A DNA stretch of 39,229 nucleotides from a virus. Within the stretch, counting starts at the first letter, position 1, and every line of letters starts with the position of its first letter. The DNA is taken from IMG/VR virus record IMGVR_UViG_3300036715_000378, positions 1 through 39,229 of that record; one strand, 5' to 3'. A program made the translations under genes and the position numbers. The notes beneath the pieces were generated by a model. The model worked only from the letters and a program-made list of their open reading frames with translations, did not search any database and had not been told where the DNA came from. Positions 1 to 39,229 of the stretch are shown here, piece by piece.

Positions 1-955
1 CTAGCAATACTTGAAGCAGTCTGACCTTGACTAGAAGACTCAGTAAAGCTTAGAGAAGCACTAGCAATACTTGAAGCAGTCTGACCTTGACTAGAAGACT
101 CAGTAAAGCTTAGAGAAGCAGTAGCAGTACCTGAAGTAGTCTGACCTTGACTAGAAGACTCCGTGGAGCTTATAGAAGCACTAGCAATACTTGAAGCAGT
201 CTGACCTTGACTAGAAGACTCAGTAAAGCTTAGAGAAGCGTTAGTAGTACCTGAAGCAGTCTGACCTTGACCAGAAGACTCTATCGCTAAAGTAGATAAA
301 GTAGAGGCAGATGTTTGCCCCTGACTAGAAACAGCTGTGGAGTTTATGCCTAAACTTATTATTGCAGCTGTAGTCTGACCTTGACTAGAAGACTCAGTAG
401 AGCTTAGAGAAGCATTAGTAGTACTTGAAGTAGTCTGACCTTGACTAGAAGACTCTGTAGAGCTTATAGAAGCATTAGCAGTACCTGAAGTAGTCTGACC
501 TTGACTAGAAGACTCCGTAGAGCTTATAGAAGCATTAGCAGTACCTGAAGTAGTCTGACCTTGACTAGAAGACTCCGTAGAGCTTATAGAAGCATTAGCA
601 GTACCTGAAGCAGTCTGACCTTGACTAGAAGACTCTGTAGAGCTTCGAGAAGCATTAGCCGTACCTGAAGTAGTCTGACCTTGACTAGAACTAACAGATG
701 CATTTACTGCAATCCCTGTTGACGCAGTAGCTGTTTGTCCCTGACTAGAAGATTCTGTAGAACCAATTGTTATAGCCGTAGATAAAGTAGAGGTAGATGT
801 TTGAGCTTGGCTAGAAACAGCTGAAGAGTTTATACTCAAACTAGCTGCGATAGATGTAGTCTGTCCCTGACTAGAACTCTCTGAGGCTATAACAGCTAGA
901 CTTGTAGAAAGAGTGGCTGTTTGGCCTTGTGCCGAAGCTTCAGTACTAGTTGCGG
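1..955 (-). repeat. Tandem 60-bp coding repeats (20-aa units)
   Basis: About 16 head-to-tail units with 60-bp period lie inside the fibre gene. Bases 1-60 and 61-120 are identical. The units at 481-540 and 541-600 are also identical to each other, while those near 300-350 and 700-950 are more diverged. Each unit carries the codons for SSSQGQT. The period is a multiple of three, so gain or loss of units keeps the frame. The array continues past the left edge. Confidence 0.9.
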
Positions 956-1880
956 TCGTACTGGCGTAAGGTCTTAATGCAATTGTTGCTGCAGTCCACG
1001 CTTTACTAGATGATATAGTATATGCAGCAGGATCTACTGTCGCTACTGTAGAGTTAAGGTTAGAACACCCTATGCCAACACCGGATACAGTAGCAGTTCT
1101 ATGGTTTGTACCCCCACCAAAACCGGCTGGATAAGCAGTTACAGTAGTGTTACCGTTAGCGTTAGCTTCGTCAGACAGCCATAACGTGTCCAACACACCC
1201 CAAGAAGGAGTTAAGGTTAATGAGTCAGGGTTAGCACTTGAACCAGTAGTAGTAACATATTCAATATAAGAAGCAGCGCTTGTATTTACTCCAGTAAAAG
1301 AAACCGCTCGGTATGCGATTTGGCCGCTCGGAATAGTAATAGATAATACTTTACTTGTCTCCGAACCATCTGCTACTTTGTAGTAAATCTCGTACTGTAG
1401 TGAAGTACCGTTAACTTGAGTAAATAGATTAGTCCAAGTTCCTGCAGTTGTGTTGTCCCAAGTAACTGTCCCAGCAGCACTATAACCGATACGAACTACG
1501 AGTAAATCACCTGGAGAAACACTAGCGGGTAGAGTTAATGAGGCAGTAGTCGCATTAGAGGAGGTTACTCCTGCGTTAGCCGAGTTAACTACTGGAAATA
1601 ACCCGTTAGAAGAACTGGCAGCACCTGAAGCAGTCTGACCTTGACCAGAAGACTCCGTAGAGCTTATAGAAGCATTAGCAGTACCTGAAGCAGTCTGACC
1701 TTGACTAGAACTTACTGAGGAGCTTATAGTAGTGCTACTACCTGAAGCAGTCTGACCTTGACTAGAACTTACTGAGGAGCTTATAGTAGTGCTACTACCT
1801 AAAGCAGTCTGACCTTGACTAGAATTTACTGAGGAGCTTATAGTAGTGCTACTACCTACTAGAGCTAGTAGCAGTGACAT
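1..1880 (-). CDS. Repetitive tail fibre / adhesin-like protein, C-terminus beyond left edge
   Basis: An open frame starts at an ATG at 1880 and stays open to base 1, so at least 626 residues are visible and the end is missing. After a short N-terminus come three 19-residue repeats, then a non-repetitive beta-rich domain (about residues 95-310, with GDLLVVRIGY near its start) of a kind common in phage fibres. Then follow 20-residue repeats built on ESSSQGQTxSGTANASISS. The core SQGQT occurs about 20 times. Composition is almost entirely Ser/Thr/Ala/Gly/Gln, as expected for an extended fibrous shaft. It is the last visible gene of the minus-strand virion block. I infer a structural fibre or adhesion role; no enzymatic motif is seen. 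The repeats are nearly identical at DNA level, which suggests recent expansion or contraction. Confidence 0.75.
   Translation of the reverse strand, partial: MSLLLALVGSSTTISSSVNSSQGQTALGSSTTISSSVSSSQGQTASGSSTTISSSVSSSQGQTASGTANASISSTESSGQGQTASGAASSSNGLFPVVNSANAGVTSSNATTASLTLPASVSPGDLLVVRIGYSAAGTVTWDNTTAGTWTNLFTQVNGTSLQYEIYYKVADGSETSKVLSITIPSGQIAYRAVSFTGVNTSAASYIEYVTTTGSSANPDSLTLTPSWGVLDTLWLSDEANANGNTTVTAYPAGFGGGTNHRTATVSGVGIGCSNLNSTVATVDPAAYTISSSKAWTAATIALRPYASTTATSTEASAQGQTATLSTSLAVIASESSSQGQTTSIAASLSINSSAVSSQAQTSTSTLSTAITIGSTESSSQGQTATASTGIAVNASVSSSQGQTTSGTANASRSSTESSSQGQTASGTANASISSTESSSQGQTTSGTANASISSTESSSQGQTTSGTANASISSTESSSQGQTTSSTTNASLSSTESSSQGQTTAAIISLGINSTAVSSQGQTSASTLSTLAIESSGQGQTASGTTNASLSFTESSSQGQTASSIASASISSTESSSQGQTTSGTATASLSFTESSSQGQTASSIASASLSFTESSSQGQTASSIA
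1618..1862 (-). repeat. Second coding repeat block (57-bp and 60-bp units)
   Basis: Four units near the N-terminal end of the same gene. Three have a 57-bp period (19 residues, SSTTISSSVSSSQGQTASG) and one has the 60-bp form. They share the SQGQT core with the distal array but are separated from it by a unique domain of about 660 bp. Confidence 0.85.
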
Positions 1881-1904
1881 ATATGACCTTTACTTTAAAT
1901 AGTA

Positions 1905-2207
1905 CTAGCTTATTGTACCCTGTGACATAAGCCCTTTAGATACTAAATATTGGTATACCGCTAGTGATAGATCATCTCGTCTAGTTAGTCCCACTGTTGG
2001 ACTAGCATCTAATATCTGTGATACGTCGCTAGGCTCTATATTAAACGTTTGTTGACTTATTGGAGTAAACACATTAGACGAATCTGTATAACCTATTCTA
2101 GCTGTTACTACTGCACTACCATCGTCATTTAGAACCAATGGAAGTAGCTTGGCTTGCATTTCTACATTACCGTAGGATATTGGCATATTAAACCTCGTAA
2201 GCGTCAA
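1905..2207 (-). CDS. Small virion-associated protein, unknown
   Basis: 100 residues from an ATG that overlaps the end of the upstream 488-residue gene by 20 bases, which suggests translational coupling. The protein is mostly predicted beta strand (IGYTDSSNVFTPISQQTFNI) with a helical C-terminal part (LAVYQYLVSKG). No catalytic motif, signal peptide or membrane segment is seen. Position between two fibre-like genes suggests a small structural or fibre-attachment protein. I do not recognise the family. Confidence 0.6.
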   Translation of the reverse strand: MTLTRFNMPISYGNVEMQAKLLPLVLNDDGSAVVTARIGYTDSSNVFTPISQQTFNIEPSDVSQILDASPTVGLTRRDDLSLAVYQYLVSKGLMSQGTIS

Positions 2208-3654
2208 ATGCTACATTGAAGGTGATAACTCCAGCAGTAGTAACAACACCTAAGTTTTTGGCTGCGATAGCTACAAATTCACCTGGGTTTACAACTATTG
2301 GAGAGTTAAAAGCCATGTATACACCTGTTCCTATTGCACCAACTGCGGCTGCTGAGGCATAAGTTTCAAAACCTAACATAATTTTACGGGGAGCTTTTGA
2401 AGACGTACCTTCAGCAGTAGCAAGAGATACCGCAGTGTGACCGAAAGCCAACGCATACTCATAGACTACAGGACCGCCTGTTAAAGCAGTAGTTACAGCA
2501 CCTTGAACTCTAACACCTGTAATTACTATGGAACGTGGTGGACTTGTTACAGAACCTAAGGTATTTGCGTATGAACATATAATACCATCGGTACCTACTG
2601 TGAGAGTGGGTAAGGCAGAAAACTGTCCACCCAAACCAGTACCTAAAGCTGCGGTAGTGTTGGTCATTGCAGCACCTGCACCTGCGGCTAAGTTGTTGGT
2701 TGAAAGAGCGGTTGAACCCATTGTTGCACCGTTCTGCCCTTGGTACGCCATTAGGCCCGCGTGCGCCATTTGATGCGGCATAGGCATATTGGTGTTAATA
2801 TCCAGCATTACTACGGAAATGTTAGATATCTTTAACTGTATTGCAGTACCAGCCACACCCGGTTGAGTAAGACGTGCAAACACAGGCGCTGCTATGGACT
2901 GGAAGGGAGTACCATTCCCACTTGGAACAACTAAGGTGCCTAATAGTTGTCCATCACCCCAGAAGTGGCAATTATCAGCGTAAATATCTATGGAATATGT
3001 TACGTTGGCGTTAGGCACAATGTTGGCAGCAGCCATCAACACACCCGTCGTAGTTTCAGAACCGTTATAGTTTACAACACCAAACACACCCGCACTAGTA
3101 ACTCGAAAAAATGCACCATCTGTTGGGGCGTAAGGAGCAGAAGTCGCAGTAAATCCAATACCTACTTCCATTTGAAAGTTGGCAGGCGGGATAGCAGTTA
3201 GAGCCCCCTCTATCTCAACCTGTAAACCTGAACTATTAAATAAAGGAAAGGTTTGGTAACTAGAGTTCACCGTTTGACCTGCAGCGGTACTATTACCACC
3301 ATTAAGGGTCATGTAGCCACCACCCCAAGTAGTGGTTAATGTAGTTGTGCGATATGTCCACAGACCTGTGTTCTGAGCAGAGGCTACAAAGGCATCTGAA
3401 AATAGTAGTGTGTCTAAGCCAGTGCGAAGTCTTCTATTTCTTGACACTCTTGGGGATACTAGGTCAGCAGTACCAGTAACACCACCTGCATCATTTTCAT
3501 AGAATGAACGAGTTGCGCCGACAGAATTAGGAACTGGTGTTGCACCACCTAAACGCTGGTTTACCTGAGGGGTAGTTGTTTGCAAGTTGTTAGAAGCATC
3601 TACTTCTACTCCATTACCTGTAGTTTTGCCATTTAGTATTGTGGATAGTGACAT
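2188..3654 (-). CDS. Virion structural / tail fibre protein
   Basis: 488 residues. The N-terminal region (GNGVEVDASNNLQ, then NDAGGVTGTADLVSPRVS and LRTGLDTLLF, residues about 10-90) resembles a type of phage virion protein often found in several copies per genome; this is from memory, not a search. The middle is Gly/Ala/Thr-rich and beta-like. The C-terminal half (from about residue 290) is a compact beta-rich domain ending in NVAFDAYEV. Its start is preceded by an AAGGAAATATAT ribosome site. There are no cysteines except one in each half and no enzymatic motif. A role in the tail fibre or virion decoration is inferred from context and composition. Confidence 0.65.
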   Translation of the reverse strand: MSLSTILNGKTTGNGVEVDASNNLQTTTPQVNQRLGGATPVPNSVGATRSFYENDAGGVTGTADLVSPRVSRNRRLRTGLDTLLFSDAFVASAQNTGLWTYRTTTLTTTWGGGYMTLNGGNSTAAGQTVNSSYQTFPLFNSSGLQVEIEGALTAIPPANFQMEVGIGFTATSAPYAPTDGAFFRVTSAGVFGVVNYNGSETTTGVLMAAANIVPNANVTYSIDIYADNCHFWGDGQLLGTLVVPSGNGTPFQSIAAPVFARLTQPGVAGTAIQLKISNISVVMLDINTNMPMPHQMAHAGLMAYQGQNGATMGSTALSTNNLAAGAGAAMTNTTAALGTGLGGQFSALPTLTVGTDGIICSYANTLGSVTSPPRSIVITGVRVQGAVTTALTGGPVVYEYALAFGHTAVSLATAEGTSSKAPRKIMLGFETYASAAAVGAIGTGVYMAFNSPIVVNPGEFVAIAAKNLGVVTTAGVITFNVAFDAYEV

Positions 3655-3668
3655 ATATTTCCTTTAAA

Positions 3669-3962
3669 TTAATCCGCCCAAACCCATCTGACTTGGAAAG
3701 TTCCTTCTATTGAGTCTAGGCATGTACCATAAATAGTAAAGCCTACTCCAGTAGTAGGTGTCCCACAAGTAAGAGATATAAGGGAGTTAGCATATCTGTG
3801 ATCAGAAGAGGTATGATCTGTAGTAGAATCATCTCCCATTATGTAGGCCTCTGCTTTACTAGTATTACTTATTGTAGTTAATCCGGTTACTCCTATAGAG
3901 GTTTCATTAGACCCGGGAAAAGCCCCAAAGTCTAATGTAGAAGTACCTTGCCCACTAGCCAT
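3669..3962 (-). CDS. Small virion protein
   Basis: 97 residues, beginning ASGQGTSTLDFGAFPGSNE and ending TFQVRWVWAD. The DFGAFPGSNE start, the DHTSSDH segment and the closing WVW motif are a pattern I associate with small accessory proteins in phage tail and fibre regions, without a firm function. It has two cysteines, no membrane segment and no catalytic motif. It lies 4 bases downstream of the 136-residue gene, so the two are probably translated together. Confidence 0.6.
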   Translation of the reverse strand: MASGQGTSTLDFGAFPGSNETSIGVTGLTTISNTSKAEAYIMGDDSTTDHTSSDHRYANSLISLTCGTPTTGVGFTIYGTCLDSIEGTFQVRWVWAD

Positions 3963-3966
3963 TTAA

Positions 3967-4377
3967 TTATAGACCGGTTGTAGCTTTGTTCACTGTATGG
4001 GTAAAGCTAGAACAAGAAACCGTAGTACCTGAAGTAAACGCACCAATAGTTATGTTAGCACCAGAGGCGCCTGCGGAAACGTCCATAACTACAGTCGTGC
4101 CATCAGACTTGAAAATACGCGCCCAAGTAGGAGTGATTGACGCTACTGCAGTGCCAGATGTAATAGCATTAGCAGTTAGTACTCCGTTAGCAGGGGCGCC
4201 AAAAGCTGTTGCACCAAAAGTTAATGTTACTCCTAAAACCTGAGTACCAATTGCAGTATCTGCGTTAGTAGGTTGAGTGCCATCGTAAAGCTTAATTAAA
4301 CCACTATTGCAAAGAGTAGATAATGAAGTAGCCTGAGCGTTGACGGTAGCATTTGCTATTTGAGTATTTAAAGCCAT
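3967..4377 (-). CDS. Small virion protein, Ala/Thr/Gly-rich
   Basis: 136 residues. The start ALNTQIANATVNAQATSLSTLCN followed by LIKLYDGTQPTNAD and ATWAR-like strands matches a widespread phage structural family of unknown function that often sits beside the DFGAFPG type of protein, as here. The rest is beta-rich with many Ala, Thr and Gly. It is preceded by AAGGAAATATAT at a good ribosome-site distance. No enzymatic motif is seen. Confidence 0.6.
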   Translation of the reverse strand: MALNTQIANATVNAQATSLSTLCNSGLIKLYDGTQPTNADTAIGTQVLGVTLTFGATAFGAPANGVLTANAITSGTAVASITPTWARIFKSDGTTVVMDVSAGASGANITIGAFTSGTTVSCSSFTHTVNKATTGL

Positions 4378-4390
4378 ATTATATATTTCC

Positions 4391-4909
4391 TTATAGAATT
4401 ATCGGTATTCCCGAAATGAAGTTCATTGTCGTAGCATCTACTGCAAAGCCGACTTGTTGTACTACACTTCCAGTTCCAGAGGCTGGAGTAGAGGAAGGTT
4501 TTCCTGGAATAGTTCCAGATAAAAATTGAGTTCCAGGGGTTAGCCCCGAACATCTATTATTTAACCCGTAAGGGTATACGGTTGCCATTGTCCCTGCTGT
4601 GACACCTACTAAAACAAAGCCTTGAGCGTCTTTGTTGTAGTTAGTTCCGTCTGCTTTCTGAACGCTAGCTACTCCCGCATTATTCCATACATTAACTAAG
4701 TCCCCGTCTGACAAATCTTCAGAAGCAATAACAGAGTAGCTAGTTGTTCCTGGCAACCCTTGTGCCCCTGGCAACCCCCGCGCCCCTGGAGGACCTTGTA
4801 TACCCTCCGAAACAATGCTGACGACAGACTCGGTACTAGTAACTGTAGTTCGGTCTGGAACCTCTACAATAGAAGTAATCTGATTAATAACCTCTACCAC
4901 ATTACTCAT
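4391..4909 (-). CDS. Virion protein with collagen-like stretch
   Basis: 172 residues. After an N-terminal beta segment, residues about 35-51 form five Gly-X-Y triplets (GPPGARGLPGAQGLPG), a short collagen-like trimerisation motif common in phage fibres. The C-terminal 110 residues are a beta-rich head with repeated Gly/Ser/Thr. Its ATG overlaps the end of the upstream 114-residue gene by 4 bases, so the pair is translationally coupled. A trimeric fibre or accessory spike is the likely role; the exact one is unknown. Confidence 0.65.
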   Translation of the reverse strand: MSNVVEVINQITSIVEVPDRTTVTSTESVVSIVSEGIQGPPGARGLPGAQGLPGTTSYSVIASEDLSDGDLVNVWNNAGVASVQKADGTNYNKDAQGFVLVGVTAGTMATVYPYGLNNRCSGLTPGTQFLSGTIPGKPSSTPASGTGSVVQQVGFAVDATTMNFISGIPIIL

Positions 4910-5250
4910 ACTGTCTGTCCTGGAGAAACACTGAAGCTACCTTCTAGAAGACGAACTACGGTTCCATCAGAGCCTGTCAGAGTCAAATCATAAGGGGAAT
5001 TAGTAAAGGTAAGGGTGCTAGTTATAACTGCTGGAACTGTTAGAGAGATTGTTCCGGCTGTACCACCTAGAATTATTAGTCCATTAAGTGTGGATAGATC
5101 TAGCAATAAAGTACCATATACATCCTTGACTTGCAAGTGTGCAGAATACCCAGTTAAATCTACTGGTATCTTAGTGTTGCTATAGTATGTAAGTACTTTC
5201 GTAAAAGTAGCATTTTGCTCTATTAGAAAGTCTAACTTTCCTGCTGACAT
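4906..5250 (-). CDS. Small structural protein, BppU-like domain
   Basis: 114 residues. The sequence FLIEQNATFTKVLTYYSN, DLTGYSAHLQVKD, SLTVPAVITSTL and YDLTLTGSDGTVVRLLEGSFSVSPGQTV follows the pattern of small beta-sandwich proteins of the baseplate upper protein (BppU) N-terminal type. These act as adaptor or fibre-base proteins in many phages. It is the first gene after the lysis-cassette terminator, so it probably depends on its own promoter or on readthrough. I am fairly sure of the fold class and less sure of the role. Confidence 0.6.
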   Translation of the reverse strand: MSAGKLDFLIEQNATFTKVLTYYSNTKIPVDLTGYSAHLQVKDVYGTLLLDLSTLNGLIILGGTAGTISLTVPAVITSTLTFTNSPYDLTLTGSDGTVVRLLEGSFSVSPGQTV

Positions 5251-5284
5251 AGTAGTACCTTTATTTGTATGAATCTATTTTAAA

Positions 5285-5315
5285 CTAAAAAACCCACGTT
5301 GACTAGACGTGGGTT
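5285..5315 (-). terminator. Rho-independent terminator after holin gene
   Basis: On the minus strand a perfect 9-bp stem (AACCCACGT / ACGTGGGTT, 7-nt loop) is followed directly by a run of six T. It lies 19 bases beyond the stop of the holin-like gene and before the next minus-strand gene. It separates the lysis cassette from the distal virion genes. Confidence 0.88.
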
Positions 5316-5333
5316 AGATGAGCGTATTACTTT

Positions 5334-5570
5334 TTAAGCCGAAGGCTCAGTTTTTGATTTCAAAGCAATGCCTAAACCCCCGCCAGCCAGTAACATGCCA
5401 AAGCCTGTTCCGAAGTCAACAAAGTTTAAAGAATGTGTTTGAACGATTATTGTTATAGCCCCACCAAGGAATACTACTACAGCCCCTGCTAGATACACGC
5501 GTGCTGGGTCAACAGTTTTGCCATCGATGCCTGTGATGCAGTCGTTGATTAGTGTTTGAATAAATTTCAT
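5334..5570 (-). CDS. Putative holin
   Basis: 78 residues with two predicted membrane segments: VYLAGAVVVFLGGAITIIV (about residues 25-43) and FGTGFGMLLAGGGLGIAL (about 53-70). They are joined by a short loop, and the tail is short and charged (KSKTEPSA). Its ATG follows the endolysin stop with no gap (TAGATG), and a strong terminator follows. Size, topology and neighbour fit a class II-type holin that lets the endolysin reach the cell wall. The call rests on topology and context; a different small inner-membrane protein is possible. Confidence 0.75.
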   Translation of the reverse strand: MKFIQTLINDCITGIDGKTVDPARVYLAGAVVVFLGGAITIIVQTHSLNFVDFGTGFGMLLAGGGLGIALKSKTEPSA

Positions 5571-6254
5571 CTATTTAACTCCCTGTAGTTTAGTAACCCA
5601 AGCTCTACAAATACCAATACCTTTAGTACTCCATGTAGCAGACTTAGTGTTAGATTTAATATTAACAGAAGCTTGCATTAATAAACTAGCCAGCTCTGAG
5701 TTACAACTCTTACTGACAACCTCTAGGTTGAAAGCTATTCTATTTGCCCATCCTGCCCCGAAAGTAGGCCAGGTACTAAGCTTGGTAAAGAACAGAAGTC
5801 TCTCTGCGTCAAACTTAATAGCTAAAATGTGTGGCTCTGCTGTAGCTAGTACTTTTCTTGTAATAGGTCCAATGTGTCCGTCGTCTGCAACACCTAGTGC
5901 TCTTTGGAGAAACCTAGAGGCATTACCTGGGCCATTATTCAGAGAAGCATCAAAGACTTGTAAGGCAATAGGGTCTTGTAGTACATCACAACCACAACCT
6001 TTCCAGAAGTCTCTTTCATAGATGTCTTTAGCCTCTTGCATGTTTAAGCTTTTGATGTCTACGTGGGGGTATGCCTTGGAAGCTATACCGAATTTGGTTT
6101 CACCTCCTGGGTCTTTTGGATTATTTACATACCCACACTTCTTTCGGTTTGTAGGAGTAGAAATATCTCCGTCAATTGTAGCCAAGTCTTCAGGGTTGAA
6201 GTCTGGACCACACTCGGATTTCATTGCATAAAGGAAGGCGTCATTAAAGTTCAT
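5571..6254 (-). CDS. Endolysin, GH108-type muramidase
   Basis: 227 residues. The pattern of glycoside hydrolase family 108 is clear: GYVNNPKDPGGETKFGIASKAYP (residues 41-63), then the helix MQEAKDIYERDFW, VFDASLNNGPG, and a peptidoglycan-binding-like part with LGVADDGHIGP. The family hydrolyses glycan strands of peptidoglycan with a catalytic Glu that usually sits in an EGG motif right before GYVN. Here Glu14 (SECG) is separated from GYVN by a 25-residue insertion bounded by Cys15 and Cys40. I think Glu14 is the catalytic residue and the loop may be disulphide-closed. There is no signal peptide, so export needs the adjacent holin. A C-terminal extension of about 40 residues is unassigned. Confidence 0.88.
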   Translation of the reverse strand: MNFNDAFLYAMKSECGPDFNPEDLATIDGDISTPTNRKKCGYVNNPKDPGGETKFGIASKAYPHVDIKSLNMQEAKDIYERDFWKGCGCDVLQDPIALQVFDASLNNGPGNASRFLQRALGVADDGHIGPITRKVLATAEPHILAIKFDAERLLFFTKLSTWPTFGAGWANRIAFNLEVVSKSCNSELASLLMQASVNIKSNTKSATWSTKGIGICRAWVTKLQGVK

Positions 6255-6255
6255 A

Positions 6256-8676
6256 TTAAACTTTCGTTAAATTATGTTTTCTAATAGCGTCGTACACGGC
6301 AGGTAATGCCTTCTCCGTGTATGCTTGATTTAAAATCCACACTATAGAGTCTACCTTTAATCTATGAATGGCATATGTGTTACTTTGATCAGCAGAAATA
6401 TACCCTGATGCCGTACTACCATGATTGGATATGAGTGTATCCATATTAGTTGAGCCCGTGGGGTATGCTGTAGTATAAGCAGATGTTTGAGCTTGTATCT
6501 CCATACCTACCAGGGGACCTAACCCTTTAAAGAATCCAGTGCCTGTTAAAGCCTCCAACCTTATCTGTACAGGAGATATGCTTGCAGCCCCATTCTCACC
6601 ATACGCTGGATTCTCTATTCCTGCTGTAGTTATGTCTGGGCCACTTAGACCAAATCCATACTTACGACAGCTATTTATTAAAGTAAATACTTCTCTAGTG
6701 GGCTCCTGAAGACTAAACCCATTACAAGAAGAGGGTACTCTGGCCTTGCATAGTTCCAGCTCTATATAAGAGTTTATATCTTGCAAGTATAACTGGTTGG
6801 GGTCGCTAACCGTCTTTAGAGAAATAGGGGTTCCACCAACTGTTAAGCTAAGTTGTAGAGTGTCAGTAGTAGCCCCTACTACATAATATAGAGTATCATA
6901 GGCTAAACCCATAGATATTCCTGAGTTATAAGAACCATGTAGTAAGTATAGGCCTCTTCCAGAAACTAGACCATGAGAAGTTTTAGTTAAAGTGCTTCCG
7001 GACTGAGTGAATCCAGAATAATTACTAATAATTCCACCCCTCATATAGTTTATCTGAATAGACTTAGTAACGTCTGTTCTATTAAAACTATTAAGGTATC
7101 CTGAGATAAATTTCATCATCTTATCATAATACATTAACTGACGCTGTCTACTATAAATCTTACCTAGTATATATACTCCATTGGTATCAGTTATACCATA
7201 TATGCCTACGGGATTACTTACACCATTCACTAAAGTATCTGTAGTGATGTATGCTGACCCTGCGGTTTCTGCTAGAGTCACTCCTTCGAAACAAGAGAAT
7301 GACTTAAGAGTTTTTAGTAAAGTATAGACGTGGTGGAACATCCTGTACGTCCCATTGGATGCTAATGCGCTATTATACGTATCGAATTGAGTAGGATTTT
7401 GCAGCCATGCATCTACATCTAGATTTTCAATGTCATCCCATATAGTGCCTATTCTTTGAGGAGATGCCACATTTACCGTCCAATAGGGGAAATGAGTAGG
7501 CATCTCATTTATGTTGGAATAGGTTTGATCTTGAAGCATAATTTTAAGACCTATTCCTCTACTGGACAGCCATGTTGCTAAGGCTGATAAGTCGGCTGTG
7601 TTATATACTCCTGCAGTAGGCTGAAATGCAGCTATACCCATCCCTATATGCAACCCTCTAAATGCGTAATCTTGAACCCCCCATTTCTGCCAGAAGGAAT
7701 ATTGATCATTTATAGTTCTACCTGCCGAGCCATCTATGGGAGAATCTGAACAGTAATACCCAACTTTAAAACCGCCTTTCCCCCTGGTAGGCTTCACTAT
7801 AGACTTGGAGGGTTTACGCAAGAAATCTGGAAACTGAAAATCATTATTGGGCCTAGCTCTCCAGTTTAGTAAGTTTGTTAAATTCCCATTAATAGTAGGA
7901 TCTGTATTATCCACGTAAGCTACAAAGTCTTTGACTTCTAGAGGACACCCGCCATTGTACCCTAAGATGGTACTAATACCATCGTAGTGTAGATTAGGTA
8001 TAGCCCCAATTTTAGATAAAGATAGGATGGGGGATCCGGAATTTACTAACACTCCAGTCGAGTCTGCCATAAATAGTTTTATGTTGAGAGTATTCGCATC
8101 AGAAGGGTTATATATAAGATACATGTCACTCCACACCCCGCTCTGCCACCACGGGCCTGTTGCAGAGCTATCATATATAGTGGTCCCAGATCCTGAATAT
8201 CGTATACCATGCCTAAATTGATTTACGGCATCTGTAGTGCCAGATTTGAAGTCTAGAGAAAGGCCACCTGTGCCAGCTGCTGTTACATAACCATTGAAGA
8301 AAATAACTGTAGTAAAAGTAGAAGGTGCTGGGGTTATTTTTATTTTCAAAGCTATTACTATAAACTTTCCTATATTTGCGGCGGGTGATAATACTAAGTC
8401 ATGGTATGAGGTTGGGTTAGTCCCTCCTATAACATTTCCAAAAACAAATCTATTTTGAACCGTAGATCCAGAATAATAAACTCTATTGGTAGTCGGCTCT
8501 ATTACTTTATCAGAGGACCCACACGTCATAGTGGTCCTGCCTATGGCACTAGGTACGTAATTACTATGTAAAGTCTCATCACACTCATTAAATGGCACAT
8601 ATACTGAAGGGTATAAGGTTACGCCCTTATCATCTTTCCAGGAACTACCTACACCAGAAGCTTTTTTCGTAGACAT
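6256..8676 (-). CDS. Large tail-spike-like protein with TIM-barrel glycosidase-like domain
   Basis: 806 residues. An N-terminal beta-rich, LamG-like region (about residues 20-275) is followed by a linker and then a segment with the look of a (beta/alpha)8 glycoside hydrolase. It has VGYYCSDSP, GLHIGMGIAAFQPTAGVYN, LSALATWLSSRGIGLKIMLQ and CFEGVTLAETAGS, where the Glu in LAETAG is a candidate acid/base. Later there is GFSLQEPTREVF and GLSGPDI. A small beta repeat (SGSTLTKTSHGLVSGRGLYL) interrupts the barrel near residue 560. The protein ends shortly after the barrel. Next to the endolysin and fibre genes, the best guess is a virion tail spike acting on a surface polysaccharide. The family number, substrate and catalytic pair are not certain. 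Confidence 0.62.
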   Translation of the reverse strand: MSTKKASGVGSSWKDDKGVTLYPSVYVPFNECDETLHSNYVPSAIGRTTMTCGSSDKVIEPTTNRVYYSGSTVQNRFVFGNVIGGTNPTSYHDLVLSPAANIGKFIVIALKIKITPAPSTFTTVIFFNGYVTAAGTGGLSLDFKSGTTDAVNQFRHGIRYSGSGTTIYDSSATGPWWQSGVWSDMYLIYNPSDANTLNIKLFMADSTGVLVNSGSPILSLSKIGAIPNLHYDGISTILGYNGGCPLEVKDFVAYVDNTDPTINGNLTNLLNWRARPNNDFQFPDFLRKPSKSIVKPTRGKGGFKVGYYCSDSPIDGSAGRTINDQYSFWQKWGVQDYAFRGLHIGMGIAAFQPTAGVYNTADLSALATWLSSRGIGLKIMLQDQTYSNINEMPTHFPYWTVNVASPQRIGTIWDDIENLDVDAWLQNPTQFDTYNSALASNGTYRMFHHVYTLLKTLKSFSCFEGVTLAETAGSAYITTDTLVNGVSNPVGIYGITDTNGVYILGKIYSRQRQLMYYDKMMKFISGYLNSFNRTDVTKSIQINYMRGGIISNYSGFTQSGSTLTKTSHGLVSGRGLYLLHGSYNSGISMGLAYDTLYYVVGATTDTLQLSLTVGGTPISLKTVSDPNQLYLQDINSYIELELCKARVPSSCNGFSLQEPTREVFTLINSCRKYGFGLSGPDITTAGIENPAYGENGAASISPVQIRLEALTGTGFFKGLGPLVGMEIQAQTSAYTTAYPTGSTNMDTLISNHGSTASGYISADQSNTYAIHRLKVDSIVWILNQAYTEKALPAVYDAIRKHNLTKV

Positions 8677-8679
8677 GTA

Positions 8680-9051
8680 TTATCCTAAAGTTTGAACTGA
8701 TAAAGAGGTTATAGTTCCTACTAGAGAAGAAGAACGCACTCTTATGTATAACCAAGGTGATGCTAAGCTAATAGAGGCTATTGCTATTCCTGAAGCGCTT
8801 GATAGGTAGGATCTAAGGTATGTATCTTGTGTAGCTGTGACCCATATCAAGTTATCCAAAGAGACTTCTACGTCTATAATCCCACTTATAGTCCCAGTTC
8901 CAATCATCTGAAGGACGACAGAAACAAAGGGGCTGTGGCCGTTATTAAATGCGTAGGATGCTGATGGTGTAGCAGTAGCTGGATCTAGGCTAAAAAATAC
9001 AGGAGTAGAGAGTATTGAGGTTTGTAAGACAGTAGGGTTCATAATTAGCAC
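8680..9051 (-). CDS. Small virion protein, unknown
   Basis: 123 residues, beta-rich, with VSVVLQMIGTGTISGIIDVEVSLDN and WLYIRVRSSSLVGTITSLSVQTLG. This layout (effect size, standard deviation-like strands, tryptophan) resembles small beta-sandwich proteins found near phage fibre genes. The ATG overlaps the end of the upstream gene by 7 bases. It immediately precedes the tail-spike gene and is probably in the same transcript. The neighbouring 108-residue protein has a similar architecture. Function is unknown; a structural adaptor is inferred. Confidence 0.55.
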   Translation of the reverse strand: MLIMNPTVLQTSILSTPVFFSLDPATATPSASYAFNNGHSPFVSVVLQMIGTGTISGIIDVEVSLDNLIWVTATQDTYLRSYLSSASGIAIASISLASPWLYIRVRSSSLVGTITSLSVQTLG

Positions 9052-9371
9052 ACCGTAAAGTAGGATAGTACAGAGGAGCCAGATACTTTAGTTATTCTAA
9101 TAGTAGAGCATCCGGATATAAGTACGCTTGTTTGTTTTATAATAGTTGATTGCACTACATATTCCCAAGTTACGCCGTTATCAAAACTGGTTTCTAGTGA
9201 TAATGTATCTCCCGAATATGGAAACAAAGTTATAGTACATGGTAAAGGCGCCCCTGCCATAGGAACGGGGACAGGTGTAGAATCTAATAAGTAAGAAGGT
9301 GCGATCCAACCGCCCGACATAGTATCCGTTTCTCTGGCTACACTAGGGTTTGTAAAAACTACGGTACTCAT
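9045..9371 (-). CDS. Small virion protein, unknown
   Basis: 108 residues, beta-rich, with LPCTITLFPYSGDTLSLETS and FDNGVTWEYVVQSTI. The strand pattern parallels the adjacent 123-residue protein (a SLDN/SFDNG turn followed by W and V), so the two may be distant duplicates. It overlaps both neighbours (4 and 7 bases), which indicates coupled translation. No catalytic motif or membrane segment is seen. A structural or fibre-base role is inferred from location. Confidence 0.55.
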   Translation of the reverse strand: MSTVVFTNPSVARETDTMSGGWIAPSYLLDSTPVPVPMAGAPLPCTITLFPYSGDTLSLETSFDNGVTWEYVVQSTIIKQTSVLISGCSTIRITKVSGSSVLSYFTVC

Positions 9372-9814
9372 TTATTTTCCTTATCTTTTATCTCATCTGG
9401 ACAATACACAAAACTGTCCAATTTATATTTCTGCATATTCCAGATTGGTTCTGGGGTGAAATGTTTTCCATGAGGGGATGGGCCTCTGTGATGCTTCTCG
9501 CATAAAGGCTCTGTGTTGTAGATCGAGTCTACAAAGTCCTCAGGATTTTTGTAATTAGCCCAGTCAAAGTCTGGGTGAAATTTTTTAACCTTATCCCAAT
9601 CCACGCCATCCGAGTCAGCCCACTCAATGAACTTGTGATGAATTTCTACTTTCTCAGTAGAGCCGCAGACGTCACAAGTAGCTTTCTCAGCGTGCCAATG
9701 TTTCTTAGTAGCAATAAAGACAGGAGACTCTGTTCTAGGTGGGTGATCCGGATAGTAAATGTCTATTACTATAGTTTCGTGTAGCTCATGCTCATTCTCA
9801 GGAATAGTTTTCAT
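9368..9814 (-). CDS. HNH-like zinc protein
   Basis: 148 residues. Two Cys pairs or Cys/His pairs frame the domain: CDVCG (Cys47, Cys50) and CEKHH (Cys105, His108, His109). The IHHK motif (His59, His60) and Asn100 complete an HNH/His-Me finger pattern. HNH nucleases cut DNA using a metal held by His and Asn; in phages they occur as free-standing homing enzymes, packaging cofactors or inactive relatives. Here the spacing between HH and the second Cys/His pair is long because of an acidic, aromatic insertion (WADSDGVDWDKVKKFHPDF). Nothing shows whether it is active. It sits between membrane-protein genes and small virion genes, overlapping the next gene by 4 bases. Confidence 0.72.
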   Translation of the reverse strand: MKTIPENEHELHETIVIDIYYPDHPPRTESPVFIATKKHWHAEKATCDVCGSTEKVEIHHKFIEWADSDGVDWDKVKKFHPDFDWANYKNPEDFVDSIYNTEPLCEKHHRGPSPHGKHFTPEPIWNMQKYKLDSFVYCPDEIKDKENK

Positions 9815-9829
9815 AAGTCTATTTTAATC

Positions 9830-10195
9830 TCAGGATGGGGGATTGCAGTGCCTACCTGTAGGAGAAAATGGGTCTAGTAAAGTAGTGCAAATAAAGAATG
9901 CCAGTTTCTCTCTCCAGCTATCTGCAGGGTCAACATACTTGTGTCTGGAAACCCTAGTAGTGAATAGCCATTCCTTATTCTGGTATTGCGGAAGTTCAAG
10001 GAATAATATTGAGCCGACAATCATGTTTAGTAAAAAGTCAAAAATAAGACCTACTACTAAAGTAGGGCCTGCGAGCAACCAAGCTGCCCAGTTTAATTTA
10101 TCTCTGTGTGCCACCAGGTTCATAAGAGCTAAGTAGAAGATCCACGTTGCTGTTACTAAAAATGGTATTGAGGCTAATAAGTAAACTGATTTCAT
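9830..10195 (-). CDS. Membrane protein, phage/prophage type
   Basis: 121 residues. Two hydrophobic segments are seen (LLASIPFLVTATWIFYLALM and a second at about residues 38-68). A cytosolic-looking C-terminal part follows with EWLFTTRVSRH, REKLAFFICTTLLDP and the ending FSPTGRHCNPP. The LLDPFSPTGRHC ending and the FTTRV motif recur in small membrane proteins of prophages and large phages, from memory and without known function. It is adjacent to another membrane protein (172 residues, 2-base gap), so the two may work together, perhaps at the inner membrane during lysis or superinfection control. That is inference only. Confidence 0.62.
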   Translation of the reverse strand: MKSVYLLASIPFLVTATWIFYLALMNLVAHRDKLNWAAWLLAGPTLVVGLIFDFLLNMIVGSILFLELPQYQNKEWLFTTRVSRHKYVDPADSWREKLAFFICTTLLDPFSPTGRHCNPPS

Positions 10196-10197
10196 TT

Positions 10198-10716
10198 TTA
10201 AACTCCTAAAGATTTAAAGTAAACGAATAAGGAAGCAGCAATAAAACCTCTGATAAATTCCATGTACTGCCAGTCTGATTTTAACCACTGTCTACTAATT
10301 AAAACAGCAGCAGGCATTGCTACAGTGAAAGCTGGTAAAGCCCAAATCAAGGAATGGTCAAAGTATGTTAAAAGCGCAACAGGTACTCCCCACATTAATC
10401 CTCTAAAAGTTGTAGCCAATAAAGCGTTGGTTTTCATCCAGCCAAACTGCCACCACTCTAACTCCTCTACAATCATAGGTCTACTACTGTTTAATGCGCC
10501 TAAGGGTTCTGACAAGCCTGAACTAGCACCTGCAACTAAAAGAAGAGCAATAGGTAAAGTGAGGTAATCAAAAACGTGACCTGTTAATGCAGCAAATGTC
10601 CACCCTAATACTACATACGCAGACAGTCTATGGTTGAAATTGAATACTACTGGTTGAAAAGCATCGCCTCGAATACGGTCTGCTAGTGCGTACATCAGAA
10701 TTAAATAATAAATCAT
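10198..10716 (-). CDS. Polytopic membrane protein, unknown
   Basis: 172 residues with about four to five predicted membrane segments, including LSAYVVLGWTFAALTG, LTLPIALLLVAGASSG, GVPVALLTYFDHSLIWALPAFTVAM and a C-terminal segment ending VYFKSLGV. A tryptophan-rich amphipathic part (ELEWWQFGWMKTNA) lies in the middle. No transport or enzyme motif is recognised. It precedes the 121-residue membrane protein by 2 bases. It follows the fibre/accessory cassettes, so this pair marks a break in the virion-gene block. Confidence 0.62.
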   Translation of the reverse strand: MIYYLILMYALADRIRGDAFQPVVFNFNHRLSAYVVLGWTFAALTGHVFDYLTLPIALLLVAGASSGLSEPLGALNSSRPMIVEELEWWQFGWMKTNALLATTFRGLMWGVPVALLTYFDHSLIWALPAFTVAMPAAVLISRQWLKSDWQYMEFIRGFIAASLFVYFKSLGV

Positions 10717-10726
10717 TTAAGTCTAT

Positions 10727-11239
10727 TTACCAAACTATAGCCGCTAGGTCTGTTAGCGCAGTAGTGGATGTGTTGTTTATTGCATTTACCTGTCTTGATA
10801 AAGTGTTGTTTTTAACTAAGGCTGAAGCGATATACGCATTTGCATCAGCACCTACTTGTTGTATTTGGGCAGCAGTGTGACTAACATAACCCCAAACCCC
10901 GCTTGTATCGCAACAAAGAAAAGATGTAGTCCAGCTAGCTGGAAGATTTGGATACAAACTGCTAAGTACTCTAGCTGCTAGATTGGTCTGATCTTTATCA
11001 TTAGCAGGGTAGGTGTATGTTGAGCCTAAAGCGTTTGAGGTAAACCCTGCATAAATATAGTCTTGGCATGATTTAGACAAGGACGCAATTTTAGACGCTT
11101 TAGCAATATTAACTATTTCTGCTGTTGTTGGTGCTGGCATTGTGTAAGGTGACATACCTTTAGGCCAGCTTGGTAATTCTAAAGCTGCACCATCCATGTC
11201 GTCATGTACTTGATTGTTACTATCTATCCATAGTGCCAT
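10727..11239 (-). CDS. Fibre accessory / assembly-like protein, cassette 3
   Basis: 170 residues. The first 38 residues (ALWIDSNNQVHDDMDGAAL, then WPKGMSPYTMP) are nearly the same as those of the 160-residue gene at 12191-12673, while the middle and C-terminus differ except for the final AIVW/KIVW. The layout, a conserved N-terminus and variable body right after a fibre gene, fits tail-fibre assembly or accessory proteins that help a matching fibre trimerise. The start is supported by alignment with the paralogue. The chaperone role is inferred from this arrangement, not from a motif. Confidence 0.6.
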   Translation of the reverse strand: MALWIDSNNQVHDDMDGAALELPSWPKGMSPYTMPAPTTAEIVNIAKASKIASLSKSCQDYIYAGFTSNALGSTYTYPANDKDQTNLAARVLSSLYPNLPASWTTSFLCCDTSGVWGYVSHTAAQIQQVGADANAYIASALVKNNTLSRQVNAINNTSTTALTDLAAIVW

Positions 11240-11251
11240 TTTATTATCCTC

Positions 11252-12175
11252 TTAAGAAAGTTCATACCAAGTTATAGTGCCATTACTATTTACGACAGAG
11301 TATGACCCTCCAGGAGGTACTATAAAAGTAGAATTTTCCTGGGCTGAAGCTCCGCTAGGCATCTGAGTTAGTATATTTGTTAACGCAAGACCAGATAAAG
11401 TAATTGAGAGATTCGGGTCTTGTGTTAGGGAAGTAATAACTAGTACTTGAATTGGCTTCCCTGTAGTATTATAATAAGTTGTCCCGGCAGTCCTTGTAAC
11501 ACTTTTCCAAGTCTGTCCATAGCCTAGACTACTCAACCCTGCCAAAGCCTCACCAACCCCAACTGGTTGTACTAACGTAGGACTAGACCAACCAGTACCG
11601 CTAGTCCATGTGGCATCTACTCGCCCTACTATACGATAGGGTGAGGCTGCAGAAATTATACTTGTTGAGTACCACACATTATTACTAGTGGATCCGGAGT
11701 TAATCGTTGTTGTAGTAATCAGGTTTGTTTCATCAAGCTGCAATCCGCCAGATGTATTTGCTACTGCAAGTTGTGGTACTCCAGCAGCATAAACGATTGC
11801 GTAAATAAGAGTTGTAGAAACTCCGGAGGTTGCACCCAAGGATATAGCAGTACTATTCATTACAAGTGATAATGCAGAAGTTATAGTGTACTCAATAGGA
11901 GTACCAGTAGTTAACACAGCATTACGAAAATCTATTTTACCAGCTCCAAGCGATGCGGATATTAGATTTGATGTAGTTGACGCGGTGAAGTTTGGCATCG
12001 AGCTGGAATATCTTATGTCTGCCTGACCTAAATTAACCACCTGACCACTTGCAGTTGCGGAAGGGGCTGTTAAAGGCTGTGCCACTGTTGCACTAGAACT
12101 TGTAAATGTGATAGCGTCTACTCCGTTAAGCTGTACTGCACAATCACTAGTTCCTGATCTTATTGAGGTTGTCAT
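11252..12175 (-). CDS. Tail fibre protein, cassette 3
   Basis: 307 residues. A conserved core shared with the fibres at 12689-13666 and 14281-15135 runs from NFTASTTSNLISASLGAGK through DFRNAVLTTG, LQLDETNLITTT, YRIVGRVDATWTSGTGW and LVQPVGVGEA. Beyond it the C-terminus (TYYNTTGKPIQVLVI and on) is more like cassette 2 than cassette 1. The N-terminal 60 residues are specific to this copy. The protein is Ser/Thr/Gly-rich and beta-like, as expected for a trimeric fibre. The accessory gene follows 12 bases downstream. It probably recognises a host receptor through its distal end; this is inference. Confidence 0.7.
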   Translation of the reverse strand: MTTSIRSGTSDCAVQLNGVDAITFTSSSATVAQPLTAPSATASGQVVNLGQADIRYSSSMPNFTASTTSNLISASLGAGKIDFRNAVLTTGTPIEYTITSALSLVMNSTAISLGATSGVSTTLIYAIVYAAGVPQLAVANTSGGLQLDETNLITTTTINSGSTSNNVWYSTSIISAASPYRIVGRVDATWTSGTGWSSPTLVQPVGVGEALAGLSSLGYGQTWKSVTRTAGTTYYNTTGKPIQVLVITSLTQDPNLSITLSGLALTNILTQMPSGASAQENSTFIVPPGGSYSVVNSNGTITWYELS

Positions 12176-12190
12176 TATTAAGTCCTGTAA

Positions 12191-12673
12191 TTACCAAACT
12201 ATTTTGGTCACGGCTGTGACCTTAGTCGCTGCACGTATTGCAGCTTTTAAATCTTGCTTATGAGTAAAAGCAGAATTAGCAATATTACCACTTGCTACGT
12301 ATAGACCCTGCAACTGTTCTAAAGTCATTGGTACCTTAACGTTTGTAGTGTCCCACCAACCAAAGTCTGCGGGAATAGTTTCCCCGATATCTACAATTGA
12401 TTTAAGCCAATTGATGGATTTCAACATCAAGTCCTGACTATCTTTGTCAGCTTGAAATGTCGTGTTCATGTACGTGACTGGTTGCTGTATAGCGGTAACG
12501 TATGCACTATCTATTACGGCTAGTTGTGTTTGCTGTGCCGCTGCTAACAATTCGGCTGCTGTCGGTGTTGGCATTGTGTAAGGTGTCATGCCTTTAGGCC
12601 AGCTTGATAATTCTAAAGCTGCTCCGTCCATATCATCATGTACTTGCTTATTACTGTCTATCCATAGTGACAT
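12191..12673 (-). CDS. Fibre accessory / assembly-like protein, cassette 2
   Basis: 160 residues. N-terminal 38 residues match the accessory protein of cassette 3 (SLWIDSNKQVHDDMDGAAL). The C-terminal part (LEQLQGLYVASGNIANSAF, THKQDLKAAIRAAT) matches the 41-residue fragment at 13670-13795. It lies 15 bases after its partner fibre gene. The helical C-terminus with HKQxxKAAIRAAT looks like tail-fibre assembly proteins of the DUF4376 kind. The role is inferred from paralogy and position. Confidence 0.62.
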   Translation of the reverse strand: MSLWIDSNKQVHDDMDGAALELSSWPKGMTPYTMPTPTAAELLAAAQQTQLAVIDSAYVTAIQQPVTYMNTTFQADKDSQDLMLKSINWLKSIVDIGETIPADFGWWDTTNVKVPMTLEQLQGLYVASGNIANSAFTHKQDLKAAIRAATKVTAVTKIVW

Positions 12674-12688
12674 AATTTATCCTTTCTT

Positions 12689-13666
12689 TTAACGAAGTTC
12701 TACCCAAGAGTCCCATGCACCAGTTGCAGAATAAGAAGCGCCTGCGGGTACAATTGCGGTCAATCTTAGTATAGCCACATTAGCTGCGGCAGTAGAAATA
12801 TGCCCAGCAACAACGCCACCTACAGTTAGTATAGGGCCATTTGTGCTGGAAAGTTGGTTGCCTATGATTAACTGTATGGGTTTCCCAGTTGCATTGTAAT
12901 AAGTTGTGGAGGCTACCCTTGAGCCAGTAACATCTATGTAAATCTGCCCATAACCTAGACTACTAAAACCTGCCATAGCCTCACCAACCCCAACAGGCTG
13001 CACTAATGTAGGACTAGACCAACCAGTACCACTAGTCCATGTAGCATCTACTCGCCCGACAATTCGATACTGTGATGCTGTTGATATTGCTGTCGTTGAA
13101 TACCAAACGTTTGCAGCCGTCGAGCCTGAGCCAATCGCAGTTGTAGTAATTAGATTGGTTTCGTCAAGTTGTAATCCACCCGATAGATTACAAACAGCTA
13201 ACTGAGGTGAGCCTGCATTGTAAACAATTGCGTAAATTAGAGAGGTAGCTACTGCTGTGGTTGCACCTAATGAGGCAGCCGTACTATTCATTGCCAGAGT
13301 TAATGTGCTGGTTAAATTGTACGCAACAGTAGCACCATTAGTAAGTACAGCATTACGAAAATCTACTTTACCAGTTCCAAGTGTTGCGGATATTAAAGCT
13401 GATGTGGTTGATGCGGTGAAGTTTGGCAACGATGCTGAATAACGCGCATCAGCTAAACCTAAGTTTACTACATGTCCACTTGCAGTTGCGGAAGATACAT
13501 TTAGTCCTCCCCCTGTATCTATAGTGAATATATCCTGACTAGTAGCGCCTACATTCCCACGAGCTAACTTAGCAGTGCCATCCACGTTTGTTTGAAGCAC
13601 AAAGTTCTGTGTAGCTGTTGCACTATCACCGAGCTGTACTTGATTTACTTTTATTTGTCCTGACAT
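12689..13666 (-). CDS. Tail fibre protein, cassette 2
   Basis: 325 residues. The N-terminal 75 residues (SGQIKVNQVQLGDSATATQN, then LARGNVGATSQDIF) are of the type that attaches phage fibres to the baseplate. Then comes the core shared with the other two cassette fibres (DFRNAVLTNG, LQLDETNLITTTAIGSGST, TWTSGTGWSSPTLVQPVGVG). The last 90 residues, from GYGQIYIDVTGSRV, are related to cassette 3 but diverged (end ATGAWDSWVELR). Core DNA is strongly conserved between the three copies, so recombination between them is plausible. Confidence 0.7.
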   Translation of the reverse strand: MSGQIKVNQVQLGDSATATQNFVLQTNVDGTAKLARGNVGATSQDIFTIDTGGGLNVSSATASGHVVNLGLADARYSASLPNFTASTTSALISATLGTGKVDFRNAVLTNGATVAYNLTSTLTLAMNSTAASLGATTAVATSLIYAIVYNAGSPQLAVCNLSGGLQLDETNLITTTAIGSGSTAANVWYSTTAISTASQYRIVGRVDATWTSGTGWSSPTLVQPVGVGEAMAGFSSLGYGQIYIDVTGSRVASTTYYNATGKPIQLIIGNQLSSTNGPILTVGGVVAGHISTAAANVAILRLTAIVPAGASYSATGAWDSWVELR

Positions 13667-13669
13667 TTA

Positions 13670-13795
13670 TTATATTCCCTTAATCACGGCTGAAACGGTA
13701 GTTGCTGCACGTATTGCAGCTTTCTGCGTTTGCTTGTGGACGAATAGTGTATTGACGTTAGCCACACTAGTCGCAAACAATCCTTGGAGTTTCAT
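13670..13795 (-). pseudogene. 41-codon fragment of a fibre accessory gene
   Basis: A short ATG-initiated frame, starting 2 bases after the TGA of the 157-residue gene and ending in a double TAA just before the cassette 2 fibre ATG. It encodes MKLQGLFATSVANVNTLF, HKQTQKAAIRAATTV and a short end. This aligns with the C-terminal 40 residues of the 160-residue accessory protein (LQGLYVASGNIANSAF, HKQDLKAAIRAATKV). I read it as the leftover C-terminus of a former accessory gene, possibly still translated by coupling. A genuine mini-protein is the alternative. Confidence 0.6.
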
Positions 13796-13797
13796 AC

Positions 13798-14271
13798 TCA
13801 GAACCCCGCTGGCACGGCTGGCAATGTCAGAATGTAGGCGTCTGGGCTGGCGGGCATAGGCATCGTTCCTGCCTTAATCGCTGCCAAGTCTGCATAACAC
13901 TGTAACCACACGCTCGAACGCCAAGGCACAAAAGCTTGCGCGTCAGCTGCAAATAGCGGATGTGGGTCATTTAAGTAACTAGCGCAGCTTACATCATCAC
14001 GATAACCTTTCTTCTGTGCGATGCTGACAATATATTCTTGCACTGCTTGATTATAAGTAGCCTCTGTTTGTGCAAATATTTCTGATTCTGTTAGTGTAAT
14101 AGTATAAGGAATTAAAACACCATTCTTGAAGCATATTTGCCCACTGTTGTTAATACACTCAAGCCATTGCTCATCTGTAATTGCCCTAGCATCCGTTGGA
14201 ATATTCCCGTGAATGTCGTCTGAATAAAATGCAGTTGGTAGCCCGTTTGTATCTAATGTTGTGTATTTCAT
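13798..14271 (-). CDS. Fibre accessory / assembly-like protein, cassette 1
   Basis: 157 residues. N-terminus KYTTLDTNGLPTAFYSDDIHG and TDEQWLECINNSGQICFKNG, followed by the helix QEYIVSIAQKKGYRDDVSCASYLND and AFVPWRSSVW. The AQKKGYRDDVSCASY...FVPWRSSVW part is of the kind found in phage tail-fibre accessory proteins. It is not a close paralogue of the cassette 2 and 3 accessory proteins, so the three cassettes have mixed partners. It lies 9 bases downstream of the cassette 1 fibre. Confidence 0.62.
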   Translation of the reverse strand: MKYTTLDTNGLPTAFYSDDIHGNIPTDARAITDEQWLECINNSGQICFKNGVLIPYTITLTESEIFAQTEATYNQAVQEYIVSIAQKKGYRDDVSCASYLNDPHPLFAADAQAFVPWRSSVWLQCYADLAAIKAGTMPMPASPDAYILTLPAVPAGF

Positions 14272-14280
14272 TTTTATTCC

Positions 14281-15135
14281 TTAATATCCTACAGCAAACC
14301 ATTTTGGGGCTATTAGTAAAGTCCCATTCGTATAGTCATACATATAAAATACGGCTTGTGAGTTAGTATTTGAGTTAAGAGTACACATACAGTTATTTGC
14401 AGATGTTGCATACATTGGAGTGCCTACTACATTCAAACATGCATTCGGGAATGTAATAGGGAATGTAACTGTTGAAGTACCAGAAGCTACGGCAGTACCA
14501 GTTCCCCACTGGATAATAAGACCACTTGGTAATTTTTGATAACCGCTAGTAGTTAATGAGTTGCTAAAGTTCTGCATAGCTTGACCAACCCCAACAGGCT
14601 GCACTAACATAGGACTAGACCAACCAGTACCGCTAGTCCATGTCGCGTTAACTAAGCCAATAACTCGATATTGCGAAGGTGTTGCTATTGCACTTGTGGA
14701 GTACCATACGTTTGCAGCGGTCGAACCTGAGCCAATCGCAGTTGTAGTAATTAGATTGGTTTCATCCAGTTGTAATCCACCAGTCAAATTACAAACAGCT
14801 AATTGTGGCGTACCAGCAGCATAAACAATTGCGTAAATTAGAGATGTAGCTACTGCTGTTGTTGCACCTAATGACGCAGCAGTACTGTTCATTGCCAGAG
14901 TTAAGGTGCTGGTTACGTTGTACTCAACAAGAGTGCCGTTAGTCAGTACAGCATTACGGAAATCTACTTTTCCTACGCCTAGTGACGCAGATATTAGATT
15001 TGATGTAGTTGACGCGGTGAAGTTTGGCATTGATGCTGCATAACGCGCATCAAAATCAGTTGAAGCACCAATGCCTGTTACTAGACTTACCCCTGTTGTT
15101 CCATTTACTTGTACGCTCATTATACAATACTCCAT
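14281..15135 (-). CDS. Tail fibre protein, cassette 1
   Basis: 284 residues from the first ATG (an internal ATG five codons on, MSVQVNGTTG, is a better-placed alternative start). The shared fibre core is present (NFTASTTSNLISASLGVGK, DFRNAVLTNG, LQLDETNLITTTAIGSGST, LVQPVGVGQAM). The C-terminal 85 residues, from LPSGLIIQWGTGTAV to KWFAVGY, are unrelated to cassettes 2 and 3. They are instead of the LIIQWG knob type found at the tips of many phage and prophage fibres, a putative receptor-binding end. Core conservation with tip replacement is a classic sign of host-range variation. Confidence 0.74.
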   Translation of the reverse strand: MEYCIMSVQVNGTTGVSLVTGIGASTDFDARYAASMPNFTASTTSNLISASLGVGKVDFRNAVLTNGTLVEYNVTSTLTLAMNSTAASLGATTAVATSLIYAIVYAAGTPQLAVCNLTGGLQLDETNLITTTAIGSGSTAANVWYSTSAIATPSQYRVIGLVNATWTSGTGWSSPMLVQPVGVGQAMQNFSNSLTTSGYQKLPSGLIIQWGTGTAVASGTSTVTFPITFPNACLNVVGTPMYATSANNCMCTLNSNTNSQAVFYMYDYTNGTLLIAPKWFAVGY

Positions 15136-16199
15136 GTTGCGCCAGAAGGTACGGTAACTATTACCCCTGTATTTATTGTTACTGGTCCAGCAGTCATGGC
15201 ATTCTTATTAGCTGTCAATGTATAATTAGCAGTTACCGTCATGTCATTCTCAAAGAATACATAGTTGCCAATTGCCCCGGTTGCACCACCGCCCATAGGA
15301 GCCCAAGCAGTACCATTCCACCATTCCGTTTGAGTTAAGTCAGAGTTAGCACGAGTAGCGCCAAAGACGGGAGTGACATCACGTTGAGCTGTTGTACCTG
15401 CTGGAAGTAAGGCTGAACCAGTTGCAGAAGTTTCCTGTACTGCTTTTGCATCAGCTGCTGCTCTAGTTGCAGACTCGGCTTTAAGTAAGCTAGCGGTATC
15501 TTCATATATTTCAAAAGTGTCTCCTACTAATGGAGCAGAAGGCATTGGAGTGGTCCAGGCTAGTACGTTTGAAGAAGACGTAGTTACCAACCTAGCCATA
15601 CCTATTAGTGCGCCAGAAGTAAACTGAATTACATACTGGCCTGGTATTAAACCTACTAACAAAGTCCCAATAGCAGCGGAGGCTATTTGAGTAGTTGTAC
15701 CTGTTCCAGTAACCGATCCCACCACCACCACATTTGGATGAGTAGAGAATCTCCAGGATGATATGCTAGCCTCAAGAGCCAGTATAGGGTTACCTGAGGT
15801 ATCTAGACTATAACAGACACAGGCAGGGAGTTCTAATACACTAGGAGGTAGTAAAGAATCAAGACTAGGAAATGTTATTAAAGTTCCTGAAGCCGAAACT
15901 AGGCTATTTAAAGTAGCTGCTGTTAGTCTACTCTCTACTGCCGCACCTACTGCAAAAGAAGCGGGCAGCGTACCTTCCATACCTCTAGTGTCTAAGGTAA
16001 GAGTGTCACCGCTTCTAGAAGTACAGCGGACAATCTCTACTACTCCTCCTAGCTCTAAAGTCACTATAAAGTATTCTTGTCCAGGAACGGGAGATGGGAA
16101 TTTTCCACCTGTCCCTGCGGCGACAGTGATATTCATATCAGTAGAGGCTATGGATATTGCGGCGGTCGTTTTAGCGTTATTTATAAATAATTGTTTCAT
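15120..16199 (-). CDS. Tail fibre / baseplate attachment protein
   Basis: 359 residues. The N-terminus (LFINNAKTTAAISIASTD, TVAAGTGGKFPSPVPGQEYF, VEIVRCTSRSGDTLTLDTRG) is a frequent N-terminal domain in phage fibres, known from memory. Middle strands GTTTQIASAAIGTLLVGLIP and ALVGDTFEIYED follow. A short coiled region (about residues 235-255) precedes a TEWWNGTAWAPMGGGATGA motif and a C-terminal beta part ending in VPSGATWSIV, which is also typical of fibre tips. It overlaps the start of the next fibre by 16 bases. It probably connects cassette fibres to the baseplate or is a fibre in its own right. Confidence 0.66.
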   Translation of the reverse strand: MKQLFINNAKTTAAISIASTDMNITVAAGTGGKFPSPVPGQEYFIVTLELGGVVEIVRCTSRSGDTLTLDTRGMEGTLPASFAVGAAVESRLTAATLNSLVSASGTLITFPSLDSLLPPSVLELPACVCYSLDTSGNPILALEASISSWRFSTHPNVVVVGSVTGTGTTTQIASAAIGTLLVGLIPGQYVIQFTSGALIGMARLVTTSSSNVLAWTTPMPSAPLVGDTFEIYEDTASLLKAESATRAAADAKAVQETSATGSALLPAGTTAQRDVTPVFGATRANSDLTQTEWWNGTAWAPMGGGATGAIGNYVFFENDMTVTANYTLTANKNAMTAGPVTINTGVIVTVPSGATWSIV

Positions 16200-16248
16200 A
16201 GTACTCTTATTTTAAGGTGCTTGTTGTAGTATTCTAAAGCAAAACTCA

Positions 16249-16611
16249 TTATGTTATTTGTACAATCCTAGAGGTTGTCTGAGCTGCTTTAAATGCCGTG
16301 CTCAAGTTCTGAACCGAAGTTATAAGGGTAGTTATTACTGAGTTTACGTCGACTGAAAGAGGAACTGGTATCATAGCGTGGGAATATCTAACATAACCAT
16401 TTCCAAATACAGGTACTGCAGCACCAGTCCACACTTGTAATCTCGGTAAGTCCAAAATAGATACTACTCCAAAATAGTCTCCAAGGGTAGTCGTCCCTGT
16501 ATTGGTATACGTAAAAATGTCAGCTGGGAGAATACTACCTGCTGCTATAGACGCGGTAATTATATAACCAGCATCCGTTAATTGTGTATTTATCTGTAAG
16601 CTACTTGCCAT
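16249..16611 (-). CDS. Small baseplate/fibre-region protein, unknown
   Basis: 120 residues. The N-terminal part (LQINTQLTDAGYIITASIA) and the strand-rich middle end in a helix (VITTLITSVQNLSTAFKAAQ). It begins within the stop of the 162-residue gene (TA-ATG type overlap at 16611), so translation is coupled. There are no cysteines, membrane segments or catalytic motifs. Its location between the baseplate wedge and fibre genes suggests a structural adaptor. I do not recognise the family. Confidence 0.55.
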   Translation of the reverse strand: MASSLQINTQLTDAGYIITASIAAGSILPADIFTYTNTGTTTLGDYFGVVSILDLPRLQVWTGAAVPVFGNGYVRYSHAMIPVPLSVDVNSVITTLITSVQNLSTAFKAAQTTSRIVQIT

Positions 16612-17099
16612 TATGCGTACTTAATCGTCCATTCAAAGTGAATCGAGAACTCTGAAGTTTTAGGTATTGCAGGGAAGTTCTTTACGTTAAAGATTAACCC
16701 TGATGCTTTAAATAGTCCAGCTTCTGTTATTAAAGAGCCATTAGCAGAAGACTGATCCACGTCAGCCAAATATGTCACAGAGACGTCTGTACTACCTAGA
16801 ATATAAGTTGTTGCCACAGAGTACACTTGGGTTATGAGCCCTGTTTGAGTGGGATCCTCTTGCTTAGGGTATAAGCCTTGAGGGTCAATCGCCCCACCCG
16901 TGCCTACTCTAAACTGAGTAATAGGATCTGAGACTACTCCTGGTAAGTACAATACAGAAAGCAAGGCTTGTTTAGCAGGAGTTGTTATTAAGTTCTTCTC
17001 TTCAAAAAGCTTGTCTACTCTACCATCCTCATATACTGCGAAAGCGGACAACGTACCTACTGGATATACTTGTTCTCTAGTTATATTGGTTATTATCAT
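16611..17099 (-). CDS. Baseplate/tail-fibre network protein, unknown
   Basis: 162 residues. N-terminal DKLFEEKNLITTPAKQALL and the GTGG-containing segment (FRVGTGGAIDPQGLYPKQED) followed by beta strands and ITEAGLFKASG. The ITEAGLF and VGTGG elements resemble phage tail-collar or fibre-base proteins, in which they precede receptor-binding parts. ATG and TAA overlaps with both neighbours (17099 and 16611) place it firmly in the baseplate operon. Role inferred; no enzymatic residues seen. Confidence 0.55.
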   Translation of the reverse strand: MIITNITREQVYPVGTLSAFAVYEDGRVDKLFEEKNLITTPAKQALLSVLYLPGVVSDPITQFRVGTGGAIDPQGLYPKQEDPTQTGLITQVYSVATTYILGSTDVSVTYLADVDQSSANGSLITEAGLFKASGLIFNVKNFPAIPKTSEFSIHFEWTIKYA

Positions 17100-19297
17100 T
17101 ATACGACTTCTTTTCTTAATATCAAGGTGGATCCTGCTCTGTTTAATGGTACTGCTGTGTTAACGTTATCAGTATAGGTAACGGTTATGCCAGTATCTTG
17201 TATTGATTCGTTTATGGCAGAGGTATTAGTTCCACCTCCTGTACTATAGTTTAAGGCATCATTTGCACCACGCACCATGTACGCAGGACAGTCTGACGCT
17301 GCCAGGCCCCGCATCATAGGAGCTGTTATACTTATTACTAAAGTATCCGAATCTTCTAACACAAAGAAGTTTGGAATTATATCAGAATCATTAGAAGTAA
17401 TCCAGTATACCCCATAGGTATCCTCATACACTCGTACTACCAGTAAATAATCAGTGCGCTTTAAATCAGTGACTAAGGGAGTATATGTAGTGTACCCAGG
17501 TTTAGGCATAAAAGGTCCTAAATATGGGGTTCCTATTCTAACAAATAAGGTACTAAAGTTTGCAACTAATGCAGAAAAGAAATCTATATTATAAGTAGAG
17601 TTTAGGGATGTGTAGTTTATAGATTCAGAGTTTACAGATCCATCGCTAGTTACTGGTTTAAGTACAGTGAAGGAATCCGAAGCAGGCATCGTAAAATTTA
17701 TAAGATTTAATCTAGCCTGTAATTCTGTTCTTGTCGTTGCATATAAAGGTACCGCTCTAAGATTCTCATTAGCGTAAGTAGCTTGCGAGTATGGGATATA
17801 GCCTTGTCCTGAAATGTCAGTGTGTATTGCATTCCTAGAAAATACCATCTTATCCCTGTTTATTCTTACTTCAGAGAATCTGTTAAACGTAGCATTCAGC
17901 CACCCAAGCTCTACATCGGTCTCAGTTCTGAGCTGTTTATTAACATCCACAAATCCTCTAACAAAGCCACCATCTACGGGCATTGGATATGAAGAGATGG
18001 GGCTGATATACCCAATAAGCTCCCCTACTTCCGTAGATATATTACAGCGTATGAAGTTACCACACCCTCTAAAAATAGGAGAACTAGATCCTCTAGAAAA
18101 TCTATGAACTGGAACAGATAAGCTTTCACAAGCAGGCTTGTCTCTGCGCTGTGAAAGAGAAGATTCGGATAAAGTAAGTACCTCATCTGGAATAGGTACA
18201 GACCATATGTATATTGGAGTGGTATGAGTCGGCTTTATTCTATTAATTATAGAAGATATTTGCTCAAAATACTGTATGTTTTTAAAGTCTGCAACCTTAA
18301 CGTTGACCAAAAAAGAATGTTTACTTAAGTAAGTACGCATTACATAGTCGGCATAAGAACCCACAGATGCATATCTGTTGTCTTTCCCATCCGGGATGTA
18401 AGGTAGAATAGAGGGAGGTATTTGTAAGTTTATCCACCATTCCCCATCGTTAATGTAATCTTTTACTTCTATCCAAAAGGCTAGTTCCTGAGATAAGCTA
18501 AGCACCTCACCAACAATAACAGTAGGGGCTAACCCATAAGGAATCAGATATGAGTTAGTATCCGTAGATACTAGCCATTGGTCCGTATCCAGGTACTTTC
18601 GTATGTCTAATACCGTCTCTACCCCACGAGCTAAAGGTATCCCTAGAGCTAGGTTTAAACCTTTGCGAATCTTATCTAAGTCTGGCCCGTTTATGTATAA
18701 GTAATATAGGCCATACACAAAGTTTTTAAAGTTATCAGAAGATACTTCCGGTGTAACTTGAATAAGCTTGGCATAGTAGTCCGACACTAACTGCTCATCT
18801 ATTTGGGCGTCAGCAACCCATAGTGCATACTGTTTTGCACCAGAAGCTAGCCCTCTAGAAGGAAATCCAATCTTTGATATGTCTGAGTATAAGGAAAGCT
18901 GGGTACCGTCTGGGGATATATTGTAGTGAACACCCTCTTCTAAAGTAGAGGTTGGTAGGAACGGACGATTAGAAATGTATCTACTAGATAGTATCTTGTC
19001 TGAGATATAAAAAGTATTAGTTGTACCTGGAACAGCATCGATATCCGAGACTAGTAAAAGCTTAGTCTGGTACCCTATAGTAGATTGTATATTCTCTAAG
19101 CTAAGTGTGCTGGTAAGCTGCAGGAACTTGCTATACACGTCAGAACACTGGTATGACGTAGCTTCTAGAAGTAGATTTATCTTCTCACTATCTTCAAACA
19201 TAACAGACCAGAAATCTGACATACCGTATAAGTATGATAGATTAGAATCTGCTTTTCCTAGGTCAAGCCCCGTTAAAGAGAAGGATGATAATGGCAT
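17099..19297 (-). CDS. Putative baseplate wedge protein downstream of J-like gene
   Basis: 732 residues. It follows the J-like gene with a 3-base gap. This is the position of tail protein I or wedge-type proteins in contractile tails. The N-terminus has helices (LSYLYGMSDFWSVMFEDSEK, INLLLEATSYQCSDVYSKFL). A middle part (FVYGLYYLYINGPDLDKIRK, LNLALGIPLARGVETVLDI) looks like the GxPxxxG region of large baseplate proteins. The C-terminal 300 residues are beta-rich. The protein probably contacts neighbouring wedges and fibre-attachment proteins. Assignment to a named family is uncertain. Confidence 0.55.
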   Translation of the reverse strand: MPLSSFSLTGLDLGKADSNLSYLYGMSDFWSVMFEDSEKINLLLEATSYQCSDVYSKFLQLTSTLSLENIQSTIGYQTKLLLVSDIDAVPGTTNTFYISDKILSSRYISNRPFLPTSTLEEGVHYNISPDGTQLSLYSDISKIGFPSRGLASGAKQYALWVADAQIDEQLVSDYYAKLIQVTPEVSSDNFKNFVYGLYYLYINGPDLDKIRKGLNLALGIPLARGVETVLDIRKYLDTDQWLVSTDTNSYLIPYGLAPTVIVGEVLSLSQELAFWIEVKDYINDGEWWINLQIPPSILPYIPDGKDNRYASVGSYADYVMRTYLSKHSFLVNVKVADFKNIQYFEQISSIINRIKPTHTTPIYIWSVPIPDEVLTLSESSLSQRRDKPACESLSVPVHRFSRGSSSPIFRGCGNFIRCNISTEVGELIGYISPISSYPMPVDGGFVRGFVDVNKQLRTETDVELGWLNATFNRFSEVRINRDKMVFSRNAIHTDISGQGYIPYSQATYANENLRAVPLYATTRTELQARLNLINFTMPASDSFTVLKPVTSDGSVNSESINYTSLNSTYNIDFFSALVANFSTLFVRIGTPYLGPFMPKPGYTTYTPLVTDLKRTDYLLVVRVYEDTYGVYWITSNDSDIIPNFFVLEDSDTLVISITAPMMRGLAASDCPAYMVRGANDALNYSTGGGTNTSAINESIQDTGITVTYTDNVNTAVPLNRAGSTLILRKEVV

Positions 19298-19300
19298 TTA

Positions 19301-21244
19301 TTAAACTACCTGGTTGTTTGTTACTAGGCTATTTAGTAAGAAGATAGAAGTTCTATCTGCAGGGTCTAAATAGTCTGTTATTGTTCCTGTTACTGGTGGC
19401 AGTAGATCTCTTGTGTACTGATTATAGGTTATTAGCACAGGAGTCTTAATCGTAGAGATACCTGCGGCATATAGCATAGCTAGTAAGTCAGCCATTATGA
19501 ATATCTGTCCTGGCTTTAATCCAGCTAAGTATGTGTGTAATGTAGTTGTGCAAATCACTGGATCTGGTGCTGGGCCGTTATAAGCAGTTATTGTAACATC
19601 TAGCCTATACATATTAAAGCCCCTGGCTAATAAGTCTGCACAGATAACTCTATTAGCCGGATCTTCTAAATAAGTCTGGAAGCTTTCTAAGTAATCGTAA
19701 TATTTAATAGTGAAACTGGCAGTCTTAGAAGAGTTACCAACCCCCATAGAAATACTAAGTGATTGTCTTCCGCTGAATCCCACATCAGATACAGGATTTA
19801 CTGAGGTAGCTACGATAACTCCAGTAGCGGGGGAGGTTAACCCTGAGGTCACTGTAAAAGAGAACGTATCCTTTGTAGCAGCAGTAACAAGAAAGTTTCC
19901 ATTATATCCACTCGGCGTACCACCGGAGATAGTCACGTATCTACCTACGGGTATACCATGGTTAACTAAGGTAGCCGTGGCTACTCCTGAAGAGCTAGAT
20001 AAAGAGGTCAATGCCCTACTTATAACATTTGGGTTACTTATAGTAAAGGGGGTATCTATAGTTGCAGACAAAACTCCTGTTGCCGGAGAGGCTAGTGGCC
20101 CAACTATTGCATAAGTAAAGGTATTAGCATCTACTACCGTTATTGCAGCTGTTACATTATACCCTGCTACGTCTGCTCCAGATATAGTAACGCTCTGGCC
20201 GTTTGGGTAACCATGACTTGGTAAGATAACTGTTGCTATATTACCAGAGCTGGTTATAGAACCTACAGAAGAAGATACTGTTAGAGGTATAGTGTCAGCT
20301 AAGCTGGACCCAGGAACAGTGCTTCTAGCTATAGAATATATAGGACCTGTTGCTAGTATATTACCTGAGGTATCGGCGGTTAACTGTACTATAGTAGAAG
20401 ATAGAGGGGTGTTACAATATACATCTACCATACCACCTGTGTGTAATAACACTGGAGTCGCCATTCCTGGCACAGATACATCTACCATATCTCTTATCAT
20501 CTCTGGGTCACCAAAGCCTATTGGAGAAATATCGGTAACGGTACTAAAGGTAGCTTCTAAGTTAGAAATAATAGAAGGAACGTTTATTAAGTTACGAGTT
20601 GATATAGCCGTACCTGCTCTAGTAATGAACTGAGTATTAGTCTCAGTATCATTAGCTGCTTGAGATAAATAATTAATCTCTGCACGTAAAAAATAAGGAT
20701 CAAAGTTAGAGAAGTATAACAAGCTGCCAGAAGAGATGTTATAGGAAGCCCCTGATTGCTCCGCTACGAGGTTTAAATCAATATAATACTCATTGGTATA
20801 GGCGTCAAACGCTAACGCAGTAGAGGACAGAGAGATGGAGCTGGAAGGGTAGAACTTTAAGGAGTTATCTGTAGAGAAGAAGGTATTAGTACTAATACTT
20901 ACACTCTTCTGTCTTGCAAAGAATAATCTAGCACTTATAACTGCGTTAGTACCTTGCTTACGAGTCATAAACCAGTTAGACATAATCCCATCTAAGAAGT
21001 CTGTGGGGCTAGTATCATTTATTCCTTGTATAGTATTCTGGGCAAAGTAGTAGGCAGTGCCCTTATTAAGAATGGCCATAAGGGTTGCAGTTGGACGTAG
21101 CACTAAGTCACGAATAGCCGTACCTTCTCGAAGATCCAAGTCTGGATATTGAGCTTGTAGTATCTGTTGAGCAAATAACTCTGCTTCTAGAATCTCGTTA
21201 GCGGTAGGCTGTATGCCTGGTAAAACTTCGTATAAACTACTCAT
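19301..21244 (-). CDS. Baseplate J-like (gp47/gpJ family) wedge protein
   Basis: 647 residues. The N-terminus (YPDLDLREGTAIRDLVLRPTA at residues 33-53, followed by LDGIMSNWFMTRKQGTNAV) and the beta region NTFFSTDNSLKFY, QSGASYNISSGSL, ETNTQFITRAGTAISTRNL are the hallmarks of baseplate J proteins. These link wedge units to the tail tube in contractile tails. Two tandem beta domains of about 68 residues, residues 329-396 and 414-481, are inserted (HGYPNGQSVTISGADVAGYN and HGIPVGRYVTISGGTPSGYN). The C-terminal part resumes the J pattern (YNGPAPDPVICTTTLHTYL, LKPGQIFIMADLLAMLYAAG). Sequence and the gp25-like gene upstream agree. Confidence 0.82.
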   Translation of the reverse strand: MSSLYEVLPGIQPTANEILEAELFAQQILQAQYPDLDLREGTAIRDLVLRPTATLMAILNKGTAYYFAQNTIQGINDTSPTDFLDGIMSNWFMTRKQGTNAVISARLFFARQKSVSISTNTFFSTDNSLKFYPSSSISLSSTALAFDAYTNEYYIDLNLVAEQSGASYNISSGSLLYFSNFDPYFLRAEINYLSQAANDTETNTQFITRAGTAISTRNLINVPSIISNLEATFSTVTDISPIGFGDPEMIRDMVDVSVPGMATPVLLHTGGMVDVYCNTPLSSTIVQLTADTSGNILATGPIYSIARSTVPGSSLADTIPLTVSSSVGSITSSGNIATVILPSHGYPNGQSVTISGADVAGYNVTAAITVVDANTFTYAIVGPLASPATGVLSATIDTPFTISNPNVISRALTSLSSSSGVATATLVNHGIPVGRYVTISGGTPSGYNGNFLVTAATKDTFSFTVTSGLTSPATGVIVATSVNPVSDVGFSGRQSLSISMGVGNSSKTASFTIKYYDYLESFQTYLEDPANRVICADLLARGFNMYRLDVTITAYNGPAPDPVICTTTLHTYLAGLKPGQIFIMADLLAMLYAAGISTIKTPVLITYNQYTRDLLPPVTGTITDYLDPADRTSIFLLNSLVTNNQVV

Positions 21245-21267
21245 TCATATACCCTAGTGGTTGTGTG

Positions 21268-21771
21268 TTAGCCGTTTTTAGACATGACCATATCTAGCTG
21301 AGGGAAAGGTACAGATACTGATGCTTCTGCTCCGGCTACAGTTAGCATTCTCATGTACAAAGAAACTGATTCTTTAGAACCGTCTACTCCTAGTACAGAA
21401 ATACTAGCCAACATGTTACTCGGGTCACCATCTGTGGTATTCAGTATGTACTTTACTTGGCTCTCTGCAGATCTAACTTCAGCTATTAAATTATTATATA
21501 AGTCTATGTTAAGCCCTACTCTATTAGCATTAATAGTGTAGTCTGTAAAGTTAGTCCCGAGAGTCGGGTATATTAAATCAGATCCTAACCTAGTGAATAG
21601 TATTTTAAGAAATAATTGAGCTACTTTCTGTAAGCCGGTTATTTTTCTAGGAGTGTTATCCAAGCTAAATACAAGCTTACCTTCTGGGAACCCATCCGGG
21701 AAAGTTATTAAGAGGACGTCATAAGATGCCCCTTTTGGTAAGTTAGCAATAGTACCTAGTCTGTAAGTCAT
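21268..21771 (-). CDS. gp25-like baseplate wedge protein
   Basis: 167 residues. The motif KITGLQKVAQLFLKILFT, then GSDLIYPTLGTNFTD, is the core of the gp25/GpW-like lysozyme-fold family. In T4 this protein initiates sheath assembly in the wedge. The rest is N-terminal strands (LLITFPDGFPEGKLVFSLD) and a C-terminal beta part. It overlaps the upstream gene by one base (TAATG) and precedes the J-like gene, the conserved 25-J order of contractile tails. The lysozyme activity of distant relatives is not expected to be retained. Confidence 0.75.
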   Translation of the reverse strand: MTYRLGTIANLPKGASYDVLLITFPDGFPEGKLVFSLDNTPRKITGLQKVAQLFLKILFTRLGSDLIYPTLGTNFTDYTINANRVGLNIDLYNNLIAEVRSAESQVKYILNTTDGDPSNMLASISVLGVDGSKESVSLYMRMLTVAGAEASVSVPFPQLDMVMSKNG

Positions 21772-22157
21772 TATGTTTGTTCCGGTGATGTGCCCTTGAA
21801 CAAGTTCAAGTTTTTAACATAGAAGGCATCATAGTAGTTAGCATCTAGAGTAGTATCAGAAATAGCATCTGAAAAATATGCAGATCTACCTTTTGTTCTT
21901 ATTGTAAACTCTCTTTGCACAGCCATGATATCATGTACTGTATCTACTAAGGCGCCAGAGATGAAGTTAGCAGAAGACCTCTGATTATCCAAAGCATGTC
22001 TAAGGATTTCAGAGTAGTCGAAAGCCCCGACAACATCCTCAAACATAGGCAGTGCATTAGATGACAAAGTCAGGTTAAGGCTAAGGGAGGAATAGTAACC
22101 CTTCATTCCTTGGGCGAAAGTATTAAGCTGACTTAGGTAGTTTACGTCTAGAGCCAT
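21771..22157 (-). CDS. Small baseplate-module protein, unknown
   Basis: 128 residues. Mainly helical, with YLSQLNTFAQGMKGYYSSLS at the N-terminus and ALVDTVHDIMAVQREFTIRT in the middle. The ATG lies 2 bases after the sigma-like gene stop, and the stop overlaps the next ATG. It has no cysteine, membrane segment or recognisable motif. Location between the sigma-like gene and the gp25-like gene makes a baseplate component or assembly factor likely. I cannot name it. Confidence 0.55.
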   Translation of the reverse strand: MALDVNYLSQLNTFAQGMKGYYSSLSLNLTLSSNALPMFEDVVGAFDYSEILRHALDNQRSSANFISGALVDTVHDIMAVQREFTIRTKGRSAYFSDAISDTTLDANYYDAFYVKNLNLFKGTSPEQT

Positions 22158-22159
22158 TA

Positions 22160-22852
22160 TTACACCAGTCCTACATCTTGTTTAAGGGTTTTTATTTTTT
22201 CTATAAGCTTGGAGCTTAGGTAGTTAAGCCTATTAATATTTACTCCTAGTTTACTAGCCAATTCTGAAGCAGGCATTGTACCTTTATTGTCGAATATCAA
22301 CTTCTCTTCAGTAGTAAGCTGGCTCATGATATAATCATACAAAATTTTGTTATTATCAAATTGTTTGTATTCTGTTGGCTTCATCGCAGCGGATTCTACT
22401 AAGTCGGCGTATAGCCCGCTCTTATACTTGACAGTAGCAGCCTTAGACCAATTCAATTCTTTAGCGATCTCTTCATCAGAAGGATCTCTATTTAATCTAT
22501 CTGAAAGGTTAGTGACGGCTTGGTTGTAGTCATGGTACTTTAGCTGCAAGTTCTCTGGCAATCTAACCATGTTTTGAAACTTGTAGTTCATACGACGAAT
22601 CTTAGGTAAGTAACCTACGACGTGCGTGGAAATAGATGCACCCTTAGTCGGGTCATATGTCTGTATTGCTTTATATGTCCACTTCTTAGCTTCGGCAGAT
22701 AGCGCAGAAGTAGGCAGACTACCTGAAGCCCTCTTAACTTCCGAGTATATTAGCGGATTTAGTTGATTAACTAATTCTCCTAAAGTCTTCTTGTCTCCAG
22801 TCTCTTTCCAAGATTCATACAGCTCTTGGTCGCGTCTTTTAACTTCACTCAT
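22160..22852 (-). CDS. Sigma-factor-like protein
   Basis: 230 residues with the region order of a sigma-70 family factor. Region 2 (residues about 25-95) includes AIQTYDPTKGASISTHVVGY, the typical YDPxxG(xx)FxTY-like core-binding and -10 recognition helix. A region 3-like helix set (about 97-150) has LPENLQ, LSDRLNRDPSDEEIAKELNW. Region 4 (about 178-225) has LTTEEKLIF, ASELASKLGVNINRLNYLSS, a helix-turn-helix for -35 or activator contact. There is no region 1.1. It likely redirects the host RNA polymerase to phage, perhaps late, promoters, as T4 gp55 does. It is unusual in being embedded in baseplate genes, overlapping the upstream 64-residue gene by 4 bases. Confidence 0.85.
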   Translation of the reverse strand: MSEVKRRDQELYESWKETGDKKTLGELVNQLNPLIYSEVKRASGSLPTSALSAEAKKWTYKAIQTYDPTKGASISTHVVGYLPKIRRMNYKFQNMVRLPENLQLKYHDYNQAVTNLSDRLNRDPSDEEIAKELNWSKAATVKYKSGLYADLVESAAMKPTEYKQFDNNKILYDYIMSQLTTEEKLIFDNKGTMPASELASKLGVNINRLNYLSSKLIEKIKTLKQDVGLV

Positions 22853-23043
22853 TTACCATATACCGAGTAGTAGCTAGATACACTAATAACGTAGTTAACC
22901 AAGTATCCTTGCAGCTTGTTAGAAAACTGTTGTTGAGTAAAACAAGTTAATGCATCTGAAGTAGGAGACATTAAGTCCCTAGACAGGATATTTGTAGGGA
23001 TGTTAAAACTTCGTGAGTCCTGTTGTAGGTTTATTTGTGCCAT
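22849..23043 (-). CDS. Small protein upstream of sigma-like gene, unknown
   Basis: 64 residues. AQINLQQDSRSFNIPTNILS at the N-terminus and FSNKLQGYLVNYVISVSSYY near the end. The ATG of the sigma-like gene lies inside its stop (ATGA overlap), so sigma synthesis is probably coupled to it. No motif is recognised. It may be a small baseplate protein or a regulator; the sequence does not decide. Confidence 0.55.
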   Translation of the reverse strand: MAQINLQQDSRSFNIPTNILSRDLMSPTSDALTCFTQQQFSNKLQGYLVNYVISVSSYYSVYGK

Positions 23044-23065
23044 AGCAGTATTTTAATTTACCTGA

Positions 23066-25345
23066 TTATTTCGGTACTGGTGCATAAGTCAAGAACTGGC
23101 TTTCACCAGGCTCTAGTTTCGCTGTATCCTGAAGTGTAGAATCTGTGTATTCTACCGTAGTAGGGTTATAATTACCAGGAGTCATATCAATAAACTTTAT
23201 TCCTAACCTCTTCTCTATCAAAGTTCTTGTCTCAATAGGTCTATATGCAAAAGATAGATTCCCAACGGCAGTCAGGTTAGGGTTAATCTCAGCCCCCGTT
23301 GCAGACTTCTTACTAGCTCCTGTTTTAACTCCTATTGGCTTCAGGTGTCCATTAGTGAAATTAATTAAATCCTCCGGGGCTCTGGCAGATACTCCTAACG
23401 TTGGGCTGTAGAACTTATTAGCAATCTCTACAGCGTATGCGTTATCAAGTATCGAAGAGTGATACGTTCCAGTTTCATCCTGGTTTATAATACCCAACGC
23501 AGCCTGAAGCCAAGGGTGTATAAACTGTAAGTAATAGTTGGCTAGTTCCGTATAAGTTATTGCACTTACAAACCCTACTGAAGTTCCAATAGATCTACTT
23601 GTTATACTGTGAGTAACCGACGTACACATAGCGTGAAAACTAGGCTCTACTGGGGAAGCTGCTATGATATCCATAGGGTAGCCTGAGATTATGTAAGGGT
23701 TGAACATACAGCTTACTGACCCTGCTTTAGAACTGGCTACTTCCATTGTGTACTTATATTCAGCAGTAGCGAAAAGAATGCTTTCAAACGCACTGATCTT
23801 AGAATCTCTAGGCGACCATGGATTCATAGCAACTTGGTCTGCTGTATATCTTTCATTCCACGCTGCTACAATAATGTCTAGCCAAGTAGCATCCTGAGAA
23901 CCTGGATCTGGAGGGCTGGTGTCAGAGCTTGTAGCCTTGGCTTGATCTTCTGCGTAGTAGGCTAACCAGTTAGGCATCATTAAACGTCTATGCTTGATAC
24001 CCCTACCTTGCTCGTAAATACCTATTCTTCCGAAGAAGCCAGTGGTACTGGCATTTAGATCATATGTACCCCCCGAGTCCTTAGAACCTTGAGAGATAGC
24101 AGAACGTATTGAAGTTGGGGCACGGTAGTTCTTACCCATCTTAGTAGTTCCTGGTATCAAATCCTGAGTTACACTAATGCGAGTTGGTATAGCAGCATCG
24201 TTCTGGTTTACACTTAAGTCAGTGTACATGTTGGGTAGTACAACATTACAAGCAGGACTATAATAAAAAGGTAATTGAGGCTTAGCAATTACGTCTAACG
24301 CATACGTAGCAGGAACAGGAGATGCATCAGAAGGGTCTATTGCTACTTCTGCTGGAGAAGATAATACTAGAAGGTCATAGTCGAAAGATGTTAGAAACTC
24401 CGTAAAGATACCCATAAGACTAGTAAACTCACCGGTAAACTGAGCCAAGCCATCCTTTATTAACTGTAGGGACATATCTATCTGCATCGCAGACTTGAGA
24501 AAAACTCTTACACTTGGAGGCACTATCTTTTTATTGGAGTCATCTTTAGTAGTTGTACCTGGACAAGGATCAGCCTTACCAATTTCTACTAAATGCTCAA
24601 TATAATAGTGGCCACCCATTCTCTCGAATAAGTGTAGGCCATTCTCGACTAAAGGTACATATAACTTATTTAAAGAATCATACCTAGGAATATCAGATAA
24701 TCCCATCTTTACTAACTGATTCCAGAAGTTCATCATAATGCCAGGCATACCTTCAAGACGAGTCTTGTAAGGAGCCCATTGCGTTCTAAGTACTGATGGG
24801 TCTGAATCTACTATAGTACCTTTAGCCAGGGTGGCTTTACTAACTTCTGTAGGAGGATCTATCTTGGTTATTCCAGACATGGATAGGAGAATAGACTCCT
24901 CTGAACCAAAGGTATTCATTTTAGCAACTGGAGCGCCAGTATCTGCTGCTAGTATAGAACCAGTAGTGTCTCCGCTGTATCCAGTAAAGTCTAAGGTCAG
25001 GTCATTTAAAGCAGCATATTTATGTCCGCAGTTAAAGACAAGAGATGCACTTCCACTGCCGCGTACAGACTTAGTATAGGAGGTTGATTCTATTGCTCCT
25101 GCAAATAGGAGGCAATCTTGGTCAGTAAATATGTCTCTGTAGAATATATGAACTTTAGGTTGGTAGTATCTGGAGATATCCATCAACCCAGCTTGGATTG
25201 GTATCTGTATCGTCGCAGAAGGTAAAGAGCCCATGCTAGAACTAATGGATGCAGCCTCGAATGGAACCTGTACACCCTCTACAAATATAGAGATACTTTG
25301 AAATATTACATCAGTGCTACCAATCTTTGAATCATACTTGGACAT
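23066..25345 (-). CDS. Putative baseplate hub protein
   Basis: 759 residues. The N-terminal domain (SISIFVEGVQVPFEAASISS, ATIQIPIQAGLMDI, PKVHIFYRDIF) followed by FAGAIESTSYTK has the beta-barrel pattern of hub proteins of the gp27/D type, which sit at the centre of the baseplate. The middle is mixed. The C-terminal part (GYPMDIIAASPVEPSFHAMC, TSVTHSITSRSIGTSVGFVS) again fits hub strand pairs. It overlaps the upstream 285-residue gene by 14 bases. A hub role is inferred from order and strand pattern; family membership would need a profile search. Confidence 0.55.
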   Translation of the reverse strand: MSKYDSKIGSTDVIFQSISIFVEGVQVPFEAASISSSMGSLPSATIQIPIQAGLMDISRYYQPKVHIFYRDIFTDQDCLLFAGAIESTSYTKSVRGSGSASLVFNCGHKYAALNDLTLDFTGYSGDTTGSILAADTGAPVAKMNTFGSEESILLSMSGITKIDPPTEVSKATLAKGTIVDSDPSVLRTQWAPYKTRLEGMPGIMMNFWNQLVKMGLSDIPRYDSLNKLYVPLVENGLHLFERMGGHYYIEHLVEIGKADPCPGTTTKDDSNKKIVPPSVRVFLKSAMQIDMSLQLIKDGLAQFTGEFTSLMGIFTEFLTSFDYDLLVLSSPAEVAIDPSDASPVPATYALDVIAKPQLPFYYSPACNVVLPNMYTDLSVNQNDAAIPTRISVTQDLIPGTTKMGKNYRAPTSIRSAISQGSKDSGGTYDLNASTTGFFGRIGIYEQGRGIKHRRLMMPNWLAYYAEDQAKATSSDTSPPDPGSQDATWLDIIVAAWNERYTADQVAMNPWSPRDSKISAFESILFATAEYKYTMEVASSKAGSVSCMFNPYIISGYPMDIIAASPVEPSFHAMCTSVTHSITSRSIGTSVGFVSAITYTELANYYLQFIHPWLQAALGIINQDETGTYHSSILDNAYAVEIANKFYSPTLGVSARAPEDLINFTNGHLKPIGVKTGASKKSATGAEINPNLTAVGNLSFAYRPIETRTLIEKRLGIKFIDMTPGNYNPTTVEYTDSTLQDTAKLEPGESQFLTYAPVPK

Positions 25346-26189
25346 TACTATATATACCGAATAAGGCTATCATAAAAAGGGCCCGCTCTAGCGGATCCGA
25401 TATTGTATCAGAGAAACTGATCTGAGATTCGGGAATAGCGTTATACTTTACTAATTCTCTCGAAATCATATCTAGCTGAGTTGGAGTTATCATTGATTTT
25501 AACAACGATTCTCTTAGAACTATTGGAGAAGTAGGTAAAGGTTTCATACCGAGCAAGCTACCAGAGTAACTAGTTGCTAGATAATTTAAAAAAGGTTTAG
25601 CAGAGTCTGTGACATACTTAATAACAATATTAATACCAGAGACTGGTACATAAGTAAAAGTCAATACGTTGTCGGTAATAGAATAAGCAGTAGGTTGAAC
25701 AAACACATCAGCCGCATAAACCAATACATTAGAGTAAAACCCCTCAGGTACAGTAAGAGTATAGGATGGCTTAGTTACACCATCAGTTATATGTACATCT
25801 TCAGTAAAGGTATACTCAGAAGGTATTTTGACGATAGAGTTTATTTGTGGAATAGTATTATATGGGAAAGACCCGCTATAACATTCCTGACATATTCCTC
25901 CTATAGCCGTGCAGCTATGAAGATTTCTTAAAGCAATCTTATATACTCCTTGGCCTAATAGGGAGGATATTCTAGTAGTTGTTATCGGTAAGTTAGTTGC
26001 CAGCTCTATATAACCGACTGCTCCAAATGTTAAGTCAGATACCTTACCTAGGGTTGTGCCGCAATCTAACTCTGTAACTTCTACAGACGGATTGAAAAGA
26101 CTATCTGCAAACTGAGACAGCATCTGTGAAGTATTTGGCAGATAATCAAATAAGTCTTCTAACAATAAGTAGGAGGTATAATTTCTCAT
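25332..26189 (-). CDS. Baseplate-region protein with RNA polymerase beta-prime-like zinc motif
   Basis: 285 residues. It lies among tail-hub genes, overlapping both neighbours. Four cysteines (43, 93, 100, 103) occur in ELDCGTTLGKV and LHSCTAIGGICQECYSG. The DCGT...C-x6-C-x2-C-Y-G arrangement closely follows the second zinc site of bacterial RNA polymerase beta-prime (E. coli Cys814, 888, 895, 898), with the same last two spacings but a shorter first gap (50 versus 74). The downstream part is beta-rich (VPEGFYSNVLVYAADVFVQP), more like a structural protein than polymerase. Whether the motif is derived from beta-prime or convergent is unresolved. A structural, metal-stabilised tail protein is the cautious call. 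Confidence 0.6.
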   Translation of the reverse strand: MRNYTSYLLLEDLFDYLPNTSQMLSQFADSLFNPSVEVTELDCGTTLGKVSDLTFGAVGYIELATNLPITTTRISSLLGQGVYKIALRNLHSCTAIGGICQECYSGSFPYNTIPQINSIVKIPSEYTFTEDVHITDGVTKPSYTLTVPEGFYSNVLVYAADVFVQPTAYSITDNVLTFTYVPVSGINIVIKYVTDSAKPFLNYLATSYSGSLLGMKPLPTSPIVLRESLLKSMITPTQLDMISRELVKYNAIPESQISFSDTISDPLERALFMIALFGIYSNVQV

Positions 26190-27598
26190 AAATATGCTCC
26201 CTTAGATGGAGTGTAGGGTGTGCCTGAACTTAGCAATGCTCTCTTGTCTCTGCCACTACTGCCAGAACGTAGGAAGGGGGCAGAGGAGGATAAAGCTCCT
26301 GATTTAAATAGTCTATTAATGGATTCAGATATTGTCTCTGGCATTCTAGATATAGAGCCTGAGGTATTCTTAAGACTTATTAAAGTACTACGTAGATCAT
26401 TAATAACTGATAGTGGTTCATTTATAATAGCATTTACACTATTCTCTACCATACTTACCAAGCCCATTGCTGCGGAACTTATAGAGCGAACATCTCTTAG
26501 AATACTCTTAATAGGATCTGTGAAGCTATTTAGGATACTTGTTATATCTCCAGTTGTAGCATGTACTATCTTTGTTATATTACTTATTATCCCATAGATG
26601 GGTGAGAACAGTCCTGAGGTTACTCCGAGCAAAGTAGAGGATATGTTAGTGTACGCGCCAATAGCATCAGCGAAACTGGCACCCGCTGACAGTAGAGAAT
26701 TCTTAATATCTGCCGGAATTAAAGAATCTACGCTAGAAGTCATTGATTCTATTGTAGTCTTTAAATTGTTTATACTATGTAAAGTTGCAAAACCTGTGAA
26801 ACTGGATTCAGCTCTACCAAAATCAATAAGTACTGCGTTGTTAGTCAACGGTACTGAAGGAATTATCGTGGCTATAGGGGTTATTGTCTTAGCTAATATT
26901 GTTATATTAAAAGGTATGTCAGTATCTCTAGCAGCGTTCTGAGAATACCCTAAAGTCATTATAGTACCAACAATCTGCATATTAGGCAGATTTATTTGAA
27001 CCAGTTGATGATTCTGAGCTAGCTGAGTACCCCGTAAGATGTATTGATATGCTTGAATAAAGTCTACGAACCAGTTATTATCAACGCTATCTATCAACAG
27101 GCCAGACAGGCTAAAGGTTACCGGCGATTTACCAAAGTAATAGACTACCTCTGTATCCCCAAACATCTCCGATACTTGAACTTTTTCAGATAACTGTGTT
27201 TGAATATCAGTTAACAAGAAGTTAGAAAAGCCATTATCAGAAACTAAGTCATTCATTGTATTGCTAAGACTAGAGTACAGTCCTGCAGAGTTTATTCCAC
27301 TTAGATTCTGCTGGCTGGTTCCGGTAAGTAGCTTAATAGAAGCAGGAGCTCCTCTATTAGTAAACTCTGTAGACTGACCATAATTGCCATTAGATGCCAC
27401 TCCAAGAGAGTCTTCAGGAGTATATCTAGGGCGAACGCTGAACAGTCTCTCTTCTTTATTCTTAGCTACTAAATCTAAATTACTAGCAGTCTGAGACTTA
27501 TCTGCGGCTGCAATAAAGTTAGAAATAGCAGAGGGCACAGTGCTACTAGGGTAAGTAGTAGGAAGCATACTATCGGCAAAAGTAGTGAAGTTAGTCAT
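26186..27598 (-). CDS. Tail/baseplate structural protein between tape measure and hub
   Basis: 470 residues. Residues about 140-245 carry a pattern seen in large-phage tail proteins: VYYFGKSPVTFSLSGLLIDS, NNWFVDFIQAYQYILRGTQLA, NLPNMQIVGTIMTLGY, DIPFNITILAKT. C-terminal to it is a long, helical Ser/Ile/Leu-rich region (about 280-430) that could form coiled or bundle structure, then a charged tail. It overlaps the 72-residue gene by one base and the next gene by 4 bases. The role is probably tail-end or hub-associated, like DNA-circulation or LysM-type tail proteins in other phages. That is inferred from gene order only. Confidence 0.55.
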   Translation of the reverse strand: MTNFTTFADSMLPTTYPSSTVPSAISNFIAAADKSQTASNLDLVAKNKEERLFSVRPRYTPEDSLGVASNGNYGQSTEFTNRGAPASIKLLTGTSQQNLSGINSAGLYSSLSNTMNDLVSDNGFSNFLLTDIQTQLSEKVQVSEMFGDTEVVYYFGKSPVTFSLSGLLIDSVDNNWFVDFIQAYQYILRGTQLAQNHQLVQINLPNMQIVGTIMTLGYSQNAARDTDIPFNITILAKTITPIATIIPSVPLTNNAVLIDFGRAESSFTGFATLHSINNLKTTIESMTSSVDSLIPADIKNSLLSAGASFADAIGAYTNISSTLLGVTSGLFSPIYGIISNITKIVHATTGDITSILNSFTDPIKSILRDVRSISSAAMGLVSMVENSVNAIINEPLSVINDLRSTLISLKNTSGSISRMPETISESINRLFKSGALSSSAPFLRSGSSGRDKRALLSSGTPYTPSKGAYL

Positions 27599-27816
27599 TA
27601 TTTAATATCGAAGTCAATTATCTCTAGAACTATCTCATCTTCCAGAGTTTTACGTTGTCCAAATAGACCACCAAACTGAGGAGGTATATAGTCTATTCCT
27701 GCATTCTGTGCTCTTAAATTATCATAGGTTCCGCTTACTTGTCGTATGTATAATTCGTAAGGTGTTATAGATACCAGCTTAGGCAGTACTTTAGTTGTTG
27801 GTTTTTGTATTGGCAT
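27598..27816 (-). CDS. Small tail protein, unknown
   Basis: 72 residues. N-terminal basic stretch (PIQKPTTKVLPKLVSI), then YELYIRQVSGTYDNLRAQNA and a Pro/Gly turn (IPPQFGGLFGQRK), ending in acidic strands. The stop overlaps the next ATG (TAATG). It lies directly after the tape-measure gene (1-base gap). Small proteins at this position often help connect the tape measure and the hub, but no family is recognised. Confidence 0.55.
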   Translation of the reverse strand: MPIQKPTTKVLPKLVSITPYELYIRQVSGTYDNLRAQNAGIDYIPPQFGGLFGQRKTLEDEIVLEIIDFDIK

Positions 27817-27817
27817 A

Positions 27818-30800
27818 TTATTTCTTTAAATGAAGTTTTTCCTTAACCCAGTCACTTAATGCATTTTTTCCAAAAGCATCTACATACGTACCAAACTGCT
27901 CTACGTATTCCCCCAGCTTATTAACGGAATCTGAGTTAAGTGCGGTATCAGTATCTATTTTACCTTCCTTTTGGAGTTGCCAAATCTGGTCCATACGGTC
28001 TTGCTTAGCCTGATACGCAGCCAACATAGATCTTCTAACGTCTGGGTCATCGACCATGTCTATATATTTGGGGTGGGGATCAACAACAGATAGCTTATTA
28101 CTTTTTGCATACTGCATACCTATTATATTTCTTCTGGTACTAGAGTCCTTAACTCCTTTAAGACTCTTATCTAGCTCTGCAGCTCCATCCTTACCTAAGT
28201 ACTGCTCTTTATTAGCCATGACTTTGGTCTCTAAGTCAGCATCATCAGCAAAACCTCCAAACTTAAGAGCCGCTGTTATTACTCCCTTATCCATAGCCAA
28301 GTTAGATATATATTGAGCCCTATCTCTAACGTTACCACCGTAGCGGGCAGTCATATCCTTAAAGGCACCATACAAAGGGTCATTTTTAGACATAGTCCCT
28401 TTGCCATCACCGTACTCATCTCTCTTCTTAAGGTAATCTGCATCAGTGAGTCCTGCTAACATGTGAGCGTGTCCGATAGTGATCTCTTTCTGAATATCAG
28501 ATGAGGCTCCTCCTTTGTCACTTATTATTGTTCTCAATAAAGAAGATATCTTAGCGGGCTGCCCCCCTCCACCATCATGTTTAGCTATTTCTGCCCCGTC
28601 TAGGGTCTCTAATACCTTAGACTGATCACTCAACCCTACTACACCAGCCTTAACTAAACTCTCATAAGCTGCTTTTTTCTCAGATGGCGTTTTAGCATTC
28701 AACAAAGCATTGGCTGCGGTTTGAGCTTCAGCTCCTAGATCACCCTTAGCTGCTTTGTTTATTTTATCGATAGTTGCTAGGCTACCTAACCTAGCCGCTT
28801 TACCAATAGAAGAGGAGGTTACATTAGAGTATCCGCTGGAAGTGGCGTCTCCAAATTTCTCATCTTTTCTAAATAAGGTATCGCCATACACAGCACTGCC
28901 ATACTTCTTCTCTAAGGCGTCTCCAAGTACGGCCACAGGGTTGAGCATCCTAGTCATATCCTCGCTACCTGCAGCCCGTAAGGCTTTAAGATTTTGCCTA
29001 ACTGGGTATATTACATTATTAAGAATACCATTACCTAAACCATTTTGGTTCTCAATTTGTGATAATGTGTCTGATGTAAGACCATTAACGGCCTGTACAC
29101 TTTGAGCTATAGACTTAGGATCTTTACCTGCGTGTAGAGCTACAAGCTCTGCTCTAGCTTCCTCAGGGCTCATTCCCATAAGTCTAGTCATAACAACAAA
29201 AGCCTTATTACCGTCTGCTAGCCCTGTTTTTTTATCTATAAAGTTAGGTATTAAACTTCCAACCTTCATGATCTGATCTTGAATACTGAGTACTCCACCT
29301 CTTTCTTTAAGCTGAGCAGTCCTCATCATATTATCATTCAACTCCATCTTTCCAAGAGCTGCCATAGGATCTTTAGCAAAGTCTGCACCAAAATTAGATA
29401 TAGTACCAGCTACGCTATTACTACTATTCCCGGTCATGTATTGGTTGTATAAACCCATTCTATTAAAGGTTGTTTGGCCTGCGTTTATACTGCCGCTGAC
29501 TAAGGACTGGGTAGCACCTTCTACCCCGCCCATCATAGCCATAGTAGAGTTATTTATTAACCCTGTGCGGTATGCGGAAGAAAATCCTGCCATAGCGTGT
29601 CCGGCTACTATCTGCCCCATATATGGGACTATGCCGTTGGCTTGGGCTAGGTATTGGCCTTGTGCGCCAACAGTATTCATCATACGCTGTGTAGATATAC
29701 CCGCTATAGCGGAAGACATGGCTATAGAGGACATTACTCCTCCCATGCCTCCCATAGATACACCGGCCGATTTAAGTTTAACAATAGTCTCTATGCTATT
29801 TTTTATATCCGGATCGTTGGTTAAGTTCATCATCATTTTGACGATCTTAGCAATATCCTTAACCTTGCCTGATATTTGACCTACAGAGGAGTTGTCCAAT
29901 AAACCTGCTCTAGCTGATAGGTCGGCAACTTTTCCCATTCCGAATTCATCTAAAGTATAATCTTTTATACCTGCCTGAGTTATGCTAGAAGCAGTCTTAT
30001 ACGCAGCTGTCCTAGATAACCCTCTACCAGTTAAAACATCGCCATCCGAACCGCCTAGAGTAACGTGGGCAAAGTTACTACGTAAAGTACTAGCAGTTCC
30101 TCTGGTAGCTATATAGGGATTGAAGAAAGCCTGTTGGGCTGCTTCTACTCCTCCTTGCGCTAAAAGCATGGGTATACTTAGTCCTCCTACAACACCACCA
30201 AGAACCCCCGCTGCTCCTTCAAAACCAGCTGCTGTAGCCAATCCTGCTGCTCCACCAAGTAGTCTTCCTCCAGTCATGAAGTTAGCTGCGCCGAACAAAC
30301 CTTTCATTGCACCTCGTCCAGCCGAAGCTCCAAAAGCTGCAAAAATACCCTGTCTGGCTCCTGCTGCACCAACAGTACCGCCAATGTCAGCAGCCCCGCT
30401 CATAGCAGCTTTCCAAGCTTCAGCCCCTTTCATTCCAGTGCCAGTGGTGCCGCCCCACAGAGCGTCCCAACCCATAGCCGCTCTACCAGAAAAGGAGCTT
30501 GCTCCCCCTACTCTAGTGGTAGTAATCTGACCAAGCTTATAGGCAAGGAATGCGGAAGCTGCCGGAGCTACTATCTTTTGTGCTCCCCAAGTAGCTGCAT
30601 CAGCAGGAGTATTAGATAGCCCATCATAGAACTGTTGGTTATAGTCATTAGGGTTGCCCCATTTTGGGGCGGATGCCGCAAAAGGGTTTAAAAGGGCATT
30701 GGCAGATCTAAAGAACCCAGGATTACCTGAGTACCCAGCTCCTTGTTGTCCGCCGTATCCTGGACGGTATGGTGCAGTATAACTAGGCGTTAGGTATGCA

Positions 30801-30898
30801 GAGTTCATTCCCCAATTTCCACCATTAGTGTTCATTGGGTTCAGAGGATCTTGAAAAGAGTTAAAGCCAGTATTGGCGGTGGTGCTAAATATAGACAT
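27818..30898 (-). CDS. Tape measure-like protein
   Basis: 1026 residues, the longest gene of the window. It immediately follows the frameshifted chaperone gene, the classical place of the tape measure protein. The N-terminal 100 residues are Gly/Asn/Pro-rich. A hydrophobic Ala/Gly region with helix-breaking turns follows (about 100-270, e.g. LLGGAAGLATAAGFEGAAG, GGVVGGLSIPMLLAQGG). Then come long helical segments with Gly-rich motifs (VSMGGMGGVMSSIAMSS). The C-terminus is charged and helical. Tape measure proteins set tail length and are ejected into the host membrane. At roughly 0.15 nm per residue the tail would be about 150 nm, an estimate only. It starts with a TAATG overlap on the chaperone stop. 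Confidence 0.75.
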   Translation of the reverse strand: MSIFSTTANTGFNSFQDPLNPMNTNGGNWGMNSAYLTPSYTAPYRPGYGGQQGAGYSGNPGFFRSANALLNPFAASAPKWGNPNDYNQQFYDGLSNTPADAATWGAQKIVAPAASAFLAYKLGQITTTRVGGASSFSGRAAMGWDALWGGTTGTGMKGAEAWKAAMSGAADIGGTVGAAGARQGIFAAFGASAGRGAMKGLFGAANFMTGGRLLGGAAGLATAAGFEGAAGVLGGVVGGLSIPMLLAQGGVEAAQQAFFNPYIATRGTASTLRSNFAHVTLGGSDGDVLTGRGLSRTAAYKTASSITQAGIKDYTLDEFGMGKVADLSARAGLLDNSSVGQISGKVKDIAKIVKMMMNLTNDPDIKNSIETIVKLKSAGVSMGGMGGVMSSIAMSSAIAGISTQRMMNTVGAQGQYLAQANGIVPYMGQIVAGHAMAGFSSAYRTGLINNSTMAMMGGVEGATQSLVSGSINAGQTTFNRMGLYNQYMTGNSSNSVAGTISNFGADFAKDPMAALGKMELNDNMMRTAQLKERGGVLSIQDQIMKVGSLIPNFIDKKTGLADGNKAFVVMTRLMGMSPEEARAELVALHAGKDPKSIAQSVQAVNGLTSDTLSQIENQNGLGNGILNNVIYPVRQNLKALRAAGSEDMTRMLNPVAVLGDALEKKYGSAVYGDTLFRKDEKFGDATSSGYSNVTSSSIGKAARLGSLATIDKINKAAKGDLGAEAQTAANALLNAKTPSEKKAAYESLVKAGVVGLSDQSKVLETLDGAEIAKHDGGGGQPAKISSLLRTIISDKGGASSDIQKEITIGHAHMLAGLTDADYLKKRDEYGDGKGTMSKNDPLYGAFKDMTARYGGNVRDRAQYISNLAMDKGVITAALKFGGFADDADLETKVMANKEQYLGKDGAAELDKSLKGVKDSSTRRNIIGMQYAKSNKLSVVDPHPKYIDMVDDPDVRRSMLAAYQAKQDRMDQIWQLQKEGKIDTDTALNSDSVNKLGEYVEQFGTYVDAFGKNALSDWVKEKLHLKK

Positions 30899-31278
30899 TA
30901 GATATTCATTCCAGATACTACGTAGTTACCTCGATCATCCATCTTCATTGTAGGTCTTAAAGTGCTTATTCTAGCGTACTCCTCAAACATAGCTTCTTCC
31001 TTGGAAGATATAGAAGGCTGAGCGGTTGATGCATCTACCGGATATCCTAGCTCTAGAGAGACGTAGTCATTCCATAAACTTGTTACTTTGTGTACTTGCT
31101 CAGCAGTAGTAGAAGTACCCATGGCTATTTGAGCTATCAACCCATTAATCTTTAGCTTCTTAGTAGCCTCTTGAATTATGAACTTCTGAAGCACATAGTC
31201 TTGAGGGGATCCTAAGCGAGGAACCTTCACCCCTGAGACGAATAGTTGTAATCTCCTATTCGCCCAAGGTTCATTTAA
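30898..31278 (-). CDS. Tail chaperone T extension, reached by -1 frameshift
   Basis: 126 codons in the -1 frame relative to the upstream gene. Reading begins at the TTA of the slippery region and continues LNEPWANRRLQLFVSGVK, then VPRLGSPQDYVLQKFIIQE. There is no ATG, GTG or TTG between the upstream stop and a GTG 48 bases in, although the sequence before that GTG is protein-like. This means it is almost certainly made as a fusion to the upstream chaperone, as gpG-T of lambda. A shorter GTG-initiated product (31230-30898, 110 residues) is possible too. It ends by overlapping the tape-measure ATG. Confidence 0.7.
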   Translation of the reverse strand, partial: LNEPWANRRLQLFVSGVKVPRLGSPQDYVLQKFIIQEATKKLKINGLIAQIAMGTSTTAEQVHKVTSLWNDYVSLELGYPVDASTAQPSISSKEEAMFEEYARISTLRPTMKMDDRGNYVVSGMNI

Positions 31279-31820
31279 AAATTTTCTTCACCTTCTCTAC
31301 ATGCCATCTCTACTTTAGAATCGAAATTCGCTAGAGTATCAATTAGGACCGATACAATAAAAATAGGTAACTTATTAATAAACTTGTAAGTAGCTTCTTG
31401 CCCTAAAGCACTTAGTTCTTTACCAGAGTAGTTTACTAAAGAGTAAGATAAGTTAAGCATTGCTTTATGTTCTTGCACAGTAGAGACTAGATTATAAGGA
31501 GTGTTGTCTATCTCACGAGAGATCTTTAGTGTTTCTTCTGCAGATCTACTTCTAAGAGTTATAGGAAGTTTACCTTTAATAGTAGTTGTTTCCGTGTATT
31601 CACCTTGAAATAACAGAGTGTCGAAAACTGCATATAGTTCCTCTTTAGTCCATTTAGGTTTAGCTTCTACTACACCAGTAGGTTCTACGGCTGGTGCAGC
31701 GGGTGTTTCAACACCTGGCTCACTTGGAAGCTCTGCTTCTACAAAAGTAGCGGCTTTAGCAGCTTTACTCTTTGATACGTTTACTACAGGTACTTCGTCA
31801 AAACTGGTGTTATTAGACAT
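31275..31820 (-). CDS. Tail assembly chaperone G-like
   Basis: 181 residues. The N-terminal 60 residues are low-complexity (Ala, Pro, Glu, Val). The C-terminal 120 are a folded helical domain (KWTKEELYAVFDTLLFQGEY, LRSRSAEETLKISREIDNTP, KFINKLPIFIVSVLIDTLAN). It ends in GEENF with a slippery AAATTTT immediately before its stop. Position before the T extension and the tape measure fits the tail assembly chaperone that holds the tape measure before tube polymerisation. There is no sequence hallmark other than this context, so family naming is by organisation. Confidence 0.68.
   Translation of the reverse strand: MSNNTSFDEVPVVNVSKSKAAKAATFVEAELPSEPGVETPAAPAVEPTGVVEAKPKWTKEELYAVFDTLLFQGEYTETTTIKGKLPITLRSRSAEETLKISREIDNTPYNLVSTVQEHKAMLNLSYSLVNYSGKELSALGQEATYKFINKLPIFIVSVLIDTLANFDSKVEMACREGEENF
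31278..31284 (-). promoter_or_regulatory. -1 ribosomal frameshift site AAATTTT
   Basis: On the minus strand the 0-frame codons are GAA GAA AAT TTT TAA. The heptamer A AAT TTT fits X XXY YYZ. Slipping back by one puts the ribosome on AAA TTT and the next codon TTA leads into the 126-codon extension. The stop is right after the slippery heptamer, which favours short overlap. No strong downstream hairpin was recognised by eye. Confidence 0.72.
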
Positions 31821-31860
31821 TTATTCTATTTCCTTATTAAGATTATTTTAGGCTATCGGG

Positions 31861-33495
31861 TTATTCGTCATCATGGTTGGTATATGTAAAATCGCCACGT
31901 AGAATCATTAACCCTATATTTGCAAATACTACACTATGAACCCAGTCATCAGAGCCATCATCATCTTTACGATATAGTCTCTTACCTGCTCTAGATTCTT
32001 CTTCGAACATACATAATGCATGATCCCAGTACTTGCCTGTTATTTCAAAACTAGGTGCTTCAAAAAACTTTCTACCTAATTTGAATTTCATTATAACAGA
32101 GTCTATGCAAGATGTCCTATCTGCTGCGTAATATCTACCATCCTTATCCCAACGCAGGGTGTTCTTTGCTGTAACGTAGTTAATAGATACTACTTTATCA
32201 TGGCCCAGTTTATTAGCCAACAACTCCCACTGAAGCTTACCGACTCCTCTGTCCATAGACATAATCTGGCAATTGAACTGAGTGTACAAGTCTGCTGCGC
32301 GTTTAACTTGATCGAGAATGTCAGTACCCTGAACTATCTCACTATGTAGTAAGTAAAGCTTACCCATGTAGTCTGAGCCAATAACAGAGAAGGCAGTAAA
32401 GGATTTAGTTGTTCCGGTCACAGACCAGTCACACCCAATCACTACCTGGTTTAAACCACGGTAGTCGGTTGGCCAGCAAGTGTCAAACTCTTTCTTGTCT
32501 GGGTTACAACAGTTGCGAGCTTCTGTTAGAGATAAGATTCTACCCCCACTACCTGAAGCAATGCCGAACACCTCATTACACAACTTAGGTAAAGAATAGT
32601 CTCTAATTTTTTCCTGTAAGTCAGCCCATTTGTTTGGAGCTACTCGAGAGCCAAAGATAATCTGAGGCATGTGAAAACCCATAGACTCATTAGAAGGTTT
32701 CATAGATACCCACTGTCCAGTAGTAATGTCTATTGGTTTAAAGCAGTGTGGGCAGGAAGGACCTAATTTAGAGGAAGAAATTAATAGACATGTTTCTAAG
32801 TCATGAGGGACGGCATACTTACCACAATGAGTACACTTGGTTACCCACTCATTTTGACAGCTACGTTTCCACAGCAAGTCTAAACTACCGCCTTCATTTT
32901 TTGCAGTACCAGTGAAGCGTTTGTATGCATAAGGAGAAGCTGCTAAAGTCTCTTGAAGAATAGGAATAGTATCTAAAGAGATGTCTTGAATCTCGTCCAT
33001 CAATAAGCTATCCGCGTTTACTCCTCGAACTCTATCTGCAGAAGCTTCTGTGTCAGCGTAGCCAAGATATATGATAGAGCCATTAGTAAAGCTCTTCTGG
33101 AATACGTTCTTCTTAGTAGAAGGATCTGTAAAGTGTTTCTTGATAAGCGGATTAGACATGTAAGGGTCTAGGTAGGCTGTCGAGAATCTCGAAGTCTGCC
33201 CACTCAAAGGTGCTATATACAATGTGTTAAAGTAATTCCGGATTATGCTCTGTGAAATAGAGGCACCGCCCATCATTACGGATTTGCCGATCAGCAAATA
33301 TCACCCCCCCATCTTGCTCCAATTTCAGAAGACTAGACAGGGGGGTGACTACTGCCGCCCCGCAACCAGCACTAGGCTTTTAGGAGTTATATCATACACT
33401 GGAATAAAAGGTTCATATCCGTTAAAGGATAAAGGCTTACCTTTTAATCGTAGAATTGATTTAGCAAAGTCTGAAGGCTTAATATCAAATTTCAT
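31861..33495 (-). CDS. Terminase large subunit, interrupted in its Walker A motif
   Basis: ATPase-nuclease that packages DNA into the procapsid. The start at 33495 (AAGGAAT ribosome site) gives 48 residues ending LVLVAGRQ and a TAG. After 60 nt with three in-frame stops the same frame continues IGKSVMMGG. Together this gives AGRQ-IGKS, the Walker A of terminases, so both parts clearly belong to one gene. Walker B is in ADSLLMDEIQD. Zinc-type pairs CTHC and CPHC lie about 150-185 residues into the second part. The nuclease domain has VIGCDWSVTG and DRGVGKLQWE. The second part could also start at TTG 33297 (478 residues). Packaging activity depends on how the gap is bridged. Confidence 0.85.
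33292..33354 (-). other. 60-nt stop-containing hairpin inside the terminase P-loop
   Basis: The inserted segment is 33292-33351, following codon CAG (33354-33352). It contains TAG first and two TGA, all in frame. The core is a perfect 9-bp inverted repeat (TCACCCCCC at 33348-33340 and GGGGGGTGA at 33309-33301) with a 30-nt loop. CAGTAG can extend it by pairing with TTGCTG (two wobbles) over a 3-nt bulge, so the helix starts at the last codon before the gap and ends at the last triplet before it resumes. Inside the loop GGAG stands ahead of an ATG, and GGGGGGTGAT before TTG resembles an extended Shine-Dalgarno sequence. Confidence 0.75.
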
Positions 33496-33514
33496 TTAGT
33501 ATTCCTTGTTAAGT

Positions 33515-33533
33515 AAAAGCCGTAGGCTTTTTT
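33515..33533 (+). terminator. Small terminator-like hairpin between divergent operons
   Basis: AAAAGCC / GGCTTTT, 7-bp stem with a 3-nt loop, followed by more T on the plus strand. It lies 20 bases upstream of the terminase ATG and before the plus-strand promoter region. On the plus strand it could stop antisense transcripts coming through the terminase; on the minus strand it would sit in the terminase leader. Strength is uncertain. Confidence 0.45.
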
Positions 33534-33580
33534 ATTAGTAGTAGTAGTTTAACACGTTTCAATAAAAGCGATTCTATTGG

Positions 33581-33588
33581 TATAAATA
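33581..33588 (+). promoter_or_regulatory. TATAAATA box, T4 late-promoter-like
   Basis: The exact octamer of T4 late promoters (recognised there by gp55 with host polymerase). It sits about 134 bases before the Ubl gene ATG on the plus strand. The window also encodes a sigma-like protein, so a late-type promoter is plausible. AT-rich DNA can produce the octamer by chance. Confidence 0.4.
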
Positions 33589-33629
33589 ATATAGACAGAT
33601 ATGTTAGCTATTGATTGCCGTGTGGCTCA

Positions 33630-33646
33630 TATAATCTATAGATTAT
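33630..33646. promoter_or_regulatory. TATAAT box overlapped by 16-bp palindrome
   Basis: TATAAT (33630-33635) overlaps the perfect palindrome ATAATCTATAGATTAT (33631-33646). It lies about 90 bases before the Ubl ATG. No good -35 box is seen at 17 bp (GCTATT), so the promoter call is weak. The palindrome is a candidate operator for a dimeric regulator. A second inverted repeat, TTTCG-TTAAG-CGAAA, follows at 33649-33663. Confidence 0.4.
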
Positions 33647-33721
33647 TTTTTCGTTAAGCGAAACAAACTCTGTCTAATTTTTTTTATCGATACTAAAAAT
33701 TTTAACTTTTAAGGAAATAAT

Positions 33722-33997
33722 ATGTCATCAGTTGCAATATCAACAACAGAATTTACAGTAACCAGCACCGGTCAAGATTTCTCTATCCCAGGCGATTGGA
33801 CTCCAGCTCAGATCGTTAACATGTATGGTACAACCATTCCTGGTTTGGGTAACATGGATTCTACCGCTGAAGTAGATGGCTCTACTCGTAAAATCACCTT
33901 CCGTCCTAAGACAGGTACTAAAGGTGCTCGTTTACTTAAGACTGGTGTAAAAGGTGCTAGTTTATTTAAGCGTGTTGTGAATTTCTTAATTGGCTAA
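33722..33997 (+). CDS. Ubiquitin-like protein, PRTRC protein C-like
   Basis: 91 residues, first gene of the plus operon, preceded by AAGGAAAT. Residues about 10-68 fit the short beta-grasp protein of PRTRC loci: FTVTSTGQDFSIPG, DWTPAQIVNMYGTTIPGLGN, RKITFRPKTGTKG. The closing GTKG (65-68) corresponds to the usual end of that family. An extension follows as an imperfect 10-residue duplication (KTGTKGARLL / KTGVKGASLF) and a hydrophobic, basic tail ending FLIG. Ub-like modifiers act through a C-terminal Gly activated by E1; here Gly68, Gly78 or the terminal Gly91 are candidates. Coding context (E1, E2-like and JAB downstream) strongly supports the role. The family call is from memory of the motif. 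Confidence 0.7.
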   Translation: MSSVAISTTEFTVTSTGQDFSIPGDWTPAQIVNMYGTTIPGLGNMDSTAEVDGSTRKITFRPKTGTKGARLLKTGVKGASLFKRVVNFLIG

Positions 33998-34022
33998 TAA
34001 CTAGCTAGTCTAGTTGTTGTTG

Positions 34023-34052
34023 AAGCAGGGGTTTAACTCTCCTGCTTTTTTT
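34023..34052 (+). terminator. Rho-independent terminator after the Ubl gene
   Basis: AAGCAGG / CCTGCTT stem with an 11-nt loop, followed by a T-run on the plus strand. It lies 25 bases past the Ubl stop and 30 bases before the next gene. No promoter of obvious quality is seen between it and the next gene, so it probably works as a partial terminator and makes the Ubl mRNA more abundant than that of the enzymes. Confidence 0.8.
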
Positions 34053-34081
34053 AGTTTACAAATAAATAAGGGTATAGGATT

Positions 34082-34756
34082 ATGTCCAATGATCTTGAGT
34101 CTGCCATAGAGACGTTAAATAGTTATGAAGGAATGTCTAACAAGCTAGTGCACATCAAGGCTATTGGACATAACGCCTGTATAAAGTCTCTTTGTAAGTA
34201 TTCTAATTTCAAGCTTAAAGAGCTAGGTCTGGTAACTGCCGGCTATAGTAAGACTATAGACTTATATCGCCCTATAGGCAATCTAAGAACGTTATGGCAA
34301 ATTATTTCTCGTAATCTCAGAGTTAGAATTCCATATCTAGCACCTATGGAGGCAGAGTTTGTTAAAGTGCGTAATGATTACGTAAGTCTTCGTCCTCATC
34401 CAAGCCCTAGAGTTGAAAGATACCTGCGTATGATGGGTAGAAAGTTAAGTACGCTTACAAATGGTACCTACGAGCTTATTAGTAGGTATGACTCTGAGAT
34501 GGATCGAGAAATTTGGATATTAAGGTATTGTGACATAGTACCTTCTAAGGCTAACAGAATCTATGCTTTTAGTATTTTAGAAATGCTAGAGGATATGCTT
34601 CAGGTTCTAGCCACTCTTCATAGAGAGATGTGCATAAGAGACGATATTCTTCCAGATAACTTCTTCCTTAGAGAGGAGGGTGTGCAGCCTGTGGAAGTGG
34701 TACCCGTCCAACCAGTAATCGAAACCGTCACTATACTAGGAGATATAAATGAGTGA
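34082..34756 (+). CDS. Unknown protein of the Ubl operon (224 aa)
   Basis: Helix-rich, basic protein. N-terminal LESAIETLNSYEGMSNKLVH, then LRTLWQIISRNLRVRIPYLA, LRPHPSPRVERYLRMMGRKL, and YAFSILEMLEDMLQVLATLH; a short proline/valine tail (VEVVPVQPVIETV) follows. No catalytic or zinc motif is seen. It overlaps the next gene by 8 bases. In the plasmid PRTRC loci I recall that extra proteins (E, F) sit between the C and B genes, so by position this may correspond to one of them; I see no sequence evidence for that. Its place in the operon suggests a partner or substrate of the conjugation enzymes. Confidence 0.7.
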   Translation: MSNDLESAIETLNSYEGMSNKLVHIKAIGHNACIKSLCKYSNFKLKELGLVTAGYSKTIDLYRPIGNLRTLWQIISRNLRVRIPYLAPMEAEFVKVRNDYVSLRPHPSPRVERYLRMMGRKLSTLTNGTYELISRYDSEMDREIWILRYCDIVPSKANRIYAFSILEMLEDMLQVLATLHREMCIRDDILPDNFFLREEGVQPVEVVPVQPVIETVTILGDINE

Positions 34757-35015
34757 GCAGGCAGATAAAATTAATATTTTAGATTTCTTGAATCTAAACG
34801 TTGAGACCCTACCTGATGTGTATGAGTCAGGTATGGCTAAATTAAAACTTGCTTTTGAGGTCCCTACTAACTCAAAAGAGCTTACTCAAATCTTTGAACT
34901 ATTCACAAAATATTTTGATGCTAGAGATAGTATTAGAGCTCCTAATCCAAAAGTAATAAGTGATGCAGCCAAGAGAATGCCTCACTTCCAATCCACCGTA
35001 GACTTTTATATTTAA
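34749..35015 (+). CDS. Unknown small protein of the Ubl operon (88 aa)
   Basis: 88 residues, helical, acidic at the N-terminus (SEQADKINILDFLNLNVETL). Then LKLAFEVPTNSKELTQIFEL and DAAKRMPHFQSTVDFYI. Its ATG is inside the end of the 224-residue gene (8-base overlap), so the two are coupled and likely interact. No family is recognised. The gap to the E2-like gene is only 11 bases. Confidence 0.65.
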   Translation: MSEQADKINILDFLNLNVETLPDVYESGMAKLKLAFEVPTNSKELTQIFELFTKYFDARDSIRAPNPKVISDAAKRMPHFQSTVDFYI

Positions 35016-35026
35016 TAGGAAATTAA

Positions 35027-35674
35027 ATGGCACAGAATTTTATAATGCATTCCACGCATGTGGAGTTTGAAACGCCTACTGGTCTAATGAAAGCTTTATC
35101 TTTTGCAGACTTTAAATGCTTAATAGACAAAGCAGTCGAAGCTACTGAAGTAGAAGAGCCTATTTTGTTACCAAGCAATTGCTACTTAATCAGTAGGGCA
35201 GGAGATAATATGAAGCTGTCTTGCTATTACCCTGCTGCTATACGAGAGATTGAGTTTATTAGACGCGTAGACGGAAAGCCTAAAAAACACACGATACCCT
35301 TCCCTAACATGATTCTTAACTTCCTACTAACTAAGTCTGCAGACAAGTGGATTGTTAAAAGTGTCTATTACTACTGTACGGATAAGAAGTTATCTCAGTT
35401 ACCTCTTCGTGCTGTTACTACACAAGACGAAGGTGTTTGGAATAGCCCAATGCCTAACACGTTCGGGGATGCTCATATGTGCTACGGTAGAAACTCCATG
35501 CCTTCAGGATTTGTTGATAACTTCCGAGGCTTGGATTGGTATTTCTCGTTTCTATTCTCAACACCTTTTAATAGTGACCTGAGTATCAGCTGTGTAAAAG
35601 GTACACAGCCTGCAGATTGGATTAATGAGTTATCAGGTATGACAGAGTTTCCATACGCCAGACTAGGTAAGTAA
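35027..35674 (+). CDS. E2-like protein, PRTRC protein B-like
   Basis: 215 residues. The fold pattern is beta-rich N-terminus (HVEFETPTGLMKALSFADF), middle strands (MKLSCYYPAAIREIEF, KHTIPFPNMILNFLL), then WIVKSVYYYC. Near the end is SPMPNTFGDAHMCYGRN with Cys152 in HMCYGRN, followed by WYFSFLFSTPFNSDLS. PRTRC protein B proteins, considered E2-like in comparative studies, have an equivalent P-x-N-x-G-x-x-C-x-G segment where the Cys would carry the Ubl thioester. I see that pattern here but without a search cannot rank it above other possibilities. The position between the small proteins and the JAB gene agrees with the PRTRC order. Confidence 0.6.
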   Translation: MAQNFIMHSTHVEFETPTGLMKALSFADFKCLIDKAVEATEVEEPILLPSNCYLISRAGDNMKLSCYYPAAIREIEFIRRVDGKPKKHTIPFPNMILNFLLTKSADKWIVKSVYYYCTDKKLSQLPLRAVTTQDEGVWNSPMPNTFGDAHMCYGRNSMPSGFVDNFRGLDWYFSFLFSTPFNSDLSISCVKGTQPADWINELSGMTEFPYARLGK

Positions 35675-35735
35675 CATTCTTAGTCGTTGTTATTAGTTAT
35701 TATTCAATATTGTTAAATTAGAGGAGGATTCCTAA

Positions 35736-37016
35736 ATGAAAGAATTAGTTAAATTTATATCTTGTGTTGTTACCCCAGATGAGTTTGAAGAAGTCAAAGC
35801 TTCAGGAGCATGGTCAGAAATCTATATTAAAGATGGTCTTAACTTCTTCAAATACACGAAGCTTCGAGGCGGTCGTCATGTTACAGTAAAAGTACCAGCT
35901 ATTCCTGGATTGGTTAATAGTGCAGATTCTATTAAAGAAGACATTAACTTCCTTCCTGCTGGAAAGATTCCTGCAACTTTACTTCATGACATCATTGCTT
36001 TCTTTAAAGATGTTATGAGTACAACTAAGCAAGACGTTGAAGCTATGGCTCACATCCTGTGGAATGCTACTGATGGTTACCACATCGCAGTACCTAATCA
36101 AACAATCAGTAAGGCTGCGGTTAGTTATGGGAATGACCATATTAAAGAAGGCGATATAATCGTATTAGATATTCACAGCCATAACACTATGGGCGCATTC
36201 TTTTCTGGAACAGATAACGCAGATGATCGTAACGGTATTTACTACTCAGGAGTAGTCGGTAAATTAAACATGCTAACTCCTGAGTTAGTATGGCGCTTCA
36301 ATATTGGTGCAGAAAAACGCACTGCTTCAGTAACAGACATCTTTGAAGTAGAAGTTCTAGGCAAGTCTAAACCAGAATGGTTAAGCCAAGTCAAGATTCG
36401 TACTGCTCCTGCAGTTCCTCCGTTCAACCCTAATTTAAACTCTGGTGCTCACGATTGGGTAAATAAGTATAAAGGTCCTAATACTCCAGGTGTTCAAGGC
36501 GCTCCAAGATTACCTTCTACCAACATGCGTGATGGGTTTGATAACTTCATGGGTTTTGGTGCTGATGACCTAGGCCCGGCCTTTGCTTTCAGTAGTGGAA
36601 CCAATGATCTGTTCTCACAAGGAACTGACAACTCTTCCCTAGGTCGTATCTCTAAGAAAGAGCGTAAAGCTATTCAGCGGGGAGAAGGTGTATGGCGCAA
36701 TGGTAAGTTCGTGCCTACTACTAATGTGACCCCTATTACTAGCCGTAGTTATAATGAAACTTACGTAGCTGGGCCTTTGGATATGGACGGTCTTGAAGGT
36801 ATTGTCAGTATGGGGGATATGGGTTATACAGAGTCAGAAGATAGCGTCATGATGAATTCTCTTATGAGTGAGGACATTGCAGACGCAATAGGAACCATCG
36901 AAGATGTATTAGAAGATTTAGAAGGAGCAGATGTAGAAATACTTACGCTAATGCGTAAAATGTATGCCATGCTCTCTGGAGCTGGTCAAGCCAAAATAGC
37001 CACTGAAGGAATCTAA
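35736..37016 (+). CDS. JAB/JAMM isopeptidase-like, PRTRC protein A-like
   Basis: 426 residues with a strong ribosome site, GAGGAGG, 9 bases before the ATG. The JAMM metalloprotease signature is complete: Glu102 (DVEAMAHILW), His147 and His149 (LDIHSHN), seven residues, then Ser157 and Asp160 (FFSGTD), i.e. HxHx7Sx2D. This fold hydrolyses peptide or isopeptide bonds after the C-terminal Gly of ubiquitin-like proteins using zinc. It could mature the Ubl or remove it from targets. The N-terminal 70 residues are beta-rich. The C-terminal 210 residues are a low-complexity and acidic extension, with SKKERKAIQRGEGVWRNGKF (about residues 306-325) in it. The E1 gene follows 2 bases after the stop. Confidence 0.85.
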   Translation: MKELVKFISCVVTPDEFEEVKASGAWSEIYIKDGLNFFKYTKLRGGRHVTVKVPAIPGLVNSADSIKEDINFLPAGKIPATLLHDIIAFFKDVMSTTKQDVEAMAHILWNATDGYHIAVPNQTISKAAVSYGNDHIKEGDIIVLDIHSHNTMGAFFSGTDNADDRNGIYYSGVVGKLNMLTPELVWRFNIGAEKRTASVTDIFEVEVLGKSKPEWLSQVKIRTAPAVPPFNPNLNSGAHDWVNKYKGPNTPGVQGAPRLPSTNMRDGFDNFMGFGADDLGPAFAFSSGTNDLFSQGTDNSSLGRISKKERKAIQRGEGVWRNGKFVPTTNVTPITSRSYNETYVAGPLDMDGLEGIVSMGDMGYTESEDSVMMNSLMSEDIADAIGTIEDVLEDLEGADVEILTLMRKMYAMLSGAGQAKIATEGI

Positions 37017-37018
37017 AT

Positions 37019-38389
37019 ATGTTTGAATTTATCCCGAATACAGTTCCTAATACTGTAGTAGTAGTGGGTGCTGGTGGTACAGGGGGTAGGTTAATACCTC
37101 TGTTAGCTCAGTTCCTTAAAACAATGCCTTGGGTCATCGACCCTGCTATTATCATTGTTGATGATGATATTGTAGAGGAGAAGAATCTACTACGTCAGAA
37201 TTTTATTCGTGCTGACGTTGGTAGACCTAAAGCAGTAGTTATGGCTGAACGATATTCTCGTGCTTTTAATATTGAGATTATTCCGGTAGTCAAACGAGTG
37301 GAAGGTTATTATCGAGAGCATAAAGTACTCTTCGAAAACCGCACTACAGATAATGGTTCTCCTATTGTTGTTATGTGTGTTGACTCAGCTGATGCACGTA
37401 GAGCTATTTTAAAAGCTTTCTACTCAGTTAGTGGTAGTGGGCAACCGTTATTTATTGATGCAGGTAACGAGGATTCCTTTGGTCAAGTAATGGCGTTTCA
37501 TGCTCAGTACTTAACTAGGTCTGAGGGCTATAGTTTCCAGGATTACCTGAATCAATATGAAATTCCTCCTATGTTGCCGGTTCGTGTTAGAGTCCCTAGC
37601 CTATACATTGATTTGGATTTCTACGCAAACTTGGTTGATACACCTGGGGGTAGCTGTGCTGACTTAGACCAGACCTTGGCTATTAATGCGATGATGGCAA
37701 CCAGTATTATGGGTGTCATTCAGAACTACTACTATGTCAAGCCTTTTACCACAACTCGCATCAACTTGGTCGTAGCTCAAGGAGGTTCTTCTAACATGTC
37801 TGACCTTAGAGGAATGTATAATATCGCCAGTACAACACCAATCAGGGAGTTAGTAGAATCCAGTAATCTTCGTGGTACTAGCTTAGACTCTCTATTCAGT
37901 GAGGCTAGACGCAGCTATGATCTGTTAATGGAGGAGCAGCGAGAAGCAGCGAGAGTATTAAAGGAAGCAGAGGAAGCTCGGGCTAAAGCTGAGAAGATTC
38001 TAGCTGAGGCTATGGCTAAGGAGAGGGCTGAGGCTGAGGCTCTGGCTATGGCCGAGGATGCTACAGTAGTAGTAGAAACTCCGGAGATGCAAAGTATGCG
38101 TGTTCGCATCGAGGAGTATCATCAGGACCAGTTATCAGAAATGAATGCTATTGCTGTTAATGCTATTAATGCTAGTAGAGGAGAGAGCACAGCAGCCACT
38201 GTACTGACAGAGGAGATGGATGCAGAAATGTATAGAGATGCTATTGCTGCGGCTATGGGGACTGGTAGAACAACGACAGTTAACGTCACAGATGGTGAAA
38301 TAGATGGAATACCTAATTCTACTGTTATGCTGGATGTTAGTGAAGCCGGGCTTGAGGTGCTTATTTCAGCACTTTCAGCTCAGTCCTAG
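37019..38389 (+). CDS. E1/ThiF-like Ubl-activating enzyme, PRTRC ThiF-like
   Basis: 456 residues. The nucleotide-binding Rossmann motif is VVVGAGGTGG (GAGGTGG at 17-23), then IIIVDDD (44-50), and EKNLLRQNFIRADVGRPKA (54-72) with Asn56, Arg59, Gln60 and Lys71 as in E1 adenylation sites. VMCVDSADARRAIL (118-131) gives the acidic residue that binds magnesium. Cys213, in GGSCADLDQTLAINAMMATS, matches the S-C-S/x-L-x-x-Q-x-L-x-I-N region of PRTRC ThiF and is the candidate thioester cysteine. A charged coiled-coil (about 305-350) and a C-terminal tail follow. These enzymes adenylate the Ubl C-terminal Gly. Translation seems coupled to the JAB gene. Confidence 0.85.
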   Translation: MFEFIPNTVPNTVVVVGAGGTGGRLIPLLAQFLKTMPWVIDPAIIIVDDDIVEEKNLLRQNFIRADVGRPKAVVMAERYSRAFNIEIIPVVKRVEGYYREHKVLFENRTTDNGSPIVVMCVDSADARRAILKAFYSVSGSGQPLFIDAGNEDSFGQVMAFHAQYLTRSEGYSFQDYLNQYEIPPMLPVRVRVPSLYIDLDFYANLVDTPGGSCADLDQTLAINAMMATSIMGVIQNYYYVKPFTTTRINLVVAQGGSSNMSDLRGMYNIASTTPIRELVESSNLRGTSLDSLFSEARRSYDLLMEEQREAARVLKEAEEARAKAEKILAEAMAKERAEAEALAMAEDATVVVETPEMQSMRVRIEEYHQDQLSEMNAIAVNAINASRGESTAATVLTEEMDAEMYRDAIAAAMGTGRTTTVNVTDGEIDGIPNSTVMLDVSEAGLEVLISALSAQS

Positions 38390-38404
38390 GCAAGTGTAGT
38401 AAGA

Positions 38405-38438
38405 GAAAAGTGGGTAGTTTTAACATACCCACTTTTTT
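38405..38438. terminator. Bidirectional terminator between converging genes
   Basis: An 11-bp perfect stem (AAAAGTGGGTA / TACCCACTTTT, 9-nt loop) followed by TTT on the plus strand. On the minus strand its mirror ends in four T before CTCTT. It lies between the E1 stop (38389, plus) and the 142-residue gene stop (38443, minus), so it can end both transcripts. Confidence 0.85.
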
Positions 38439-38442
38439 TAGA

Positions 38443-38871
38443 TTAGACTCTGGCGCGAGAAGCCGTAGTCAGATTATCAACAACGTTGTAGGTAGCCAAG
38501 GTAGTACCATCTTGTCTAAGCATTGTTAGTACACCAGTTGCTTTATTCCAAGACCAGCTACCAATTGCTTCATTCTCTAGATTTTGTAGGTAAGAGAACT
38601 TATCTCTAGCAACAACACTGATACCCGCAGCTATCTGGTTTTGAATATAGATAGTATAGTTACCAGTTGAGCTAGGAGTGAAGGTTAGGAGATAAGCTCC
38701 TCCACCCATTTCTACGAAAGTAAAGGTTGGGGCTACGGGAGTAGTTAAAGTAGAAAGTACTACGTTATTCAAAGCTACTACGTATGCGAAACCTGTTAAA
38801 CCTGTAACAAGATTTACACTTGTGAAAGGAATAGAGATCGGTGTGTTAATAGGGGTTTCAATGTTTACCAT
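38443..38871 (-). CDS. Small virion protein, BppU-like
   Basis: 142 residues. N-terminal IETPINTPISIPFTSVNLVT and strands YLLTFTPSSTGNYTIYIQNQ are beta-sandwich-like, then NEAIGSWSWNKATGVLTMLR, a segment I associate with phage fibre or baseplate-adaptor proteins (ending in TYNVVDN). It overlaps the upstream gene by 14 bases. It is the last minus-strand gene before the plus operon's terminator. A structural role is inferred. Confidence 0.6.
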   Translation of the reverse strand: MVNIETPINTPISIPFTSVNLVTGLTGFAYVVALNNVVLSTLTTPVAPTFTFVEMGGGAYLLTFTPSSTGNYTIYIQNQIAAGISVVARDKFSYLQNLENEAIGSWSWNKATGVLTMLRQDGTTLATYNVVDNLTTASRARV

Positions 38872-39229
38872 GTATCATTCCTTGTAAATATAGTTTTATT
38901 GCTAACTCTTTATCCCGTGTGTCTTCTTGAGTCTGGCCTGGAGACAAAGCTAACGGGTCTACTAGGCTTGCAAAGATACCTACTGGAACTGAGTAACCTT
39001 CTTCGTTCAGCATATAAGTTATAACCTGTTTAACTGAGTTGGCAAAGTCTCCTGGATATATCCCCATAATCTCTGCTATTGCAAAAGCCATTTCTAAAGA
39101 GGTAGGGACTGGAGTTACTTCAAAGTCTGCAGGTTCATTATTTATGACTTCAGTAGAGTATAAGAAAAAAAGCACGTCATTATAGAACAACTCTTTTTCA
39201 GCATCTAGAATCTGAAGAACTCGTATCTT
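38858..39229 (-). CDS. Unknown protein, N-terminus beyond right edge
   Basis: At least 123 residues. A TTG at 39190 could start it, but the frame stays open to the right edge with plausible protein (KIRVLQILDAEKELFYN), so I take it as partial. Then VLFFLYSTEVINNEPADFEV, LEMAFAIAEIMGIYPGDFAN and a C-terminal helix. No motif is recognised. It belongs to the same minus-strand block as the following virion protein, separated from the terminase by the Ubl operon. Confidence 0.6.
   Translation of the reverse strand, partial: KIRVLQILDAEKELFYNDVLFFLYSTEVINNEPADFEVTPVPTSLEMAFAIAEIMGIYPGDFANSVKQVITYMLNEEGYSVPVGIFASLVDPLALSPGQTQEDTRDKELAIKLYLQGMIHGKH

Follow-up and report, generated by a model that had tools for sequence, protein, structure and literature searches.

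A 60-nt hairpin-forming insert splits the P-loop of a phage large terminase gene and is a possible ribosome-bypass gap

In the phage sequence analyzed here, the large terminase subunit gene (terL) has an otherwise intact P-loop that is split by a precise 60-nt insert. This interruption is unusual, and its observation is confirmed. The best single explanation, by functional analogy, might be that ribosomes are programmed to bypass the gap, as in T4 gene 60; we hold this reading tentatively, with a confidence somewhat short of even, and on codon matching the gap does not qualify as a member of the T4 type. The sequence is the metagenomic IMG/VR virus record IMGVR_UViG_3300036715_000378, all 39,229 bp of which form the window, and its structural genes lie mostly on the minus strand.

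The terL gene occupies 33495-31861 on the minus strand, as do all of its parts described below, and matches GpA_ATPase (PF05876). Its product shares 46% identity with TerL of Salmonella phage Arash and 40% with TerL of Vibrio phages D69, D181, and D148; sequence searches found no relative of it in the PDB and none in GTDB genomes. The first segment (33352..33495) comprises 48 codons (MKFDIKPSDFAKSILRLKGKPLSFNGYEPFIPVYDITPKSLVLVAGRQ), starts with ATG at 33495, and ends in AGRQ, and its last codon, CAG (33354-33352), is the putative take-off codon. The first stop, TAG, lies immediately 3′ of this codon and begins a non-coding gap of 60 nt (33292..33351; TAGTCACCCCCCTGTCTAGTCTTCTGAAATTGGAGCAAGATGGGGGGGTGATATTTGCTG) with the in-frame stops TAG, TGA, and TGA. 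The terL frame then resumes with ATC GGC AAA TCC at 33291, and the second segment (31861..33291) contains 476 codons from IGKS plus a stop and carries the PF05876 match. Both flanks of the gap are conserved TerL coding sequence, and when joined they read ...LVLVAGRQIGKSVMMGG, in agreement with 27 uninterrupted relatives. An earlier note on this DNA had described a Walker A motif split as AGRQ-TAG-60 nt-IGKS with three in-frame stops, and its coordinates proved exact. No other split gene was seen in the window by comparison with Arash, D69, and the IMG/VR loci.

The P-loop is uninterrupted in Arash and in each of the 26 other IMG/VR relatives whose sequence covers the site, with the pattern [AC][GS]RQ[IV]GK[ST]. 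These 27 sequences consist of 16 + 10 IMG/VR contigs and Arash, several being near-identical to one another, and Q and GK are present in every one. Since Q is invariant, it is the upstream CAG that encodes this residue, which places the insert between CAG and ATC. Conserved flanks and the presence of Q and GK throughout further argue that a working motor needs the joined loop.

Different interruptions are found at the same site in the Vibrio phages. In D69, D181, and D148, a group I intron of 243 nt (RF00028) interrupts the same Walker A loop between AGR and QVGKS, one codon upstream of the gap position, and the depositors begin terL at the intron end. In contrast, the gap is only 60 nt long, and no RF00028 match occurs at the gap or elsewhere in the window. 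In D69, the terL gene is mis-annotated, with exon 1 as VPHD69_0325, exon 2 as VPHD69_0001, and the intron between them (L004:1-1506, L005:1114-1434); a hypothetical gene, VPHD69_0326, is called inside this intron. A GIY-YIG/NUMOD3 endonuclease gene is located just 5′ of D69 terL exon 1, and no match to it was found 5′ of terL in D181 or D148. Similarly, in an IMG/VR relative, a GIY-YIG/NUMOD3 gene (L011:2428-3189) shares 11 nt with the start of an uninterrupted terL. No homing endonuclease gene adjoins terL in the gapped phage. Because relatives carry an intron and endonuclease genes there, the terL P-loop region is a site of mobile-element activity in related phages. Intron, endonuclease, uninterrupted, and gapped states thus all occur at one terL site.

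The gap is bridged from edge to edge by a hairpin (33292..33354), with GTCACCCCCCTGTCT as the 5′ arm, AGATGGGGGGGTGAT as the 3′ arm, and a base formed by CGGCAG or CAGTAG paired with TTGCTG. The RNA fold bears out this structure, as the earlier note had proposed; the arms given there also hold, except that the 3′ arm contains seven G rather than six. The 91 nt around the gap fold at -46.3 kcal/mol (z -5.5), and none of 200 shuffles was as good, so the fold is not attributable to chance. Moreover, when 63-nt windows were scanned on both strands in 3-nt steps over the whole window, the gap hairpin ranked first at -35.7 kcal/mol (next best, -27.2 kcal/mol), more than 8 kcal/mol ahead of all other folds. 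In the predicted fold, the two ends of the gap pair with each other, and each junction falls at an internal loop beside a 6-bp helix. Only one gap allele is known; the stem therefore comes without covariation. With 12-15 nt past the take-off codon masked, what is left folds at -15 or -6 kcal/mol instead of -32 kcal/mol. The 3′ side of the gap also contains an extended complement of the anti-Shine-Dalgarno (anti-SD) sequence, ATGGGGGGGTGATA (33312-33299, centre 33303..33309). Its pairing with AUCACCUCCUUA, an E. coli-like 16S 3′ end that may not be the host's, scores -17.5 kcal/mol and ranks first among 78,430 14-mers of both strands. This best anti-SD match of the window sits just 5′ of the resumption point and 6 nt before a UUG in the terL frame (33295..33297), which follows the G run by 6 nt.

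If the gap is bypassed, ribosomes would read the 48 terL codons and stall in front of a very stable hairpin, with their P and A sites occupied by CAG and UAG, respectively. They would then slide across the gap and resume translation at AUC 33291, with CUG (33292..33294) as the putative landing codon; this is the only triplet whose use for landing restores GRQ-IGKS. Pairing of GGGGGGGUGAU with 16S rRNA would steer the ribosomes to the resumption point, and the product would be a single TerL chain whose GRQIGKS loop is intact. The gap might have arisen as a protection against a homing endonuclease. Bypass, landing on CUG, and this origin are all what we infer. The bypass-type element proposed in the earlier note is supported in part.

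Several features expected of a bypass gap are present. A stop directly follows the take-off codon (CAG TAG), and the hairpin stands at the take-off site and is larger than that of T4. An SD-like sequence lies just 5′ of the landing site, as judged with the E. coli-like 16S 3′ end, perhaps not the host's. Furthermore, the gap is absent from homologous genes, and its flanks join into a conserved protein. However, the hairpin (-35 kcal/mol, 63 nt) is far larger than a short take-off stem-loop, which counts against bypass. The landing codon is the weak point of this reading, and the objection of the earlier note stands here: CAG and CUG do not share their middle base, and the cognate Gln triplets near the landing site (CAA at 33316-33314 and 33286-33284) are in another frame. 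Take-off at GGG with landing at GGC, both Gly codons, was rejected, as it would delete RQI. No recognizable nascent-peptide signal of the KKYK type was found in the 48-codon leader; the basic residues R16, K18, and K20, about 30 aa from the P site, are common to uninterrupted relatives.

In T4 gene 60, UAG directly follows the GGA take-off codon (PMC11194080), and a 46-codon leader precedes a 50-nt gap (PMC5009743, PMC11194080). The T4 gap mRNA is described as largely unfolded, and bypass processivity declines past 56 nt (PMC11194080); both points speak against bypass of the 60-nt terL gap. The T4 landing site is preceded, six nt upstream, by an SD-like GAG that pairs with 16S rRNA (PMC3014915), and minimal pairing can suffice for resumption according to a title in the reference list of PMC3014915. 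Bypass is established in T4 gene 60, to which terL is likened here from its sequence. Both genes have a short gap near codon 47-49 with a stop right after the take-off codon, a gap hairpin, and an SD-like sequence 5′ of the resumption site. Both gaps also occur in one phage only among relatives and in a homing endonuclease context (mobA in T4). In contrast, terL uses CAG/CUG instead of GGA/GGA, its gap is 60 nt and in frame instead of 50 nt, after 48 codons instead of 46, and its hairpin covers the entire gap. Moreover, the interrupted site is a terminase P-loop rather than a topoisomerase, and the endonuclease is not adjacent. The T4 gap has been proposed to be a degenerate group I intron that protects against a homing endonuclease, an idea that fits the intron and endonuclease genes found at the terL site in relatives.

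Several byp elements of Magnusiomyces capitatus mitochondria also lack perfectly matched codons (PMC5009743). The terL insert resembles them as a short insert in an essential gene with imperfectly matched codons; it differs in being a single copy, compared with 81 byps in one genome, and the byps are read by mitochondrial ribosomes. No second copy was found in the window or in a second contig described below, and searches of IMG/VR with the exact left or right arm gave no further copy. An arm-gap-arm pattern search returned eight other matches, all unrelated stem-loops, and distant blastn against phage and plasmid records gave only short chance matches. Further copies elsewhere, as expected of a mobile byp-like element, were thus not found. 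A candidate bypass in the terminase gene of Streptomyces phage Hau3 is suggested in a passage of PMC5009743, which ties it to a UUA codon and not to a deleterious insert.

To our knowledge, no bypass gap in a phage gene other than that of T4 gene 60 has been well studied, and the codon-matching rule and the origin of such gaps rest on that one case. We give slightly less weight, again below even, to the full proposal that terL contains a second natural phage bypass gap, with a whole-gap hairpin, non-matching codons, landing mainly by 16S rRNA pairing, a position in the P-loop of an essential packaging ATPase, and an origin at a homing-endonuclease site. If true, a second bypass gap with non-matching codons would test what directs landing. 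The four states at one site in related phages make an origin of gaps from homing-endonuclease warfare testable. If two chains are made instead, a motor ATPase split inside the P-loop would also be unexpected. Sequence alone is insufficient to choose between bypass and reinitiation.

Reinitiation at UUG 33297, giving a split TerL by translational coupling, is the best rival, although we regard it as rather unlikely. Ribosomes would end at UAG and melt the 5′ arm, an anti-SD mimic, freeing the SD in the 3′ arm. The products would be a 48-residue chain and a chain of about 478 residues (MLIGKS...), assembling without a covalent link. The earlier note had understated this alternative: of all sites in the window, the one preceding UUG 33297 matches the anti-SD sequence best. 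A ribosome at UAG would also open the stem, as hiding 12-15 nt leaves a fold of the reduced strength given above. Moreover, two-chain enzymes from phage genes split by homing endonucleases are functional, as for NrdA of Aeh1 and gp43 of phage 25 (PMC2988022). However, the break would separate Q from I within the phosphate-binding loop, and UUG is a weak start. We know of no precedent for a working enzyme split within the P-loop. The SD match may have come about incidentally, since the hairpin also requires the G run, and the placement of the stop directly after the last codon is left unexplained.

Heterogeneous or damaged DNA is a slightly less likely rival still. The insert would be recent or reversible, or would mark a loss-of-function allele, and DNA would be packaged by an uninterrupted copy, present in part of the population or at another place in the genome. 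The element is found nowhere else, and expression of terL is deduced from the DNA. Judging from relatives, the genome is probably near 180 kb and is known only in part, which leaves room for a second terL. Nevertheless, no other terL was found in the known sequence of the phage, and the insert is the consensus in two assemblies: IMGVR_UViG_3300035661_000220 carries the identical 60 nt and flanks. Over 6,117 bp, a single SNP (37165) separates this second contig from the window, and the contig reaches beyond the window's end; it is therefore a different assembly. Assembly 3300035661 shares another virus with two further assemblies, its 9.4-kb loci (L012, L013, L025) being identical, and both source samples may come from one site; the two contigs therefore count as independently assembled but not as independently evolved. 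Both flanks are also open and conserved. The last 44 residues of the first segment share 39-52% identity with the IMG/VR relatives and Arash (27% with D69), compared with 43-61% for this segment among other comparably distant non-Vibrio pairs, so any relaxation of the 5′ segment is slight at most.

Excision of the 60 nt from the RNA as a minimal intron-like element is improbable. The hairpin would set CAG|UAG opposite CUG|AUC; the ends pair, both junctions fall at the internal loops around the 6-bp helix of the predicted fold, and the reading frame would be restored exactly. A true group I intron also lies one codon away in relatives. However, 60 nt is far under the size of a self-splicing intron, the window has no Rfam match, and by eye the insert is unlike the 243-nt Vibrio intron. 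We know of no bacterial machinery that cuts and joins mRNA in such a manner. An assembly or sequencing artefact, raised in the earlier note and considered since the evidence consists of metagenomic contigs only, is very improbable because a second IMG/VR assembly, with one SNP and different end points, has the insert unchanged, and because the insert is codon-precise and otherwise shows no relation to adjacent sequence.

Other candidate readings were rejected. Frameshifting in and out could use another frame that is open through the gap, but shifts would be needed before TAG and back after the TGA following the G run, and about 20 foreign residues would remain in the P-loop. Readthrough of the three stops would likewise leave foreign residues there. 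The hairpin is not a terminator, as no T run follows it on either strand.

Other features of the phage were observed around terL and in the second contig. A ubiquitin-like conjugation cassette (33722-38389, plus strand) lies beside terL and includes Prok-E2_D (35027), Prok-JAB (35736), and ThiF/E1 (37019) genes, together with two unknown ORFs and a 91-aa ORF at 33722 that, from its position, may be the modifier. Homologs of parts of this cassette occur near terL in three other loci (L008, L009, L016). The second contig carries a reverse transcriptase gene (PF00078) that overlaps an ORF upstream of it (L035:8066-9410) and may be retron-like. It also carries tandem ORFs of 571 and 494 aa (L036:100-3272) with weak Vsr, DUF723, DUF4379, and Mom-like matches; these resemble homing endonucleases and adjoin a capsid-like gene on the opposite strand. 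In the window, a 148-aa ORF (9368-9814, minus strand) without a Pfam match has an HNH-like Cys/His pattern. Finally, a sigma-factor-like gene (22160-22852, minus strand) lies within the structural cassette and is conserved in Arash (gp10) and D69.

What the first reader, a model, noticed from the sequence alone, without database searches (positions are those of the whole stretch)
33722..38389. Phage-encoded, nearly complete ubiquitin-like conjugation and deconjugation operon
Seen: in order, a 91-residue beta-grasp-like protein ending its core in GTKG, two unknown proteins, a protein with a P-x-N-x-F-G-x-x-H-M-C-Y-G segment, a full JAMM signature (Glu102, HxHx7Sx2D) and a ThiF/E1 domain (GAGGTGG, NLLRQN, Lys71, Asp122). 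Known: the combination Ubl, E2-like, JAB and ThiF occurs in plasmid PRTRC loci and, in related form, in bacterial Ubl systems, some of which defend against phages by modifying tail or capsid proteins. Inferred: a phage carrying its own set, wedged between virion modules and under its own control, could modify virion or host proteins, counter host Ubl-based defence, or handle genome partition. I cannot tell which. The E2 assignment is the weakest link.
Basis: partly seen in the sequence, partly recalled or inferred. Interest (0 to 1): 0.93.

Follow-up and report, generated by a model that had tools for sequence, protein, structure and literature searches.

The report
Phage-encoded ubiquitin-like protein-tagging operon
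This phage carries its own ubiquitin-like tag together with the enzymes to activate, attach and remove it, and the same gene set, sometimes with the tag gene repeated like polyubiquitin, is kept next to the packaging gene throughout a family of large phages, so these viruses probably tag proteins during infection.

Summary
A six-gene + strand operon (33722-38389) encodes a beta-grasp Ubl ending in GTKG plus a 23-aa tail, two small unknown proteins, an E2 (Pfam Prok-E2_D above cut-off), a JAMM/JAB peptidase and a ThiF/E1. The same set occurs in about 60 viral contigs and in cultured phages (Salmonella phage Arash, Vibrio D69 group, Bacillus KLEB27-3). Across 44-49 non-redundant loci the catalytic residues are essentially invariant (E1 Cys/Lys/Asp 49/49, E2 Cys 48/48, JAMM 46-47/47). 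Every Ubl in a 60-row alignment has GxKG, and 22 genes stop exactly there. Several phages have 2-6 tandem Ubls that are almost identical in protein but saturated at synonymous sites, as in polyubiquitin genes. In this lineage the operon is core: all 17 terminase loci with the flank held have it divergent from the terminase. It belongs with Iyer et al.'s type 6d operons, the enzymatic core of plasmid PRTRC cassettes, but lacks PRTRC ParB and protein D (0 of 22 phage records), so partition is unlikely. Most likely it conjugates and removes a phage Ubl on phage late/virion or host proteins; targets are unknown. No published description found in the open-access library. New variant of a known kind.

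The parts
33500..33721 (.). AT-rich intergenic region between the divergent terminase gene and the Ubl gene; presumed promoter region of the operon
   Evidence: sequence; sigma-70-like matches in the scan are no more than chance
33722..33997 (+). Ubl modifier precursor, 91 aa; core 1-68 ends GTKG, tail ARLLKTGVKGASLFKRVVNFLIG
   Evidence: beta-grasp model pLDDT above 90 over residues 11-60 and disordered tail; phage Ubl profile hits annotated PRTRC C at 2e-9
34022..34048 (+). intrinsic terminator-like hairpin just after the Ubl gene; predicted to make Ubl in excess over the enzymes
   Evidence: a comparable hairpin in 27 of 44 loci against 1.4% of shuffles
34082..34756 (+). p2, rapidly diverging 224-aa protein; positional counterpart of the PRTRC-F/6d helical gene
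   Evidence: position and size conserved in the lineages, sequence weakly
34749..35015 (+). p3, 88-aa protein ending DFYI; a small gene with a C-terminal [FY][VIL] or GF end in 38 of 44 loci
35027..35674 (+). E2-like conjugating enzyme (Prok-E2_D), active-site Cys152 in PMPNTFGDAHMCYG
   Evidence: Cys152 and Asn144 48/48; confident model, pLDDT 93.7
35736..37016 (+). JAB/JAMM metallopeptidase, 426 aa; predicted Ubl processing and deconjugation enzyme
   Evidence: PRTRC_A 3e-20, below cut-off; JAMM residues 46-47 of 47
37019..38389 (+). ThiF/E1-like Ubl-activating enzyme, 456 aa, Cys213, Lys71, Asp122; long C-terminal extension
   Evidence: PRTRC_ThiF 2e-25, below cut-off; residues 49/49

Best explanation
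The operon is a complete phage-encoded ubiquitin-like conjugation and deconjugation pathway, the enzymatic core of the PRTRC / Iyer type 6d systems without the partition genes. Inferred cycle: the Ubl precursor is trimmed at GTKG (or at the GVKG repeat in its tail) by the JAB enzyme; E1 adenylates the C-terminal glycine and forms a thioester on Cys213; the Ubl passes to Cys152 of the E2, which attaches it to target amines; JAB removes it again. Ubl is the first gene, is followed by a terminator-like hairpin and in relatives is often multiplied in tandem, so it should be made in excess. Because the operon is a positionally fixed core module between terminase and tail genes, I think the likeliest targets are phage late or virion proteins (about 0.4), then host proteins (about 0.3). 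Shown here: gene content, homology, conserved catalytic residues, purifying selection, core conservation. Inferred: the reactions, the stoichiometry and the targets. The stated confidence is for the pathway, not for the targets.
For: E2, JAB and ThiF above Pfam cut-offs. Same set and strand in about 60 contigs and in Arash, D69 and KLEB27-3. Catalytic residues essentially invariant. Aligned Ubls all have GxKG; 22 single and 5 tandem genes stop exactly there. Annotated PRTRC protein C of plasmid pAZI09 ends GVGTKG and matches the phage Ubl profile at 2e-9; its gene order C-small-F-B-A-ThiF resembles the phage order. dN/dS mostly 0.02-0.3; tandem repeats 98-99% identical in protein with dS 1.4 to saturation in three of six genes tested. 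Beta-grasp model. Operon divergent from terminase in 17 of 17 informative loci. Arash E1 and E2 are labelled 'structural protein'.
Against: No biochemistry. Foldseek against PDB gave no significant match for the E2 model and only weak beta-grasp matches for the Ubl. PRTRC-specific NCBIfam models score below their cut-offs. The 'structural protein' labels in Arash carry no stated method. In the KLEB27-3 lineage the operon is not beside virion genes, so location is not a universal argument for virion targets. No E3 recognised.
Confidence: 0.82

Rival explanations
1. Counter-defence: the phage Ubl and enzymes act as decoys or substrate thieves against host Ubl-based anti-phage systems such as Bil or CBASS Cap2/Cap3, with JAB stripping host Ubl from virions.
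For: Hosts use Ubl-type conjugation against phages (PMC11354881, PMC10097602); a JAB could strip such marks.
Against: A counter-defence DUB would not need a matching Ubl, E1 and E2 under purifying selection. The operon is core and positionally fixed in its lineage rather than accessory, and its Ubl and E2 are of PRTRC type, not of Bil type.
Confidence: 0.15
2. Plasmid-like partition or replicon maintenance, as the PRTRC name (ParB-related, ThiF-related cassette) suggests.
For: Clear homology to plasmid PRTRC A, B, C and ThiF.
Against: PRTRC ParB and PRTRC D are absent from 22 of 22 phage records while present in the plasmid controls; ParB_N 0 of 22. The DnaN clamp found in 5 of 6 plasmid records is also missing from the phages. 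The records may be fragments.
Confidence: 0.03
3. Sulfur-carrier pathway (ThiS/MoaD-like) in which the Ubl is thiocarboxylated for cofactor or metabolite synthesis, with JAB only maturing the carrier.
For: ThiF/MoeB-type E1; small beta-grasp protein with C-terminal Gly.
Against: An E2-like partner is almost always present; no sulfur-transfer gene was recognised in the operon; GxKG instead of GG; tandem poly-Ubl is typical of a protein modifier.
Confidence: 0.05
4. Intramolecular tail-assembly processing as reported for lambda gpK/gpI: JAB cleaves a Ubl from a structural protein without any conjugation.
For: Neighbouring virion genes; DUB and Ubl together (PMC12908700, PMC1779556).
Against: The Ubl is mostly free-standing or poly-Ubl, not fused to a structural protein, and E1 plus E2 with intact catalytic residues accompany it.
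Confidence: 0.04

Closest known systems
PRTRC cassettes of plasmids (e.g. pAZI09 of Azospira, pTmex-577K of Pseudomonas putida)
   Same: Ubl (protein C, ending GTKG in pAZI09), small gene, F-sized gene, E2 (B), JAB (A, annotated in pAZI09), ThiF in nearly the same order; homologous profiles
   Different: Phages lack PRTRC ParB and protein D; many have tandem poly-Ubl; the E2 has Asp where 6d enzymes keep a His; scores below the PRTRC model cut-offs
Type 6d Ub-like/JAB/E1/E2/helical operons of Iyer et al. 2006 (PMC1779556)
   Same: Same components; E2 without the classical HPN His; free-standing Ubl with conserved C-terminal Gly
   Different: Their downstream absolutely conserved E2 His is not kept (Asp 44/48, His 3/48 at the likely position); listed there from bacterial genomes, not from lytic phages
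Bil (BilABCD) anti-phage Ubl system
   Same: Four-part logic: Ubl, E2, JAB, E1
   Different: Bil defends bacteria; BilB has a CEHH motif that is absent here; BilD has paired adenylation domains (PMC11354881)
Lambda/T1 gpK (JAB) and gpI (Ubl) tail proteins
   Same: Phage-borne JAB and Ubl near tail genes
   Different: No E1 or E2; the Ubl is a fusion domain removed by cleavage
CBASS Cap2/Cap3
   Same: E1/E2 plus JAB chemistry
   Different: Cap2 is an E1-E2 fusion (PMC12355090), not separate enzymes with their own Ubl; only weak hits to PADLOC E1-E2 models

Membership tests
PRTRC system | JAB, E2, Ubl and ThiF components homologous to PRTRC A, B, C, ThiF | tested here: met
   Phage profiles hit the annotated PRTRC C (2e-9), B (4e-8), A (2e-11) and ThiF (2e-53) genes of pAZI09
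PRTRC system | NCBIfam PRTRC equivalog cut-offs reached | tested here: not met
   PRTRC_A 72.6 of 101.8 bits, PRTRC_B 16.4 of 131.45, ThiF 89.6 of 144.75
PRTRC system | ParB-family partner | tested here: not met
   TIGR03734 and PF02195 in 0 of 22 phage records; TIGR03734 found in both plasmid controls, over the cut-off in one
PRTRC system | PRTRC protein D | tested here: not met
   TIGR03739 0 of 22 phage records; found in both plasmids, over the cut-off in one
Iyer 2006 type 6d operon | Free-standing Ubl with conserved C-terminal Gly | tested here: met
   GxKG in all aligned Ubls, many genes stop there
Iyer 2006 type 6d operon | E2-like protein with conserved Cys and no HPN His | tested here: met
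   Cys 48/48; the His position is F, M or L in 46 of 48 and never His
Iyer 2006 type 6d operon | Absolutely conserved His downstream of the E2 Cys | tested here: not met
   No such column; the likely position is Asp 44/48, His 3/48
Iyer 2006 type 6d operon | Additional rapidly diverging helical protein | tested here: inconclusive
   A p2-sized gene is present but too divergent to link to the 6d family
Canonical Ubl conjugation pathway | E1 with ATP-site residues and catalytic Cys | tested here: met
   R59, K71, D122, C213 49/49
Canonical Ubl conjugation pathway | Covalent Ubl-target adducts | not testable with these tools
   needs biochemistry or mass spectrometry
Bil system | E2 with CEHH motif (Cys, +6 Glu, +8 His, +13 His; spacing from PMC11354881) | tested here: not met
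   Window E2 has Cys152, Met158, Ser160, Asn165 (sequence)
Lambda gpK/gpI type | Ubl fused to a tail structural protein, no E1/E2 | tested here: not met
   Ubl stands alone; E1 and E2 present

The most novel reading that the evidence does not exclude
A whole family of large lytic phages depends on its own ubiquitin-like system, including polyubiquitin-like modifier genes, to mark or chaperone its own virion proteins during assembly and packaging: a virus of bacteria running a complete Ubl conjugation cycle for its own life cycle rather than being a target of one.
Probability: 0.35. Interest if true: 0.93.

Novelty: new variant of a known kind. Interest (0 to 1): 0.83.

Why it matters
Ubiquitin-like conjugation in bacteria is known mainly as anti-phage defence and as uncharacterised plasmid PRTRC loci. 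Here phages own the complete set as a conserved core module, in relatives with polyubiquitin-like genes. Cultured phages (Salmonella phage Arash, Vibrio D69, Bacillus KLEB27-3) carry it, so the function and targets of a PRTRC-type Ubl pathway, predicted in 2006 but to my knowledge untested, can be tested directly by mass spectrometry of virions and infected cells.

Tried and rejected
p2 as a protein kinase: weak PADLOC PD-T4-6 match around RDDILPDNFFL; positional counterparts in relatives lack that motif, so taken as chance. Partition role: ParB and protein D searches negative. Sliding-clamp link suggested by plasmid dnaN neighbours: no DnaN domain in the 22 phage records. PDB sequence search with E2, Ubl and JAB profiles: nothing convincing; the E1 profile hits 9egc/9egb (a ThiF-type protein whose context I could not learn), MccB and eukaryotic E1s. 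Foldseek E2 against PDB: nothing significant; against viral models, an Acinetobacter phage ME3 protein at 1.5e-4 among others, and ME3 indeed has annotated PRTRC A and ThiF. Sigma-70-like promoter matches: no more than in shuffles. E1 tree: plasmid PRTRC rows lie inside a mostly phage tree with weak deep support, so the direction of transfer is unresolved. Bacterial genome scan: few close relatives, mainly two Myxococcota MAG contigs. Literature: no paper in the held library links PRTRC with ubiquitin or describes a phage-encoded set; subscription papers and preprints were not searched.

Full report
Setting. The window is a 39,229-base virus record. Its own virion genes lie on the minus strand (terminase, baseplate wedge, tail fibre, endolysin and a sigma factor by PHROGs). 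The terminase is 46% identical to that of Salmonella phage Arash (180 kb) and 40% to those of the Vibrio phage D69 group (187 kb), so the window is most likely part of a large phage genome.

The observation. Six + strand ORFs sit at 33722-38389 as described. Pfam places ORF 4 in Prok-E2_D, ORF 5 in Prok-JAB and ORF 6 in ThiF, all above the curated cut-offs. NCBIfam gives PRTRC_A (3e-20), PRTRC_ThiF (2e-25) and a weak PRTRC_B match, all below their cut-offs. The Ubl alone hits nothing.

The Ubl is real. In Arash a 66-aa ORF, missed by the GenBank annotation, ends exactly in RRTGTKG; in D69 the first gene holds three Ubl units and in Bacillus phage KLEB27-3 four, each ending GTKG or GVKG. A 60-row alignment keeps G65, K67 and G68 without exception. 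AlphaFold gives a beta-beta-alpha-beta-beta domain with high confidence and a disordered tail. The window's tail repeats the end of the core (KTGTKGARLL, KTGVKGASLF); whether processing occurs at the first or second site is open.

Distribution. Scans of IMG/VR with E1, JAB and E2 alignments, then profile mapping, show Ubl-(p2/p3)-E2-JAB-E1 on one strand in about 60 contigs, many of 100-265 kb. Non-redundant loci keep the catalytic residues: E1 R59/K71/D122/C213 49/49; E2 N144 and C152 48/48; JAMM residues 46-47 of 47. The E2 active-site consensus P-F-P-N-x-Y-x-x-G-x-x-C has the Asn-to-Cys spacing of eukaryotic E2s (HPN...C; my own knowledge), with the His replaced by a hydrophobic residue. The E2 model is confident (pLDDT 93.7) but finds no significant PDB neighbour, so the E2 assignment rests on the Pfam match, the motif and the context.

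Selection. Pairwise dN/dS of the operon genes is mostly 0.02-0.3 between related phages. Tandem Ubl repeats within one gene are 98-99% identical in protein in three of six cases although synonymous sites are nearly or fully saturated, the pattern of polyubiquitin genes, in which each unit must mature to the same modifier.

Core status. A scan with the terminase found 19 loci. In all 17 whose contig extends past the start of the terminase, the Ubl gene lies divergently next to it, with E2, JAB and E1 following wherever the contig is long enough; the other two contigs begin inside the terminase. The operon is thus a fixed part of this lineage. In the KLEB27-3 lineage it sits among other genes.

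Expression. A terminator-like hairpin directly follows the Ubl gene. A comparable hairpin is found there in 27 of 44 loci, against 1.4% of dinucleotide shuffles. A Ubl made in excess over its enzymes is the natural reading (inference).

Relation to known systems. Iyer et al. 2006 defined type 6d operons with Ubl, JAB, E1, E2 and a helical protein, the E2 lacking the classical His but keeping another downstream (PMC1779556). Plasmid PRTRC cassettes have these parts in nearly the same order; the annotated protein C of pAZI09 ends GTKG and matches the phage Ubl profile. The phages differ by lacking ParB and PRTRC D, by poly-Ubl genes, by Asp in place of the second E2 His, and by scoring below the PRTRC cut-offs. 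I therefore call it a ParB-less phage variant of the PRTRC/6d kind, not a PRTRC system in the strict sense.

Function. The chemistry is strongly predicted. The targets are not known. Fixed position between terminase and tail genes, core conservation, and the label 'structural protein' on E1 and E2 in Arash (method not stated; such labels are scattered through that genome) favour late or virion proteins; host proteins are the main alternative.

Noticed in passing
window 33285-33355, minus strand, inside the terminase gene: The terminase is interrupted in its Walker A motif: GRQ, then TAG and about 60 nt that form a very stable hairpin (region folds at -47.7 kcal/mol, z -4.8), then IGKS. All full-length relatives have GRQ[IV]GK[ST] or SRQVGKT uninterrupted; the near-identical contig L002/L177 has the same downstream start. 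It could be a translational-bypass element, an intron-like insert or a disruption.
   Followed up: partly
L196:1162-1785 and L176:1-1506 (Vibrio phage D69): The annotated D69 terminase starts at MQVGKS, the same point, and the end of the (possibly circularly permuted) record carries a homing endonuclease; the Walker A site may be a recurrent insertion site in this lineage.
   Followed up: partly
L004:102-320 against 107-307 (Arash gp251c): GenBank annotates the wrong frame; the Ubl ORF is 107-307.
   Followed up: yes
L003:7923-8909 (D69 E1): The annotated E1 CDS begins about 75 codons too late; homology extends upstream without an ATG start.
   Followed up: partly
window 34749-35015 and 38 of 44 loci: The small p3 gene has a conserved C-terminal end [FY][VIL] (or GF), often preceded by acidic residues, in otherwise divergent proteins; function unknown.
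   Followed up: partly
window 33926-33994 and L040, L044, L092: Unrelated basic-hydrophobic tails follow the last GxKG of several Ubl precursors, perhaps a processing or targeting signal.
   Followed up: no
L136, L137, L140, L141 and the Stanieria plasmid record: A dnaN sliding clamp is carried by 5 of 6 plasmids with PRTRC-like loci, near the locus in 4; a clamp target for plasmid PRTRC systems is worth testing.
   Followed up: partly
L175 (Acinetobacter phage ME3): ME3 carries annotated PRTRC A and ThiF genes in separate nearby clusters.
   Followed up: partly
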